This document shows positions 1 to 64,000 of a stretch of DNA of 64,000 nucleotides, piece after piece. Origin of the DNA: Caballeronia catudaia (GTDB lineage: Bacteria; Pseudomonadota; Gammaproteobacteria; Burkholderiales; Burkholderiaceae). The notes under the pieces were generated by a model. That model was not told where the DNA came from. It did no database searches and saw nothing but the letters and a program-made list of their open reading frames with translations. A program made the position numbers and the translations under genes. Location of the stretch: assembly GCF_001544755.2 (NCBI RefSeq), contig NZ_FCOF02000018.1, positions 1-64,000 of the forward strand, written 5' to 3'. Position 1 is the first letter of the stretch; each line of letters starts with the position of its first letter.

Positions 1-206
1 TGCGCGGCGATATCGAGCGTCGCTTCGACGGACAGGCCATCGGCGGGGGCGTCGAGCACGCGGCTATCGGGAATCAATGCGGCGGGTTGCGCGAGCCACG
101 TCGGATACCAGAACGAGCGGATCTCCCGCTTCGCCTGATAACGTGAACCGGCGCCGCCGTCGAAGCCGTCGAAGGACGGTGCCTGCAGCAAAAGCGTGTG
201 CTTCAT
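1..206 (-). CDS. hpnJ: HpnJ, hopanoid radical SAM protein (partial, 5' end only)
   Basis: Only the first 68 codons are in the window; the gene runs off the left edge. The N-terminus reads MKHTLLLQAPSFDGFDGGAG and continues through FWYPTWLAQPAALIPDSRV. I recognise this as the start of HpnJ, a cobalamin-binding radical SAM enzyme needed for the cyclitol ether head group of bacteriohopanetetrol. The radical SAM cysteines lie outside the window. It starts 22 bases after the stop of hpnI on the same strand, which fits an hpnI-hpnJ operon. Confidence 0.88.
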   Translation of the reverse strand, partial: MKHTLLLQAPSFDGFDGGAGSRYQAKREIRSFWYPTWLAQPAALIPDSRVLDAPADGLSVEATLDIAA

Positions 207-228
207 GATGCGTAGTCCGGTGAGTGCG

Positions 229-1431
229 TTATTGACTGTCGGAGGCGTTGGCGTCGTAGCGGTCGCGGGCATCGTCGAGCGGGATGCGCTCGCCGCGCCA
301 CACGACGCTCGAACCGAACGAAGCGGCGAGCCATTGCAGCCACATCAGCATGTCGCGCAATGGAATGAGCGGCAGGTCGCGCCAGAAAGCGCGCCACGAG
401 CGCGCGCTGCGCCAGTGCAGCACGAGCCGCGCGGAAAGGCCGAGCGACGTGCTCAGATCGACGATGGTATCGGCGATGGATTGCGACGGGTCCATGACGT
501 GCTCGAAGCCGAGTCCGAGCAATGCGCTCGTCAGCAGCCACGGCGTGGTGAAGCCGAGGCAGAGGAACGCGAATCCGATCGGCTCGATCGAGCGGATCGT
601 GCGCAGCCAGCGTGTCTCGCGATGCCAGAGCGACGCGAGATCGCTTTCGGTCACATCGGTTGCGACGACGACATCGGACAGCACCGTGCGCAAGCCGAGC
701 GCGTGCACGCGTTCGGCGAGCCAGTAGTCGTCGGCGAGGCAATCGCGCAGCGCCTCGAAGCCGCCGCTTTTCGCGAGCGTGCCGCGCCTGAGCGCGAGCG
801 TTGCGCCGAAGCCAAAGCGCGCGCGACCGAGCGCATGCGCCACATGCACGCAAGGCGCGAACCATTCGTCGATGAACAGCGCGCCGATGCGCGACCAGAA
901 GCCGCCCACGCGCCGCGCGCGATACGGGCACGTGACGATGCCGACGTCGGCATCGGCGAGCGGGGCCGTCACGCGCACCAGATAGTCCGGCTCGACGGCG
1001 ATATCGCTGTCCGCAATCACGATGAGGTCGTGCTTCGCGCGCGCGGCGAGACTGATCAGATTGCATACCTTCCGGTTGCTGCCATGCACGCTGCCATCGA
1101 CCACGAGTTCGATATCGCGCTGAGGCCACGCGCGCGCGAGACGCCGCACGACGTTGACGGCGGGATCGGATGGGCTCGCCACGCCGAACAGCAGTTGATA
1201 CGACGGATGCGTCTGCGTGCAGAACGTCTCGAGATTCGAGTAAAGGCGCGGCTCGTCGCCGCACAGCGGTTTGAGGACGCTGACAGAGCCGCACACGTCG
1301 ACGTGACGCCGCGCGCCCGATGCGGCGCGCGGGCCCGGATACACGAGCGCGGCAAGCGCCGCGTGACACGTCGCCGCGCAGCACAGCGCGATCAGCAGCC
1401 ACAGTACGAGCGGAAGCGATTGTGCGGTCAT
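229..1431 (-). CDS. hpnI: HpnI, hopanoid-associated family 2 glycosyltransferase
   Basis: About 400 aa. An N-terminal membrane helix (about residues 5-28) is followed by a ceramide-glucosyltransferase-like GT2 domain. It has VSVLKPLCGDEP near residue 50, the metal-binding pattern VIADSDIAVEPDYL, and DDYWLAERV in the acceptor region. C-terminal hydrophobic helices follow. HpnI is known to add N-acetylglucosamine to bacteriohopanetetrol before HpnK and HpnJ act. The start is ATG at 1431; a TTG at 1437 is possible and no clear Shine-Dalgarno separates them. A CTTAAG-N5-CTTATC box lies 48 bases upstream. Confidence 0.88.
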   Translation of the reverse strand: MTAQSLPLVLWLLIALCCAATCHAALAALVYPGPRAASGARRHVDVCGSVSVLKPLCGDEPRLYSNLETFCTQTHPSYQLLFGVASPSDPAVNVVRRLARAWPQRDIELVVDGSVHGSNRKVCNLISLAARAKHDLIVIADSDIAVEPDYLVRVTAPLADADVGIVTCPYRARRVGGFWSRIGALFIDEWFAPCVHVAHALGRARFGFGATLALRRGTLAKSGGFEALRDCLADDYWLAERVHALGLRTVLSDVVVATDVTESDLASLWHRETRWLRTIRSIEPIGFAFLCLGFTTPWLLTSALLGLGFEHVMDPSQSIADTIVDLSTSLGLSARLVLHWRSARSWRAFWRDLPLIPLRDMLMWLQWLAASFGSSVVWRGERIPLDDARDRYDANASDSQ

Positions 1432-1478
1432 GTGCAAGTCGCGTAGGCAGGGTGAACCCGCAGCCTGAGGCCGTGACG

Positions 1479-1495
1479 CTTAAGAAATGCTTATC
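1479..1495. promoter_or_regulatory. PmrA/QseB-like direct-repeat box upstream of hpnI
   Basis: The + strand reads CTTAAG, five bases, then CTTATC. This has the spacing and half-site of boxes bound by PmrA/QseB-type OmpR regulators (YTTAAK-N5-YTTAAK). It sits about 50 bases ahead of the hpnI start. The neighbouring response regulator has a better copy ahead of itself, so co-regulation is inferred. Confidence 0.5.
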
Positions 1496-1534
1496 GCCGG
1501 AGGAGTCGGCACAGCGAAATGTAAGGCGGTGCAC

Positions 1535-1563
1535 AAAAAAGAAGCCCGGCTCGATGCCGGGCT
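1535..1563 (-). terminator. Intrinsic terminator after the small membrane protein gene
   Basis: An 8-bp perfect stem (AGCCCGGC/GCCGGGCT, loop TCGAT) is followed on the minus strand by a run of T (1535-1540). It lies 25 bases after the stop of the gene at 1588 and before the hpnI box. Confidence 0.8.
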
Positions 1564-1587
1564 AAAAGAGATCGGGCGAGTTCCGAG

Positions 1588-1977
1588 TCAGGCCCGATCG
1601 CGTGGCACTCTGCTGCACGCCGCGCTGCGGGAACACGCATGCGCGGCGCTTTGCCGGGAGCCGGCGGGATGCAGCTCCGCATGGAGCTGCACGAGCCAGT
1701 CGCCCGGACCTGTTCCGTCGATTACCAGCCTGTCCGATGCCCAGGCGATGCGTCGCGCCGTGTGGGCCGCGTCGAATGCGAGCTTCGCGAAATGACGTAC
1801 GACGAGCACGATCCCCGCCGCGCTCGTCAGCGTCGCGAGCCGTATCGCGGTGCTTTGGAGCGCCTGCACGTGGCCCGCGCAGCCGCAGACGGTGAGCCAT
1901 GCCGCATCCGACGCGGCGACGCACAATGCAATCAGCACTGCATTCGCGCGCAGGCAAACGAGCGTCGAGGGTCGCAT
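1588..1977 (-). CDS. Small hydrophobic protein of unknown function
   Basis: 129 aa, not recognised. It has two hydrophobic stretches (about residues 10-32 and 42-62, the second ending in AAGIVLVVRH), then a short soluble part with DRLVIDGTGPGDWLVQLHAEL and a basic, Cys-rich tail. I chose ATG at 1977 because GGAG lies six bases upstream; an ATG two codons earlier would touch it. It is divergent from the two-component pair at 2173 and followed by a terminator. A CTTATG-N5-CTTAAG box is 62 bases upstream. It may be a membrane target or accessory protein of that system; this is inference. Confidence 0.6.
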   Translation of the reverse strand: MRPSTLVCLRANAVLIALCVAASDAAWLTVCGCAGHVQALQSTAIRLATLTSAAGIVLVVRHFAKLAFDAAHTARRIAWASDRLVIDGTGPGDWLVQLHAELHPAGSRQSAAHACSRSAACSRVPRDRA

Positions 1978-2038
1978 TGGCATCTCCGTTACTGCACCGC
2001 CACGAACGGGCGCGTCGTCGTATAGTGCGTGGGCCCAC

Positions 2039-2055
2039 CTTATGCGATCCTTAAG
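2039..2055. promoter_or_regulatory. PmrA/QseB-like box in the divergent promoter region
   Basis: The + strand reads CTTATG, five bases, then CTTAAG. It lies between the small membrane protein gene (start 1977) and the response regulator (start 2173), and has the same half-site and spacing as the boxes at 1479 and 2108. Confidence 0.5.
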
Positions 2056-2107
2056 CCACGAGCGCGCGCCCTGATTACGGGGACACAGTGTGCGGCCGCA
2101 CGCATTG

Positions 2108-2124
2108 CTTAAGTGGCGCTTAAG
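2108..2124. promoter_or_regulatory. Perfect CTTAAG-N5-CTTAAG box upstream of the two-component operon
   Basis: Two CTTAAG half-sites separated by TGGCG, 49 bases upstream of the response regulator start. This matches the direct-repeat boxes of PmrA/QseB-type regulators and suggests autoregulation. Confidence 0.6.
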
Positions 2125-2172
2125 CATGCGAGACGGAGAATCGGCGGCGAGGTTTTCGAGCGGAGAAAGTGC

Positions 2173-2835
2173 ATGCGCCTGTTACTGGTGGAGGACGACG
2201 AGATGATCGCGGAGAGCGTGCTGGCCGCGCTGCGCCGCGCCGGTTACACCGTGGACTGGGCGCAGGACGGCCGGGCCGCGGAGCTTTCGCTCGGCAACGA
2301 CGTGTACGACCTCGTGCTGCTGGACCTGACGCTGCCGAAACGCGACGGCATCGACGTGCTCGCGAGCTACCGCAAGCAGGGCGGCGACGCGCCCGTGATG
2401 ATCCTGACCGCGCGCGATGGCATCGACGACCGCATTCGCGGCCTCGATACCGGCGCGGACGACTATCTGATGAAGCCCTTCGATCTCGACGAGCTCGCCG
2501 CCCGAGTGCGCGCGCTCCTGCGACGGCGCACGGGGCACAAGCATCCGGTGTACACGCATGGCGAATTGTCGCTCGATCCCGCCGCGCACGAAGCCAGCAA
2601 GGGCGGTGTGGCGCTCAATCTCGTGCCGCGCGAATTCTCGCTGTTGCAGGCGCTGATCGAAGAGCCGTCGCGCGTGTTTCGCCGCAACGAGCTCGAGGAA
2701 AAGCTGTACGGCTGGGGTGAGGAAGTGGGCAGTAACGCGATCGAAGTCCACGTGCACAGCCTGCGGCGCAAGATCGGCGCGGAGGAGATCGTGACGGTGC
2801 GCGGCGTCGGCTATCGCCTGAAGAGGATCGGATGA
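2173..2835 (+). CDS. OmpR-family response regulator (QseB/PmrA-like)
   Basis: 220 aa, full length. The N-terminal receiver domain starts MRLLLVEDDE, with the phospho-acceptor Asp in LVLLDLTLPKRDG (about residue 51), LTARDG and a K in DDYLMKPFD. The C-terminal winged-helix domain ends in VHSLRRKIG and VRGVGYRL, typical of the OmpR type. I chose the start at 2173, with GGAGA 6-10 bases upstream. It overlaps the histidine kinase gene by four bases (ATGA), so the pair is co-translated. The direct-repeat box at 2108-2124 suggests autoregulation, and similar boxes suggest that hpnI is a target. Confidence 0.92.
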   Translation: MRLLLVEDDEMIAESVLAALRRAGYTVDWAQDGRAAELSLGNDVYDLVLLDLTLPKRDGIDVLASYRKQGGDAPVMILTARDGIDDRIRGLDTGADDYLMKPFDLDELAARVRALLRRRTGHKHPVYTHGELSLDPAAHEASKGGVALNLVPREFSLLQALIEEPSRVFRRNELEEKLYGWGEEVGSNAIEVHVHSLRRKIGAEEIVTVRGVGYRLKRIG

Positions 2836-4211
2836 CATCGATCCGCCGATGGCTGCTCGGCTGGCTCATCTGCGGGCTTGGCATCGCATGTCTGATCGCG
2901 GGCATCGGCATTTTCAACACCGTGCGGGTCGAGGCGGGCGAGCTCTTCGACTACGAACTGCGCACCGTCGCGCTCTCGCTGCCGCACAACATCGGCGCCG
3001 ACGACGTCGCCCAGGGACGCAGTCCCGAGCTGCACGGCATCGCGGACGACCGGCTCGTCATCGACATATGGGACCGCTCGGGCCGCCTCATCTATCACTC
3101 GCCGCACGAACCGGCGTTGCCGCGCTTCGGCGAAGGTTTTCAATCGGCCGACCGCGAAGGCTATCGCTGGCGCGCGTTCGGCGTGCAGCAGCCGGACCGC
3201 TTCGTGCAGGTGTCGCAACCGTATTTCATTCGCGACGAGCTCGTCGTCACGCTCGCGCTGCGCACGATCTGGCCGTTCGCGCTGCTCATTCCGGTGATCG
3301 TCGTGATCGTGCTCGTCGTCGTCGCGCGCGGGCTGTCGCCGGTGCGCGGGCTGTCGCAATCGCTCGCCACGCGCTCGCCGGAATCGCTCGAACCCATTGC
3401 ACTGGCGAAGCCGATGCCGGACGAGCTGCGCCCGCTCGTCGACGCGCTGAACGGCCTGCTCGCGCGCCTGAACGAGGCCTCGCAGGCGCAACGAACCTTC
3501 GTCGCGGATGCGGCGCATGAACTGCGCACGCCGCTCACCGCGCTGAAGCTGCAGATCCAGAGCGCGATCAGCGACGGTTCGCTGCAGGTCGAGCATGCGA
3601 CGATCGCGAAGATCGATGGCCGCCTGAACCGGCTCATCCATCTCGCGCAACAACTGCTCAGCATGGCGCGCGAAGACGCCGCGCCCGAGGCGGCCATCGC
3701 GCCGATGAGCCTGCGCGCGCTCTGCGAAATGCGCGTCGGCGATTTCTCACTGCTGGCGGAGGCCAGAACGATCGATCTCGGTCTCGAACTCGAGAACGCA
3801 CTGAGCGACGACGACGCGTTCGTCATCATGGGCGACACGCACGCGCTCACCGCGCTCGTGAACAATCTGCTCGACAACGCGGTTCGCCATACGCCGGTCG
3901 GCGGCCGCGTCGACGTGACCTTGCGGCGCGAAGCGCAGGGCATCGCGCTGACGGTGCTCGATTCCGGAGCAGGCATTCCGGAAAGCGAGATCGACCGCGT
4001 GTGCGACCGGTTTTATCGTTGCAGCGGCACGTCGGGGCACGGAAGCGGGCTCGGACTCGCCATCGCGCATCGCGTCGCGCAACGGCATCATGCGACGCTC
4101 GCCGTGAAGAACCGCGAAGGCGCGAGCGGGCTCAGCGTATCGGTGCGCGGCCTGCGCGCGGTGACGTCATCGGCGCGCGCGAGCGATATTGTCAGCGGAA
4201 TGCATGCGTGA
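2832..4211 (+). CDS. Two-component sensor histidine kinase (QseC/TctE-like)
   Basis: 459 aa inner-membrane kinase. Helix 1 is at about residues 7-28 and helix 2 at about 145-165, with a periplasmic sensor of about 115 residues between. The phospho-accepting His is in ADAAHELRTPLTALK (about residue 230). ATPase boxes are NNLLDNAVRHTP (N box), LDSGAGIPESE (G1) and GHGSGLGLAI (G2). It pairs with the response regulator just upstream by a four-base overlap. The signal is unknown; relatives sense polymyxin, metal ions or carboxylates. Confidence 0.92.
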   Translation: MTSIRRWLLGWLICGLGIACLIAGIGIFNTVRVEAGELFDYELRTVALSLPHNIGADDVAQGRSPELHGIADDRLVIDIWDRSGRLIYHSPHEPALPRFGEGFQSADREGYRWRAFGVQQPDRFVQVSQPYFIRDELVVTLALRTIWPFALLIPVIVVIVLVVVARGLSPVRGLSQSLATRSPESLEPIALAKPMPDELRPLVDALNGLLARLNEASQAQRTFVADAAHELRTPLTALKLQIQSAISDGSLQVEHATIAKIDGRLNRLIHLAQQLLSMAREDAAPEAAIAPMSLRALCEMRVGDFSLLAEARTIDLGLELENALSDDDAFVIMGDTHALTALVNNLLDNAVRHTPVGGRVDVTLRREAQGIALTVLDSGAGIPESEIDRVCDRFYRCSGTSGHGSGLGLAIAHRVAQRHHATLAVKNREGASGLSVSVRGLRAVTSSARASDIVSGMHA

Positions 4212-4303
4212 ATGAAAGCGCAAATGAAAGCGCAAGAAGCGGGGCGTCGCGCCGTTCGCGCGCGGCGATGCTTGCTGTTTCGATCCTTGCTGCCGGGCCT
4301 TTC

Positions 4304-4525
4304 ATGAAGAAGCTCGTTCTGATCTGTGCTTGCATCGCGTGGACCGGCGCCGCGCATGCCGTGGATGCAGCCGCGCCTGATGCGGCTTCACCTGCCGCAT
4401 CGGAGCCGAAGACGTTGAAAGAGCGCCTCGGCGACAAGGCCAGCGACGAACAACGGGTGGACAATTGCAACGTGCCCGTCGACCGGCGCGGCACGAAGGT
4501 TCGTCCCAATTCGTGTGCGCATTGA
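4304..4525 (+). CDS. Small exported protein of unknown function
   Basis: 73 aa. MKKLVLICACIAWTGAAHA is a clear Sec signal peptide with cleavage after AHA. The mature part has an Ala/Pro-rich linker, then KTLKERLGDKASDEQRVDNCNVP and a second Cys near the C-terminus (NSCAH). The two cysteines could form one disulphide in the periplasm. I chose this ATG because it gives the signal peptide; longer frames add a basic stretch with no function. It lies 92 bases after the kinase gene. Family not recognised. Confidence 0.65.
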   Translation: MKKLVLICACIAWTGAAHAVDAAAPDAASPAASEPKTLKERLGDKASDEQRVDNCNVPVDRRGTKVRPNSCAH

Positions 4526-4594
4526 AAGCCGGAAGGCGCGCGACTGTGGTACCTTTCGTGAGTGAACCGTTTGGTACAAATTCAAGGAGCCGCC

Positions 4595-5641
4595 TTGTCT
4601 TCCACTCAAGCCTCTTCCGTTCTGCGCCTCGGCATTCTCGGCGGCGCGAACATCGCAAGACAATTCACGCGCGACGTCAGGCCGAGCGAAACCGTGCGCG
4701 TCGTCGCGGTCGCGAGCCGCAGCGACGAAAGCGCGAAAGCATTCGCCGAAGCGAACGGCATCGAAACCTGGTTCGGCAGCTATGACGCGCTGCTCGCTTC
4801 TCCCGATATCGATGCCGTGTACATTCCGCTGCCGAACAGCCTGCATGCGGAATGGGCGATCAAGGCCGCGAATCACGGCAAGCACATCCTGTGCGAGAAG
4901 CCGCTTGCGCTCGATCTCGACGAAGCCGTGCGCATGTTCGAAGCCGCCGACCGCAACGACGTGATGCTGCTCGAAGCGTTCCCGTATTACTTCCAGCCAC
5001 AGACGGCCGCGATGATGTCGCTGATCGGCGAAGGCGCGATTGGCGATGTGCGTGCGATACAGGCCAACTTCGGTTTCACGGTGGGCAATCCCGGCGCGAA
5101 TATCCGCATGAAGCCGGAGCTCGGCGGCGGCGCGCTGCTCGATGCGGGCAGCTATCCGCTGAGCCTCATCCGCCTCGTGATGGGACGCGCGCCGCAACGC
5201 GTCGATGCGGTCGCGACCTGGGCCGATAGCAACGTCGACATCAGCCTCATGGCGACGCTCATCTACGCCGATGGCCGCCGCGCGCAAGTCTCGTGCTCGA
5301 TGGACGCGGCGAATCATCGTCATGCGACGATCATCGGCACGCAGGGCACGATCGACACCGAGTACCTGAATCACACGAGCGCGCAGACTGCCGGCGACCA
5401 GTACGGCTATTTGCCGAGCCAGTTGCGCGTGCGGCGCGGCATTCCGAATTCGGTGCCGTTCGAGCCGGTCGCATCGGACGCGGGCAGCGGCTTCTTTTTT
5501 GCGGCGGAAAGCTTCGCGCGCATGATCAGGGCAAACGATGCCGCCGCGATCGAGTACTACGCGCAAGTGAGCCTCGACAACGCCGCGACGCTCGCCGCGA
5601 TCATCAAGAGCGCGCGCAGCGAAAAGCCCGTGACGCTCTGA
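4595..5641 (+). CDS. Gfo/Idh/MocA-family NAD(P)-dependent oxidoreductase
   Basis: About 348 aa. The N-terminal Rossmann fold starts LRLGILGGANIARQF. The signature CEKPLALDLDEA (the EKP motif with the conserved Lys) is near residue 112. The C-terminal domain has GGGALLDAGSYPLSLIRLVMG. This family oxidises or reduces sugars and related polyols; the substrate cannot be read here. I prefer TTG at 4595, which has AAGGAG five bases upstream; a GTG at 4562 would add 11 codons without such a site. It seems to be a single-gene unit. Confidence 0.85.
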   Translation: MSSTQASSVLRLGILGGANIARQFTRDVRPSETVRVVAVASRSDESAKAFAEANGIETWFGSYDALLASPDIDAVYIPLPNSLHAEWAIKAANHGKHILCEKPLALDLDEAVRMFEAADRNDVMLLEAFPYYFQPQTAAMMSLIGEGAIGDVRAIQANFGFTVGNPGANIRMKPELGGGALLDAGSYPLSLIRLVMGRAPQRVDAVATWADSNVDISLMATLIYADGRRAQVSCSMDAANHRHATIIGTQGTIDTEYLNHTSAQTAGDQYGYLPSQLRVRRGIPNSVPFEPVASDAGSGFFFAAESFARMIRANDAAAIEYYAQVSLDNAATLAAIIKSARSEKPVTL

Positions 5642-5711
5642 TTTTCACGGGCTTGACGCCCGCTGATTCTCTGACTAAGGTCAGAGATATCGAATCGCCC
5701 GAGTCATCGCC

Positions 5712-6596
5712 ATGAATCCGACCGTCATCAGCCAGATTCGCAGTTTCAATCGCACCGTTGCAGAAGGCATCGGCGCGCTCAATGATCACTTTCTCGGGCG
5801 CGGCCGGCCGATGGGCGAGTCGCGGCTGCTCTGGGAGATCGGTGCGCAAGGTGTCGATCTTCGCGTGTTGCGGGAGCGCCTCGGTCTCGATTCGGGCTAT
5901 CTGAGCCGCACGCTGGCATCGCTGGAACGGCAAGGGCTCGTCACGATCGAATCCCGTCCCGACGATCGCCGGGCGCGTCGCGCCGTGCTGACCGAAGCGG
6001 GCCGCGGCGAACGCGACGAACTCGAACGGCTATCGGACGCGGTCGCGGGCAGCATGCTGGAGCCATTGAGCGAGTCTCAGCGCGAGCGGCTCGTCGCGGC
6101 GATGGCGGAAGTCGAACGCTTGCTGCAGCCCTCGCTGATGCGCTTCGCGCTCGAAGATCCAACGAGCGACGACGCGCGATGGTGCATCGATCAATATTTC
6201 GCCGAGTTGAACGCGCGCTTCGATGCGGGTTTCGATCCTTCGCTCAGCCTCTCCGCCGATGCGCGCGAGCTCGTCGCCCCGCAAGGCGCGCTGATCGTGG
6301 CGAGGTTGCGTGGCGCGGCGCTGGGCTGCGTGGCGCTCAAGTTTCATGGCAGGTCCGCGGCGGAGTTGAAACGCATGTGGGTGAGCGCGTCCGCGCGCGG
6401 CCTGGGCGTCGGGCGGCGCTTGCTGGCGGAGGCCGAGCAGCACGCACGGCAAAGCGGCGCGAAAGCCGTGCGTCTGGAGACGAACAAGGCGCTGCCAGAG
6501 GCGGTCAAGCTGTATCGGCAGGCGGGCTATGTCGAAGTCGCTCCATTCAGCGACGAACCTTACGCGGATCACTGGTTCGAAAAAATCTTGCGTTGA
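5712..6596 (+). CDS. MarR-type regulator fused to a GNAT acetyltransferase
   Basis: 294 aa. Residues 1-145 are a winged-helix MarR domain (GLDSGYLSRTLASLERQGLV and ESRPDDRRARRAVLTEAG). Residues 150-294 are a GNAT domain with MWVSASARGLGVGRRLLAEAE, the acetyl-CoA-binding R-G-x-G-V/I-G-R loop, and LYRQAGYVE at the end. Such fusions are known in several families, but the acetylated substrate is usually unknown. It stands alone between the oxidoreductase and the convergent LysR gene. Confidence 0.88.
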   Translation: MNPTVISQIRSFNRTVAEGIGALNDHFLGRGRPMGESRLLWEIGAQGVDLRVLRERLGLDSGYLSRTLASLERQGLVTIESRPDDRRARRAVLTEAGRGERDELERLSDAVAGSMLEPLSESQRERLVAAMAEVERLLQPSLMRFALEDPTSDDARWCIDQYFAELNARFDAGFDPSLSLSADARELVAPQGALIVARLRGAALGCVALKFHGRSAAELKRMWVSASARGLGVGRRLLAEAEQHARQSGAKAVRLETNKALPEAVKLYRQAGYVEVAPFSDEPYADHWFEKILR

Positions 6597-6605
6597 TGCG
6601 CGTCG

Positions 6606-7520
6606 TCAGCCCTTGCCCGTCAATGCGATGACGAGATCGAGAAACGCACGCGTCTTCGCCGGCGGATGGTGCCGCGACGGATAAAACGCATACAGCGGAA
6701 AACGCTCGTCGGGCCAGTCCGGAAAGAGATCGATCAGCTTGCCATCCGCGAGCAGATGCTCGTGACCGAGCGCGAGAATCTGTGCGATGCCATAGCCCGA
6801 AAGCAGCGTGCTCAACATCGTGCCCGGATCGTTCAGCGTCAGACGGCCGCGCGTCTGAACCGTCATGCGCTTCTTCTTCCGATGGAACTCCCAGACGAAC
6901 GGCCGCCCCGTTTCGGGATCGCGAAACTCGATGCAGGTATGCGCGTCATCGGCGAGCGCTTGTGGCGTCGCGGGCTTGCCGCATCGCTTGATATAGGACG
7001 GCGCCGCGACGGTGCGCACCGGCGTGTCGAGCAGCTTGCGCGCGACGAGACTCGATTCGCGCGGCTCGCCGAAGCGCACGGCGAGATCGAAGCCGTCGGC
7101 GATCATGTCGCCCAGGCGGTCGCTCGTAATGAGCTCCAGTTGCAGATCGGCGTGCGCCTTCAGAAACGCATCGAGCTTCGGGCCGAGCAAGAGACGCGAA
7201 AAAATCGGATCGACATTCACGCGCAAGCGCCCGCGCACGGCCGTGGAACTGCCCGATGCGGTGGCCGCCGCTTCTTCGAGGCCCGCGAGATGCGGCATGA
7301 CTTGCGCGAAGAAACGCCGGCCGTCGTCGGTGAGCGCGACGCTGCGTGTCGTGCGATCGAAAAGACGAATCTTCAGGCGCGCTTCGAGACGTGCGATCGC
7401 GCGGCTCACGCCGGGCTGCGACATGCCGAGACGATCGCCCGCGGCCGCGAACGTGCCCGCATCGACGATCGCCGCGAACACGCTGATGCCGTTGAGGATG
7501 CGTTCGTTGAAGCCCGCCAT
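6606..7520 (-). CDS. LysR-family transcriptional regulator
   Basis: 304 aa, normal length. The N-terminal winged helix-turn-helix has FAAAGDRLGMSQPGVSRAIARLEARLKIRLFDRTTRSVALTD. The substrate-binding region (about 90-300) includes GDMIADGFDLAVRFGEP and PSYIKRCGKP. It lies downstream of the MFS gene on the same strand, but the terminator at 7592-7617 separates them. Ligand and targets cannot be told from the sequence. Confidence 0.9.
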   Translation of the reverse strand: MAGFNERILNGISVFAAIVDAGTFAAAGDRLGMSQPGVSRAIARLEARLKIRLFDRTTRSVALTDDGRRFFAQVMPHLAGLEEAAATASGSSTAVRGRLRVNVDPIFSRLLLGPKLDAFLKAHADLQLELITSDRLGDMIADGFDLAVRFGEPRESSLVARKLLDTPVRTVAAPSYIKRCGKPATPQALADDAHTCIEFRDPETGRPFVWEFHRKKKRMTVQTRGRLTLNDPGTMLSTLLSGYGIAQILALGHEHLLADGKLIDLFPDWPDERFPLYAFYPSRHHPPAKTRAFLDLVIALTGKG

Positions 7521-7591
7521 TCACGACTCCGTGTCATCGCGATGAAATGGCATCCATGTTATCGGCTAACGCGAGATCGGACGCCGCGCAC

Positions 7592-7617
7592 AAAAAAAAC
7601 GGGCCCCGAAGGGCCCG
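7592..7617 (-). terminator. Intrinsic terminator after the MHS transporter gene
   Basis: A seven-bp perfect stem (CGGGCCC/GGGCCCG, tetraloop) is followed on the minus strand by eight T (7592-7599). It lies just after the transporter stop at 7641. Confidence 0.88.
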
Positions 7618-7640
7618 AAAATCACTCCAACACGGTCTGC

Positions 7641-9050
7641 TTACGCGTGGTGCGCCTTAGCGACCTTGTCCACGTTCATCGAGTCGGCGCGCAGGCGCTC
7701 GTATTCCTGCTCGCTCATCGGCACGGCGTCCTTCTTGCCCAGATCGCTCAGGCGGATGCGATACGTCTCGCGCGCCGAGTAAGCCGCGATCGCCGCGATG
7801 ATCGTCACGCCGAACGCGATGGCGCCGACCGTCAGCGGGATGTTGTTCGATCCCGGAGGCGCAACCGCTGCGAACAGCGCGGGCAAGAGCGCGGTGATGG
7901 TCGTGCCGATGTTCTGCGCAATCGCCATCGCCGAAACACGCGAGCGGGTCGGGAAGAGTTCCGGATAGAAGCTCGGGAAAATCGCGTTATAGCCCTGATA
8001 CACGACGCCCCACATCAACAGCGACATCAGGAATGCGAGCGGCACGCTGTGGATGCTGATCGCATAGAGATAGGCGAACGCCAGCATGCCGGAAATCAGC
8101 GAGCCGCCGATCATCATCGGTCGACGGCCGATCTTGTCCGACAGGTTGCCGACGAACGGAATCACCAGCACCGCAACGATATTGCCGACCACCGGAATCC
8201 ACAGATACACGCTCTTGTGGAAGCCGATGCCATACGAAGACTGCACCGCATACGCCGCACCGAAGATCGTCGCGACGACGGGAATCACGTTCATCAGCGC
8301 CATGCAGACGACGCGGATCATGTCGGGCGTGCTGTTGGCGAACGCTTCCTTGATCGGCGACTTCGGCAGATCGCCGTGCGATTCTTCGGACGTGAACGCC
8401 GGCGTTTCATGCACTTCCTTCCGGATGATGTAGCCCGCGACCAGCACGAAGGCCGACAGCAGGAACGGCACGCGCCAGCCCCAGGAGTTGAACATGTCTT
8501 CCGGCATGAACGTGGCGAGCGGCAGGAACACGGCGGCGGCGAGAATCTGGCCGGCCTGCACGCCCTGCAGCGTGAAGCTCGCGTAGTAACCGCGGCGTCC
8601 GAACGGCGCATGTTCCAGAATCATCGAGCTCGCGCCGGAGATTTCACCTGCCACCGCGAAGCCCTGCACCAGTCGCAACACGACGAGCAACGCCGGAGCC
8701 AGCATGCCGACGCTGTGATACGTCGGCAGGAGACCGACTGCCATCGTCGAGAAACCCATCAGGAACATGCAGATGAGCAGCACGTTCTTGCGGCCGTGCG
8801 TATCGCCCAGATGGCCGAGCACGAATGCGCCGATCGGACGGGCCACGTAACCCACGCCGTAGGTCGCGAGCGACGCGATGATCGCCACCTTCGGATTGCC
8901 CGAGGGGAAGAACAACTGCGGGAAAATGAGCGCTGCTGCCTGGGCGTAAATGAAGAAGTCGTAATACTCGAGCGCCGAGCCGATCCAGCCGCTCGCCGTC
9001 GCTTTTTTCGCCTGGCGGCCGCCGTGCGCGTCTTCCTTAGGGCTAGCCAT
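7641..9050 (-). CDS. MFS transporter, metabolite:H+ symporter (MHS) type
   Basis: 469 aa with about 12 membrane helices. Family marks are GWIGSALEYYDFFIYAQAAAL at the start, RPIGAFVLGHLGDTHGRKNVLL between helices 2 and 3, and a repeat of this motif (VGNLSDKIGRRPMMIGG) after helix 8. MHS members carry organic acids, aromatic acids or betaines with protons. I chose ATG at 9050, with GGAGA seven bases upstream. It is divergent from an IclR-type regulator, and the shared 268-base gap holds a two-site palindromic operator, so regulation by that protein is likely. Confidence 0.9.
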   Translation of the reverse strand: MASPKEDAHGGRQAKKATASGWIGSALEYYDFFIYAQAAALIFPQLFFPSGNPKVAIIASLATYGVGYVARPIGAFVLGHLGDTHGRKNVLLICMFLMGFSTMAVGLLPTYHSVGMLAPALLVVLRLVQGFAVAGEISGASSMILEHAPFGRRGYYASFTLQGVQAGQILAAAVFLPLATFMPEDMFNSWGWRVPFLLSAFVLVAGYIIRKEVHETPAFTSEESHGDLPKSPIKEAFANSTPDMIRVVCMALMNVIPVVATIFGAAYAVQSSYGIGFHKSVYLWIPVVGNIVAVLVIPFVGNLSDKIGRRPMMIGGSLISGMLAFAYLYAISIHSVPLAFLMSLLMWGVVYQGYNAIFPSFYPELFPTRSRVSAMAIAQNIGTTITALLPALFAAVAPPGSNNIPLTVGAIAFGVTIIAAIAAYSARETYRIRLSDLGKKDAVPMSEQEYERLRADSMNVDKVAKAHHA

Positions 9051-9204
9051 AGAGATGTCTCCGAACAATGGGTTTATGGAGTTGAGCCTGGGAACCTGGT
9101 CGAGCGGCGGGGCATTTTGTTCGCCGGGAATCGCGTCGCTCTGAAAGTGATTGGAGAATAAGAGCGCAACCCCTTTGGATCAACGTTTTATGATAAATTT
9201 TGCG

Positions 9205-9234
9205 CGATTATCGCACGCGAGTGTCCGATAATCG
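9205..9234. promoter_or_regulatory. Paired palindromic operator candidate for the IclR regulator
   Basis: CGATTATCG (9205-9213) and CGATAATCG (9226-9234) are exact reverse complements. Their starts are 21 bases apart (two helical turns). They lie between the divergent MHS transporter and IclR-type genes, and fit a dimer-of-dimers operator for that regulator. Confidence 0.55.
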
Positions 9235-9318
9235 TTCACTTTGGGGGTTAGCACTAGCAATTGGCTTTCGTGGGGCACCGAAACATCCGGGGATCCATAA
9301 CTAAACAAGCATGTCAGC

Positions 9319-10086
9319 ATGACTAAACCGGCACTCGACAAACGCGACTGGATCGCGGGTCTGGAAAAGGGTCTGGCTATTCTCGAAGCCTTCGACGATC
9401 AGCACGCGCGCATGACGCCGACCCAGGCCGCGATGCGCACGGGCCTCACGCGCACGGCCGCGCGCCGCTATCTGCTGACGCTCGCGCATCTCGGCTATGT
9501 GCAGACCGACGGCAAGCTCTTCAATCTGACGCCGCGCGTGTTGCGCATGGGCTGGTCGTATTTCGAGTCGGCGCGGCTGCCGCGCATCGTGCAGCCTTAT
9601 CTGCAGCAATTGAGCGCGTCGATACACGAGTCCGTGTATGTGAGCGTGCTGGACGACTGGGATCTCGTGATCATCGCGCGCAACGGTTCCACGCGCGTGA
9701 TGACGACGGGCTTCGTGCTCGGCGCGCGCGTGCCGGCGGCGCTGATGTCGGGCGGCATCGCGATGCTCGCGTACAAGGACGAAGCCTCCGTGCGGCAGTG
9801 GCTCGACGCGACCGAGTTCAAGCCTTTCACGCCGCTCACGATCACCAACAAGGAAAAGCTCTACGAGAAGATTCGGCAGGCGCGCGTGGATGGTTATGTC
9901 GCGATCGAGCAGCAATTGCAGATGGGCGTGCGCGGCGTCGCGGTGCCGATGAAGAACCGGCATGGCGAAGTGGTGGCGGCTTTGTCGGCGAACATGCCGA
10001 TCGGGAAGGAGACGGGTGAGGCCGCGCTTCTCCGGGTGCTGCAGCCATTGCAGGAAACGGCGTTGTCGATGTTGAACGTGATCTGA
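9319..10086 (+). CDS. IclR-family regulator (PcaU/PobR-like)
   Basis: 255 aa. Residues 12-75 form the winged helix (GLAILEAFDDQHARMTPTQAA, GLTRTAARRYLLTLAHLGYV). Residues 85-250 form the IclR effector domain with SVLDDWDLVIIARNGSTRVM, VPAALMSGGIAML and VAVPMKNRHGEVVAALSANM. The closest family type controls aromatic-acid catabolism (PcaR/PcaU/PobR). That points to an organic or aromatic acid as effector and as cargo of the divergent MHS transporter. No catabolic genes are adjacent. Confidence 0.9.
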   Translation: MTKPALDKRDWIAGLEKGLAILEAFDDQHARMTPTQAAMRTGLTRTAARRYLLTLAHLGYVQTDGKLFNLTPRVLRMGWSYFESARLPRIVQPYLQQLSASIHESVYVSVLDDWDLVIIARNGSTRVMTTGFVLGARVPAALMSGGIAMLAYKDEASVRQWLDATEFKPFTPLTITNKEKLYEKIRQARVDGYVAIEQQLQMGVRGVAVPMKNRHGEVVAALSANMPIGKETGEAALLRVLQPLQETALSMLNVI

Positions 10087-10275
10087 GGTGAGGGTTTTCG
10101 GGAGCGGGATTGCTGAGAGCGTTCGAGGCCCTTGTAGCAAGGGCCTCGCGCGAACCCGGAGGCGGTAACGGTGAGGGTTTTCGGGACGCCGATCGTTGCT
10201 ACCATGTATCGCAATTGCAATACAGCGAGGTGATCATGGAACGGGGCTGTGATGCGATGACAACAACGCTGCAAC

Positions 10276-10968
10276 TCACGACCCGCCCGTAAAGATCGGA
10301 CCCTGTCCACCTGGCACGAACGCGCGCGGCGCATGATCGGCGTGAGCGCCGGACGCGTCGCGAGCCGTGGACGCCGGCGCCGGATCGCGCAAGGTCACCG
10401 CGGTCTCCGACGTGATCGGCACGCTGGGTTGCGCGAGCAGCTCGGTCTTGCGCATCGAGCCCGCGGACGTCCCGAAGTAATAGCCGATGATGCTGATCCA
10501 CGCTGTCCCGAGCGCGCCGACCACGACGTTCACGAGATCGCGATTCGGCTCGGGCAACGCGCGCAACGCCATCAGCAACAGAATGCCGAAGAAGCCGAGG
10601 GTCACGCACATCGCGAGCACCTTCGGCACCCAGTCTTTGTTGGCGATGCCCATTGCGCGCGCATCGGCACGGTCGCCCGCCGCGATGCGCGCCATGTCCG
10701 CTTCGAACGTCAGGCGCGCCTGCGCCGCCGCCACCACGAGCTGCTGCAACTGAAGCGAGTTCGCGCTTTCCGCCTTGCCGATCTTGTCGAGCGCGTCGGG
10801 ATCGTTGAGCGCGGTCTCGACGACATCCGGATCGCTCGGCGTGCCGAGCGCATGCGAGATGATCGCGGCCGCGGTCGTCACGCCGAGGCCCACCGGCCCG
10901 CCGATGAGACCCGCCAGAAGAGGCGCCTTCGCGCCGATCGTTGCCGCCACTTTCGACCAGTCCATCAT
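10276..10968 (-). CDS. Putative holin-like membrane protein of a lysis cassette
   Basis: 230 aa. A hydrophobic N-terminal segment (GLIGGPVGLGVTTAAAIISHAL, about 18-42), a helical middle (NSLQLQQLVVAAAQARLTFEADMARI), and two further membrane helices (about 118-136 and 145-165, with GTAWISIIGYYFGTSAGS). The tail is Pro/Ala-rich and soluble. This pattern occurs in prophage and domesticated three-helix holins. The start at 10968 has GGGAG five bases upstream and overlaps the endolysin stop by four bases (ATGA). Function is inferred mainly from this pairing. Confidence 0.7.
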   Translation of the reverse strand: MMDWSKVAATIGAKAPLLAGLIGGPVGLGVTTAAAIISHALGTPSDPDVVETALNDPDALDKIGKAESANSLQLQQLVVAAAQARLTFEADMARIAAGDRADARAMGIANKDWVPKVLAMCVTLGFFGILLLMALRALPEPNRDLVNVVVGALGTAWISIIGYYFGTSAGSMRKTELLAQPSVPITSETAVTLRDPAPASTARDASGAHADHAPRAFVPGGQGPIFTGGS

Positions 10969-11447
10969 GCTGCTCCCAAAAGAAGATTCACCGCCATGCG
11001 CTCGGTCCAGCCGCGGCTGAACGTCGGCCATGCGTGCAGGCCCTTCAGATAACGCAATCGATACGCGATGAATCGGAGTACGAAGCGCATTGGATCGGCG
11101 GCCTTCACGGCATCGACCGTATCGGGACCGAACTTGCCGTCTTCCTTCGCGCCCGCTGCCTTCTGCATCCACAGCACGACGAGGCCGCCGTTGTAGTTCG
11201 CATCGAAAATCTGGAACGCGACGCGCGGATCGAATTCATCGAGATGCAGCGGGTCCCAATACTTCTGCTTGGCGATGCGCTTCGCAAGCTCGAGCGGCAA
11301 GTCCTTCATCGCGCCCGCATAGCCGTAGCCGCGCGCGACACGCGCCGTCACGCCCCACATCGTTTCGCCGCCCGGGTCCGCCGGATGGAACGAGTAACCG
11401 CCTTCGCTGCCGATGAGCGCTTCGAAGGCGTCGTCGAAGTTGTTCAT
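10965..11447 (-). CDS. GH108-family endolysin (phage-type peptidoglycan hydrolase)
   Basis: 160 aa. The N-terminal GH108 motif SEGGYSFHPADPGGETMWGVT (about residues 13-34) contains the catalytic Glu of SEGGY. A second half with FDANYNGGLVVLWMQKAAG and KFGPDTVDAVKAAD resembles the C-terminal peptidoglycan-binding part of the family. There is no signal peptide, so export needs a holin; the next gene, overlapping by four bases, fits. No capsid, tail, integrase or repressor gene is nearby. It may be a prophage remnant or a domesticated release cassette. Confidence 0.85.
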   Translation of the reverse strand: MNNFDDAFEALIGSEGGYSFHPADPGGETMWGVTARVARGYGYAGAMKDLPLELAKRIAKQKYWDPLHLDEFDPRVAFQIFDANYNGGLVVLWMQKAAGAKEDGKFGPDTVDAVKAADPMRFVLRFIAYRLRYLKGLHAWPTFSRGWTERMAVNLLLGAA

Positions 11448-11839
11448 GGTGATTCTCCCTGGCGCCTGCGCGTGCCGCCGGAACCTGAACGAGCGCGGCG
11501 CCGGATGAAACGGGCCGGCGCACGAGGCGGCCGGCCCGGTCGCGTCAAACAGTGGCAGGCAGTCATGACGCGACGGCTATGCCCTATGCATCGCCTGTGC
11601 CAGTTGTGCGGAAGCCTTGTATTGCAAGGCTCGCCGGCATTGAAGACGGTGGCAGCGAAAGCGAACTGTCGTGCTTTAGCCAACTATTTTCAACGCGCCT
11701 GTTCGCGCGGTACGAACAAAATCGATGCTCATTCGAGGCTCATTCTCCGTCCCTACGATGCAAGGCATCAGGCGGCGCGATATGGATGAAGCAGGACGCA
11801 CTGCCTTTCGTTGACGACGTTTCATCGAGGAGAGAAGCC
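11448..11839. other. Intergenic stretch between the lysis cassette and the TerB-like gene
   Basis: No convincing gene. A 7-bp hairpin AGCCTTG/CAAGGCT lies at 11613-11631 without a following T-run. The region is less GC-rich around 11680-11730 and probably holds promoters for the two diverging genes, but no clear -35/-10 pair was found. Confidence 0.4.
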
Positions 11840-12226
11840 ATGCGTCACTATCCATCGGACAGTCCCCGCGCGGCGGCGCGCATCGTCGTGATGTCGCTGA
11901 TCGCGGACGGGCATATCGGTTGTGCGGAAATCGAGGAGCTGGAGCGGCGCGGATACTATGCGCGGCTCGGACTCGCGCCCGGCGACCTGCACGACATCGT
12001 GCGCGAGGTGTGTGAGGACCTCATGCGTCATTCGCATCTCACGTGGGACGAGGTGTGCCGCGTCGACACGCACATCGTGCAGCAGCTTGCGGAAGAAGTG
12101 CGCGACGAGCGCATGAGACGCGAGGTGCTGACGCTATGCGAATCGGCGGTCGTCGCGGACGGCTTCATGACGTCCTCCGAAGCCGACGTGATCGATGCCG
12201 TGAAGCGCACGTGGCGCATGCAGTGA
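11840..12226 (+). CDS. TerB-like small cytoplasmic protein
   Basis: 128 aa. The sequence has the all-helical layout of TerB-like domains. AARIVVMSLIADGHIGCAEIEELERRG in the first half is echoed by EVLTLCESAVVADGFMTSSEADVI in the second; the paired Asp/Glu loops resemble the metal sites of this fold. The start at 11840 has GAGGAGAG eight bases upstream. A universal stress protein gene follows 26 bases later, so a small stress operon is likely. TerB-like domains are linked to tellurite and stress responses; the exact role is unknown. Confidence 0.72.
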   Translation: MRHYPSDSPRAAARIVVMSLIADGHIGCAEIEELERRGYYARLGLAPGDLHDIVREVCEDLMRHSHLTWDEVCRVDTHIVQQLAEEVRDERMRREVLTLCESAVVADGFMTSSEADVIDAVKRTWRMQ

Positions 12227-12252
12227 ACGCGCGATCGACTGGAGACGACATC

Positions 12253-12849
12253 ATGCAAAAACACATTCTCGTCGCGGTGGGACCGGGCCTCAGCCATGCC
12301 GCGCTCACGCTCGGCATCGCGCGGGCCCGCGAATTCAACGCACGTCTCACCGCGCTGCATATCGTGGACCGCATGCCGTTCTGGGCGGTATCGTCGGCGC
12401 AGCACGACTTCGGCGCGGCGCTCGCGCATGTCGACGAGCTGGCGCGCGAAGTCGAGCGGCGCACCTTGCAGACCATGCGCGCATCGGACGTGGACGGCAT
12501 TTGCGTCACGATGGATCTGCCGATGGGCGTAACGCTCGCGCGCATGATCGCTCAGGCGGCGCGCGAGTTCGATGCGGACCTCATCGTGATCGGCCGCGCG
12601 CAGGGCACGCACTGGCGCTTCTGGCAGGAGCGCGTGTCCGACGCGGTGAGCCGTCATAGCAACCGCCGCGTGCTGATTGCTTCGGACCCCGCGGGCGATG
12701 TTGTTGAAGCGCCCGCTGCAACAAAAGCGACACCGTTACGTCTTATCATCGTCGACTCGACGCAGCGCACCGCTGCCCCAGCGTACAGTTCCAGAGGAAG
12801 CCTGCCATGCCGGATCGCATCGTCAAACCGTCCCGACGCACCTTGCTGA
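12253..12849 (+). CDS. Universal stress protein (UspA family)
   Basis: 198 aa. It starts QKHILVAVGPGLSHAALTLGIARARE and has DLIVIGRAQGTHWRF and VSDAVSRHSNRRVLIAS, the strand-loop pattern of UspA domains (about residues 3-145). The G-x2-G-x9-G-S nucleotide motif is imperfect, so ATP binding is uncertain. The last 50 residues look unstructured and their codons overlap the phoD-type gene by 43 bases. The real end may matter less than the domain. Probably an operon with the TerB-like gene. Confidence 0.85.
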   Translation: MQKHILVAVGPGLSHAALTLGIARAREFNARLTALHIVDRMPFWAVSSAQHDFGAALAHVDELAREVERRTLQTMRASDVDGICVTMDLPMGVTLARMIAQAAREFDADLIVIGRAQGTHWRFWQERVSDAVSRHSNRRVLIASDPAGDVVEAPAATKATPLRLIIVDSTQRTAAPAYSSRGSLPCRIASSNRPDAPC

Positions 12850-14423
12850 AGGGTCTCGTTTCCGGCACGGGACTCGCGCTCACGGGCGCGGGTCTCGCCG
12901 ATGCGCTCGCGCAAGGTGTCGCGCCCGCCGTCGTCACGTCGGACAGGCTGCGCCCGCAACTGCCCGGCGGCGTGATGAGCGGCGATGTCACCGCGACGAG
13001 CGGCATCGTCTGGAGCCGCACGGACCGGCCCGCGCGCATGATCGTCGAATACTCGACGAGCGAGCGCTTCGAGAAGTTTCAGCGGCGCATCGGGCCGGCG
13101 GCGCTCGAAAGCAGCGGCTTCACGGCGCGCGTCGATCTCACCGATCTGCCGCCCGGCGCCGACATGTTCTATCGCGTGCGTTTCGCCGATCTCGTAGATG
13201 GCAAGGCGTACAGCGAACCCGTGACGGGACACCTGCGCACCGCGTCGCTCGATGCGAACAAGCCGATCACGTTCGTCTTCTCCGGCGATGAAGCGGGGCA
13301 GGGCTGGGGCATCAACGAGCGCTTCGGCGGTTATCGCATCTATGAGGCGATGCGCCGCGAGTCGCCGGACTTCTTCATCCATCAGGGCGACCAGATCTAT
13401 GCGGACAGCGTGATCGAAGCGGAAGTGAAGCTGCCCGACGGCACGATGTGGACCAACATCGTCACCGAAGGCAAGTCGCATGTCGCGCAGACGCTCGACG
13501 ATTACCGCGCGGCTTTCGCCTATAACCAGCTCGACAAGAACAAGCGCCGCTTCGCCGCCGAAGTGCCGTTCCTCGTGCAATGGGACGATCATGAAGTGCG
13601 CAACAACTGGTATCCGGGTCAGCAAATCGGCGAGGCGGAGAAGCGCTATCAGACGCGCTCGATCAACCTGCTCGCAGCGCGTGCGAAGCAGGCGATGTTC
13701 GAATACAACCCGTATCGCATCAATCAGCTCGATCCGGAGCAGGTCTATCGCGGCTTTCAGTTCGGCCCGCTGCTCGATGTGTTCATGCTCGACGAGCGTT
13801 CGTATCGCGGCGCGAATTCGCCGAACAGGCAGACGCGCCTCGATGCGGATTCGGCCTTTCTCGGCTCGCAGCAGACCGCATGGCTGAAGGCGTCGCTGAA
13901 GGCTTCGCGCGCGACGTGGAAGGTGATCGCGAGCGACATGCCGATCTCGCTCGTCGTGCCCGATGCCAATCCCGACGTGCCGAAGGGCACATTCGAAGCC
14001 TGGGCCAACGCGGACAACGGTGCGCCGCTCGGACGCGAGCTGGAGTTGAGGGAGATTCTCCGCTTCATCAAGCAGGAAGATATCAGGAACGTCGTGTGGA
14101 TCACGGCGGACGTTCACTACGCGCAGGCGACGCACTACGATCCGTCGCGCGCGCAGTTCACGGAGTTCAAGCCGTTCTGGGAGTTCGTCGGCGGGCCGAT
14201 CAACGCGGGCACGTTCGGCCCGAACGATCTCGACATGACCTTCGGTCCGGAACTGCGCTATGTGAGCGTGCCGAAGGACAATCCGCAGAACCGCTCGCCC
14301 GCGGCGCTGCAACAGTTCTATGGTCGCGCGAAGATCGATCCGGTGAGCCGCGCGATGACCGTTTCATTGCATGATCTGAACGGCAAGTCGCTTTATGAAG
14401 TGAAGCTCGATGTGGAGGCCTAA
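12807..14423 (+). CDS. PhoD-like alkaline phosphatase/phosphodiesterase, Tat-exported
   Basis: 538 aa. The N-terminus has the twin-arginine signal SRRTLLKG followed by a hydrophobic stretch and ADALAQ, so it is exported folded to the periplasm. A fibronectin-like N-terminal domain (GVMSGDVTATSGIVWSRTDRPA) precedes the metallophosphatase domain. That domain carries FSGDEAGQG, FFIHQGDQIYAD, WDDHEVRNNW and VWITADVHYAQATHYDPSRA, the metal-ligand motifs of PhoD. The family cleaves phosphate esters with Ca2+/Fe3+. It overlaps the universal stress gene by 43 bases. Confidence 0.9.
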   Translation: MPDRIVKPSRRTLLKGLVSGTGLALTGAGLADALAQGVAPAVVTSDRLRPQLPGGVMSGDVTATSGIVWSRTDRPARMIVEYSTSERFEKFQRRIGPAALESSGFTARVDLTDLPPGADMFYRVRFADLVDGKAYSEPVTGHLRTASLDANKPITFVFSGDEAGQGWGINERFGGYRIYEAMRRESPDFFIHQGDQIYADSVIEAEVKLPDGTMWTNIVTEGKSHVAQTLDDYRAAFAYNQLDKNKRRFAAEVPFLVQWDDHEVRNNWYPGQQIGEAEKRYQTRSINLLAARAKQAMFEYNPYRINQLDPEQVYRGFQFGPLLDVFMLDERSYRGANSPNRQTRLDADSAFLGSQQTAWLKASLKASRATWKVIASDMPISLVVPDANPDVPKGTFEAWANADNGAPLGRELELREILRFIKQEDIRNVVWITADVHYAQATHYDPSRAQFTEFKPFWEFVGGPINAGTFGPNDLDMTFGPELRYVSVPKDNPQNRSPAALQQFYGRAKIDPVSRAMTVSLHDLNGKSLYEVKLDVEA

Positions 14424-14580
14424 GCGTTCGGGATGAAAAATGGCCCGTCGCCTTGCGCGGGTTCAACGCAGCCACGCACATGGAACTGGCCCGCCCGCGC
14501 AAACGCAAAGCGTTCATGGACGCGCACAGCGTGCCTCGCCGACAATGCCGGACATTCCAATCCGAATGGACGCCACCGCC

Positions 14581-15219
14581 ATGAACGGCCACGCCTTGCT
14601 CAGCGCGAATCTGCTCATCGCTTATTCGGCCTACTTCGTCGGCACCGCGAGCCCCGGACCGAGCAATCTCGCGATCATGTCGATCGCGAGCACGTCGGGC
14701 CGGCGTGCGGCGTTCGCGTTCGCGGCGGGCGTGATGTCCGGCTCGTTCTTCTGGGCGATGCTCGCAGCGCTCGGCCTTTCAGCGGCGTTGACGGCTTATT
14801 CGGGCTTTCTAATCGGCGTGAAGATCTGCGGCGGGCTGTATCTGCTGTGGCTCGCGTTCAAATCCGGGCGCGTGGCGTTGAAGCCGCCGGTGCGTTCAGC
14901 GCCGGCGGATGCACACGAGCAAAGCGGCCGCAAGCTCTACGCGCGCGGCGCGCTCCTGCATCTCACCAACCCGAAGGCGATTCTCGTGTGGATGTCGGTG
15001 GCGGCGCTCGGATCGTCGTCGGGCGAGGGGCCGGGGCATATGCTCGTCGTCGTCGCGGGATGTCTGTGCATCGGCGCATGCGTGTTCGGCGGCTACGCCG
15101 CGCTCTTTTCGATGGCATCCGCCAGGCGCATTTACAAGCGCATCCAGCGGGGCCTCGATGCATGTCTCGCGCTCGTGTTCGGCGCGGCGGGCATCCGGCT
15201 TTTGACCTCGCGCGTGTAG
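14581..15219 (+). CDS. LysE/RhtB-family amino acid exporter
   Basis: 212 aa, six hydrophobic helices. Motifs are FVGTASPGPSNLAIMSIASTSGRRAAFAFAAGVMSG near the N-terminus and HLTNPKAILVWMSV in the middle, both typical of LysE/RhtB exporters of amino acids or homoserine lactone. I chose ATG at 14581 because it fits the family length; longer in-frame starts exist upstream and no good ribosome site decides. The substrate is unknown. Confidence 0.85.
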   Translation: MNGHALLSANLLIAYSAYFVGTASPGPSNLAIMSIASTSGRRAAFAFAAGVMSGSFFWAMLAALGLSAALTAYSGFLIGVKICGGLYLLWLAFKSGRVALKPPVRSAPADAHEQSGRKLYARGALLHLTNPKAILVWMSVAALGSSSGEGPGHMLVVVAGCLCIGACVFGGYAALFSMASARRIYKRIQRGLDACLALVFGAAGIRLLTSRV

Positions 15220-15308
15220 CGGATTTGCCGCACCTCGCGCAGTTCGGCTTTGCATCCGGGCGACGGGCGGCTACGCTCAAGTCAAACGCCCGATCAATCG
15301 CCAGAACG

Positions 15309-16601
15309 ATGCCAACCGACGATTCTCCCCGAAGCGCCCAGCCGATCCTCCATGAAAGCGCCGCGGTACTGGGCGCGCTCGTCCGCATCGTCGGCGATGC
15401 GTTCGCGTCGCTCGGGCGCGAACTGATCGCGATCAGACCGACGCCCGCGCGCGCGCTCTTCGCCACGCAGGCGATGCTCTCCGTCGGGCTCGCCGTGGCG
15501 CTCGCCTATGCGTTTCACCTGAGCAACATCTGGTGGGCGGCGATCAGCGGCTTCGCGGTGATGCAGTCGAAATTCTCCGCATGCGCGCAGCGCGGCGTGC
15601 AGCGCGTGGTCGGCACGGTCGCGGGCGCGCTGATCGGCGCGGCGGCCGGACCCGTCATCGGCGATGTGCCGTGGATCTTCGTGCCGCTGCTCGGCGTGAT
15701 CACGGGCGTAGCGGTGTACCGCGCGCTCGTCTCCGATGCGGGCTACGCGTGGGTGCTCGGCGCGGTGACGTCGCTGATGGTGATCTTCGAGGCGCATCGG
15801 CTCGCGTCCGCGGCGGCGACGGCGTCCTTCGCGCTATTACGCGTCGCGGAAGTGGTCGTCGGGACGGTGGCGTGCGTGGCGGTGTCGGCGGTATTTCATG
15901 CGGGCGTGCAGCACTATCGCAAGTCGCGCGGCGCGGCGCCGGTGCCGCGCGCGCAGGCTGCATCGACGATCGATCGCGTCGACGGCGCCAATGCGCAGTT
16001 CGTCACCGTCATGCCGTCCGATGCGGCCCTGGCCGTGCAGGCGCTCGACGCGACCCACGCGGCGCGCGCCGAGCAAAGCGCGCTCGCGATGCGCAAGCGG
16101 CTAGGCTGGCAAAGCGCCTGGTCGGTGATGATTCTGGCATCGCTCGCCTACGTGTGGGATCTGCCCGGCTTCGCGCAGGCGATGGTGACGGCGATCGCCG
16201 TGCTGATCCTGCCCGCGTCGGCGCTCGGCAAGCCGACGCACAAGCCGATCGCGGAGCGCATGATTCAGCGCTTCGTCGGCTGCCTGCTCGCGGGGGCGGT
16301 GAGTCTCGCGCTGCTGCCCGTGCTCGGCGACAGCGCGTTCGCCTGCATGATCGCGCTGTGCGCCGGCGTATGGATCGGCTGCCACGTGCAGACAGGCACG
16401 CAAGGCGCGAGCTATGTCGGGCGGCAGTTCAGCATCGCGTTCATCATGGTGTTCGTGCAGGACCATCACTGGTCGTCTGATCCGATGCCGGCGTTGATGA
16501 GGCTCGGCGGGATTCTCGGCGGGATCGTGGTGCTGTCGGCGGTGATGGCGGCGGGCGCGGCGTGGGCAGCGAAAAAAGCGCCACACGCCGCGATGAGGTA
16601 A
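15309..16601 (+). CDS. FUSC-family inner membrane protein (aromatic acid efflux type)
   Basis: 430 aa. Two repeats of membrane helices, each starting with a conserved stretch: RALFATQAMLSVGLAVALAYAF...WWAAISGFAVMQ (about 50-90) and the second from WQSAWSVMILASLAYVWDLPG (about 260). A cytoplasmic linker of about 80 residues lies between. FUSC proteins include AaeB-type exporters of aromatic carboxylic acids. No AaeA-like membrane fusion partner is adjacent, so function is tentative. Confidence 0.8.
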   Translation: MPTDDSPRSAQPILHESAAVLGALVRIVGDAFASLGRELIAIRPTPARALFATQAMLSVGLAVALAYAFHLSNIWWAAISGFAVMQSKFSACAQRGVQRVVGTVAGALIGAAAGPVIGDVPWIFVPLLGVITGVAVYRALVSDAGYAWVLGAVTSLMVIFEAHRLASAAATASFALLRVAEVVVGTVACVAVSAVFHAGVQHYRKSRGAAPVPRAQAASTIDRVDGANAQFVTVMPSDAALAVQALDATHAARAEQSALAMRKRLGWQSAWSVMILASLAYVWDLPGFAQAMVTAIAVLILPASALGKPTHKPIAERMIQRFVGCLLAGAVSLALLPVLGDSAFACMIALCAGVWIGCHVQTGTQGASYVGRQFSIAFIMVFVQDHHWSSDPMPALMRLGGILGGIVVLSAVMAAGAAWAAKKAPHAAMR

Positions 16602-16613
16602 GTCAGGCCCGCA

Positions 16614-18089
16614 TCACGCCTCTTCCGCCCAGGCCAGATTCTCCCGCGCCATCAACGCACTCGATGCCGCCGGCCCGAACGTTCCCGCCGTATAACCGCG
16701 CGGCCGATCGCCCAGTTCCTTCCAGCCGTCGAGAATCGGCTCGACCCACGTCCACGCCGCTTCCAGTTCGTCGCGTCGCATGAAGTGCGTGAGGCGGCCG
16801 CGAATCACGTCGATCAGCAAACGCTCGTACGCCTCGGCGCGGCGCTGGGTCATCGCTTGCTGGAGGTCGAGATTGAGCGTCACGGGCTGCATGTGCATGC
16901 CGCTCCCCGGTTCCTTCGCCATCATCTGCAACTGAATGGACTCTTCCGGCTGCAACGTGATGGTGAGCCGGTTGCCGTAGTGACGCGGACCTTCCGGAAT
17001 GATCGAAAACGGCAGATCCGCGAAGTCGATGACGATCTCCGAGCGGCGATTCTGCATGCGCTTGCCGGTGCGCAGGAAGAACGGCACGTTGGCCCAGCGC
17101 CAGTTGTTGATATGCGCGCGCACCGCGACAAAGGTTTCCGCGCGGCTGTCGGCCGGGACGTTCTGTTCCTCGAGATAACCCTTCACCGCCTCGCCGCCCA
17201 CCGCGCCCGCCGTGTACTGGCCGCGCACCGTGTCGCGCGCGATATCGGCGACGGTCATCGGACGCAGCGACTTCAGCACCTTGAGCTTTTCGTCGCGCAC
17301 GGCGTCCGGATCGAGCGATACGGGCGGCTCCATCGCGACGATGCACAGCAGTTGCAGCAAGTGGTTCTGCACCATGTCGCGCAATGCGCCGGTGTGATCG
17401 TAGAACCCCGCGCGGCTGCCCACGCCGACCGTCTCCGACACCGTGATCTGCACGCTCTTGATATACGGCGACTGCCACAGCGGCCCGAAGATCGCGTTGC
17501 CGAAGCGCAGGACCATCAGGTTCTGCACGGTTTCCTTGCCGAGATAATGGTCGATGCGATAAATCTGCTCTTCCTTGAAGTGCTTGCCGACCGCATCGTT
17601 GATCGCGACCGCGGAGGCGAGATCGTGACCGAGCGGCTTCTCCAGCACGACGCGCGCGTTCTCGTCGAGGATACCGGCACTGTCGAGGTTCTCGCAGATG
17701 GTCACGAACAGTTCCGGCGACGTCGACAGATAGAGCACGCGCTGCGAGCCCGGACGCACGGCCTCGCCGAGCCGCCGGAAGTCCGACGGGTTCTCGACAT
17801 CGATGCGCACGTAGTCGAACAGCGCGAGGAATTTGTCCCACGACTGCGCATCGAAGACTTTCTCTTCGATGAACGGGCGAGCCTGTTCTTCCATGAAGTT
17901 CTTCAGGTAATCCTCGCGCGACCAGTCCTTGCGGCCGATTGCGAGAATGCGCGTGTCGGCGGGCAGGTTGCAGTGCGTGTGCGCCATGTAGAGCGCCGGC
18001 AGCAGCTTGCGCGCGGCCAGGTCTCCGCCGCCGCCGAAGATGATCATGTCGAGCGGGCGTTCGTTCGAGGGAGGGGTTGGTTTCGTCAT
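16614..18089 (-). CDS. zwf: Glucose-6-phosphate 1-dehydrogenase
   Basis: 491 aa, full length. It oxidises glucose 6-phosphate to 6-phosphogluconolactone with NADP+ in the cytosol. Visible motifs are IFGGGGDLAARKLLPALY (nucleotide binding, residues 14-31), VVLEKPLGHD, and the active site RIDHYLGKETVQNLM with catalytic His near residue 178. The end NLAWAEEA follows an Ala-rich stretch. It converges with the FUSC gene with a 12-base gap. No pgl or edd/eda gene is next to it. Confidence 0.97.
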   Translation of the reverse strand: MTKPTPPSNERPLDMIIFGGGGDLAARKLLPALYMAHTHCNLPADTRILAIGRKDWSREDYLKNFMEEQARPFIEEKVFDAQSWDKFLALFDYVRIDVENPSDFRRLGEAVRPGSQRVLYLSTSPELFVTICENLDSAGILDENARVVLEKPLGHDLASAVAINDAVGKHFKEEQIYRIDHYLGKETVQNLMVLRFGNAIFGPLWQSPYIKSVQITVSETVGVGSRAGFYDHTGALRDMVQNHLLQLLCIVAMEPPVSLDPDAVRDEKLKVLKSLRPMTVADIARDTVRGQYTAGAVGGEAVKGYLEEQNVPADSRAETFVAVRAHINNWRWANVPFFLRTGKRMQNRRSEIVIDFADLPFSIIPEGPRHYGNRLTITLQPEESIQLQMMAKEPGSGMHMQPVTLNLDLQQAMTQRRAEAYERLLIDVIRGRLTHFMRRDELEAAWTWVEPILDGWKELGDRPRGYTAGTFGPAASSALMARENLAWAEEA

Positions 18090-18254
18090 GGTGCGTGAGC
18101 CGGTAAGGGTTCAGATAAGGCGAAAGCGCGCCGATCGGTGCAATCGTTCGAGACAGCTATGTTGCATGTTTTGCCGGCATTTTGCACGGCGGGCGTGCTA
18201 ACGGGCGTTCGATTTACCGGCGATGGACGAATTGTCACGCGCGGTGCGCAGGAA

Positions 18255-19154
18255 TCAACGCAGCGTTACATCGGCGCGCAGCGCGGCCACAGCGAGATCG
18301 AGGAACGCGCGCACCTTCTGCGCGACATGGCGTCCCTCGCGATGCACGAGATGAATCGGCAAGGGCGGCGGCCCGAATTCGGGCAGCACGATGACGAGCC
18401 GCCCTTCGCTCACATGCTGCGCGACCTGATACGACATCAGCCGCGCGATGCCGAAATCGGCGAGCGCGGCGGCAATGGCCGAATCGTTGGTCGTCGTCGT
18501 GAAGCGCGCATGCGTGCGCACGGCGATCTGCCGCTCGCCGTCGTGAAGACGCCATTCCGGCGGCGTCGACGAACCCGTCGACGCGATCACGACATGCTCC
18601 GCGAGTTCATCCGGATGACGCGGCGTGCCGTGCTGATCCAGATACGCGGGCGATGCGCACAGCACGCGCCGGACGCGTCCGACATTGATCGCCTGCAACG
18701 ATGAGTCCGGCAATTGCGCGATGCGCACCGCGACATCGATGCCTTCATCGACGAGATTCACCACACGGTCGACGAACCAGCAGTTCGCATCGGTTTCGGG
18801 ATACCGCCGGAGATAGTCGAGCACGACCGGCGTGACGTGCAGCCGGCCGAACATGACCGGTGCGGTGATCGAGAGCAGGCCGCGCGGCGACGAATGCGTG
18901 CCCGTCGCGGAAAGCTCGGCGATGTCGATTTCACCGAGAATGCGGCGGCAGTCCTCGAAATAGCCGCTGCCGGCGTCGGTGAGGCGCACGACGCGCGTCG
19001 TGCGCGTGAGCAGCCGCACGCCGAGATGCTCTTCCAGCTCCGTCACGACACGGCTCACGACCGACGGCGACACATCCAGCTTGCGCGCCGCCGATGCGAA
19101 GCCGCCCGTCTCGACCACCGTGACGAATGTCGTCATTGCCTGTAATCGGTCCAT
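18255..19154 (-). CDS. LysR-family transcriptional regulator
   Basis: 299 aa. Starts MDRLQAMTTFVTVVETGGFASAARKLDVSPSVVSRVVTELEEHLG, the winged helix-turn-helix, followed by RTTRVVRLTDAG. The effector domain includes FVDRVVNLVDEGIDVAVRIAQLPDSS. I chose ATG at 19154; upstream frame extension has no family match. It lies 67 bases after the flavin/2Fe-2S oxidoreductase gene on the same strand and may be transcribed with it, possibly as its regulator. Confidence 0.9.
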   Translation of the reverse strand: MDRLQAMTTFVTVVETGGFASAARKLDVSPSVVSRVVTELEEHLGVRLLTRTTRVVRLTDAGSGYFEDCRRILGEIDIAELSATGTHSSPRGLLSITAPVMFGRLHVTPVVLDYLRRYPETDANCWFVDRVVNLVDEGIDVAVRIAQLPDSSLQAINVGRVRRVLCASPAYLDQHGTPRHPDELAEHVVIASTGSSTPPEWRLHDGERQIAVRTHARFTTTTNDSAIAAALADFGIARLMSYQVAQHVSEGRLVIVLPEFGPPPLPIHLVHREGRHVAQKVRAFLDLAVAALRADVTLR

Positions 19155-19221
19155 GTGAGCGCGCCGGGCATCCGCTGAAAAGATGCCGTGCATTGTCGAG
19201 GATCGGCGCGCCCGACACAAT

Positions 19222-21297
19222 CTAGAGATCCAGTTGCAGTGCCCCGTCCGAGTCGGCTGCGGGCAGCGCGCAGCAGATCAGCGCTTCGTTTTCGTCGACA
19301 TGGAACGCCGGCTCGCTTTCATACGACACCGCGCCCTTCACGATGCGCGTCCTGCACGTTCCGCACGTCCCGCCGCGGCAGTTGAACTCCGGCGACAGGC
19401 CGCTTGCCTCGGCCAGTTCGAGCAGCGTGCCGCCGCCCGGCTTCCACTGCGCGCTCGTGGCCGACTTCAGAAATTCGATCTTCACGGGTTCGGCGGCGGC
19501 AGGACGCATCGGCTTCACGTCCGCGCCGCGATCCGCCGCGCGCTTCAGCGCCGAGGGACCGAACGCCTCCGCATGAATGCGCGTGTCGGAGACGTTGAGC
19601 GCGCGCAGGCCGTCGTAGATCGTCTGCATGAACGCGCCCGGCCCGCACAGATAGAAGTCGTAGTCGTTGAACGGCAGGCGGCTCGTCAGCAGATCAATAT
19701 CGATGCGCCCCGACACGTCGTAATCGCGTTCGATCTGCGCGCCGTTCGTGTCGCTCAGCACGCGGATCACGTTCACGGCGCCGCCCGCGCTTTGCGCGAG
19801 CGCGTCGATTTCCCGTGCGAACGCGCGGCTCGCGAGCGAATGCGCCGACACGATCATCCACACCGGCCGCACGCGCCGCTTTCTCAGGCCTTCGTAGACG
19901 ACATGCCGCAGCATCGCGAGCATCGGCGTGATGCCGACGCCCGCCGCCATCAGCACGGCCGGACGCCGCTCGAACGGATCGATCGTGAAGTCGCCCGCCG
20001 GTGCGCGCGCTTCGATGACGTCGCCGGCTTTCAGCGTGTCGTGCAGATGCGCGGAAACGCGTCCATCGCGCTTCACGCTGATCCGGTACACGCCGTCCGA
20101 CGGCGCCACCGACAGCGTGTACGTGCGGATCATCGGCCTGGTCTCGCCCGGCAGCGTGACGCGGATGGGCAAATGCTGGCCGGCCTTGTGCGGCACGATG
20201 CCCGCGCCGTCCGCCGGTTCGAGATGGAACGAGCGGATCGCAGCGCTTTCGTCGACGATCTTGCTCACGCGGAACGTGCGCCACGCGTTCGCCAGCGCGG
20301 CGGCCTTCATGCGCTCGTCGACCTGCCGCCAGTCGCCGGTCATCAGCGAATTCGGCGACGCGCCTTCCGCACGCGCCTTCCAGCGCAGCGGCAACGCCTG
20401 AGCGCGATACACGATGCGCCGCGGCGTGAAACGCCACAGCCGCTCCGCGCCCTGGAACGCGGCGATTTCGGGCGAATCGAGCAGCACTTCGGCGTCGCCC
20501 GCGAGTTGCAGCAGATCGCCCGTTTCGAAGTCCGCGAACACGAGTCCCGCGCGGCCGTTCACGAGAATGTTGCCGAGCGTGTTGAAGAAGAGATTGCCCG
20601 CGAAATCGGGAATGGTGAGAGAGCCGTCGCCGGCAAGGCGCACGAATCCTGGCTTGCCGCCGCGATGCGACACATCCACTTGCCGATGCCCGTCCTCGCG
20701 ATCGAAATACGACGCGACGAAGAACGTATCCGCGCTTTCGATCATCGATTTCGCGCGCGGCGACAACGCATCGAGTGAGAGCGGCTGCACGGGCGAGGGC
20801 GCGGCGGCATCGCGCACGAATTCGAAATCGCGCAACTGGATGTACTGCGGGCAATTGCCGTAACTCTGCTCGACGGCCACATCGAACGCGGCGTTCGCGC
20901 CATCGCGACGGATCACGCCGTTCATGCGGTTACGGCGGCGCGTGTGCAATTCGATGCCGAGCAGGCCGACCGACGCGCCGTCGTCCATGCCGGCGTCGGC
21001 GGGATCGAGCGGATCGCGCGCGCGGGTCACCGACAGTGTTTTGGCATCGGGCGTGCGCATGAAGCCGGGGTGTCCGGCGAAGAGCGTCGCCCACGGATCG
21101 CCGTGCTCATCGACCGAACCGGCCACGATGAACGGCAACTGCGCGAAGAACTGGCGATGCTGATCCGGCATGTGATCGCGCACGACGCGCCGTCCGACGC
21201 CGTCCATGCGCTCGAACGCGCCGAAAGCCTTCTGAATGGCGATTTCACCGCGATGCCACGGCGACGGTGTCACAAGAGCGGGGACAGAAGCGGACAT
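19222..21297 (-). CDS. Three-module oxidoreductase: PNPOx-like, FNR-like and 2Fe-2S ferredoxin domains
   Basis: 691 aa. Residues 1-330 resemble the pyridoxamine-phosphate-oxidase split barrel (QFFAQLPFIVAGSVDEHGDPWATLFAG and SYFDREDGHRQVDVSHRGGKPGF). Residues 340-590 are a ferredoxin-NADP reductase module with FAD motif RTYTLSVAPSDG and NAD(P) motif MAAGVGITPMLAML. The C-terminus has a plant-type 2Fe-2S motif CRGGTCGTC (C-x4-C-x2-C) and a fourth Cys in ALICCALP. It should carry electrons between NAD(P)H, flavin and an unknown substrate. It follows the glutathione S-transferase gene by 63 bases. Confidence 0.88.
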   Translation of the reverse strand: MSASVPALVTPSPWHRGEIAIQKAFGAFERMDGVGRRVVRDHMPDQHRQFFAQLPFIVAGSVDEHGDPWATLFAGHPGFMRTPDAKTLSVTRARDPLDPADAGMDDGASVGLLGIELHTRRRNRMNGVIRRDGANAAFDVAVEQSYGNCPQYIQLRDFEFVRDAAAPSPVQPLSLDALSPRAKSMIESADTFFVASYFDREDGHRQVDVSHRGGKPGFVRLAGDGSLTIPDFAGNLFFNTLGNILVNGRAGLVFADFETGDLLQLAGDAEVLLDSPEIAAFQGAERLWRFTPRRIVYRAQALPLRWKARAEGASPNSLMTGDWRQVDERMKAAALANAWRTFRVSKIVDESAAIRSFHLEPADGAGIVPHKAGQHLPIRVTLPGETRPMIRTYTLSVAPSDGVYRISVKRDGRVSAHLHDTLKAGDVIEARAPAGDFTIDPFERRPAVLMAAGVGITPMLAMLRHVVYEGLRKRRVRPVWMIVSAHSLASRAFAREIDALAQSAGGAVNVIRVLSDTNGAQIERDYDVSGRIDIDLLTSRLPFNDYDFYLCGPGAFMQTIYDGLRALNVSDTRIHAEAFGPSALKRAADRGADVKPMRPAAAEPVKIEFLKSATSAQWKPGGGTLLELAEASGLSPEFNCRGGTCGTCRTRIVKGAVSYESEPAFHVDENEALICCALPAADSDGALQLDL

Positions 21298-21360
21298 GAT
21301 GGTATGCCTCTTCGATTCGTGCGCGGCGGGGGTGGGAATCGCCTTGCCGCCGCGCTCACT

Positions 21361-21981
21361 TTACGCCGCGAGACCCGCGGCCGTCTTTTGAAACGGAACG
21401 AAGCCGGACAGCGCTTCGACACGCGCGAGCCAGGCGTTCACGTTCGCGTAAGCGGTGAGATCGACGTTGCCTTCGGGCGCGCTCGAGATATAGCTGTAGA
21501 GCGCGATGTCGGCGATGGTCGGATGCGCGCTGCCGGTATCGGCGATCCATTCGCGATTCGCCAGTTCCGCGTCGATCACCTTGAGCACGGCATGCGCGCG
21601 GGCGATGACTTCATCCGCGTTGAATTTCGCGCCGAACACGGTGATGAGCCGCGCGGCGCCCGGGCCGAATGCGATCTGCCCCGCCGCGACGGAGAGCCAG
21701 CGCTGCACGGCGGCGGCTTGCGCGGGCGCTTCGGGAAGCCATTGCGCGGCGCCCGCTTTTTTCGCGAGATAGACGAGGATCGCGTTCGAATCGGCGATCA
21801 CGATGTCGCCATCGACGAGAACCGGAATCTGGCCGAAGCTGTTCAGCTTCAGGTATTCAGGCGTCTTGTGCGCGGCGGCGGCGAGATCGACGAAGGCTTC
21901 TTCGTGCTCGATCGAAAGCAGACTCAGGAAAAGCCGCGCGCGGTGCGCATGCCCGGACAGCGGATGGCAGTAAAGCTTCAT
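21361..21981 (-). CDS. Glutathione S-transferase
   Basis: 206 aa. The thioredoxin-like N-terminal domain has [19 protein letters not shown] and the glutathione-binding turn [21 protein letters not shown] (the cis-Pro and the Asp-Ser pair). The all-helical C-terminal domain contains [19 protein letters not shown] with the family N-capping Asp. The start at 21981 has AAGGAAA upstream. It is first in a likely operon with the three-module oxidoreductase and the LysR gene. Substrate unknown. Confidence 0.93.
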
Positions 21982-22138
21982 GGCAAGTTTCCTTGGTTGA
22001 TCGTCTCGGGCGGGGAAGGTCCGCCGTGAAACCAAGTATGCGTTCTTGCTCGATGAAGCTGAATACCAGTGGAATTCAAATCACTATTCTCGAAACGAGA
22101 ACGGTGAGGGTGCTTTGCGGCTTGGCTTACGAACCGCT

Positions 22139-22441
22139 TTATTCGCCGCGCGGCACGTTCGCTTTATTGCCCGCGAGCGGCGAGCCGTAGCCGCCGCTGT
22201 TCGCGTTATTCGGCAGACCGTTGACCAGTTGAGCGCGCGGATCGCTCGGATTGAGATTGAGCTCGCCGGCCTGCGCGTTGCCGTGCGTCGGATATTGGCT
22301 GCCGAGCGGTGCATTCGGCATGAGCTTCGTACTGTTCTGCGGCGCATACATGTCGGTTTCGGCGCTGGGATGCAGTTGCGCGAAAGCGGTTGATGCAGCG
22401 AAGGAAGAGGCGAGGACGAATGCGGCTGTCGTCAGTTTCAT
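22139..22441 (-). CDS. Small exported protein of unknown function
   Basis: 100 aa. MKLTTAAFVLASSFAASTAFA is a Sec signal peptide (cleavage after AFA). The mature part is polar, rich in Asn, Pro and Gly (ETDMYAPQNSTKLMPNAPLG, GYGSPLAGNKANVPRGE), with no cysteine and no helix-forming stretch, so it may be disordered in the periplasm. Such short proteins are common in Burkholderia genomes; the role is unknown. Confidence 0.72.
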   Translation of the reverse strand: MKLTTAAFVLASSFAASTAFAQLHPSAETDMYAPQNSTKLMPNAPLGSQYPTHGNAQAGELNLNPSDPRAQLVNGLPNNANSGGYGSPLAGNKANVPRGE

Positions 22442-22538
22442 GGCGAACTCCACGGAGAGCCGAAGGCGTTTCCAGTGTAGTCCGCAAGCCGCGAGCAAAT
22501 CGCGATCACCCTACGCCCGACCAGTCCAGCGTTTGTCC

Positions 22539-22721
22539 TCACTTCTTGTGCTTCTTGAGCTTCGCCTTGCGCGCCGCCCCGTCATTGATGATCCGCACGC
22601 GATGCTTGTCCTTCATCTTCTTCCACTGTTTGCATTCGTCTTTCGTGCGCATGCAGCCGATGCAGAAGCCGGTTTTATCGTCGAACTTGCAGATGCTGAT
22701 GCACGGTGAATCGACTGCCAT
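22539..22721 (-). CDS. DUF1289 protein
   Basis: 60 aa. It has the family pattern SPCISICKFDDKTGFCIGCMRTKDECKQW, with four cysteines near the N-terminus (C-x3-C-x7-C-x2-C) plus one in DEC. They could hold a metal. The C-terminus is Lys-rich (ARKAKLKKHKK). Function is unknown; members often stand near housekeeping genes. Confidence 0.88.
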   Translation of the reverse strand: MAVDSPCISICKFDDKTGFCIGCMRTKDECKQWKKMKDKHRVRIINDGAARKAKLKKHKK

Positions 22722-22778
22722 GACGGGTCCTGTACGTTCCAGTTGCGTGAATGTCGCACGCGCTCCGTGCGCGCATCC

Positions 22779-22799
22779 AAATGATTGTTTCGATCATTT
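22779..22799. promoter_or_regulatory. Inverted repeat upstream of the DUF1289 gene
   Basis: AAATGAT and ATCATTT are perfect arms around a seven-base centre, about 58 bases upstream of the DUF1289 start. It is AT-rich against its surroundings and may be an operator; the binding protein is not known. Confidence 0.35.
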
Positions 22800-23006
22800 C
22801 GATAGAGCACGCCGCAACTGCCGCGCCACCCGCGCCGCTCCCGTATTTCCTCACCGTTGCACCGCTTGCAGTAGAATTCGGCTCCCGGACCGGCTCACCT
22901 TTGCGGGGCGGGCACGCGCCCGACGGCACGTGCCTTGCTTTATCGAAGTTGCTTCCCGTACCCGCCGGGCGCCGCCTGCCATCACTCCAACAGCGAGCCG
23001 TTACCC

Positions 23007-25004
23007 ATGCCGCAAGCACCCGGTCCGCGCCGGCCACCCGCGAAAATCCTGCCGCCCGATGCGTCCGGCGTGCGTGCGCTGGCGTCGCTGGTGACGGGCG
23101 TCGTCGTTATTTGCGCGCTGTATTTTGGGCGCGCGGTGATGATTCCGATCATCCTCGCGATTCTGCTGAGCTTCCTGCTCGCGCCGTTCGTCGACTTTTT
23201 GCGGCGGCTGCGCTTCGGCCAGGTGCCATCGGTGATCGTCGCGGTGGTGATTGCGCTGTCCGTGCTGACCGCGGTCGGCGCGCTGATCGGCGCACAGGTC
23301 GCGCAACTCGCCGGCGATCTGCCGAAATATCAGGTCGCGGTCGAGCGCAAGGTCGACGCCGTGCAGAAGATGACAGTCGGCCGCGCCGACGAGTTTCTCG
23401 GCCGCGCGTCGCGCGCGCTCAAGCGCCTGTCGCCGGCGCGCGAGCAGGAGCCGAAGAACGAGGACAACCCGGCCGCGTCGCCGATCGATCAGCCGATGCC
23501 CGTCGAAGTCCACGAACCGACGCCGACGCCGCTGGAACTCGCGCAACGCTTCCTGTCGCCCGTCATCAGTCCGCTGGAAACCACCGGCATCGTGCTGGTC
23601 GTCGCGGTGTTCATCCTGCTTCAGCGCGAGGATTTGCGCGACCGCCTGATACGCCTCTTCGGCTCGCGCGACCTGCATCGCGCGACGACCGCGATGGACG
23701 AGGCCGCGCGGCGCCTGTCGCGCTACTTCCTCGCGCAGCTCGGCATCAACGTGGGCGCGGGCATTGTCATCGCGATCGGGCTTGCGATCATCGGCGTGCC
23801 GGGCGCGCTGCTGTTCGGCGTGATGACCGCGCTGCTGCGCTTCGTGCCGTATGTCGGGACGTGGATCGCGGCGATCGTCGCGGTCGTGTTCGCGGCGGCG
23901 GTCGGTCCCGGCTGGGCGATGCTCGTGTGGACCATCGTGATCTTCGCCGCCACGGACATCATCGCGGGGCAGGTCGTCGAGCCGCTCCTGTACGGGCACA
24001 GCACGGGGCTGTCGCCGTTCGCGGTGATCGTCGCGGCGATCTTCTGGAGCTGGATCTGGGGGCCGATCGGCCTCGTGCTCTCGACGCCGCTCACGCTGTG
24101 TCTCGTGATTCTCGGCCGTCACGTCGATCGCCTCGAATTTCTCGATGTGCTGTTCGGCGACCGGCCCGCGCTCACGCCCGCCGAAAACTTCTATCAGCGC
24201 CTGCTCGCGAACGATCCCGACGAAGCGCTCGTGCAGGCGGAGTCGCTGCTGAAGGAGCGCTCGCTCATCGCCTATTACGACGAAGTCGCGCTCGAAGGCC
24301 TGCGCTATGCCCATAACGACGTGCTGCGCGGCGTCGTGACGGCGGATCAGCTGCGGCGCATCAAGGAGTCGGCGCTGGACATCATCGAAGGACTCGAGGA
24401 CGCGGAAGACACGGCGGTCACCGCCGTGCCGAAGGAAGAACTGCCCGCGAGCTTCGACTTGCCGGACGATGGGCAACTGCCGCACGAGCTACCACCCGCG
24501 CGCTTCGACGCCGAAAAGGAAGGGCACACGGCGTCGGTGCTGTGCATCGCGGGGCGCAGCGAACTCGACGATCTCGCCGCGTCCATCGCCGTGCAGTTGT
24601 TCCGCAAACACGGCCTGCATGCGGATCTCGCGGGCTACGAGCGCTTCTCGCGCGGACGCTTCGGCGAAGTGGACCTCGCGGGCGTGTCGATCATCTGCGT
24701 CGTGTCGTTCGATGCGGCCGAGTCGCCGCCGTATCTGCGCAATCTGCTGCGGCGGCTGCATCAGCGCGCGCCGCTGGCGGAACTGATCGTCGGACTGGTG
24801 TTTCCAGAAAGCCCGTTGCAAGGCGAAGTGCTTGTGCGCACCAGCTCGGCGGCGGTGTCGTTCCGGGAACTGGTGGCCGCGTGCGTGGCCGCCGCGCGCC
24901 GTCAGTCCACCGACGGCGTGCCGTGGGCGGGCCTCGACGACACGGACGGTGAGGCTGCGCTGAGCGGCCCGAGCGAGAATGTCGCCGAGCTGCGGAACGA
25001 GTGA
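23007..25004 (+). CDS. AI-2E/PerM-family membrane protein with soluble C-terminal extension
   Basis: 665 aa. Residues 20-390 are the PerM/AI-2E transporter domain: early helices (SLVTGVVVICALYFGRAVMIPIILAILLSFLLAPFV), a soluble loop, then FLAQLGINVGAGIVIAIGL, GALLFGVMTALLRFVPYVGTWIAA and WGPIGLVLSTPLTLCLVILGRHV. About 275 extra residues follow, with VLCIAGRSELDDLAASIAVQLFRKHGL and AESPPYLRNLLRRL, which look like a cytoplasmic helical region. Standard members have about 350 residues, so the tail is a distinct feature. The transported compound is unknown. The start at 23007 is the first plausible one. Confidence 0.85.
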   Translation: MPQAPGPRRPPAKILPPDASGVRALASLVTGVVVICALYFGRAVMIPIILAILLSFLLAPFVDFLRRLRFGQVPSVIVAVVIALSVLTAVGALIGAQVAQLAGDLPKYQVAVERKVDAVQKMTVGRADEFLGRASRALKRLSPAREQEPKNEDNPAASPIDQPMPVEVHEPTPTPLELAQRFLSPVISPLETTGIVLVVAVFILLQREDLRDRLIRLFGSRDLHRATTAMDEAARRLSRYFLAQLGINVGAGIVIAIGLAIIGVPGALLFGVMTALLRFVPYVGTWIAAIVAVVFAAAVGPGWAMLVWTIVIFAATDIIAGQVVEPLLYGHSTGLSPFAVIVAAIFWSWIWGPIGLVLSTPLTLCLVILGRHVDRLEFLDVLFGDRPALTPAENFYQRLLANDPDEALVQAESLLKERSLIAYYDEVALEGLRYAHNDVLRGVVTADQLRRIKESALDIIEGLEDAEDTAVTAVPKEELPASFDLPDDGQLPHELPPARFDAEKEGHTASVLCIAGRSELDDLAASIAVQLFRKHGLHADLAGYERFSRGRFGEVDLAGVSIICVVSFDAAESPPYLRNLLRRLHQRAPLAELIVGLVFPESPLQGEVLVRTSSAAVSFRELVAACVAAARRQSTDGVPWAGLDDTDGEAALSGPSENVAELRNE

Positions 25005-25022
25005 CGCGGACTTGACTGACGC

Positions 25023-25256
25023 TCAGCGGTTGCCGTCGAACAGATCGTTGAGCATGGTGTCGAAGGCGGCTTGCGCATCTTCGAGTTCCTGAAGCGCGGC
25101 GTCGAAGGTTTGCAGCGCCATTTGCGATGGCCGGGCGTCGCCTTCGGGCGGAAAGTGCTTTTGCAGCGCGAGAAACGCGGACTGAACCTGGCGCGTCGCG
25201 TTGACGATACGTTCCATCGCTCGCGCTTCTTCCGTGCGATTGTTCTCAGCGGTCAT
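25023..25256 (-). CDS. Small hypothetical helical protein
   Basis: 77 aa, not recognised. Almost wholly helical and acidic: NRTEEARAMERIVNATRQVQSAFLALQK, then MALQTFDAALQELEDAQAAFDTML. GGAG lies eight bases ahead of the ATG at 25256. It converges with the AI-2E-family gene with an 18-base gap. Codon use matches the neighbours, so I think it is real. Confidence 0.6.
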   Translation of the reverse strand: MTAENNRTEEARAMERIVNATRQVQSAFLALQKHFPPEGDARPSQMALQTFDAALQELEDAQAAFDTMLNDLFDGNR

Positions 25257-25310
25257 CGGAGACACTCCTCGTTGTGAATGCACCGATAGTACCAAGCGCC
25301 GCGCGCTTGC

Positions 25311-25497
25311 TTAAGCCTGCGCAACAGTAAAGAGCCGCACGGCTTCGTCGAGCACTTCGGCGCGTTCCGCGAGCCCCTTGGCGGTGGCCGCCGCCTGCTC
25401 GACGAGCGCGGCGTTCTGCTGGATTGAGTCGTCCAGATGGGCGACCGCCTGATTCACCTGCGCGATGCCCTCGGTCTGCTCGCCGCTCGCCTTTTTC
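25311..25497 (-). pseudogene. 3' remnant of a methyl-accepting chemotaxis protein
   Basis: Only the last 60 codons or so remain. They read KASGEQTEGIAQVNQAVAHLD then DSIQQNAALVEQAAATAKGLAERAEVL, the conserved end of the MCP signalling domain. Upstream of about 25497 the frame has no MCP similarity and runs into the tail of another decayed gene. There is no start codon with a ribosome site. This is a truncated fragment joined at a sharp border. Confidence 0.8.
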
Positions 25498-25506
25498 TGG
25501 GCACGT

Positions 25507-26494
25507 CTATTTCGGTCGATGCCGCTCGAGAAGTGCGGCGACCTGCTCGTGCGCGGCGGGATGCTGCTGCAGCAACGTCGCGGTCCAGGCGAGGATGTCG
25601 TCTGCACTCATTGCCTGAGCTTTGTGCTCGATTGCATCGAGCGAGTTGGCAACTGCCTTGATCCGTCCGATATACGCCGTGACGATTGCGCAGTCGGACC
25701 AGTCGGGAAGATTCTTGCGCGCGCACAAAGCGCTTGTAGGCGATCCGGTCGAGTTCCGCTTCGCTAAAGAGATCCCGATTTAGCACGCGCTGACGCACGG
25801 ATCTCCGGATGAATAGCGGCGGGCGACCGGATTGATGTCGACATGCGGTTGCCGATAATCGATCGCACTATATTCCGGTAAAAGGGCGGCGATATTCCAG
25901 CCCTTCTTCACGACCAGTTGCGAGAGACGCAACTCATATTCGACGGTCACTTCGTGCTTCTCGAGCCTCTCACGGATCGCATAAAAGCCGGCTTCCCGCA
26001 AATACGCCAATGTTCGGCCGGGCATGGCATAGGCCACGGTTTGCACATGCGAGAAAGGCTCTGGTCCACCGTATTTCGCCCTGTAGAACGGCGAGAATGG
26101 GGATTCCGGGGCAAGAATATTGATGGTCGATCCGACTAGTCCGACGTCGCCGGTCAGTTTTGCGCGAAAGATGCTTTTCCAGTCCTGAGCGACGTAGGAC
26201 GGCAGGAAAGGACCGCGCACGGACGAATTGATGAAGTAGACCACTTCATACGACAGCACGCTCTCCCCGAGCGCTTGAATCGCCGCCCAATACCCGCCGA
26301 AATCATGATTGAGATTTTCGACGACCAAGTAGCGGATATTGTTTCGCTGCGGCAATTCGATCGTGTGATCACCCGCAACGACGATCACGTAGTCGCAACC
26401 CTCCGAATAGCCGAACAGTAAAAAATGCGCCAGATTATTTACGTAGCTGCGATTGAGCCGAATGGCGCGCCGCCCGGGGAGGGCGGCGCGTGTC
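25507..26494 (-). pseudogene. Decayed glycosyltransferase-like gene, 5'-truncated with two frameshifts
   Basis: The largest open part (25780-26388 and further 5') reads NLAHFLLFGYSEGCDYVIVV, VENLNHDFGGYWAAIQAL, VYFINSSVRGPFLPSY and VGLVGSTINI, a pattern of surface-polysaccharide glycosyltransferase-like proteins. Near 25800 the frame stops, but similar-quality coding continues in another frame (NRDLFSEAELDRIAYKRF). It shifts again near 25725 (ARKNLPDWSDCAIVTAYIGR to the stop at 25507). At the 5' end the frame runs without a usable start into the stop of bdhA. Base composition is AT-richer than its neighbours. The single-gene reading is my inference. Confidence 0.6.
26466..26490 (-). terminator. 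GC-rich hairpin after bdhA
   Basis: A 10-bp perfect stem CGCGCCGCCC/GGGCGGCGCG with a five-base loop, seven bases after the bdhA stop. There is no T-run, so it may be a weak terminator or a 3' stabilising stem. Confidence 0.55.
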
Positions 26495-26496
26495 GC

Positions 26497-27291
26497 TTAC
26501 TGCGCGCTCCAGCCGCCGTCGATTTGCAGCGCCGAGCCGCGCATCTCGCTTGCGGCGTCGGAGCAGAGAAACACGGCCATGTCGCCGATCTGCTGCGCGG
26601 TCACGAACTGCGCGGACGGCTGCTTGTCGCCGAGAAGCTTCGCGCGCGCTGCGTCGGGCGAGAGCGAGTCGCGTGCGGCGAGATCGTCGATTTGCTTCTG
26701 CACGAGCGGCGTGAGCACGAAGCCCGGGCAGATTGCGTTGACCGTGACGCCGGTGCGCGCGTTCTCGAGCGCGGCGACTTTGGTGAGGCCGAGAATGCCG
26801 TGCTTGGCGGCGACGTAGGCCGACTTGCCCGCCGAGCCGACAAGCCCGTGCACCGATGCGATATTGATGACACGGCCCCAGTTGCGCGCGCGCATTTGCG
26901 GCAACGCGACGCGCATCGTGTGGAACGCGGAGCTCAGATTGATGGCGATGATAGCGTCCCAGCGATCGACGGGAAACTCCTCGATGGTCGCGACGTGCTG
27001 GATGCCCGCGTTGTTGACGAGGATGTCGACGGCGTCGAACTGCTCGTTCGCGAAGGCGATCATCGCTTCGATTTCTTGCGGCTTCGTCATGTCGGCGGGG
27101 TGGTGCACGGCTTTCGCGCCGGTCGCTTCGATCTGTTTCAGCGCGCTGTCGATATCGCCGAAGCCGTTCAGGACCAGGTTCGCGCCGGCCTGCGCGAGGG
27201 CCGTGGCGATGGCGAGGCCGATGCCGCTCGTCGAGCCGGTGACGAGTGCGGTCTTGCCTGCGAGCAGTTTGTTCGATGCGGGTTGTGTCAT
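26497..27291 (-). CDS. bdhA: D-3-hydroxybutyrate dehydrogenase (SDR family)
   Basis: 264 aa. It oxidises D-3-hydroxybutyrate to acetoacetate with NAD+, linking polyhydroxybutyrate breakdown to central metabolism. The Rossmann motif is TGSTSGIGLAIATAL (residues 17-31), with NNAGIQHVATIEEFPVDRWD typical of this enzyme, catalytic Ser in INIASVHGLVGS and YVAAKHG for Tyr/Lys. The C-terminus GSALQIDGGWSAQ is complete. It lies downstream of the GntP-type permease on the same strand, 197 bases away, in the arrangement known from Pseudomonas 3-hydroxybutyrate loci. Confidence 0.94.
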   Translation of the reverse strand: MTQPASNKLLAGKTALVTGSTSGIGLAIATALAQAGANLVLNGFGDIDSALKQIEATGAKAVHHPADMTKPQEIEAMIAFANEQFDAVDILVNNAGIQHVATIEEFPVDRWDAIIAINLSSAFHTMRVALPQMRARNWGRVINIASVHGLVGSAGKSAYVAAKHGILGLTKVAALENARTGVTVNAICPGFVLTPLVQKQIDDLAARDSLSPDAARAKLLGDKQPSAQFVTAQQIGDMAVFLCSDAASEMRGSALQIDGGWSAQ

Positions 27292-27414
27292 GGAGGTGTT
27301 TTTTCCTTCGGGTTGGAGGCGTTACTGCTAGAGTTTGGAGTGCCGTGGAGAGTGTGGGAATTGGGGTTTTGCTTTGCTTTCGCTTTCGTTTTCGCCGGAT
27401 CCCGTATTCGTGGT

Positions 27415-27455
27415 GGTTTATTAGCATTGCCCCGCATAGGCAACGCCAATAAACC
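27415..27455. repeat. Long hairpin between the permease and bdhA
   Basis: The + strand carries two arms of 17 bases, GGTTTATTAGCATTGCC and GGCAACGCCAATAAACC, around CCGCATA. They match at 15 of 17 positions, and the mismatches can form G-U pairs on one strand. It lies 34 bases after the permease stop. No T-run follows. It could be a processing or partial-termination element, or a dispersed repeat. Confidence 0.55.
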
Positions 27456-27488
27456 CCGCGAAATCAGGACTTCACGAGAAGAAAGCAA

Positions 27489-28889
27489 TCAAACGAGCCC
27501 AGTCAAGTAATACACGGTGATCACAAAGAACACCGCAAGCGTCTTGATGATAGTGACCGCGAAAATATCGCGATAAGACTCCCGATGCGTCAGCCCCGTC
27601 ACGGCAAGCAAAGTAATAACCGCGCCGTTATGCGGCAACGTATCCATGCCGCCCGAAGCCATCGCGACAACCCGATGCAGAACCTCCAAAGGAATATGCG
27701 CCGCCTGCGCCCCCGCGATAAACGTATCCGACATCGCCGCCAGCGCGATACTCATCCCGCCGGAAGCCGAACCCGTAATCCCCGCGAGCGCCGAAACGGA
27801 AATCGCCGCATTGACGAGCGGATTCGGAATGCTCTTCAGCGCATCGGACACGACGAGAAAGCCCGGCAACGCCGCAATCACGCCGCCGAAGCCATATTCC
27901 GACGCCGTATTCATCGCGGCGAGCAACGCGCCCGCCACGGCGACACGCGTGCCCACCGCAAAACGCGCCTTCACTCGCGAAAAGGCGGTCAGAAGCACGA
28001 GCACGATGCCGAGCAGCAACGCGCCTTCGACGGCCCAGATCGCGACGACAGTCTTGATCGCCGTCGACACCGGCGCATGCACGCCAGGCAGCACTTCCGG
28101 CGGAACCGTGTAATTCGCGCCGTACCACGTCGGAATCCACTTGGTCAGCACGAAGTTCGCGACGCCCACGAGAATCAGCGGCGCAATCGCCAGCGCCGGA
28201 TTCGGCAGCGACGTCGATTCCACACGCTCCGGCTCGTTCACGAGCGACGTGCCGTAGCCTTCGCCCTTCGCCATCGCCGAGCGGCGGCGCCATTCGAGGA
28301 AGCTCAGGCCCACCACGATGATGAACAGCGAGCCGATCACGCCCAGCCACGGCGCGGCCCAGCCGGTCGTCTTGAAGAACGTCGTCGGGATGATGTTCTG
28401 GATCTGCGGCGTGCCCGGCAGCGAATCCATCGTGAAGGAGAACGCGCCCAGCGCGATCGCGCCCGGCATCAGGCGCTTCGGAATATTGCTCTGCCGATAC
28501 ATCTCCGCCGCGAACGGATACACCGCGAACACGACGACGAACAGCGACACGCCGCCATAGGTGAGCAGCGCGCACACTGCGACGATCACCGCATTCACGC
28601 GCGACCTGCCGATGTATCGAATGGCCGCGGCAACGATCGACTCGGAAAAGCCGGACAGCTCGATGACCTTGCCGAACACCGCGCCGAGCAGGAACACCGG
28701 GAAGTACAGCTTCACGAAGCCGACCATCTTCTCCATGAAGATGCCGGAGAACACCGGCGCGACGGCGGCGGGATCGGTGAGCAGGACCGCCGCGAGGGCC
28801 GCGATCGGCGCGAAAAGAATGACGCTGTAGCCGCGATACGCGGCAAGCATCAGGAACGCCAGAGCGGCGAGCACGATGATGAACGACAT
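27489..28889 (-). CDS. GntP-family permease, probably for 3-hydroxybutyrate
   Basis: 466 aa inner-membrane protein with about 12 helices: LAALAFLMLAAYRGYSVILFAPIAA, YFPVFLLGAVFGKVIELSG, DSLPGTPQIQNIIPTTFFKTTGWAAP and SALAGITGSASGGMSIALAA are typical GntP stretches. With bdhA downstream and a sigma-54 activator divergent, the cargo is most likely D-3-hydroxybutyrate rather than gluconate (inference from context). The start at 28889 has AGGAG six bases upstream. A sigma-54 promoter lies about 80 bases before the start. Confidence 0.9.
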   Translation of the reverse strand: MSFIIVLAALAFLMLAAYRGYSVILFAPIAALAAVLLTDPAAVAPVFSGIFMEKMVGFVKLYFPVFLLGAVFGKVIELSGFSESIVAAAIRYIGRSRVNAVIVAVCALLTYGGVSLFVVVFAVYPFAAEMYRQSNIPKRLMPGAIALGAFSFTMDSLPGTPQIQNIIPTTFFKTTGWAAPWLGVIGSLFIIVVGLSFLEWRRRSAMAKGEGYGTSLVNEPERVESTSLPNPALAIAPLILVGVANFVLTKWIPTWYGANYTVPPEVLPGVHAPVSTAIKTVVAIWAVEGALLLGIVLVLLTAFSRVKARFAVGTRVAVAGALLAAMNTASEYGFGGVIAALPGFLVVSDALKSIPNPLVNAAISVSALAGITGSASGGMSIALAAMSDTFIAGAQAAHIPLEVLHRVVAMASGGMDTLPHNGAVITLLAVTGLTHRESYRDIFAVTIIKTLAVFFVITVYYLTGLV

Positions 28890-28967
28890 TGAGTCTCCTG
28901 AGTGGTTTGTTCTTTGAAACGTGCCTCGCGCGCTTCTTGTGAAAGCGCCGAGGCGCGCGGGCGAAAC

Positions 28968-28982
28968 GCAGCTTTCGTGCCA
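28968..28982 (-). promoter_or_regulatory. Sigma-54 (-24/-12) promoter of the permease-bdhA operon
   Basis: The minus strand reads TGGCACG, four bases, CTGC, very close to the RpoN consensus TGGCACG-N4-TTGCW. It points to the permease and gives a leader of about 70 bases. An activator of the sigma-54 class is encoded divergently next to it. Confidence 0.75.
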
Positions 28983-29046
28983 AGGCGTCGAAACCCATAC
29001 GCAACGGGCATCCGGTGAGGATGACATGCATCGTTTCAGCCAGATG

Positions 29047-29060
29047 TCTCTAAATCGAGA
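29047..29060. promoter_or_regulatory. Upstream activator site, copy 1 (TCTC-N6-GAGA)
   Basis: TCTCTAAATCGAGA. Shares the TCTC-N6-GAGA pattern with the two sites at 29129 and 29150. It lies 65 bases upstream of the sigma-54 promoter. Confidence 0.55.
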
Positions 29061-29128
29061 CGCCCGGAAAACGCCGCACGACAGCCATCGCCGCCAGAAG
29101 ATTAGTACAGATGCGGATTGGCGGCTCG

Positions 29129-29163
29129 TCTCAATATTGAGATATTGCGTCTCTACTAAGAGA
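29129..29163. promoter_or_regulatory. Upstream activator sites, copies 2 and 3
   Basis: TCTCAATATTGAGA (29129-29142, perfect palindrome) and TCTCTACTAAGAGA (29150-29163). Their starts are 21 bases apart, two helical turns, suited to cooperative binding of an activator. They also sit just ahead of the activator gene and may control it. Confidence 0.62.
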
Positions 29164-29183
29164 AATCGGAGACTTTGGGCGTC

Positions 29184-30638
<1,455 letters not shown>

Positions 30639-30730
30639 AGGGCTTGTGCGAACGGCGGAATCGGCGCGCAAGCTTCGCGTGGCATACTCCCGAAATCGAA
30701 AATAACGACCAAAAATCAAAGGGGTATGTG

Positions 30731-30997
30731 ATGAAACGCGGGATGAAACCCGGCCGTGCAATCGGCCTTTCGATCATGCTTGCGGGCAGCGCGTGGGCGC
30801 TCGCCGGATGCAGCAGCGCGCCGCCGCTGTTTTCCGCCGATGGACGTCCGACGCAGCAGGTCCAGTGCCCCGCATACGGCGGCTGGCGCAATTGCACCGA
30901 CAACGCGAAAGTGCTCTGCCCGAGCGGTTACGACGTGCTCGACCAGTCGACGGGGAACAATCAGAACTCGCTGCTCGTCGCGTGCAAGGGAAGTTAG
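30731..30997 (+). CDS. Small lipoprotein of unknown function
   Basis: 88 aa. The signal peptide ends in the lipobox LAGC (Cys about residue 27, in WALAGCSS). The mature part reads PTQQVQCPAYGGWRNCTDNAKVLCPSGYDVLDQ and has four more cysteines, so two disulphides are possible. It is probably anchored in the outer membrane. It follows the sigma-54 activator by 92 bases. The family was not named. Confidence 0.75.
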   Translation: MKRGMKPGRAIGLSIMLAGSAWALAGCSSAPPLFSADGRPTQQVQCPAYGGWRNCTDNAKVLCPSGYDVLDQSTGNNQNSLLVACKGS

Positions 30998-31006
30998 GCG
31001 CGCCGC

Positions 31007-31576
31007 TCAAACATGCTGCGTCTCGCGCAGCATCGTGACGTCGTAACCCAGCGCGCGCGTGCGCTCGATCAGCGTGCGGCGCAACTCCGCCGAGGGCTTC
31101 GCCTCGCGCGTCAATATCCATAGATAACGCCCGGTCGGCTCGCCGACGATGGACCACGTGTAATCGTCGGCGTGATCGAGAATCCAGTAGTCGCCGACAT
31201 AGAACGGACCGAAGAACGATACCTTGAGCTTGGTTCCGTTCGATCCCGGCACGACCTTAGCGCGTCCTTCCGCCGAGCGATACGGCCCGGTCAGCCCGCC
31301 TTGCCTGCATGCATTCACGATGGACACGAGCCCGTCCTCACGGCGCGCGTAATTCGCCGTGACAGCTTCGCTGTCGCGTTCGAAGCGGTTTTCATAGCGC
31401 GCAAACTCATGCCACTGACCGATATAGCGATCGAGATCGACCGCTTTCGACGGTTCCGGCACGTGGTCGTTGCCGCTCTTACGCGCCCCGTTCGTTGCCG
31501 ACGCGATAAGCGCCGCGACGCCGCCGATCAAAGCCAGCGCCGCGGCGCCGTATGCCCAAGGTCTTCGGATATTCAT
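31007..31576 (-). CDS. Bacterial lipocalin (Blc-like)
   Basis: 189 aa. An N-terminal membrane anchor (YGAAALALIGGVAALIASAT) has no lipobox cysteine, unlike E. coli Blc. The barrel has the lipocalin signature DLDRYIGQWHEFARYENRFE (G-x-W) and DYWILDHADDYTWSIVGEPTGRYLWILTRE near the end. Lipocalins of this type bind lysophospholipids or fatty acids in the envelope. It is convergent with the small lipoprotein gene, with a nine-base gap. Confidence 0.9.
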   Translation of the reverse strand: MNIRRPWAYGAAALALIGGVAALIASATNGARKSGNDHVPEPSKAVDLDRYIGQWHEFARYENRFERDSEAVTANYARREDGLVSIVNACRQGGLTGPYRSAEGRAKVVPGSNGTKLKVSFFGPFYVGDYWILDHADDYTWSIVGEPTGRYLWILTREAKPSAELRRTLIERTRALGYDVTMLRETQHV

Positions 31577-32177
31577 GTTTCCCGGTGAGTGAGAAGTCTA
31601 GGGAGGACGGAGCAGCAAGCTCCGTTCCGTCCGCTTCAGGTCCCGAATTTCCTCACCTTCAGGCATCGGCGAAGGCGTTCACGCTCGTGGGCGGCATCAG
31701 GGCTGAAGCCCATAAGTGCTTGTGTGCGCGGGGATTTTGCCTCGTACCGGTAAGGCGGGGACATGCAAACATCGCGCCGGGTGCTCGGCTCCCGTATCAC
31801 CTCACCTAAAGCCACGCATGGCGATTCGACTCGTCGGGCTCCGTTCGAGAATCCGATGGCGCAAGCCACTTGCTTACCGAGACCGCGTAATCAACCTGCA
31901 AACTTAATACGTTAAGGAACAATGGCTTGCGCCATGCAGCTAACAATGTGACTGAGCTGCAGATTTGCTTCGCGATCCAGACGATCCGTCGAAGAGTGAG
32001 CCGTGCACGCGCCGTGCGGCTCACCATCGACAGGCTCCCGAAACGCCTCACCCTTCATGGCGAAGCGTATCCTCACGCTCTTTCTATCCCGCATCCGAAG
32101 CGCGGCCTCATGCCTTCGCTGCCCAATCCGCTCCTCACGATCATCCTGCCGGCTGACCGTCATGCTCTGAGCACAGC
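31577..32177. other. 600-base stretch without a convincing gene
   Basis: No frame has convincing codon use or a family match. It holds a perfect 13-base inverted repeat (ATGGCGCAAGCCA at 31856-31868 and its complement at 31923-31935) and CTTAATACGTTAAG between the arms. A second hairpin GCAGCT/AGCTGC follows at about 31936-31960. It could carry a small RNA or be the scar of a lost element. Confidence 0.4.
31856..31935. repeat. 13-bp perfect inverted repeat with a 54-base interior
   Basis: ATGGCGCAAGCCA at 31856-31868 and TGGCTTGCGCCAT at 31923-31935. The interior includes the AT-rich palindrome CTTAATACGTTAAG. It is not a terminator, as no T-run follows on either strand. Confidence 0.5.
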
Positions 32178-32208
32178 AAAAAAAAGCCCGGGCGCGAGCG
32201 CACCGGGC
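32178..32208 (-). terminator. Intrinsic terminator after the DUF4148 gene
   Basis: A GC-rich stem (GCCCGG.../...CCGGGC with inner GCGC pairs) at 32186-32208, followed on the minus strand by eight T (32178-32185). It lies about 75 bases after the DUF4148 stop. Confidence 0.8.
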
Positions 32209-32281
32209 GAAACCACCTTCTGTTCGACGGTGGAGGAGGTCAGTTCAGACTGCTGCCTCTGATTTGCGAATCGGTTGCGGA

Positions 32282-32521
32282 TTACCGCGAGCTGCCGCCG
32301 TCGCGCGTGTCGGCGCGAAGCTGCGCGTGCCGCTCCTGATACGGACGCAATTGCGGATAGCTCAGCGAATTGATGGCATCGAGATCGCCCGTGCTCCGGG
32401 CGCTGGCGAGTTCCGCCTTGACTTGGGCGCGGGTCTTGCCCACGGAAGTCGATTGAGCGAAAGCGGGCACGGTGGCCAGCAGCGCGGACATGACCAGACC
32501 GCTGATCAGCATCTTTTTCAT
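32282..32521 (-). CDS. DUF4148 exported protein
   Basis: 79 aa. MKKMLISGLVMSALLATVPAFA is a Sec signal peptide. The mature part has the DUF4148 pattern GKTRAQVKAELASARSTGDLDAIN...YPQLRPYQ. This family of small periplasmic proteins is very common in Burkholderia and relatives; function is unknown. I chose ATG at 32521 because it gives the signal peptide, with AGAGG nearby. Confidence 0.88.
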   Translation of the reverse strand: MKKMLISGLVMSALLATVPAFAQSTSVGKTRAQVKAELASARSTGDLDAINSLSYPQLRPYQERHAQLRADTRDGGSSR

Positions 32522-33002
32522 GGGAAACCTCTTCGATGGCGTTGCGTCAGGGTGACGCTTGAGAGGCAGTCTAGGAGGAAATCTATTGGACAAAAATACC
32601 GATTGAGCCAACACATTGTTGTCGAGAGTGGTTGAATCCTGGCGCGCGATTCGCCTCTCAATCCATCGAAAAATCTGGCTGCCTGAGCAGGCAATCGGCT
32701 CGTTCAAATCCGGCGTGTTTCGTTTTCGTATCAAAAACTAAACGACATTGCACTTACCCCGAACTTATCCACAGTTTCTGTGGATAACCGTGGGGATAGC
32801 TCGCCGCGAACCGCATGGCGTCGCGGCGCAAGGTACATTTCAGTATTCATCGCAAAAATAGGCGAAATGCGTTGGCGGGCATCGAAGACGAGTCTCCCGC
32901 GATGCGCCTATCATGTGCACGCGCGCCGTCATTGCCGACGGCGTTACCGGACGGGCCACCGTCCGGCTCCTTCACTGTTTTATCCTTTACGGAGGACATG
33001 TC
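32522..33002. other. Intergenic stretch with paired DnaA-box sequences
   Basis: No gene supported. AT-rich around 32560-32770 compared with its neighbours. It contains two perfect DnaA consensus boxes in inverted orientation at 32765-32787 (separate entry). It ends with the ribosome site GGAGGA of the FMN reductase gene. Confidence 0.5.
32765..32787. promoter_or_regulatory. Inverted pair of consensus DnaA boxes
   Basis: TTATCCACAG, three bases (TTT), CTGTGGATAA. Both arms contain the exact DnaA consensus TTATCCACA. They lie in the intergenic region between the DUF4148 and FMN reductase genes. No dnaA, dnaN, parA/parB or repA gene is in the window, so a replication origin is not supported. 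A DnaA-titration or DnaA-controlled site is possible. Confidence 0.5.
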
Positions 33003-33554
33003 ATGGCCTTGAAGATCGCGGTGGTCGTTGGAAGCCTGCGGCGGGATTCGTTCAACAAGCAGCTCGCGCATGCGCTCGTTTCGCTTGCGCCGAGCGATTT
33101 TTCCTTCGAGTTCGTCGATATCGGCGGCCTGCCGCTCTACAGCCAGGATTACGACAGCGACTTTCCCGAAGTCGCGCGCGCGTTCAAGCAGAAGATCGCC
33201 GATGCCAACGGCCTCCTGATCGTCACGCCCGAGTACAACCGCTCGATGCCGGGCGTGCTGAAGAACGCGCTCGACTGGGCGTCGCGTCCGTGGGGGCAGA
33301 GCGTATGGGGCGGCAAGCCGGGCGCGATCATCGGCACGTCGGTCGGCGCGATCGGCACGGCCATCGCGCAATCGCATCTGCGCGGCGTGTGCGCGTATCT
33401 CGATATCGTGCTGATGAATCAGCCGGAGATGTACATCAAGCACGACGAGAATCGGATCGACGCGAACGGCAACATCGTCAGCGAGGACACGCGCAAGTAC
33501 CTGCAGACGTTCATGGACAAGTACGCCGCATGGGTGCGCGACCGCGCGGCGTGA
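33003..33554 (+). CDS. NADPH-dependent FMN reductase (ChrR/SsuE-like flavoprotein)
   Basis: 183 aa. Flavodoxin-like fold with the FMN phosphate loop VVVGSLRRDSFNKQLA near the N-terminus and the signature LLIVTPEYNRSMPGVLKNALDWASRP (about 75-100). It reduces quinones, azo dyes or chromate with NAD(P)H in known relatives. GGAGGA precedes the ATG. It is a single gene with its own terminator. Confidence 0.92.
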   Translation: MALKIAVVVGSLRRDSFNKQLAHALVSLAPSDFSFEFVDIGGLPLYSQDYDSDFPEVARAFKQKIADANGLLIVTPEYNRSMPGVLKNALDWASRPWGQSVWGGKPGAIIGTSVGAIGTAIAQSHLRGVCAYLDIVLMNQPEMYIKHDENRIDANGNIVSEDTRKYLQTFMDKYAAWVRDRAA

Positions 33555-33578
33555 TCGCTCACCTCGCCTGAACGCAAA

Positions 33579-33606
33579 CGGCCCGCAAACGCGGGCCGCT
33601 GCTTTT
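33579..33606 (+). terminator. Intrinsic terminator after the FMN reductase gene
   Basis: An 8-bp perfect stem CGGCCCGC/GCGGGCCG with loop AAAC, followed by CTGCTTTT. It lies 25 bases after the stop. Confidence 0.78.
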
Positions 33607-33623
33607 CCAACGTGAGAAAAAAC

Positions 33624-35024
33624 TCACACGTGATGATGCCCCGTCACGCGATCCCAGCCGTGGCGGATCGCCGCCTTGAAACGCTCCCACGTATCGCCTT
33701 CGGGATGCTTGCTTTCCCAGTCGCGACGCGTCTCGTACTCCATCTGATCGTCCCACGCGCGGCTGCGGAAGCGGTCGTCGTTGCCGAGCGTCGCGCCGTA
33801 GCGATACGCGCCCTGATAGTCCTCGTAAGGCTCGCCCGTCGCCGAATATTTCGAATCGTAGTCGGCGCGGAAGTCCTCTTCGTACTCCATGAACTCGTTG
33901 GGGACGGTTTGCGGATACATCGTGGGCGCCGGACCCACCGGGCCGCCCGCCTGCGTGCCGGCCGAACTCAAGACCGGATCGGGCGACGATCCCGCCGCGC
34001 GTGCCGCGCCCGGCTGATACGGCGTCGCCGGCTCGTCGAGCGGGCCGAGCGGTTCGACCGAGCGCCATTCCGAAGCCGTGTCGGTGCGCACGCCCGGAAG
34101 CGGATCGCGGGCCGTCAGCGAATCGTCCATCGCGGCGCGGTCGGGCGGAACGGCGCCCGTCGTGCGCAGCGGATCGCGGCCCGCGAGCGCGTCACGCTCC
34201 GACAGCGATTCACCCGACAGTTCCGTGCGCGCCGCCAGCGGATCGGCGGGCGTGCCGGCGAGCGGATCGATGCCTGTGCTCGCATACGGATCGCGGCCCG
34301 TCAGCGGATCGCGTCCGGCGAGCGGGTCGCGGCCGGCGCGTTCGCTTTCGCTCATCATCGATTGAGACTGCGACTGCATCGACTGTGATTGCGACTGCAT
34401 GCTCTGGCGCGGCATCAGCGGATCGTCGGCCGGGTCGCTGACGTAATCGCGCGGCGTCAACTCGGCCGGATCGCCGACGTCGGCCCGCGGATAAGCCCGC
34501 GCGCGCGGCGGGATGGCTTCCGGCTCGTTCACTGGTTCGCGGCCTGGCACCGCGCTGCCGCGTCCGAGACCGAGTTCGTCGAGTATCGAATGATCGCGGT
34601 CGTCCGCTGCGGCGGAAGCCGGCGTGCCGTGCTCGAGCGTCGTCCAGCTCGCCGCGCGTTCATCGATATCGATCGCGCCCTTGTCGCTCAGGGTCGCGCG
34701 GGCGACGTCCGCCTGCTCGACGCTCGGGGTATCGACCGCTACCAGCACCGCGCCGCGTCGCACGGCCTCCGAATAATGCGCGACTTCAGGCGGTTGATCG
34801 CGTCCGCCGAAGAGCATGCTGAAAAAGCGCTCGATGTTCGCGAGTACGCCCGGTTCCGAGTGCGTCTGGGCGTCGGGCATGTCGGACGGCGCGGCGGCGT
34901 CGTCGCGTTTGGGATTGGCCTGCAGTTCGATATCCGCGCGCGGGAAGCCGGCGGCGATCAGGGCCGAGCGCGCGTCCTCGGCTTGCGCGAAGGTATCGAA
35001 AACTCCGATGACGGTGTGCCGCAT
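33624..35024 (-). CDS. Large stress-type protein with Gln/Ser and RDPL repeats
   Basis: 466 aa. Residues 1-130 resemble the general-stress (GsiB/YflT-like) domain: MRHTVIGVFDTFAQAEDARSALIAAGF, then RRGAVLVAVDTPS. The middle is low in complexity. It has a QSMQSQSQ tract (about 228-245), and short RDPL units (GRDPLAGRDPLTGRDPYAS, about 250-270) repeat irregularly up to about 310. The C-terminus (about 390-466) is charged and aromatic: EYEEDFRADYDSKYSATG, YRYGATLGNDDRFRSRAWDDQMEYETRRDWE. AGGAGG sits six bases before the ATG. Function is unknown. Confidence 0.82.
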   Translation of the reverse strand: MRHTVIGVFDTFAQAEDARSALIAAGFPRADIELQANPKRDDAAAPSDMPDAQTHSEPGVLANIERFFSMLFGGRDQPPEVAHYSEAVRRGAVLVAVDTPSVEQADVARATLSDKGAIDIDERAASWTTLEHGTPASAAADDRDHSILDELGLGRGSAVPGREPVNEPEAIPPRARAYPRADVGDPAELTPRDYVSDPADDPLMPRQSMQSQSQSMQSQSQSMMSESERAGRDPLAGRDPLTGRDPYASTGIDPLAGTPADPLAARTELSGESLSERDALAGRDPLRTTGAVPPDRAAMDDSLTARDPLPGVRTDTASEWRSVEPLGPLDEPATPYQPGAARAAGSSPDPVLSSAGTQAGGPVGPAPTMYPQTVPNEFMEYEEDFRADYDSKYSATGEPYEDYQGAYRYGATLGNDDRFRSRAWDDQMEYETRRDWESKHPEGDTWERFKAAIRHGWDRVTGHHHV

Positions 35025-35190
35025 ATGAGCCTCCTGCGATGGGCGTGATTCCTGGGATCGGCGACGTCGGGTCGCCGTGCATGGAGGCATTCACGCAACT
35101 CGCGTGCCGGATGCGCGCGGGCGGCGCGTGCGGACAAACGGGGACGAAAGCAGGGGCGCTTTTACAACCACGCGTATAAATAGCGCCGAT

Positions 35191-37470
35191 TCAACGCTCG
35201 GTGGAACGCGCCGTCCGCACGTCCGGCGACGACGCGCCGGGCCCGCGCATGCGCTCGCGGATCGCGCGCAAAAGCGAATCGAGCAACGCGATGTCGAACG
35301 GTTTCGACAGCACGCGCGCGCCGACCTGCCGCGCGCGGTCGAGCTCTTCGGCATAGCCGGTGACGAGAATCACCGGAAGGTGCGGCTCGGAGCGCTGCAA
35401 CATTTCGGCGAGATCGATGCCGTTCATCTGCCCCGGCATGTGAATATCGGACAGCACGACATCGAACGGAAGACTGATTGATGCGTCGGCGCGCGCGGCT
35501 TCGAGCACGGTCGCGGCGGTATCGGCGTTGAAAACGTAGGTGACGTGGTGGCCCATCATCGTGAGCAGCGCCTCCGTGCCGGCGGCGACTTCCTCGTTGT
35601 CCTCGACCAGCAGCACGCGCAGGCCGTCGGCTTCGGTCGCCGCAGCGTGTTCGTCGGCCGCCGCCGCGCCCGGCGCGGACGCCGCCGCCGCGCGCGGCAG
35701 ATACAGGCGCACGGCCGTGCCCGCGCCGACCGCGCTGTCGATGGTCGCGAGCCCGCCCGCTCGCTCGCAGAACGCGAACACCTGTGGCAGGCCGAGCCCC
35801 GTGCCCATGCCTTTCGGCTTCGTCGTGAAAAGCGGCTCGAACGCGCGGCCGAGCACGTCGGAGCTCATGCCGATGCCGGTGTCCTCCAGCGTGATCTGCA
35901 CGAATTCGCCGGTGATCGGAAAGCCGTCCTGATGACGAAAGCGCACGTTGTCGGCGCGCACGGTGAAGGTGCCGCCGCTGGGCATCGCGTCGCGCGCGTT
36001 CACGGCGAGATTGATGAGCGCGAGCTCCAGCTCGGCCGGATCGACGCGGATCGCCCACACGTCGGGCGCGACCTCGACGTTGAGCGCGACCTTCGCTCCG
36101 AGCGATGCGCGCAGCAACTCGCGCCCGGCCGGCACCCATTTGCCGATCGCGATGATCTCGCTGCGCAGCGGCTGCTTGCGCGCGACGCCGAGCAACTGGC
36201 GCGTGAGCGACTGCCCGCTCTTCAGCGCGCGCTCCATCGCGGTCAGTTCGCGGTCGAGGCCGGGCGCGCCGCGCCGCCGCGCGATCTGCACGTTGGTCGA
36301 GACGATCATCAGCAGATTGTTGAAGTCGTGCGCGACGCTGCCGACGAGATTGCCGAGCGCTTCCATCTTGCGCGCCTGCCGGTACGCGGATTCGATCGAG
36401 CGGCGCATCGACGCTTCCGCCTGCCAGCGCTCCCACGCTTCCTCTTCCGTCGCGAGCCGCCGCAGCGACTGGCCGATCACGCCCCACAGCACGACGCACG
36501 GCGCGAAGACCGACAGCGCGAGCACGCTCAGATGCTTCCACCAGGCGGACCAGATCGTCGCGATCGGATAGCCGCTCGATACGTAGACCGGATACGCGCC
36601 GACGCGGCGAAACGCGACGATTTTCAACTGGTTGTCGAGCCCCGAGACCATCTTCACGACGCCGCTCCTGACGCCGCCGCGATACGCGTCGCGCAGCGGC
36701 GAGCTGGCCGCGAGCGACGTGCGCCCCGGCGGGCGCGGCGGATACCACGCGAGCACTTCGCCGTCGGAGCGCGACAGACCAAGCGACACGCTCGGGTTAT
36801 CGCCGATCAGCTCGCGATAAAACGCGGCGAAATAGGCGGGCCGCAGCGCGATCGACACGACGCCGTCGAACTTGCCCGCGGGCGTCAGGCGCGCGACGGC
36901 CGTGTTGAACACCTGCTCCCCGGCGACGCGGCCGGTCGTCACGCGCGAAATCTGCTCGAGCTGCCGTCCCGCGCGCAGGCCGCCGAAGTCCTCGCGGTCC
37001 GCGATCGAGATGTCGGGCGTCGGATACGTGCGGCTCGTCGCGAGCAGCTTGCCGTCCGGACCGAACACCGATGCGGCCGCGACCTGCTGGTAGCTGTTGC
37101 TGATCGCCCTGAGGCGCTGATGGATGGTCGCGCCGTCGCGGCGGACCGCGTTGGCGTCGAGGTCGTCGAGCAGATCGACGATGCGCTCGTTGAGCGTCAC
37201 GTTGAGATCGAAGACCTTGAGCGCGTGCTCTTCGGCGACGTGGGCATTGCGCGCGACGAGCTCGGAGGCGTCGGCGACGCGCGCGTGGTAGTCGGTGAAC
37301 GCGGTCGCCGCGACATACACACAGGGCAGCCCGATTGCCGCGACGAGCAGCGCGTACAGCGTCATCCGCTGCGCGGTGAAGTTGCGCTCGGGCACCACCG
37401 GAAAAGGCGGTTCGTCCTGCCAGGATTGCGCAGCAGGCCGGCTCTCGGACTCTTCACGTTGCAGCGTCAT
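35191..37470 (-). CDS. Hybrid histidine kinase with Cache-type sensor and receiver domain
   Basis: 759 aa. Helix 1 (YALLVAAIGLPCVYVAATAF, about 37-56), a periplasmic Cache-like sensor to about 300, and helix 2 (LSVLALSVFAPCVVLWGVIG). The His is in GSVAHDFNNLLMIV, the H-box of the HWE/NtrB-like type without a classic HisKA ELRTPL. ATPase motifs are NLAVNARDAMPSGG, DTGIGM and GMGTGLGLPQV. The C-terminal receiver has VLLVEDNEEVAA and phospho-acceptor Asp in DVVLSDIHMPGQMNG, and SKPFD. It is divergent from the CheY/CheC/GGDEF operon. The start at 37470 is uncertain, as no clear ribosome site is seen. Confidence 0.87.
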   Translation of the reverse strand: MTLQREESESRPAAQSWQDEPPFPVVPERNFTAQRMTLYALLVAAIGLPCVYVAATAFTDYHARVADASELVARNAHVAEEHALKVFDLNVTLNERIVDLLDDLDANAVRRDGATIHQRLRAISNSYQQVAAASVFGPDGKLLATSRTYPTPDISIADREDFGGLRAGRQLEQISRVTTGRVAGEQVFNTAVARLTPAGKFDGVVSIALRPAYFAAFYRELIGDNPSVSLGLSRSDGEVLAWYPPRPPGRTSLAASSPLRDAYRGGVRSGVVKMVSGLDNQLKIVAFRRVGAYPVYVSSGYPIATIWSAWWKHLSVLALSVFAPCVVLWGVIGQSLRRLATEEEAWERWQAEASMRRSIESAYRQARKMEALGNLVGSVAHDFNNLLMIVSTNVQIARRRGAPGLDRELTAMERALKSGQSLTRQLLGVARKQPLRSEIIAIGKWVPAGRELLRASLGAKVALNVEVAPDVWAIRVDPAELELALINLAVNARDAMPSGGTFTVRADNVRFRHQDGFPITGEFVQITLEDTGIGMSSDVLGRAFEPLFTTKPKGMGTGLGLPQVFAFCERAGGLATIDSAVGAGTAVRLYLPRAAAASAPGAAAADEHAAATEADGLRVLLVEDNEEVAAGTEALLTMMGHHVTYVFNADTAATVLEAARADASISLPFDVVLSDIHMPGQMNGIDLAEMLQRSEPHLPVILVTGYAEELDRARQVGARVLSKPFDIALLDSLLRAIRERMRGPGASSPDVRTARSTER

Positions 37471-38270
37471 TTTTGGCGGCGAATTGGAAAACTTACTCGA
37501 ACCCCGCGCCTTTCGTACGTGGCGGCCAGCGCGCGAGCCCCGCCCGTCGGACGTGAGCGGTGGAACCGCACAGAGCATGCACGAAACATGCCGAACGATT
37601 GCTTTCGTCGCGCGCGGCGCTCGACTCGGGCCGGCGGCGCACTTAGCGAGATTCCCGGAAGCGCAAACGTACACAAAAGTATGGAAGGTAACACATCGAG
37701 ATATATCGAGCGAAAATTGCCCGACGTGGCCCGCTTCTTTGTCGGAACATTTCTTGCGGTGCGCATTGTCGAGTTGCTTTGACATTCTCATGAGCACACA
37801 ATGCAATCTTCCGACGTATGCGCCCACAGAGCGCGCGCCGGAGATATGTGAGCAGCCTCGCGGCGCGTGCCGGGGAGCAGTACCGCTGACTCGGCGACGA
37901 AGCCGGCAGCCGCGCGACCAGGCGAGGAGAAGAAGGCCACTGTCCGGAATCGTCCGGATCATGCACGGGGCAGGCAAGATGACGCCGGTCGGGACCCAAC
38001 ACGCATCGCGTGCCTTGCGCGCGCCGATCACCCAGCGCACGCCCGCCGCATGGCGCGCCTACGTCCACGGGCGCCGCGTCTGGCTCATCGCCGCCGAACT
38101 GCATCTCCGGCAGCGCCCGCGTTCCCGCCGGGCGAGAGGGCTCGCGCCGGTCGCGCCGTGAAGATCGCCATAAAGTTCGCCGCGCAGATGCCGTAATCCG
38201 ATGCGAGAGCACGCCCTGTCCGCCGACATGACGTCCTCAGCCCGAAACCGCACAAGAGATCCTGCCAACC
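37471..38270. other. 800-base gap between two divergent signalling units
   Basis: No gene I can support. Several open frames are present on both strands, but they lack a ribosome site and family features. The part before 37800 is AT-richer and likely holds the kinase promoter. A hairpin TCCGGAATCGTCCGGA lies near 37943-37958. The part nearest the response regulator (38160-38270) probably carries its promoter. Confidence 0.4.
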
Positions 38271-38639
38271 ATGCCGTTGCCGATTGTCATTGCCGATGAT
38301 TCCCTGCTCGCGCGCAAGGTGCTGACGCGCGCGCTGCCGCCGGACTGGGACGTCGAGATCTCCTACGCGACCAACGGGCGCGAGGCGCTGGCGCATTACC
38401 GCGCGGGACGCGCTTCGGTGATGTTCCTCGACCTCACGATGCCCGACATGACCGGCTATCAGGTGCTGGACGCGTTGCAGCACGAAGACCTGAACACGTT
38501 CGTGATCGTCGTGTCCGCCGACGTGCAGCCGATGGCCCAGGAGCGGGTGCGCGCGCTCGGCGCGATCGCTTTCCTGCCGAAGCCGGTGACGCCCGAAGCG
38601 CTGCGTCCCGTTTTGAAGGAGTACGGCCTTCATGGTTGA
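38271..38639 (+). CDS. CheY-like single-domain response regulator
   Basis: 122 aa, receiver only. Starts PLPIVIADDSLLARKVLTRAL (acidic pair DD), with phospho-acceptor Asp in VMFLDLTMPDMTGY (about residue 54), VSADVQP (Ser in the switch position) and KPVTPEALRP. There is no output domain. Its stop overlaps the next start by eight bases, and the next gene is a CheC-like protein. It probably passes a phosphate signal to the diguanylate cyclase unit. The cognate kinase may be the hybrid kinase at 35191. Confidence 0.9.
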   Translation: MPLPIVIADDSLLARKVLTRALPPDWDVEISYATNGREALAHYRAGRASVMFLDLTMPDMTGYQVLDALQHEDLNTFVIVVSADVQPMAQERVRALGAIAFLPKPVTPEALRPVLKEYGLHG

Positions 38640-39252
38640 AGCCCTGAACGAAGATCAGCGCGACGCGCTGCAGGAAGTCGCCAACATGGCGATGGGCCAG
38701 GCCGCGACGCGCCTGTCGGCGCTGCTCGGCACGTTCATCGAGCTGTCGGTGCCGCGCGTGCGTGTCGTGAGCGTGGCCGAGGCGTCCTCCACGCTCGCCG
38801 AGATGACCGGCATCACCGATACCGTCACGGCCGTGCGCCAGGGCTTCCGCTCCGACATCAAGGGCGAGGCGATCGTGCTGTGCAAGAGCGGCAGCGTCGA
38901 TCAGCTGTGCGCGCTCGTCGACGATCCGTACACCAAATCCACCTACGAAGCGACGACGCGCACCGAACTCGTTTTCGATGTCGCCACCGTGCTGATGGGC
39001 GCGTGCGTGTCGTGCATCCTCGACCGCCTCGGCCGCTCGCCGATCTTCTCGCCGCCGGGCATGCTCGGGCAGGAAATCGGCCTCGACGACGTCTTCCAGC
39101 CCGCGATGCTCGCGTGGAAGACCGCGCTCCTGCTCGAAGTGAACTTCGCGCTCGAAGATCACAGTTTCCGCGCGCACCTCGTGATGCTGATGGCCGAAGA
39201 CGCCATCGCGCATTTGAGCGACGCCCTCGACACGCTATTGTCGAGCATCTGA
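38632..39252 (+). CDS. CheC-like phosphatase/adaptor
   Basis: 206 aa. The two CheC active-site-like helices are visible: LQEVANMAMGQAATRLSALLG (about 12-33, E-x2-N-M-x2-G) and, less conserved, TELVFDVATVLMGACVSCIL. Family members dephosphorylate CheY-type proteins. The second site lacks the clear E-x2-N pattern, so activity may rest on one site. It lies between the CheY-like regulator and the GGDEF gene and could set how long the regulator stays phosphorylated. Confidence 0.78.
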   Translation: MVEALNEDQRDALQEVANMAMGQAATRLSALLGTFIELSVPRVRVVSVAEASSTLAEMTGITDTVTAVRQGFRSDIKGEAIVLCKSGSVDQLCALVDDPYTKSTYEATTRTELVFDVATVLMGACVSCILDRLGRSPIFSPPGMLGQEIGLDDVFQPAMLAWKTALLLEVNFALEDHSFRAHLVMLMAEDAIAHLSDALDTLLSSI

Positions 39253-39265
39253 ACGGGACGGCATC

Positions 39266-40213
39266 GTGAGCATGGATGAACTGCGGTACGCGCTGTCCGA
39301 ACTCGTGATCGAGCGCGTGGGTTTCGGCATTTTCGTGCTCGACCGCGATCTTAACGTGCTGATGTGGAACCGGTTCATGCAGGACCACAGCGGCAAGACG
39401 GCGGAACAGGTCATTGGCAAGTCGATCTTCGCGAGCTTTCCGGAGCTGCCGCGCGTGTGGTTCACGCGCAAGGTCGAAAGCGTGTTCCAGCTCGGCAGCT
39501 TCGCGTTCAGCTCGTGGGAGCAGCGGCCGTATCTCTTCAAGTTCGACCATGACCGTCCGATCACGGGCGGGGTCGATTTCATGCAGCAGGACTGCACGTT
39601 CATGCCGCTCACGCTCGAGCGCGAAGTGCGCGCCGTGTGCGTGACGATATCCGACGCGACGCACGCGAGCATGATGCAGCGCGCCCGCGACGAAGCGGTG
39701 GCGAAGCTGCAGGAATTCGCGGACCGCGACGGCCTGACCGGCATCGCGAACCGGCGCTATTTCGAATTGCGCCTCGCGGACGAGTTTTCGCGCTGGCAGC
39801 GCTACGGCGGCGAGCTTTCGATGCTGCTCTTCGATCTCGACCACTTCAAGCGCATCAACGACGACCTCGGCCACCTCGTCGGCGATACGGTTTTGCGCGT
39901 GATGGCCGAGCGCGTCGCGAAGAGCGTGCGCGTGCAGGACGTGTTCGGGCGTTTCGGCGGCGAGGAATTCGCGTTGCTGTTGCCCTGCACGAATTTTGAC
40001 GACGCGATGATCGTCGCGGAGAAGGTGCGACGCGCGATCGGCGAAACGCCCATCGACGTGCAGGGCGGGCGCGTGCCGGTGACGGCGAGCGTCGGCGCGG
40101 CGCGGGCGCGCACCGGCGTCACGTCGTCGTACGAGGCGCTCATCAACGAGGCCGATGCGGCGCTATACACGGCAAAGCGCGCAGGGCGCAACCGGGCGGT
40201 GGGTTTCGCCTGA
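39266..40213 (+). CDS. PAS-GGDEF diguanylate cyclase
   Basis: 315 aa, no membrane helix. The N-terminal PAS domain starts ERVGFGIFVLDRDLNVLMWNRFMQDHSG, ending near residue 130. The GGDEF domain starts DRDGLTGIANRRYFE, has LLFDLDHFKRINDDLGH and the active site RFGGEEFALLLP (GGEEF, an active variant), and ends DAALYTAKRAGRNRAV. No RxxD inhibitory motif precedes GGEEF, so product inhibition is not expected. It makes cyclic di-GMP. It follows the CheC-like gene by 13 bases. Confidence 0.93.
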   Translation: MSMDELRYALSELVIERVGFGIFVLDRDLNVLMWNRFMQDHSGKTAEQVIGKSIFASFPELPRVWFTRKVESVFQLGSFAFSSWEQRPYLFKFDHDRPITGGVDFMQQDCTFMPLTLEREVRAVCVTISDATHASMMQRARDEAVAKLQEFADRDGLTGIANRRYFELRLADEFSRWQRYGGELSMLLFDLDHFKRINDDLGHLVGDTVLRVMAERVAKSVRVQDVFGRFGGEEFALLLPCTNFDDAMIVAEKVRRAIGETPIDVQGGRVPVTASVGAARARTGVTSSYEALINEADAALYTAKRAGRNRAVGFA

Positions 40214-40264
40214 AGCGCGCGACGCGTCCCGCCTGGCGCACCCCGGCGCGATCAGGCGCAAGCG

Positions 40265-40290
40265 GGCAAAGTATTGATATACTCTTTGCC
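40265..40290. promoter_or_regulatory. Palindrome with -10-like element upstream of the hpnD operon
   Basis: GGCAAAG (40265-40271) and CTTTGCC (40284-40290) flank TATTGATATACT, which contains a -10-like TATACT (40278-40283). It is 150 bases ahead of hpnD. It has the look of an operator over a promoter. Confidence 0.45.
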
Positions 40291-40307
40291 GCTTCCGGCG
40301 CAGTCGC

Positions 40308-40332
40308 AGCCGGCTCGCGCCGGCTTTCCTCT
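40308..40332 (+). terminator. Hairpin between the GGDEF gene and hpnD
   Basis: A 7-bp stem AGCCGGC/GCCGGCT with tetraloop TCGC, followed by TTCCTCTT. It may end the signalling operon, or act in the leader of hpnD, since it is downstream of the palindromic promoter-like region. Confidence 0.5.
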
Positions 40333-40438
40333 TCGATTCTTCCCTCACAGCGCCAGGTGGTTCCGCGCGCGCCGGGTCGAATCGAGACCGCGCCTGATCA
40401 CTTAATTTGCCCTTGGGGGCGCCACAGCGGAGTTCGTC

Positions 40439-41287
40439 TTGGCCGTTTCCAACACCATCGCTGACGAATCTGCTCCCGACGCCGCGAAAACGTCGTCGGG
40501 GAGCTCGTTCTATCTCGCGATGCGCATCCTTCCGGCTGCGCAGCGAGACGCGATGTACGAGATTTACGCGTTCTGCCGTGCCGTCGACGACATCGCCGAC
40601 GAAGGCACGCTGCCGCGCCGCGAGCGCGCGCTCGCGCTCGACCAGTGGCGCGCGGACATCGACGCGTGCTACGCCGGCACGCCGAAGCCGTCGCTCGAAG
40701 CGCTCACGCGTCATATCCAGGCTTTCCAGCTTTCCCGCGACGACTTCCAGGCCGTGATCGACGGCATGGCGATGGACGCCGCCGGCGATATCGTCGCGCC
40801 CGACGAAGCCACGCTCGACCTCTATTGCGATCGCGTGGCGAGCGCGGTCGGGCGGCTATCGGTGAGAATTTTCGGGATGCACGAGGACGCCGGACGGCGC
40901 CTCGCGCACCATCTCGGGCGCGCGCTGCAACTGACCAACATCCTGCGCGACATCGACGAAGACGCGGAAATCGGCCGCGTCTACCTGCCGCGCGAACTGC
41001 TCGCGCGCGAAGGCATTTCGACGAGCGATCCGGCGACCATCGTCGGCGATGCGCGTCTGCCGCGCGTGTGCGCCGTCATCGCCGAGCGCGCGAAGGGCCA
41101 TTACGCCCAGTCCGACGCGATCATGGCCGCGTCGCCGCGCTCGCAGGTGCGCGCGCCGCGCATCATGTCGGCGGCGTATCGCACCGTGCTCGACGCCAAT
41201 CTGAAACGCGGCTTCGACCTGCCGCGCACGCGCGTGCGCACGCCGCGTTCGCGCCTGCTGTGGATCGTGGCGCGCAATCTGATCTGA
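40439..41287 (+). CDS. hpnD: HpnD, presqualene diphosphate synthase
   Basis: 282 aa. It joins two farnesyl diphosphates to presqualene diphosphate, the first step of the bacterial HpnCDE squalene route. Seen: SSFYLAMRILPAAQRDAMYEIYAFCRAVDDIAD (first Asp-rich site, D-D-I-A-D) and ALQLTNILRDIDEDAEIGRVYLPREL (second Asp-rich site). TTG at 40439 has GGAG six bases upstream. It overlaps hpnE by one base (stop TGA and start ATG share the A). Confidence 0.92.
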   Translation: MAVSNTIADESAPDAAKTSSGSSFYLAMRILPAAQRDAMYEIYAFCRAVDDIADEGTLPRRERALALDQWRADIDACYAGTPKPSLEALTRHIQAFQLSRDDFQAVIDGMAMDAAGDIVAPDEATLDLYCDRVASAVGRLSVRIFGMHEDAGRRLAHHLGRALQLTNILRDIDEDAEIGRVYLPRELLAREGISTSDPATIVGDARLPRVCAVIAERAKGHYAQSDAIMAASPRSQVRAPRIMSAAYRTVLDANLKRGFDLPRTRVRTPRSRLLWIVARNLI

Positions 41288-42564
41288 TGTCCCGGCGGGT
41301 TTTCGTCGTCGGAGCGGGCGTCGCCGGCCTCGCCGCCGCGGTCGAGGCGCAACGGCGCGGCGCGCGCGTCGTGCTGCACGAGGCGGCGTCCCACGCAGGG
41401 GGCCGTTGCCGCTCTTTCTTCGATGCGAAACTCGGCGTCACGCTCGACAATGGCAATCATCTGCTGCTGTCCGGCAATCATTCGACGATGGCCTATCTGC
41501 GCGCGATCGGCGCTGCGGAGACGCTCATCGGCCCGACGCAGCCCGAGTATCCGTTCTTCGACGTGACGAGCGGCGACGCGTGGACCATCCGCATGTCGTC
41601 CGGACGCTTGCCACGCTGGATCCTCGACGCCGACGCGCGCGTGCCCGGCACGCAGCCCGCCGACTATCTGCCGATCCTGCCGCTGTTCTTTGCGAAGCCG
41701 GGCCGCACGATCGCTGAATCCGTGCGCCGGACGGATCGCGTGTGGAACCTGCTCGCGCGGCCGCTTTTGCGCCCGATGCTCAACGCCGATCCGTCCGAGG
41801 CGAGCGCGGAACTCGCCGCCGGGCTGCTGCGCGAAACGGTCGCGCAGGGCGGTCAGGCGTGCCGTCCGCTCGTTGCGAGAAGCGGGCTGTCGCATGCGTT
41901 CGTCGAGCCGGCGCTGCGCCTTTTGCAGTATGGCGGCGCGGACATCCGGCTCGGCTCGCGCGTGGCGGGCATCGGGGTATCGGGCACGGATTCGAGAGAG
42001 CGTGTAAGCTCGCTCGCTTTCGAAGGCGCGGCGGAGCCGGTCGCGCTCGGCCCGGACGATGGCGTGGTGCTCGCCGTGCCGCCCGGCGCGGCGCGCCGCG
42101 TGGTGCCGGGCCTGAGCGCGCCGCAAGCATCGCGGGCGATCATCACGGTGCACTTCGCCGCCGATGCGCCCACCGGATTTCCGCCGCTGACGTGCATCGT
42201 CAACGGCATGTCGGACTGGATTTTCGCGGCCGACGGGCGGCTATCGGTCACGCTCGCGTGCGCTGACGCCTGGCTTTCGACGCCGCACGAAGAACTCGCG
42301 CGGCTGACGTGGCTGGAGACGGCGAAGGCGGTGCGCATGCCCGCCGTGCCGATGCCGCCGTGGCAAGTCGTCGTCGAGGAACACGCGACGTTTGCCGCCG
42401 TGCCCGCGCAGGAAGGCTTGCGGCCCGCCACGCGCACGCGCTGGCACAATTTCACGCTCGCGGGCGACTGGACGGCGACCGGCCTGCCCGCGACGATCGA
42501 AGGCGCGATCCGTTCCGGCCAGAAGGCCGCGGACGCGCTGTTGAACCCATCGATGGAACGCTGA
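41287..42564 (+). CDS. hpnE: HpnE, hydroxysqualene dehydroxylase (FAD-dependent)
   Basis: 425 aa. N-terminal FAD-binding motif RRVFVVGAGVAGLAAAVEA (G-x-G-x2-G) with GGRCRSFFD next to it. The C-terminus has FTLAGDWTATGLPATIEGAIRSGQ, which closes the FAD site in this amine-oxidase-like family. HpnE reduces hydroxysqualene to squalene. It overlaps hpnD by one base and shc by one base, so the operon is translationally coupled. Confidence 0.92.
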   Translation: MSRRVFVVGAGVAGLAAAVEAQRRGARVVLHEAASHAGGRCRSFFDAKLGVTLDNGNHLLLSGNHSTMAYLRAIGAAETLIGPTQPEYPFFDVTSGDAWTIRMSSGRLPRWILDADARVPGTQPADYLPILPLFFAKPGRTIAESVRRTDRVWNLLARPLLRPMLNADPSEASAELAAGLLRETVAQGGQACRPLVARSGLSHAFVEPALRLLQYGGADIRLGSRVAGIGVSGTDSRERVSSLAFEGAAEPVALGPDDGVVLAVPPGAARRVVPGLSAPQASRAIITVHFAADAPTGFPPLTCIVNGMSDWIFAADGRLSVTLACADAWLSTPHEELARLTWLETAKAVRMPAVPMPPWQVVVEEHATFAAVPAQEGLRPATRTRWHNFTLAGDWTATGLPATIEGAIRSGQKAADALLNPSMER

Positions 42565-44543
42565 TGAACGATTTATCCCTGTCGGCCGTGGACGCGCGCG
42601 TGTCGGGCGCTCCGCTCGATACCGCAATCCACCAGGCCACCGATGCGCTGCTCGCGGCGCAGCATCGCGACGGCTACTGGCTGTACGAACTCGAAGCCGA
42701 CGCAACCATTCCGGCTGAATACGTGCTGCTCGTCCACTATCTCGGCGAGACCGCCGACGACAAGCTCGAAGCGAAGATCGGCCGCTATCTGCGGCGCATT
42801 CAGCGCGAGGACGGCGGCTGGCCGCTTTTCACCGACGGCGCGATGGACGTCTCCGCGACCGTGAAGGCGTATTTCGCGCTGAAGATGATCGGCGATTCGC
42901 CCGACGCCGAGCACATGCAGCGCGCCCGCCGCGCGATTCTCGCCGCGGGCGGCGCGGAAAAGGTGAACGTGTTCACGCGCATCCTGCTCGCGCTGTTCGG
43001 CGTGGTGTCGTGGCGCGCGGTGCCGATGATGCCCGTCGAGATCATGCGTCTGCCGATGTGGTTCCCGTTCCATCTGTCGAAGGTGTCGTACTGGGCGCGC
43101 ACGGTGATCGTGCCGATGCTCGTGCTCAACGCGAAGCGCCCGCGCGCGCGCAATCCGCGCGGCGTGCGCATCGACGAAGTGTTCACGAATCCGCCGGTCA
43201 ACACCGGCATGCCGTCGCGCTCCGGGCATCAGAGCCGCGGCTGGTTCGCGTTCTTCCGTGTCGTCGATTCGATCCTGCGCGCAGCCGACCCGCTGCTGCC
43301 GAAAGCGGGCCGCGAGCGCGCGATCGATGAAGCCGTGCGCTTCGTGGATGAGCGCCTGAACGGCGAGGACGGCCTCGGCGCGATTTTCCCGGCGATGGCC
43401 AACTCGGTCATGATGTACGACGTGCTTGGGCTTCCGCCGGAGCATCCGAACCGCGCGATCGCGCGCAAGTCGATCGACAAACTGCTGGTCATCGACGAAG
43501 CCGACGACGGCGAAGCGTATTGCCAGCCGTGCCTTTCACCGGTGTGGGATACGTCGCTCGCGGCGCACGCGCTGCTCGAAACGGGCGAACCGAAGGCGCG
43601 CGCGGCGGTCACGCGCGGCCTCGAATGGCTGGTGCCGCTGCAGGTTCTCGACGTGCGCGGCGACTGGGTTTCGCGCCGCCCGAACGTGCGGCCGGGCGGC
43701 TGGGCGTTCCAGTTCGCGAACCCGCATTACCCGGACGTCGACGACACCGCGGTCGTCGCGATGGCGATGGAGCGCGCCGACCGCGAGAACGGCACCGCGA
43801 TGTACGGCGAATCCATCGCGCGGGCGCGCGAGTGGATCGTCGGCATGCAGAGCAGCGACGGCGGCTGGGGCGCGTTCGAGCCGGAGAACACGCAGTACTA
43901 CCTGAACAACATCCCGTTTTCGGACCACGGCGCGTTGCTCGACCCGCCGACCGTCGATGTCTCCGCGCGGTGTCTTTCGATGCTGGCGCAGCTCGGCGAG
44001 ACATCGCTGAACAGCGAACCGGCGCGGCGCGCGTTCGACTACATCGTGAACGATCAGGAACGCGACGGAAGCTGGTACGGCCGCTGGGGCCTGAACTACA
44101 TCTACGGCACCTGGTCGGCGATGTCCGCGCTGAACGCAGCCGGCGTCGCGCCGACGGACCCGCGCATGACCCGCGCGGCGGGCTGGCTCATCGGCATCCA
44201 GAACGCGGACGGCGGCTGGGGCGAGGACGGCGAGAGCTACAAGCTCGACTATCGCGGCTACGAACAGGCGCCGAGCACGTCGTCGCAGACCGCGTGGGCG
44301 CTGCTCGGGCTGATGGCGGCGGGCATGGTCGGGCATCCGGCGGTCGCGCGCGGCATCGACTATCTGCTGAAGACGCAGCAGACGCACGGCCTGTGGGACG
44401 AAACGCGCTTCACCGCGACGGGTTTCCCGCGCGTGTTCTATCTGCGCTACCACGGCTATCGCAAGTTCTTCCCGCTGTGGGCGCTCGCGCGCTACCGCAA
44501 TCTGACGCGCGAAGGTCTCACGCGCGTGACGGCGGCGATGTGA
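42564..44543 (+). CDS. shc: Squalene-hopene cyclase
   Basis: 659 aa. It cyclises squalene to hopene. The catalytic acid motif is DVDDTA (about residue 394), the D-x-D-D-T-A of bacterial cyclases. Several QW repeats (for example GDWVSRRPNVRPGGWAFQF, MQSSDGGWGAFEPENT and QNADGGWGEDGESY) and the end GFPRVFYLRYHGYRKFFPLWALARY are visible. It is membrane-bound at a single face. The start ATG overlaps hpnE stop by one base and the end overlaps hpnG by four bases (GTGA). Confidence 0.97.
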   Translation: MNDLSLSAVDARVSGAPLDTAIHQATDALLAAQHRDGYWLYELEADATIPAEYVLLVHYLGETADDKLEAKIGRYLRRIQREDGGWPLFTDGAMDVSATVKAYFALKMIGDSPDAEHMQRARRAILAAGGAEKVNVFTRILLALFGVVSWRAVPMMPVEIMRLPMWFPFHLSKVSYWARTVIVPMLVLNAKRPRARNPRGVRIDEVFTNPPVNTGMPSRSGHQSRGWFAFFRVVDSILRAADPLLPKAGRERAIDEAVRFVDERLNGEDGLGAIFPAMANSVMMYDVLGLPPEHPNRAIARKSIDKLLVIDEADDGEAYCQPCLSPVWDTSLAAHALLETGEPKARAAVTRGLEWLVPLQVLDVRGDWVSRRPNVRPGGWAFQFANPHYPDVDDTAVVAMAMERADRENGTAMYGESIARAREWIVGMQSSDGGWGAFEPENTQYYLNNIPFSDHGALLDPPTVDVSARCLSMLAQLGETSLNSEPARRAFDYIVNDQERDGSWYGRWGLNYIYGTWSAMSALNAAGVAPTDPRMTRAAGWLIGIQNADGGWGEDGESYKLDYRGYEQAPSTSSQTAWALLGLMAAGMVGHPAVARGIDYLLKTQQTHGLWDETRFTATGFPRVFYLRYHGYRKFFPLWALARYRNLTREGLTRVTAAM

Positions 44544-45226
44544 ACGCGCCCGTCGTCGCCGTGACCGGCATGGCGTTCGAGGCGAAGATCGTGCGCGGGC
44601 GCGGCGTCGATGTCGTGTTCGCGGCGCGCGCCGACTGGCTCGAACGCGCGCTTTCGGACGCGATCGCGCGCGGCTGCTCGGGCATCATCAGCTTCGGCAC
44701 GGCGGGCGGGCTTGCGCCGGACCTCGGTCCGGGCGCGCTGATCGTCGCCGAGAGCGTGTGCGGGCCGTTCGGCGAGTTGCGCACGGACGCGGCGTGGTCG
44801 GCGCGTATCGTCGATGCGTTCGCGGGCACGCCCGTCGAGCGCGTCATGCGGCGCGGCAAGATGTCGGGCGTGACGGCGCCGGTCAAGAGCGAGGCGGAAA
44901 AACGCTCGCTGCATTCGTCGACGGGCGCGCTTGCCGTGGATATGGAATCGCATATCGCCGGGGCGATCGCGACGGCGCGCGGGCTGCCTTTCGCCGTGTG
45001 CCGCGCGGTGGTCGATCCCGCCTGGCGGACGCTGCCGCCCGCCGCGACCGCGGGTTTGCGCGACGATGGCACCACGGCGATCGGCCCGATTCTGCGGGAA
45101 TTGCTGCGCGAGCCCAGGCAATTCGGCGCGCTGCTGCGGCTCGCGTCCGATGCGCGAGAAGCCCGTGCGACGCTCGTACAGGCGCGGCACGCGATGGATT
45201 CGGCGCGGGCGTTGGTGTTGGGCTAG
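44540..45226 (+). CDS. hpnG: HpnG, adenosylhopane nucleosidase/phosphorylase
   Basis: 228 aa, nucleoside phosphorylase fold. Seen: GIISFGTAGGLAPDLGPGALIVAE (G-x-A-G-G loop) and VDMESHIAGAIATARGLPFAVCRAVVDPA (M-E-S/E and catalytic Asp region). HpnG removes adenine from adenosylhopane, giving ribosylhopane. It starts with GTG overlapping the shc stop by four bases. Confidence 0.9.
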   Translation: MNAPVVAVTGMAFEAKIVRGRGVDVVFAARADWLERALSDAIARGCSGIISFGTAGGLAPDLGPGALIVAESVCGPFGELRTDAAWSARIVDAFAGTPVERVMRRGKMSGVTAPVKSEAEKRSLHSSTGALAVDMESHIAGAIATARGLPFAVCRAVVDPAWRTLPPAATAGLRDDGTTAIGPILRELLREPRQFGALLRLASDAREARATLVQARHAMDSARALVLG

Positions 45227-45254
45227 GCGCTTTCAACAAATCTTGCTTTCTGCG

Positions 45255-45290
45255 GGTTAACCCTCATTTCCTTATAATAAGGGATAACCC
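45255..45290. promoter_or_regulatory. Palindromic promoter region of the thioesterase gene
   Basis: CCTTAT-A-ATAAGG (45270-45282) is a perfect inverted repeat and contains TATAAT as a -10-like element. GGGTTAACCCT and GGGATAACCC flank it. It is 66 bases ahead of the thioesterase start. Likely promoter with overlapping operator. Confidence 0.45.
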
Positions 45291-45355
45291 TAGTTAATCG
45301 CGCGTCGCGGCACCCGATCCGCCGATCCGCGCCACAAAGCAAGTGAGGTACCGCA

Positions 45356-45829
45356 ATGAATTTCCACACCCGAAAATGGGTCAAGCCCGAAGATCTGAAC
45401 CCGAACGGCACTTTGTTCGGCGGCAGTCTCCTGCGCTGGATCGACGAAGAAGCGGCCATTTACGCGATCTCGCAACTCGGCAACCAGCGCGTCGTTACCA
45501 AGTTCATGTCCGAGATCAATTTTGTGAGTTCCGCGCGTCAGGGCGACATCATCGAGCTGGGCATCACCGCGACGCATTTCGGCCGCACGTCGATCACGCT
45601 GCGCGCGGAAGTGCGCAACAAAATCACGCGCAAGAGTATTTTGACCGTCGAGAAGATGGTGTTCGTGAACCTGAACGAGCAGGGCGAGCCGGCCCCGCAT
45701 GGCCGCACGCAGATTCTATATGCCGATGAGCTGTTCGAAGCGTATCGCCGCGATCAGCGAACGGTGGAAGCGCCGAAGTTGTCGGGCGACGATCTGATCG
45801 AGGAAGAGGCCGAAGCAGCGGCACACTAA
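45356..45829 (+). CDS. Acyl-CoA thioesterase (hot-dog fold, YciA-like)
   Basis: 157 aa. It hydrolyses acyl-CoA to fatty acid and CoA. Hot-dog motif NPNGTLFGGSLLRWIDEEAAIYA (the Asp/Glu on the central helix) and VTKFMSEINFVSSARQGDIIELG are visible. It ends with an acidic tail (EEEAEAAAH). It is separated from hpnG by 129 bases with its own promoter-like palindrome, and has its own terminator. Confidence 0.9.
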   Translation: MNFHTRKWVKPEDLNPNGTLFGGSLLRWIDEEAAIYAISQLGNQRVVTKFMSEINFVSSARQGDIIELGITATHFGRTSITLRAEVRNKITRKSILTVEKMVFVNLNEQGEPAPHGRTQILYADELFEAYRRDQRTVEAPKLSGDDLIEEEAEAAAH

Positions 45830-45836
45830 AAAAACA

Positions 45837-45866
45837 AAACGGGCGCCGAAGCGCCCGTTTCTTATT
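45837..45866. terminator. Bidirectional terminator between the thioesterase and mlaA genes
   Basis: A 10-bp stem AAACGGGCGC/GCGCCCGTTT with loop CGAA, A-rich on the left and T-rich (CTTATTT) on the right. The two genes converge here. Confidence 0.85.
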
Positions 45867-45873
45867 TGAAGCC

Positions 45874-46803
45874 TCACTTCGCCGGCTGCGCCGCCGGATC
45901 GTCATATTGCGGCAGCCCCTGCCCCTGGCTCGAACTCGGCGAAGGCTTAGCTTTCGGCGCGCCCTCCGCCGGCGCGGGCGACTTGCCGCCGACTCCGCCC
46001 GCAGGCGATGCCGCCGCGCCGGTCCCTTCTGGCGCGCTCGCGCCTTCGGGCGCCGACGCGCCCTCGTCGCCGTAATCGGGCAGTGTGTCGGCGCCGCCTC
46101 CCGTCAGCAGATACTGACGACGCTGCGTGTAGGCGTCGCGCACGAATGCGTACTTGTCGAGCGCGGCCGCCGAGAGCAGATCGGTCGCGCCGATCAGATC
46201 TGCGCGCGCGCTCACGAAGTTCAGACCGAAAAGCGGCCAGAGAATCTCAGGCCCCGAGTAGCTCAGCGGATTCACGCGCCAGTCGACGAGCCAGGTCGTG
46301 GAATCGCGGAACGAGCTCGGTCCGAGCAGCGGCAGCACCAGATATGGCCCCGACGGCATGCCGTAGTGCCCGAGCGTCAGGCCGAAGTCCTGATGATGCT
46401 TCGGCAACCCCGCGGGCGATGCGATATCAATCAGACCGCCGATACCGAACACCGAGTTCATCGCGATACGCATCAAGTCCTGTGTCGCATCGGTGATCTT
46501 CAACTGCAGCAGATTGTTCGCGAAGTTGGAGAAATCGCCGAGATTCGAGAAGAAGTTGCTGACGGCCGTGCGGAACGGGCTCGGCGTGTAATCGACATAG
46601 AACTGCGCGACGGGCTTCGCGACGTAGGTATCGAGCGTGTCGTTGAACGTGAAGATCTTGCGGTTCATCGGCTCGAGCGGGTCTTTCGGATTGCGGTCCG
46701 GGCCGGTCGCGCAACCTGCGGTCGCGAGCGCGCCCGCGATCGCCAGACTTACTCCAATCTTGCGCACTGCACGAGCGGTCAAAGCCGTCGATCCCCACTT
46801 CAT
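45874..46803 (-). CDS. mlaA: MlaA/VacJ-family outer-membrane lipoprotein
   Basis: 309 aa. Lipoprotein signal ending LATAGCATG. The family pattern follows: [77 protein letters not shown]. MlaA moves phospholipids from the outer leaflet to the periplasmic carrier. Here the partner is HpnN/HpnM. The C-terminal 65 residues are Ala/Pro/Gly-rich and may be disordered. It overlaps the hpnN stop by four bases. Confidence 0.93.
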
Positions 46804-49460
46804 TCTTCAATTCCTCTTAGGTTGTCATGTCGTCGCGCCGCCCGCAGCTTCGCGCGCTCGGCGGCACGCACTTTGCGCGGCTTGCCCATCAATACGGGCT
46901 GGAAAACCACGGCGCCGATCAGCGTGCAAAGCAGCGACAGCACCAGCAGCCGTCCCATGCTGGACGTCCCCGGATGATGGGAGAACCACAGGCTGCCGAA
47001 TGCCGTCGCGGTCGTGGCCGCACTGAACATAACGGCATGCGTGAGGCTGGACTGTAGCAGCCGCGTCTGGCCGGAGCGCCACGCCATCACGAAATAGATC
47101 TTGAACGCGACGCCCACGCCCAGCATCAGCGGCAACGCGATGATGTTCGCGAAGTTGAGCGGCATCCGGAAGACGACGCACAACTCCAGCGTGACGATCG
47201 CGGAAACGAGCAACGGTACCAAAGTTCGCAGAACGTCGCCAAAACGGCGCAAGGCGATCCACAGCAGCACCGCGATCGCGATGAGCGAGTAGAGCGCCGC
47301 CTGCTGGAACGCCTTGATGATCGTTTCCGCCGAATGGCGCACGGAGATCGGCCCGCCGATCGCATCGGGCGCGGCCTTCTGCACGGCGTCGGCGAAGCGC
47401 GCGAGCAGCGTATCGTCGCTCGGATCGACGCCCGCCGGAACCTTCGGCGATACATCGACGAGCGCCTTGCCGTCCGGCGTCACGAACGACGCCACCATCT
47501 GCGGCGGCAGCGTCGCGCGCGTGATTTCCGTCGGCGTGAGCAGCGCGCGCAGTTGCGCGAGCGCGAGGCGCAGCGGCTCGGCCATGGCGTGCTCGGCGCG
47601 GTCGCGGGTCGCGGCGTCGGCCTGAGCCAGTTTCGCGAGCGTCTGCGACAGGTGCTTCGCTTGCTGGTCGCCGGGACCGGGATGCTCGTCGGCGGCGAGG
47701 GACAACTGGCTCGACAGGCGCTTGAGCGCCGCGACGCGCACTTCGTCCGTCACCGGCGACGCGGTCGGCTGATCGAGCGCCGGCAAAAGCTGATCGGCGG
47801 CCGCCTTGATGAGCGCGAGCTTCCTGGGCTGATCGGCGGGGATGAGCGACGAGAGCGTCGTCGCGCGGTCGACTTCCGGGAGCTTTTCCAGCTTCGCGGC
47901 GATGCGGTCGGCGTCGGCCAGCGACGGCGCCAGTACTGCGACATCGTTCACCGCGCCTTGGGGCGAATCCTTGAGCGAGGTGAGCGTTGCCATCGATTCG
48001 GTGTGCGGGTCTTTCAGATGCAGCGGATTGAAGTCGAAGCGCAGATCGAAGAGCAGCGGCAACGCGCCGATCACGACCACGAGCGTGCCGATCAACACGG
48101 GCTTGCGATGCTTGTCGAGGAATTCGTCGACGGGCGCGAGCACCGGAAAACCCGGCGAATGCGCTTCGCCCGGCGGCGCGAACACCTTGATGAGCGCGGG
48201 CAGCAGCGTCATGTTGGTCGCGTAGGCCACGAACATGCCGACGCCCGCGATCAGCCCCAATTCCGACACGCCGCGATACGCGGTCGGCAGAAACGAGAAA
48301 AAGCTCGCGGCGGTCGCGGCGGCGGCGAGCGTGAGCGGCACGGCGACATGGCGTGCGGTTTCCGCGAGCGACACATCGAGCCGCTTGTGCCGGTAACGCT
48401 CTTCGCGATACTTCACGCCGAACTGAATGCCGAAGTCCACGCCCAAACCGACGAACAGCACCATGAACGCGACCGAGATCATGTTGAGCGCGTGGACCAT
48501 CATGAGGCCGAGCGCGGCGGTGATCGCGAGTCCCACGAAGAGCGTGATGAGCACCGCGAGAATCATGCGCTTCGAGCGCAGCGCGACCCACAGAATGGTC
48601 AGCACGACGAGGAAGGTCAGCACGCCGTTGAGTACGGCGCCGTCCTGCACGGACGCGAATTCTTCGTCGGCAAGCGGCTGCGCACCGGTCAGATGGAGCG
48701 TCGCGCCGTATTTCTTGTCGATGCCGAGTGCCGCCGCTTTCGCGCGAATCTCATCCGAGGTGCCCGCCGCCGCCTTCAGCGCATTGAAGTCGAGCTCGGG
48801 CAGCACGGTGACGAACGCGCGCCCGGTCGCATCGCTTTTCGACCCATCCGCCAGATCGCGCCACGAGAACGCGGCGGGCTTTTGGCTAAGCACACGGTCG
48901 AGCACGGTCGCGCTTTTGCCGAGCAGGTTGGCCATCTGACCGAGATTGACCTGCCCGAGCGTCAACGGCAGATTGAGCGTGGTGTTGAGCGTCTGCGCAA
49001 GCCCGGTGAGCGTCGGGTCGTGCGCGAGCGCGTTGATGAGCGGGCGCGCCTGCACCAGTTGCTTCGTGGTCTCTTCGACCTTTTCGGTCGGCAGATAGAG
49101 CAGGCCGTCGTGCTCGAAGAACGCGCCGCCCTGCGGCTGCGACACCGACTTGAAGCGCTCCGGCTCCTTTGCGAGCGCGGCGGCGAGTTCGTTCGCGGCG
49201 GCATCGGCGAATTCCTGGCCAGGCGCCTCCACGACGATCAGCAGCGTTGCGCCGCGCTGCGGAAACGCCTCGTCGATGGCTTTGCTGCGCGCGGCCCATT
49301 CGGGCTCGGTCTCGATCAGCTGACTGACGTCGGTGCTGATGCGAAAGTGCTGGACGACATAAATCGTGGACAACACGCCGAGCAAAAGCGAAACGGCGAT
49401 AATCCACGCCGGGCGGCGGATGGCGAGTGTGACGAAGCGGGTAATGTTGGACGTCAGCAT
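46800..49460 (-). CDS. hpnN: HpnN, RND/MMPL-type hopanoid transporter
   Basis: 886 aa with 12 predicted helices in two groups: [17 protein letters not shown] (14-36) and the block [35 protein letters not shown], then the second half with [26 protein letters not shown]. Large periplasmic loops lie between helices 1 and 2 and 7 and 8. HpnN moves hopanoids to the outer membrane in known bacteria. The start at 49460 is ATG after AGGTAGC. It overlaps mlaA by four bases. Confidence 0.92.
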
Positions 49461-49719
49461 GAAGACGCTACCTGTGTGTCCTGTTATCTTTGCGCGTGCG
49501 AACGCGCGGATTGCATGATGCCGACCGCCGGATTCCGAACCATGTCCGCAAGACACGCGGTGTGCCGCGCAAGTATAGCGGGCGCGCCGGAACACTCCGT
49601 GCTTGAACTGTTGCGGCGCTGCGGTGTCGATATACTGACCCCGCAGCCATCCGGCCGCTCCCGCGACGTCCGAAGGCCACGCGACCCGCGCCACCAAACC
49701 TGATCAGAGAACGGGTGCC

Positions 49720-50337
49720 ATGAAACACTATCTGTCTGTTTGCTTCGCTTTCCTCCTCGCCTCCATGTCCTTCACGGGCGAGGCGCTTGCACAAACGAGT
49801 CCCGATGCCGTCGTGAAGAACGCCGTCGAGGGCACCGTCAACGCGATGAAGGCCGACCCGCAGGCGCGCGGCGGTGACATGGCGAAGATCACGCAGCTCG
49901 TCGAAACGCGCTTCCTGCCCGCCACCGACTTCCAGCGCACCACGCGCATCGCGGTCGGCAAGGCCTGGGCGAGCGCCACGCCCGAGCAGCAAAAGCAGCT
50001 TTACGACCAGTTCCAGACCTTGCTGGTCCACACCTACGCGGCATCGCTTTCGCAGTTGCGCGATCAGGACGTGAGGTTCAAGTTCGATGCGCCCACCATC
50101 GACGCCAACGCGAAGGACACGGTCATCGAATCCCACGTCATTTCCACGGGTGGCGACAATCCCGTGCGCTACCGTCTGCAAAAGACGCCGCAGGGCTGGA
50201 AGATCTACGACATCGACATGATGGGCGCATGGCTCATCCAGGTCTATCAGCAGCAATTCGCCGGTCAGTTGCAAAAGGGCGGCGTGGACGGCCTCATCAA
50301 GTTTCTCTCGGAGCACAACGCCCGTTCCGCGGGCTGA
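49720..50337 (+). CDS. hpnM: HpnM, MlaC-like periplasmic lipid carrier
   Basis: 205 aa. Signal peptide ends GEALA. The mature protein has the MlaC/Ttg2D pattern: TRFLPATDFQRTTRIAVGKAWASATPEQQKQLYDQFQ, VRYRLQKTPQGWKIYDIDMMGAWLI. It carries lipid through the periplasm and is divergent from hpnN. A mlaA/hpnN/hpnM set gives an outer-membrane transport module for hopanoids or phospholipids. Confidence 0.9.
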   Translation: MKHYLSVCFAFLLASMSFTGEALAQTSPDAVVKNAVEGTVNAMKADPQARGGDMAKITQLVETRFLPATDFQRTTRIAVGKAWASATPEQQKQLYDQFQTLLVHTYAASLSQLRDQDVRFKFDAPTIDANAKDTVIESHVISTGGDNPVRYRLQKTPQGWKIYDIDMMGAWLIQVYQQQFAGQLQKGGVDGLIKFLSEHNARSAG

Positions 50338-50366
50338 ATTCTCCCTTCCTCCGACAAGGCCGGGCT

Positions 50367-51005
50367 TCAGGTTCGGCGGTGCTCCACCGCGTACTTGATC
50401 AGCTCGGCCTGCCCGTCGATATCCAGTTTGCGCTTCAAATTCAGTCGATGCGTCTCCACCGTGCGCACCGACAGCCCGTGCTGTTGCGCAATCTGCTTGC
50501 TGGACAAGCCTTCGGCTAGCGCATCGAGAATGTCGAGCTCGCGCGGCGTCAGGCGTTCGTGCGGCGTCTGCATCGACTGTGCCTGGATCATGCGCGCGGC
50601 GAGCCCCGCGCTGAAGAAGGTCTTGCCGGCGAGCACCGCGTCGATCGCCTGGATGATCTCGGCGGAAGGCGAATCCTTCAGCACATAGCCGCTCGCGCCC
50701 GCGCGCACCGCCTGCTTCACGTATTCGACGTTGTCGTGCATCGACAACATCAGCACGCGGATGCCCGGAAAGCGCTCGTGAAAATGCGCCGCCAGTTCTA
50801 TGCCGGTCATGCCCGCCATGCCGACGTCCATCAGCGCGAGATCGGGTGGATTCGACTCGTCGGCGGCGAGCGCGAGCGCTTCTTTCGCGTTGCCCGCCTC
50901 GCCGATCACGCGCAGGTGCGGCACGGAGTCGAGTCGCGCGCGCAAGCCATCGCGCACGAGCGGATGGTCGTCCACGAGAATGATGCGGGCGGATTCAGCG
51001 CTCAT
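50367..51005 (-). CDS. NarL/LuxR-family response regulator
   Basis: 212 aa. Receiver domain starts ARIILVDDHPLVRDGLRARL, with phospho-acceptor Asp in DLALMDVGMAGMTG (about residue 58) and LKDSPS. The C-terminal LuxR helix-turn-helix has LTPRELDILDALAEGLSSKQIAQQHGLSVRTVETHRLNLKRKL. It is overlapped by 11 bases with the histidine kinase stop. By context it is likely to control cstA. Confidence 0.94.
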   Translation of the reverse strand: MSAESARIILVDDHPLVRDGLRARLDSVPHLRVIGEAGNAKEALALAADESNPPDLALMDVGMAGMTGIELAAHFHERFPGIRVLMLSMHDNVEYVKQAVRAGASGYVLKDSPSAEIIQAIDAVLAGKTFFSAGLAARMIQAQSMQTPHERLTPRELDILDALAEGLSSKQIAQQHGLSVRTVETHRLNLKRKLDIDGQAELIKYAVEHRRT

Positions 51006-52422
51006 CGGAGTGTCCCTGAAAGTTCGGTGCGGCGAGCGGCAGCGGCACCGTCGCGGTAATCGACGTGCGGCCGAGCTGCGAACTGATCGCGAGCGCGCCG
51101 CCGAGCGTGTCGAGCCGTTCGCGCATGTTGCGCAGGCCGACGCCGCTCGCCGGGCCGGAGAGCGCGTCATGGGCGTCGAAGCCGCGACCGTTGTCGGTGA
51201 TGTCGAGTGTGACGGCATGCGTCGCGATATCGAGCGTAATCGCCGCGCGCGATGCCTGCGCATGCCGCGCGATGTTGGTCAGCGCTTCCTGCGCGATGCG
51301 GAAAAAGACGGTGTTGACGGGATCGGGCAACGGCGTGTGTTGCGTCGCGGCAGACGCGCTGTTTCCCGTTGCTTCGAAACGCACTTCGATGCCGTCCTGA
51401 CCGTCGAGCTCGCGCGCGAGTTGTTCGAGCGCGGCGGCGAGGCCGAGATCGTCGAGCATCGCGGGCCGCAGCGCGTGCGAGATGCGGCGCACTTCGCGCA
51501 GCGTGCCGGAGAGACGGCCGAGGCTCGTCGCGAGCGCGGCTTCGGCCGTCGGCTCGCGCGCCGCGCCACGCTCGAAACGCGCGAGCGCCGATTCGAGCAG
51601 CAGCTTCACGGAGACGAGCATCTGACTGATGCCGTCGTGCAGCTCGCGCGAAAGTCTCGCGCGTTCCTGCTCCTGCGAGTCCACGACCTGCCGCGCGAGG
51701 CGCTTCAGCTTCGCGTCCGCGCTGCGATGTTCGCTGATATTGAGCACCGCGCCGCACACGGCGATGATCGCGAGCGCCGCCAGCGCGATCGCGCCGATCC
51801 ACATCAGCGTGCGGTCGATGTTCGCGGCCGCCCGCGAATCGATGCGCGCGAGCGTCGTTTCGACATCCTCCAGATAGATGCCCGTGCCGATCATCCAGCC
51901 CCAGCGCGGCAACGGCACGACATAGCCGAGCTTCGGCGCGAGCAGTCCGGTCGACGGCCGCCGCCACACGTAGCGCACGTAGCCGCCGCCCTTCGACGCC
52001 TCCTGAATGAGCTGCTGGATCGTCAGCGCGCCGTTCGGATCGCGCATGAGCCAGAGATCGCGCCCGACGAGATCGGGCTGGCGCGGATGCATCAGCGACG
52101 TGCCGCGCATCGTATAGACGAAAAAGTAGCCGTCCTGGCCGAAGTCGAGCCGTTGCAGCGCGTCGAGCGCGAGGCGGCGGCGCTCGCCGTCGCTGCGCGG
52201 ATCGGTCGCGGCCGCGTCGTAATACGGCGCGATCGCGCTCATCGCGATTTCGACGTAATGCCGCAGCTCGATTTCCTTGCTCGACATATAGGCGGCCTGC
52301 GTGGTCTCGTGCTGCGCTTCTGCGAGCGATTCCGCCTGCTGGCGCACGCCGTAGGTGATCCCGCCGATCGCCAGCGCGAACGGCACGATCGCCAGCAGAA
52401 AGACCTTGGCTTTCAGATTCAT
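50995..52422 (-). CDS. Cache-domain sensor histidine kinase (NarX/DegS type)
   Basis: 475 aa. Helix 1 (KVFLLAIVPFALAIGGITYGV, about 5-25), a single Cache domain (GQDGYFFVYTMRGTSLMHPRQPDLVGRDLW) to about 210, helix 2 (LMWIGAIALAALAIIAVCGAV), and the HisKA_3 motif SQEQERARLSRELHDGISQMLVSVK with His about residue 261. The ATPase has NIARHAQASRAAITL, DNGRGFDAHD and GVGLRNMRERL. Such Cache sensors bind small carboxylates such as pyruvate. I chose ATG at 52422; in-frame starts upstream overlap the palindrome at 52443. Confidence 0.9.
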   Translation of the reverse strand: MNLKAKVFLLAIVPFALAIGGITYGVRQQAESLAEAQHETTQAAYMSSKEIELRHYVEIAMSAIAPYYDAAATDPRSDGERRRLALDALQRLDFGQDGYFFVYTMRGTSLMHPRQPDLVGRDLWLMRDPNGALTIQQLIQEASKGGGYVRYVWRRPSTGLLAPKLGYVVPLPRWGWMIGTGIYLEDVETTLARIDSRAAANIDRTLMWIGAIALAALAIIAVCGAVLNISEHRSADAKLKRLARQVVDSQEQERARLSRELHDGISQMLVSVKLLLESALARFERGAAREPTAEAALATSLGRLSGTLREVRRISHALRPAMLDDLGLAAALEQLARELDGQDGIEVRFEATGNSASAATQHTPLPDPVNTVFFRIAQEALTNIARHAQASRAAITLDIATHAVTLDITDNGRGFDAHDALSGPASGVGLRNMRERLDTLGGALAISSQLGRTSITATVPLPLAAPNFQGHSDER

Positions 52423-52442
52423 CGACACAGGGCAGGGTTTTC

Positions 52443-52464
52443 CGCTACGTGAAGCCACGTAGCG
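52443..52464. promoter_or_regulatory. Palindrome between the kinase and cstA
   Basis: CGCTACGT and ACGTAGCG are perfect arms around GAAGCC. A related ATACGTAG follows at 52468-52475. It is about 110 bases ahead of cstA and may be the operator for the LuxR-type regulator. Confidence 0.45.
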
Positions 52465-52574
52465 GGCATACGTAGTTATGCGCTTGTAAGCGTTCGGGCG
52501 AAAGCGAATACTACCGCCCAATGCGCTATCACGGCGCATCCATCGACTGAACGGTCAATAACTAAGGAGACGCC

Positions 52575-54659
52575 ATGAATCGGGCTTCCGGATTCCTGGT
52601 CTGGATCGCGCTCGCGCTATTGGGCGCGTTCGCATTCGGCACCATCGCACTCGCGCACGGCGAGCGTATCAGCGCGCTATGGATCGTCATCGCGGCGGTC
52701 TGCGTGTATCTCATCGCTTACCGGTTCTATTCGCGCTTCATCGCGGGCAAGGTGCTGCAACTCGACGGCCTGCGCATGACGCCCGCCGTGCGTCACAACG
52801 ACGGCCTCGACTACGTGCCGACCAACAAGTACGTGCTCTTCGGCCACCACTTCGCGGCGATCGCGGGCGCGGGCCCGCTCGTCGGCCCGGTGCTGGCGGC
52901 GCAGATGGGCTACACGCCCGGCATGCTGTGGATTCTCGCGGGCGTCGTGTTCGCGGGCGCGGTGCAGGATTTCGTCGTGCTGTTCATTTCGACGCGCCGC
53001 GACGGCCGCTCGCTCGGCGATCTCATCAAGATGGAGCTCGGCACCGTGCCGGGCGTGATCGCACTCTTCGGCGCGTTCCTCATCATGGTGATCATTCTCG
53101 CGGTGCTCGCGCTGATCGTCGTGAAGGCGTTGACAAATTCGCCGTGGGGCACGTTCACCGTCGCCGCGACGATTCCGATTGCGCTCTTCATGGGCGTCTA
53201 TACGCGCTACATTCGTCCGGGGAAAATCGGCGAAGTGTCGATCATCGGCTTCATCGGCCTGATGCTCGCGATCGTCTACGGCGGCCAGGTCGCCGAATCC
53301 GCGACGCTCGCGCCGTACTTCACGTTCACCGGCGTGCAGCTCGTATGGATCCTGATCGGTTACGGCTTCGTCGCGTCGGTGCTGCCGGTGTGGCTCCTGC
53401 TCGCGCCGCGCGATTATCTGTCGACGTTCCTCAAGATCGGCACGATTCTCGGCCTCGCGATCGGCATTCTGATCGTCGCGCCCGAGCTGAAGATGCCGGC
53501 CTTCACGAAGTTCGTCGATGGCTCCGGTCCGGTCTGGGCGGGCAACCTGTTCCCGTTCCTGTTCATCACGATCGCGTGCGGCGCGGTATCGGGCTTCCAT
53601 GCGCTGATCTCGTCGGGCACGACGCCCAAGATGATCGACAACGAAGTCAACATGCGCTTCATCGGCTATGGCGCGATGCTGATGGAATCGTTCGTCGCGA
53701 TCATGGCGCTCGTCGCCGCCTGCGTGATCGAGCCGGGCGTGTACTTCGCGATGAACAGCCCCGCCGCGCTGCTCGGCTCGACGCCCGAAGCGGTGGCGCA
53801 GACGGTTTCGAGCTGGGGTTTCGCGCTGACGCCGGACATGCTGACGTCGACGGCGAAGGCGGTCGGTGAGACGACCATCGTCGCGCGTGCCGGCGGCGCG
53901 CCGACGCTCGCGGTCGGCATGGCGCAGATTCTTCACCAGGTGATCGGCGGCCCCGCGATGATGGCCTTCTGGTATCACTTCGCGATTCTGTTCGAGGCGC
54001 TCTTCATCCTGACCGCCGTCGATGCGGGCACGCGCGCCGGCCGCTTCATGCTGCAGGACTTGCTCGGCACGTTCCATCCGGCGCTGCGCCGCACGGAATC
54101 GCTGCCTGCGAATTTGACGGCGACTGGGCTGTGCGTCGCCGCGTGGGGCTACTTCCTGTATCAGGGCGTCGTCGATCCGTTCGGCGGCATCAACACGCTG
54201 TGGCCGCTCTTCGGCATTTCGAACCAGATGCTCGCGGGCATTGCGCTGATGCTCGGCACCGTCGTGCTGTTCAAGATGAAGCGCGAGAAATATGCGTGGG
54301 TGACGCTCGTGCCGACCGCCTGGCTGCTCCTCTGCACGTTGACGGCCGGCTGGCAGAAGATTTTCGACGCCAATCCGAAGGTCGGTTTCCTCGCGCACGC
54401 GGGCAAGCTGAAGGAAGCGTTCGATGCGGGCAAGGTGTTGGCGCCGGCGAAGTCGCTGCCGGAGATGCAGCGCATCATCTTCAACGATTATGTCGATGCG
54501 GCGCTTTCCGGGCTGTTCATCTTCGTGGTGCTGAGCATCGCGGTCTATGGCGTGCTTGCGGTGCTGCGCGCGCGTCGCGAATCCAAGCCGACGGTACGCG
54601 AAACGCCGTTCGAAGCGATGCCCGCGGGCGCTTCGGCCGCGGTGCGCTCGGGCCGTTGA
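52575..54659 (+). CDS. cstA: CstA-family pyruvate/peptide transporter (carbon starvation protein A)
   Basis: 694 aa, with about 16 membrane helices. It starts [25 protein letters not shown] and has [40 protein letters not shown], typical of CstA/BtsT. These carry pyruvate, and possibly peptides, in by proton symport. It is next to a divergent Cache two-component pair and followed by its small partner; this copies the BtsSR-BtsT logic. Confidence 0.95.
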
Positions 54660-54669
54660 TCGAGGAGCG

Positions 54670-54870
54670 ATGACGATGTTCAGCGACCTTCGACAAGCAG
54701 GACGGTATCTCGGCCAGACGATGCGGCTGATGGTCGGCATGCCCGATTACGACGCGTACGTCACGCACATGCAGTCGACGCACCCGGACAAACCGATGAT
54801 GAGCTACGCGGAGTTTTTCCGCGAGCGGCAGGAGGCGAGGTACGGAAGCGGGGCGGGGAAGTGTTGTTGA
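54670..54870 (+). CDS. YbdD/YjiX-family small protein
   Basis: 66 aa. The family pattern is [52 protein letters not shown], ending GKCC. These small proteins follow cstA or btsT genes in many proteobacteria and assist the transporter. Start 54670 has GAGGAG four bases upstream; gap to cstA is 10 bases. Confidence 0.93.
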
Positions 54871-54899
54871 CGCAGCGCTGCTGACTTGCAGACGAGGAC

Positions 54900-54930
54900 G
54901 CGACGGTGATGAGCCGTCGCGTTTTTTTTT
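54900..54930 (+). terminator. Intrinsic terminator after the cstA operon
   Basis: A 7-bp stem GCGACGG/CCGTCGC with a seven-base loop, followed by nine T. Confidence 0.9.
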
Positions 54931-55015
54931 AATTCTGAAGTGCGAAATGTCGCTTTTGCCTATTTCATCTGGACGAGGGTAAAATGACTATCGTCACGTG
55001 ACCAGGGTCGATATC

Positions 55016-55252
55016 ATGACTGTCAAGCGAGTTTCAAAATCGGATTTCAAGGCGAAGGCGCTCGAATACTTCCGACTCGTTGAATCGACAGGAGAACGTA
55101 TGATCGTGACAGACCATGGAAAGCCCGTGCTGGAAATACGGCGATATGAGAATTCAACGCTCACGCCGCTGGAGGAATTGCGCGGCAGTGTGTTGTTTTG
55201 CGAAGACGCTTTTGAGCCCATTGGAGAGGACGATTGGGAGGCGTATAAATGA
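55016..55252 (+). CDS. Phd/YefM-type antitoxin
   Basis: 78 aa. The N-terminal DNA-binding part has VKRVSKSDFKAKALEYFRLVESTGERMIVTDHGKPVLEIRRYE, the Phd/YefM pattern. The acidic C-terminus (CEDAFEPIGEDDWEAYK) would bind the toxin. It overlaps the PIN toxin gene by four bases (ATGA), and codon use is less GC-biased than in the flanking genes. It would bind its own promoter and block the toxin. Confidence 0.9.
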   Translation: MTVKRVSKSDFKAKALEYFRLVESTGERMIVTDHGKPVLEIRRYENSTLTPLEELRGSVLFCEDAFEPIGEDDWEAYK

Positions 55253-55644
55253 TCGTGCTGGACACGCACACGCTTCTATGGTGGCTCGGCGGAGGGACGC
55301 TCAGCAAGCAAGCGAGTGCCGCGATCAAAGCGGAATCGGGCGAAGACGGGGAGATCGTCGTTTCCGCCATCAGTGCGTGGGAGATCGCGCTACTGGTGAG
55401 ACGAGGCAAGATAAGATTATCGATGGACGTCAGCGATTGGGTGGAAAAGGTCGGTCAAATCGACGCCGTGCGTTTTCTGCCGGTCGACAACAGCATCGCC
55501 ATCAGGTCGATCGATCTACCCGGGCATTTTCACAACGACCCTGCAGATCGTGTAATCGTCGCGACGGCGCGCGCGCTATCTGCGCCGTTGGTGACCAAAG
55601 ACAAGTTGATCCGCAAGTACGAGCACGTCAAGACGATCTGGTGA
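55249..55644 (+). CDS. VapC-type PIN-domain toxin (ribonuclease)
   Basis: 131 aa. Starts MIVLDTHTLLWWLGGG, with the first acidic residue of the PIN site (Asp5), then VSAISAWEIALLVRRGKI (Glu about 45) and HNDPADRVIVATARALSAPLVTKDKLIRKY (Asp about 98 and 116). PIN toxins cleave RNA with Mg2+. Paired with the Phd-type antitoxin it makes a mixed Phd-VapC system. It sits between cstA and hpnH. Confidence 0.92.
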   Translation: MIVLDTHTLLWWLGGGTLSKQASAAIKAESGEDGEIVVSAISAWEIALLVRRGKIRLSMDVSDWVEKVGQIDAVRFLPVDNSIAIRSIDLPGHFHNDPADRVIVATARALSAPLVTKDKLIRKYEHVKTIW

Positions 55645-55651
55645 TCGAAAC

Positions 55652-55688
55652 AAAAAGGGCGAATGACCCAAAGCCATCCGCCCTTTCT
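55652..55688. terminator. Bidirectional terminator between the toxin and hpnH
   Basis: An 8-bp stem AAAGGGCG/CGCCCTTT around a 17-base centre, A-rich on the left and T-rich on the right (CTTTCTTC). The two genes converge here. Confidence 0.72.
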
Positions 55689-55708
55689 TCGATTCACTCA
55701 GCCGAAGC

Positions 55709-56863
55709 TCAACTCACCGCCGCCGCCGCCTTCGCGCCTTTACCCTTTTGCGCGCGTCCGATCTCTTCCAGCTTGATCTCGACATGCTTCGAGAACACGA
55801 ACTCGGCCGGGCGTTGCTTGTCGATCGGCAGTTCCTTGGCGAACGCGCCCGTCGTGCGCGGGCCCGACAGCGCGATCTTCGCAGCCTTCAGCGGATGCGC
55901 GACCGTGTCCATCACGGCGGTCGCCTCGAAGCCGCAGTGGACCATGCAGTCCGCGCACTTTTCGTATTTGCCCGTGCCGTACTTGTCCCAATCGGTCGTT
56001 TCCATCAATTCCTTGAAGGTCTTGACGTAGCCTTCGCCGACCAGATAGCACGGCTTCTGCCAGCCGAACACCGTGCGCGCCGGGTTGCCCCACGGCGTGC
56101 ACTGGTACGTCTGATTGCCCGCAAGGAAGTCGAGGAACAGCGTCGACTGGCTGAACGACCAGTTCTTGCCGTTGTTGCCGCGCTTGAAGATCTCGCGGAA
56201 CAGATTCTTGGTCTTGTCGCGATTCAGGAAGTGCTGCTGATCCGGCGCGCGCTCGTAGGCATAGCCCGGCGACACGGTGATGCCATCGACGCCAATCGGC
56301 CCGAGCGTGTCGAAGAACTTCGCGACACGTTCCGGCTCCGCGTCGTTGAACAGCGTGCAGTTGATGTTCACGCGAAAGCCACGGCGCTTCGCTTCCTTGA
56401 TGGCCGCGACGGCCTTGTCGTAGGTGCCCGGCTGCGAAACCGAGTGATCGTGCGCCTCGCGGTCGCCGTCGAGGTGCACCGACCAGACGAAGTACGGGCT
56501 CGGCTCGTAATCGTCCATCTTCTTTTCCATCAACAGCGCGTTCGTGCAGAGATACACGAACTTCTTGCGCGCCATGATGCCCTTCACGATCTGCGGCATT
56601 TCCTTATGCAGAAGCGGCTCGCCGCCCGCGATGGAAACGACCGGCGCGCCGCACTCGTCGACTGCGCCGAGACATTCTTCCAGCGACAGGCGCTGATTCA
56701 GGATCGGGTCCGGATAGTCGATCTTGCCGCAGCCGTTACACGCGAGATTGCAGCGGAACAGAGGTTCCAGCATCAGCGCGAGCGGATAGCGCTTGGTGCC
56801 CGTGATGTGCTGCTTGAAGATGTAGGCGCCAACGCGGGCCTTCTGGAGCATCGGGATAGACAA
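55709..56863 (-). CDS. hpnH: HpnH, radical SAM adenosylhopane synthase
   Basis: 384 aa. It joins the 5'-deoxyadenosyl group to hopene to give adenosylhopane. The radical SAM motif is EPLFRCNLACNGCG (C-x3-C-x2-C, about residues 34-41), followed by SIAGGEPLLHKEMPQIV and further Cys near 290 in CADCMVHCGFEA. The C-terminus is Ala/Lys-rich. TTG at 56863 has GAGAGG six bases upstream and gives the family start SIPMLQKARVGAY. Confidence 0.95.
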   Translation of the reverse strand: MSIPMLQKARVGAYIFKQHITGTKRYPLALMLEPLFRCNLACNGCGKIDYPDPILNQRLSLEECLGAVDECGAPVVSIAGGEPLLHKEMPQIVKGIMARKKFVYLCTNALLMEKKMDDYEPSPYFVWSVHLDGDREAHDHSVSQPGTYDKAVAAIKEAKRRGFRVNINCTLFNDAEPERVAKFFDTLGPIGVDGITVSPGYAYERAPDQQHFLNRDKTKNLFREIFKRGNNGKNWSFSQSTLFLDFLAGNQTYQCTPWGNPARTVFGWQKPCYLVGEGYVKTFKELMETTDWDKYGTGKYEKCADCMVHCGFEATAVMDTVAHPLKAAKIALSGPRTTGAFAKELPIDKQRPAEFVFSKHVEIKLEEIGRAQKGKGAKAAAAVS

Positions 56864-56876
56864 TTGCGTCCTCTCC

Positions 56877-57839
56877 TTATTCTTCGCGAATCGCGGTTGC
56901 CGCAACGGCGGCGACCGGCTGGGTGAGCTTCGCGGGGAGTTTGAATTCGACCTTTTCCTCGCGGCCGTTCATCGTCGTGACTTCGACGTTTCCGAACGCG
57001 CGCAGGGCATCGATCACGTGTTTGACCATTTCCTCGGGCGCCGAGGCGCCTGCGGTGATGCCGACGGTCTGCACACCGGCAAACCATTCCGGCTTGATTT
57101 CCGAGCCGTCCGCGACGAGGTAGCTCGGCACGCCGCTCTCGGCGCCGATCTCCCGCAGACGGTTCGAATTGGAACTGTTGGTCGCGCCGACCACGAGCAG
57201 CACGTCCACCTGACTCGACAGCTCGCGCACCGCGGCCTGGCGGTTTTGCGTCGCGTAGCAGATGTCGCGCGTGTCCGGCCCGACGATATTCGTGAAGCGG
57301 CGCTGCAGGGCATCGATGATGCCGCGCGTGTCATCGACCGAGAGCGTGGTCTGCGTGACGTAAGCGACGGGCGTGTCGGGCGCGAGCGTCATCTTCGCGA
57401 CCTCGGCTTCGCTCTGCACCAGCACCACGACGCCCGGAATCTGCCCAATCGTGCCTTCCACTTCGGGATGGCCCGCGTGGCCGATCAGAATCAGCGTGCG
57501 CCCCTGCGATACATACTGACGGCCTTGCACGTGAACTTTCGTGACGAGCGGGCAGGTGGCGTCCAGCACATCGAGACCGCGCGCCTCTGCGTCTTTCTCG
57601 ACGCTTTGCGCGACGCCGTGCGCGCTGAAGATCGCGACCGCGCCGTGCGGCACTTCATCCAGCTCTTCGACGAACCGTGCACCCTTGCTGCGCAGATTGT
57701 CGACGACATGACGGTTATGAACGATCTCGTGACGCACATAAACGGGTGCGCCATGCCGTTCGAGGGCCCGATCGACGATTTCGATCGCACGGACCACACC
57801 CGCACAAAAGCCGCGGGGTTGAGCAAGGATGATACGCAT
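56877..57839 (-). CDS. ispH: 4-hydroxy-3-methylbut-2-enyl diphosphate reductase
   Basis: 320 aa. It makes isopentenyl and dimethylallyl diphosphate in the last step of the MEP pathway. The three Fe-S Cys are in PRGFCAGV (about Cys12), [12 protein letters not shown] (Cys96) and [10 protein letters not shown] (about Cys197). Substrate residues in HEIVHN, SAHG and [11 protein letters not shown] are present. It is 13 bases upstream of hpnH on the same strand, linking precursor supply with hopanoid synthesis. Many Burkholderiales have a second ispH elsewhere. Confidence 0.95.
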
Positions 57840-58328
57840 ATTCGAACGAACTCCGACTGACGCGGGTCTCGGGTTAGCCGGCGCGAAACTCGCACTTTCC
57901 CGATGATTCGCCCTGAACGACACTGGGAGACGTTCGAAAGCTGGGGAAAGCAGACCGGAAAAAACGACACGGTAGTGTCGGTCTGCGCGCCGAAGTTGAC
58001 CGCGTATTCTAGCGCGTTCCCTTTTTGGGTGCTCAATGCCTGTTTCAATTGGGAACGCGGCGTCACGCGTGCAAATACGGCGATTCGCGGAACCCAGTAA
58101 ACTGTCGGACGGCTTCGGGCCGCAAGCTGCGCTATTTTCGCGGCCCGGGGCCGCCCAGCGGCCTGCCGGACAGGACTTCGGTGCCTTTCCGGCGCGGTGT
58201 ATTTTTCGCGCAGCGCTACGGGCGACAGCGCTCGATGCACGGCGCCCGCTTCATCGCATCCCAAAATTCGAGTGGCCGGATCGCGCTTTCCGGTCACACA
58301 ACTGTTTACACGCTAACCGTTTTTTTTC
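57840..58328. other. 489-base intergenic stretch between ispH and hpnB
   Basis: No gene I can support. It should hold the divergent promoters of ispH-hpnH and hpnB. A run of eight T lies just ahead of hpnB (58320-58327), and no Shine-Dalgarno was seen for hpnB. Confidence 0.4.
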
Positions 58329-59531
58329 ATGTTACTGATCGCCTGGCTCTCTTTCCTGATCTGGATCGTGCTGCTTTTTGCACGCGGCGGCTTCTGGCGC
58401 GCGCAGCCCGCGCCGGCATTGTCCGATACGACGATCCACGCCGTCGGCAACGCCGAGATCGCGCGGCGCGGCGCATGGCCCGCGCTCGTCGCGGTCGTGC
58501 CCGCGCGTAACGAAGCCGATGTCATCGGGCGCGCGGTCGGCTCGCTCTTGAAGCAGGACTACGAGGGCGCGTTCCATGTGATCGTCGTCGATGACCACAG
58601 CACCGACGGCACCGCCACCGTCGCGCTCGCCGCCGCCCGCGAGCTCGGGCTCGAAGACCGGCTGACCGTGCTGACCGCTCAGCCGTTGCCGCCGGGCTGG
58701 TCGGGCAAGGTGTGGGCGCAGTCGCAGGGCGTCGGCGCGATCGATACGCTCGGCCTGCCCGCCGAATTCCTGTTGCTGACCGACGCCGACATCCACCATC
58801 CCTCCGACGCCGCCACGCAGCTCGTCGCGCGCACGATTCTGGAAGACCGCGATCTGGTCTCGCTGATGGTGCGTCTGCGCTGCGATTCCCTTTGGGAAAA
58901 GGCGCTGATTCCCGCATTCGTGTTTTTCTTCGCGAAGCTGTATCCGTTCGCGTGGGTCAACGACGCGAAGAAGCCGACCGCGGGCGCGGCGGGCGGATGC
59001 ATGCTCGTGCGCCGCTCGGCGCTGGTCGAAGCGGGCGGAATCGAATCAATCCGCCAGGAACTGATCGACGATTGCAGTCTCGCCGCGCGCATCAAGCACC
59101 GGGCGGCCCGCAACGACGCGCGCCCGATCCGCCTCGATCTCGCCGAGCGCAGCGAATCGCTGCGTCCTTACGACAACTGGCGCGAAATCTGGAACATGAT
59201 CGCGCGCACCGCGTTCACGCAGTTGCGCTATTCGCCCTTGCTGCTCGCCGGCACCGTGCTCGGCATGGTGCTGATTTATCTCGTGCCGCCCGTTTTCGCG
59301 CTGGCGTTCGGCGCGCGCGCGTGGCCCGCGTGCGCGGCTTGGGCGTTCATGTGCATCGCGTATGGGCCGATGCTGCGCTACTACCGCAGATCGCTGTTGT
59401 GGGCGCCGCTTTTGCCGCTCGTCGGCTTGTTCTATGTCAGCGCGACGATCGGCTCAGCCGTGCGTTACTGGAGCGGGAAAGGCGGGCAATGGAAGGCGCG
59501 CGTGCAGGCGCCGACGCAGGAAGGTTCGTGA
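58329..59531 (+). CDS. hpnB: HpnB, hopene-associated family 2 glycosyltransferase
   Basis: 400 aa. One N-terminal helix (LLIAWLSFLIWIVLLFA), a GT2 domain with VAVVPARNEADVIGRAVGSLL, VIVVDDHSTDGTA and LLTDADIHHPSDAA (D-x-D metal site), and two to four C-terminal helices. The family is found next to hopanoid genes and is thought to act on hopanoid head groups. It starts at ATG 58329 with no clear ribosome site. Confidence 0.9.
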   Translation: MLLIAWLSFLIWIVLLFARGGFWRAQPAPALSDTTIHAVGNAEIARRGAWPALVAVVPARNEADVIGRAVGSLLKQDYEGAFHVIVVDDHSTDGTATVALAAARELGLEDRLTVLTAQPLPPGWSGKVWAQSQGVGAIDTLGLPAEFLLLTDADIHHPSDAATQLVARTILEDRDLVSLMVRLRCDSLWEKALIPAFVFFFAKLYPFAWVNDAKKPTAGAAGGCMLVRRSALVEAGGIESIRQELIDDCSLAARIKHRAARNDARPIRLDLAERSESLRPYDNWREIWNMIARTAFTQLRYSPLLLAGTVLGMVLIYLVPPVFALAFGARAWPACAAWAFMCIAYGPMLRYYRRSLLWAPLLPLVGLFYVSATIGSAVRYWSGKGGQWKARVQAPTQEGS

Positions 59532-59539
59532 CATACTTG

Positions 59540-59570
59540 GGCGGCTTCGAAGGACGCCGCCTTATTTCTT
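59540..59570. terminator. Terminator hairpin between hpnB and the convergent gene
   Basis: GGCGGC/GCCGCC stem around a 10-base centre, followed on the + strand by TTATTTCTT. The stop of the convergent gene (59562-59564) lies in the T-rich part. Confidence 0.6.
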
Positions 59571-60092
59571 CGTCAACATGGCATACAGCTCGATGACCAT
59601 GTTCGGCGAAAACGTGAACGGCACCCAGCCATGTCCGCCGTGACGCATGATCAGCAAGCGGTCGCCGTTCGGGTACTTCTGCGTCGCCATGACCGGGTTC
59701 TTCGTGGCCGCGAAGCGCCATCCGGGCGCGATGCCCGTCGGCTGCTCCACCGACATCGACGCGCGCACGTTCGACAATTCCTCGATCAGCTCAGACACGC
59801 CTTCCGCGCTCAGCTTCACCGTCTTGCCCGCGATCGTCATTTCGACGGCATCGCGCTCCGGGCGCGACACGACGAGCGTGGGCGGCTCGTTCAACGCCGG
59901 CGGTTCGGCGGGCGCGGCGGAATCGCCGGGTTTGTGCGCGCCGTGCAACGCGGGCGGTTCATCGGGCGAGGCTTCCTTCGACGAAGCGACGGGTTCGATC
60001 GTCTCAGCCGATGACCGGTCAGATTCAACAGCGGTCTGAAGGAGCGCGTCGAGGCTCGACTCCAGCGCGCCGAGCTGGTCTTGTAGATTCAT
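59562..60092 (-). CDS. Hypothetical protein with a conserved C-terminal domain
   Basis: 176 aa, not recognised. The N-terminus is a helix (MNLQDQLGALESSLDALLQTA). The middle (about 25-80) is Pro/Ala-rich and likely disordered, with PPALHGAHKP and PPALNEPPTL as related segments. The C-terminus (about 85-176) looks folded: VEMTIAGKTVKLSAEGVSELIEELSNVRASM, then GDRLLIMRHGGHGWVPFTFSPNMVIELYAML. ATG 60092 is chosen because it begins the conserved helix. Convergent with hpnB. Confidence 0.75.
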   Translation of the reverse strand: MNLQDQLGALESSLDALLQTAVESDRSSAETIEPVASSKEASPDEPPALHGAHKPGDSAAPAEPPALNEPPTLVVSRPERDAVEMTIAGKTVKLSAEGVSELIEELSNVRASMSVEQPTGIAPGWRFAATKNPVMATQKYPNGDRLLIMRHGGHGWVPFTFSPNMVIELYAMLTKK

Positions 60093-60235
60093 GCGAATGT
60101 GTCTGTGTCCGTGTCTTGCAGGCGTGCCGTGAGGCAACGATTCTACCCGCTCGCCTTTGTCGGGGTCGGCACAGGTTGTAACCAATTGCACTGAAGGCGC
60201 GGATTACACGAGAGAATTTCGTCGGCTCAAAACAA

Positions 60236-60263
60236 AACCGGCATCTCGAAAGAGATGCCGGTT
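60236..60263 (-). terminator. Intrinsic terminator after icd
   Basis: A 12-bp perfect stem AACCGGCATCTC/GAGATGCCGGTT with a GAAA loop. The minus strand continues TTTTGTTTT. It is 37 bases after the icd stop. Confidence 0.9.
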
Positions 60264-60299
60264 CGGTCGGACGCGCATGATGCGCGCCCCCGTGCAAGC

Positions 60300-62546
<2,247 letters not shown>

Positions 62547-62793
62547 CGCTTGTCTCGACATCCGAAAACAGGTTGGAAAAAACCGCCGGCTGCGTCACCC
62601 GTCCGGCAACAAACCGCTATTCTGCCTGATTTTTGCGTCACGCGCGTGTGAATATCGGCTCGCGCGGACGGCGAAAACGGGTGTTTATCTTGCTATTTCA
62701 ATGACTTAAGTTTTTTATAGTCTTATACAAGAGTTGCGGTATTTCGCCGTCGTTGCGGGACCGGAACATTTCACGCACCGATATCGCGCTTCA

Positions 62794-63801
62794 CTACGCG
62801 AAATAGCCGTTTGCCCGGAACCAGTCGAGCGCATCCCTCAACCCTTCCCGGTACGGCCGGGCGCTGTACCCCAGTTCCCGCTCCGCCTTCGCCGACGTGA
62901 ACCACATCTTGTTCTTCGACATGCGCAGCGCGTCGACGGTCACCATCGGTTCCTTGCCGCTGAACTTCGCGAACAGCTCCGCGCCGATCGCGACGGGATA
63001 AAGCGGCCCGCGCGGCAATTTGACGGTCGGCGGCTTGCGCCCGACCAATCCGGCGATGTCCGCCAGCATTTGCTGCAAGGGCAGGTTCTCGCCGCCGAGG
63101 ATATACCGCTCGCCAAGCTTGCCGCGTTCCAGCGCGAGAAAATGCCCGTTCGCGACATCATCGACATGCACGAGGTTCAGGCCCGTATCGACGAACGCCG
63201 GAATCTTGCCCGTCGCCGCCTCGACGATGATGCGCCCGGTTGGCGTCGGACGCACGTCGCGCGGGCCGATCGGCGTCGACGGATTCACGATCACCGCCGG
63301 CAGCGCGTTCTGCGCGACCATGCGCTCGACGGCGCGCTCGGCCAGCACCTTGCTGCGCTTGTACGCGCCGATCGTGCTCTGCGGGTCGGACGGCTTCGTC
63401 TCGTCGACGATCGCGCCGGAACTCGTCACCTTGAGCGTCGCGACGCTGCTCGTATAGACGATGCGCTCGACGCCTTCGGCCAACGCCGCGCGCATCGTCG
63501 CCTCGGTGCCTTCGAGATTCGCGCGCTCGATCTCGCCCGGATCGGGCGCCCAGATGCGGTAATCGGCGGCGACGTGGAACAGGAAGCGCACACCCTTGAG
63601 CGCGGCGCGCATCGACGCTTCGTCGCGCATGTCGCCGACGACGATCTCCGCGTCCAGCGATTCGACGTTCTTGCGCGGACTCGTCTTGCGCACGAGCACG
63701 CGCACGTCGAAACCGCGTTCGATGGCGAGCCGCGCGACCGCGGACCCGACGAACCCCGAGGCGCCCGTGACGAGCACGCGAGAGCCGGAAAAATCAGTCA
63801 T
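62794..63801 (-). CDS. hpnA: HpnA, hopanoid-associated NAD-dependent epimerase/reductase
   Basis: 335 aa. Extended SDR: VLVTGASGFVGSAVARLAIERG (NAD site, residues 9-30), RFLFHVAADYRIWAPDPGEIERANLEGT, YTSSVATL (Ser) and YKRSKVLAER (catalytic Y-x3-K). The family is called hopanoid-associated sugar epimerase. GAGG is upstream of the ATG at 63801. It lies downstream of an open region and is the last known hopanoid gene in the window. Confidence 0.92.
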   Translation of the reverse strand: MTDFSGSRVLVTGASGFVGSAVARLAIERGFDVRVLVRKTSPRKNVESLDAEIVVGDMRDEASMRAALKGVRFLFHVAADYRIWAPDPGEIERANLEGTEATMRAALAEGVERIVYTSSVATLKVTSSGAIVDETKPSDPQSTIGAYKRSKVLAERAVERMVAQNALPAVIVNPSTPIGPRDVRPTPTGRIIVEAATGKIPAFVDTGLNLVHVDDVANGHFLALERGKLGERYILGGENLPLQQMLADIAGLVGRKPPTVKLPRGPLYPVAIGAELFAKFSGKEPMVTVDALRMSKNKMWFTSAKAERELGYSARPYREGLRDALDWFRANGYFA

Positions 63802-63971
63802 TCTTACCTCGATGAAAACGCTGGCGCGGCCGTCTTTCGTAACAACTGCCGCGCGGGAAAGATTGCGCGAAAGCCTGATGTGACAAGGGTCTGCGGCTCA
63901 TGCTAAGGTCCGTGCCTGCCGCCGCCTCGCCACATTCCGGCCGCGCAAAACATGAACACAACCGGTCGACG

Positions 63972-64000
63972 ATGCCTCAAGACACTCGAAACCTCATCTC
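63972..64000 (+). CDS. Possible start of a gene cut by the right edge
   Basis: An open frame starts with ATG at 63972 (MPQDTRNLI...), or ATG at 63900 in the same frame, and runs off the edge. Too short to identify; no strong ribosome site. It is divergent from hpnA. Confidence 0.25.

Follow-up and report, generated by a model that had tools for sequence, protein, structure and literature searches.

The described two-component systems closest to the locus considered here are PmrAB (BasRS) and QseBC. The PmrA box of Salmonella and Klebsiella consists of head-to-tail CTTAAG/XTTAAT half-sites set 5 bp apart (PMC3973317); PmrA contacts bases through N188, N196, and R210, and at pbgP, a promoter activated by PmrA, the half-1 site is where the -35 element lies (PMC4660055). 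QseBC of B. pseudomallei (BPSL0806-0807) has been studied for its role in motility, and the text of that study does not contain the word hopanoid (PMC9949665). Hopanoids are bacterial lipids resembling sterols. In the synthesis of their head groups, HpnI transfers GlcNAc onto BHT, HpnK carries out the deacetylation, and HpnJ forms the cyclitol ether (PMC12583986, citing Schmerk et al. 2015). In the Burkholderia cepacia complex, polymyxin resistance has been linked to hopanoid genes, hpnJ being one of them (PMC4244539, citing Malott et al. 2012). A literature search (titles and the starts of abstracts, with few subscription papers) returned no work on a two-component regulator of hopanoid head groups. 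To our knowledge, no such regulator has been described.

The window (the whole 64-kb stretch analysed here, from a soil bacterium of the genus Caballeronia) carries three boxes of the form CTTAAG-N5-CTTAAG, and each was found where the first-pass annotation had placed it. One precedes hpnI (1479–1495, minus strand; CTTAAGAAATGCTTATC, reading GATAAG-CATTT-CTTAAG in hpnI sense, with 2 of the 12 specified bases off), one faces the gene of a small membrane protein (2039–2055, minus strand; CTTATGCGATCCTTAAG, CTTAAG-GATCG-CATAAG in the sense of that gene, 1 mismatch), and one, a perfect copy, stands before the response regulator that we call RR_A (2108–2124, plus strand; CTTAAGTGGCGCTTAAG). The hpnI box, with its GATAAG half-site, is the weakest of the three; since CTTAAG is its own reverse complement, the orientation of a perfect box cannot be read. 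All three have the layout of a PmrA box, in which 5 bp separate two YTTAAK-like half-sites, and, at up to 2 mismatches to CTTAAG-N5-CTTAAG, they are the only sites in the 64 kb, while shuffled windows contained 0.15 such sites on average and never three (0/100). A genome-wide scan gave a divided answer. The strict form was enriched, both in the window's genome (3 per strand versus 0) and across 58 genomes (130 places versus 21 with the reversed pattern), whereas the loose form YTTAAK-N5-YTTAAK at 1 mismatch showed no whole-genome enrichment (36/34 places versus 66/73 for the reversed control) and was therefore dropped as a regulon finder.

RR_A (2173–2835, plus strand; 220 aa) is a PmrA/QseB-like response regulator of the OmpR/PhoB family, with Response_reg and Trans_reg_C matches, and its closest solved relative is PmrA/BasR. 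Its earlier description as a regulator of PmrA/QseB type stands as a resemblance that includes most base contacts: in an ungapped alignment with PmrA/BasR, RR_A keeps N188 and R210, and also V192, H193, and H195, while N196 is replaced by S. Its scores lie below the cut-offs of both equivalog families, with 237.4 bits against a cut-off of 330 for PmrA (NF007928) and 236.5 bits against 345 for QseB (NF007663). The sensor histidine kinase (2832–4211, plus strand) is QseC-like over nearly its whole length, the QseC equivalog (NF007664) matching residues 37–438 at 222.3 bits across profile positions 35–440 of 442, below the cut-off of 475; the PmrB model matches it only from residue 147. Five regulators at least 45% identical, RR_A included, are encoded in the window's genome. 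The remaining genes also answered to their earlier descriptions (hpnI, the start of hpnJ, the regulator with its kinase, and the small membrane protein), as judged from profile matches and a conserved family.

Translated from the ATG common to its relatives, hpnI (229–1431, minus strand) encodes a BHT N-acetylglucosaminyltransferase of 400 aa that scores 443.3 bits against TIGR03472, above the cut-off of 310. The contig (C98) starts at window base 1, inside hpnJ, so that the window holds the first 68 residues of HpnJ (3–206, minus strand), which reach 115.7 bits against TIGR03471 over profile positions 2–66 of 472 (the full-length cut-off is 577.6 bits). C98 (window 1–206) and a second contig, C86 (L161 6–212), stop at the identical hpnJ residue, and a search of the assembly at E 1e-15 did not recover the missing part of either copy; the complete hpnJ in this genome lies in the operon on a third contig, C72, and nowhere else. 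The window's genome has three copies of hpnI, two of them boxed (window and C72) and one unboxed (C86), and because the C86 copy has no box, not every hpnI copy is controlled in this way. The sole squalene-hopene cyclase gene found in the genome also lies in the window (42618–44507, plus strand; TIGR01507, 769.1 bits), with no box near it there.

The annotation had linked the box to hpnI and hpnJ together. Its hpnI half was upheld, the box being conserved in relatives, and its hpnJ half needs qualification: at the hpnI locus, C. temeraria and C. glebae have no hpnJ, the hpnJ of C. arvi, which was the closest relative seen, has lost its middle to an internal deletion, and that of the window is cut. 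By comparison, hpnK is present with boxed hpnI at 21 of the 24 named loci, and a contig end truncates two of the other three. Since hpnJ is cut by the contig end, the cyclitol ether is not assured as a product, and since hpnK is steady and hpnJ sometimes missing, the product under control may include glucosaminyl-BHT alongside the cyclitol ether. Judged from gene content, glucosaminylation is the safest reading of the controlled output, with the cyclitol ether a likely further one.

Conservation of the hpnI box in relatives had been set beforehand as a test, and the box proved to be kept. Our sample comprised 58 genomes of the genus; HpnI was matched in 47 of them, and the 30 loci read included one lineage-A locus per genome in L026–L049. 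A box with at most 2 mismatches lay within 300 bp before hpnI in 23 of these 24 lineage-A loci, compared with 0.33% of 2400 shuffles, although the loci are related and the counts are not independent trials. At 0 or 1 mismatch, a spacing of 5 occurred in 16 of the 24 loci and the other spacings from 2 to 9 in none, while at 2 mismatches spacing 4 appeared in 2 loci, spacing 8 in 2, and spacing 9 in 8. With two further genes, a second lineage-A copy in G004 and the G057 copy, the set comes to 26, of which 25 are boxed at up to 2 mismatches. All 13 loci with hpnI less than 1 kb from RR_A have the box (at most 2 mismatches), and so do 10 of the 11 with no RR_A in the stretch read, seven of them perfectly; among these non-adjacent loci, RR_A lies 2.5–7 kb from hpnI in G001, G010, and G051, about 320 kb away in G039, and on a separate contig of a draft assembly in the rest. 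The one lineage-A locus of the 24 with no box before hpnI (L039) belongs to 'Candidatus Burkholderia verschuerenii', a leaf-nodule symbiont. In G015 (L259), the hpnI beside RR_A is broken into separated remnants, and the locus still has an hpnK match and the two boxes on the regulator side.

In an HpnI tree of 92 rows (built without L245, which is too short), the boxed Caballeronia copies form one clade (support 98/91) in which 26 of 27 rows are boxed. The sister clade (L050–L055, 60–65% identical) has no hpnI box at 1 mismatch, and a distant 2-mismatch site occurs in L055. No box was found before hpnI in genus g11, probably Burkholderia sensu stricto (4/4 read), or in the Trinickia hpnI rows; RR_A itself is found at 74–83% identity in genera g20 and g25, the latter being Trinickia as judged by identical rows. 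A perfect YTTAAK box (CTTAATACTTCCTTAAG) stands about 65 bp before another hpnI in genus g3 (L246), in one of three rows of that genus. Regulator and gene occur together: RR_A is found at 85% identity or more in 25 of 25 genomes with lineage-A hpnI, while none of the nine genomes without an 80% RR_A match carries it (Fisher p = 0.007; one of the nine, G042, probably reflects a contig break). The regulator's own box precedes RR_A in 28 of 30 orthologue loci read, and the small-gene box is present at 27 of the 30.

The geometry of the hpnI promoter is likewise conserved. In relatives, the box reads CTTAAG-CRTYY-CTTAAG in hpnI sense, an 11-bp tandem repeat, and in the window it is followed after 11 bp by the -10-like hexamer CAGGCT (1462–1467, minus strand). 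CAGNCT occurs at exactly this distance in 23 of 26 boxed hpnI or hpnI2 promoters (hpnI2 being a diverged HpnI, 34–37% identical to that of the window in the cases described below), while the box-hexamer unit sits anywhere from 47 to 198 bp ahead of the start codon. Two of the three boxed promoters without CAGNCT have CACTATA at the same offset, and this is the -10-like element of the small-gene promoter (2021–2027, minus strand in the window; present in 12 of 13 syntenic rows, with CACCATA in the other), so in these two cases hpnI seems to have captured the boxed promoter of the small gene. An intrinsic terminator (1534–1563, minus strand; an inverted repeat with a T run) separates the small gene from the promoter of hpnI, and inspection by eye showed it in each of the 13 syntenic rows. 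When 17-mers were ranked by conservation across the 13 syntenic loci, the coding end of the small gene came first, the regulator box second, the small-gene box third, and the hpnI box twelfth; in one of these loci (L035), most of the small gene is lost and the boxes are kept.

A search of the 58 genomes for exact matches to the composite TAAG-N5-CTTAAG-N11-CAGNCT returned 39 places, versus 2 for the reversed control, and 32 of the 39 precede hpnI or hpnI2 when mapped by HpnI match coordinates. Twenty-one precede lineage-A hpnI (21 of 26 such genes), as expected of a pattern built from these promoters. The other 11 precede hpnI2 (11 of 28 hpnI2 matches), three of which had been seen before the search. 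The window's genome has the composite in two places only, before hpnI in the window and before hpnI2 on C72, where the gene order is hpnI2-hpnL-hpnJ; the C86 copy has none. Seven of the 39 places precede neither gene: three of these (G038, G040, and G049) are nearly identical in sequence, and one, perhaps a remnant, is at the RR_A locus of G054, a genome that lacks hpnI.

Several other accounts of these boxes have to be weighed. Chance likeness, or an unrelated promoter motif, would sit easily with the absence of genome-wide enrichment of the loose YTTAAK pattern, but the shuffle, spacing, and reversed-pattern controls rule out a chance origin, and we regard this account as vanishingly improbable. 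It is also very improbable that hpnI hitch-hiked beside the two-component system and kept its box by proximity. Although hpnI lies less than 1 kb from RR_A in 13 genomes, the terminator parts the small gene from the hpnI promoter, the box and -10-like element persist with hpnI elsewhere (seven perfect), and the composite precedes hpnI2 on other contigs; non-adjacent boxed hpnI together with the hpnI2 composite rules out hitch-hiking by adjacency.

The identity of the reader and the direction of its effect are less firmly settled by these data. A functional box might be read by a paralogous QseB/PmrA-like regulator, such as the one encoded on contig C84 beside degP, or be subject to cross-talk. 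Four regulators besides RR_A are at least 45% identical and could read similar sites, and the C84 system has boxes of its own, TTTAAGAAAGGTTTAAG 72 bp before degP/htrA (L170 3587–3603) and GTTAAGTCCCGTTTAAG before its own regulator, together with recognition residues nearly like those of RR_A (V192, Y193, H195, S196, and K199, compared with V, H, H, S, and R). Both C84 boxes, however, are of the TTTAAG type, while RR_A has a CTTAAG-type box in front of its own gene in 28 of 30 orthologue loci read and lineage-A hpnI is found solely in genomes with RR_A, and we judge a paralogous reader to be quite unlikely. Repression, in which the regulator would bind and hold off hpnI, for instance delaying glycosylation until stress, is unlikely as well, if somewhat easier to credit. 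The 11 bp between box and -10-like element would fit steric blocking, and QseB can act both ways. Against this, CAGNCT would make a weak -10 element, as expected of an activated promoter, and under PmrA activation the -35 element of pbgP lies at the half-1 site (PMC4660055).

Our preferred reading, which we consider probable on the strength of promoter sequence and gene neighbourhood, is that the box is a tandem site of RR_A type driving hpnI, the regulator itself, and the small gene under the QseC-like kinase. The binder would be a PmrA/QseB-like response regulator, most likely RR_A; we infer that it activates rather than represses. Phosphorylation by the QseC-like kinase would let RR_A dock, as a head-to-tail dimer, immediately before the -10-like element. 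Both the regulator gene and the small membrane protein gene would then be transcribed more strongly, and hpnI, along with hpnJ and/or hpnK, would be turned on from a promoter that belongs to hpnI. The hpnI2-hpnL-hpnJ operon on C72, with the same composite promoter, would be a second target. The predicted signal is envelope stress and the predicted outcome more glucosaminyl hopanoid heads, with the cyclitol ether as well where hpnJ works; in other members of the genus, an RND pump would be induced together with the head-group genes.

The small membrane protein (1588–1977, minus strand; 129 aa) has two hydrophobic stretches, identified by eye, and a WLV motif. It matches no NCBIfam or Pfam model, and Pfam gave no match for three of four further family members and one below the cut-off for the fourth. 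In a 12-member alignment, the other 11 proteins are 26–73% identical to that of the window; the family spans Caballeronia and Paraburkholderia and has invariant residues that include W94 and V96. In relatives, an operon for an RND pump (outer membrane factor, HlyD, and an AcrB-like protein) diverges from RR_A across perfect boxes. A box at up to 1 mismatch precedes this operon in 10 of 12 pump genomes (none in G006 and G056; in G020 the operon is split across two contigs), and in two of the ten (G030 and G048) it is present with the pump apart from RR_A. No such pump was found in the window's genome at E 1e-200, with 14 of 25 first-look candidates scored.

Other neighbours of strict boxes were read among the matches listed, in genomes up to G034. 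A perfect box stands beside a DsbA-like gene in nine loci (L182, L188, L191, L193, L206, L208, L212, L213, and L218), and a tenth genome has a near-perfect one between a SPOR-domain gene and a DsbA-like gene (L162 4397–4413). Perfect boxes also occur 98–137 bp before the gene of a protein of about 410 aa with a weak NHL-repeat match (L163 5482–5498, L180 7810–7826, and L209 3216–3232). At L283 (10139–11859) and L296 (2071–2896), a perfect YTTAAK-type box precedes the gene of a DUF4118 protein and that of an alpha/beta hydrolase; a relative of the small protein is adjacent and the RND pump lies upstream (Pfam was run for L283 only). Perfect boxes near a FUR-family gene, a TadE gene, and a 2CSK_N kinase gene were seen in one or two genomes and may be due to chance. 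Among the part of all box neighbours put through Pfam, none resembled a lipid A gene.

A comparable arrangement is found in Paraburkholderia with a different regulator. The QseB-like RR_B is 48–53% identical to RR_A, forms its own clade at 100/100 support, and has VHSN at residues 192, 193, 195, and 196 where RR_A has VHHS. It diverges from an operon containing hpnI and hpnK across CTTAAGGTTTCCTTCAG, and its box takes the form CTTAAG-N5-CTTCAG; the gene that lies ahead of hpnI, next to this box, has a match to the small family in two loci only (L117, 25%; L243, 32%). The same RND pump, 84–90% identical, occurs in the flanks of four of the seven named RR_B loci. In a Nevskiaceae MAG, CTTAAGAATTCCTTAAT lies 127 bp upstream of hpnI, with a 59% regulator and pump genes nearby. 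Among 45 named loci (L086–L130, which partly overlap the genome set, so that the two sets are not additive), a regulator at least 45% identical was found in the fetched flanks of 17 of the 24 boxed hpnI genes and of 1 of the 21 without a box, in rows that are not independent and in some cases have short flanks. The single unboxed hpnI with a regulator, L108, has an RR_B box more than 1 kb upstream. At L310 (G153), only a small-family gene separates an RR_B box from RR_A; as suggested by this arrangement, RR_B could possibly control RR_A in a cascade.

The association of a PmrA/QseB-type box with hopanoid head-group genes is well supported by these comparisons, and it suggests that hopanoids may be remodelled on demand by an envelope-stress sensor. 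More tentatively, and with some doubt, the loci could represent a recurrent envelope-defence module, a hopanoid counterpart of PmrAB and lipid A, in which one PmrA/QseB-like system would govern the glucosaminylation of hopanoids together with an RND pump and a new family of two-helix membrane proteins that partner HpnI, with RR_A in Caballeronia and RR_B in Paraburkholderia each having been recruited and the Nevskiaceae MAG alike. A stress-type promoter conserved in front of hpnI would open the timing and purpose of hopanoid glycosylation to direct testing, and it points to the small membrane protein as a partner. It also bears on the use of BHT cyclitol ether as a biomarker, the abundance of which may reflect stress and not taxonomy.

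Set against described systems, the locus resembles PmrAB in its OmpR-family regulator, the 5-bp separation of its half-sites, and the retention of N188 and R210, but RR_A scores below the PmrA cut-off, the kinase is QseC-like and not PmrB-like, and the predicted targets encode enzymes for hopanoid head groups, an RND pump, and a small membrane protein. It resembles QseBC in the QseB score of RR_A (236.5 bits) and the QseC match of the kinase over residues 37–438, although both proteins fall under the equivalog cut-offs (345 and 475). From the HpnI-HpnK-HpnJ pathway it takes an HpnI scoring above its model's cut-off and, in relatives, the HpnK and mostly also the HpnJ that follow, but differs in its duplicated gene copies, some with a stress-type promoter, and in the occasional loss of hpnJ. 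In Pseudomonas, control of the ParRS type places efflux and LPS modification under one two-component system. The Caballeronia locus appears to couple an RND pump with surface-lipid modification in the same manner, except that the lipid here would be a hopanoid.
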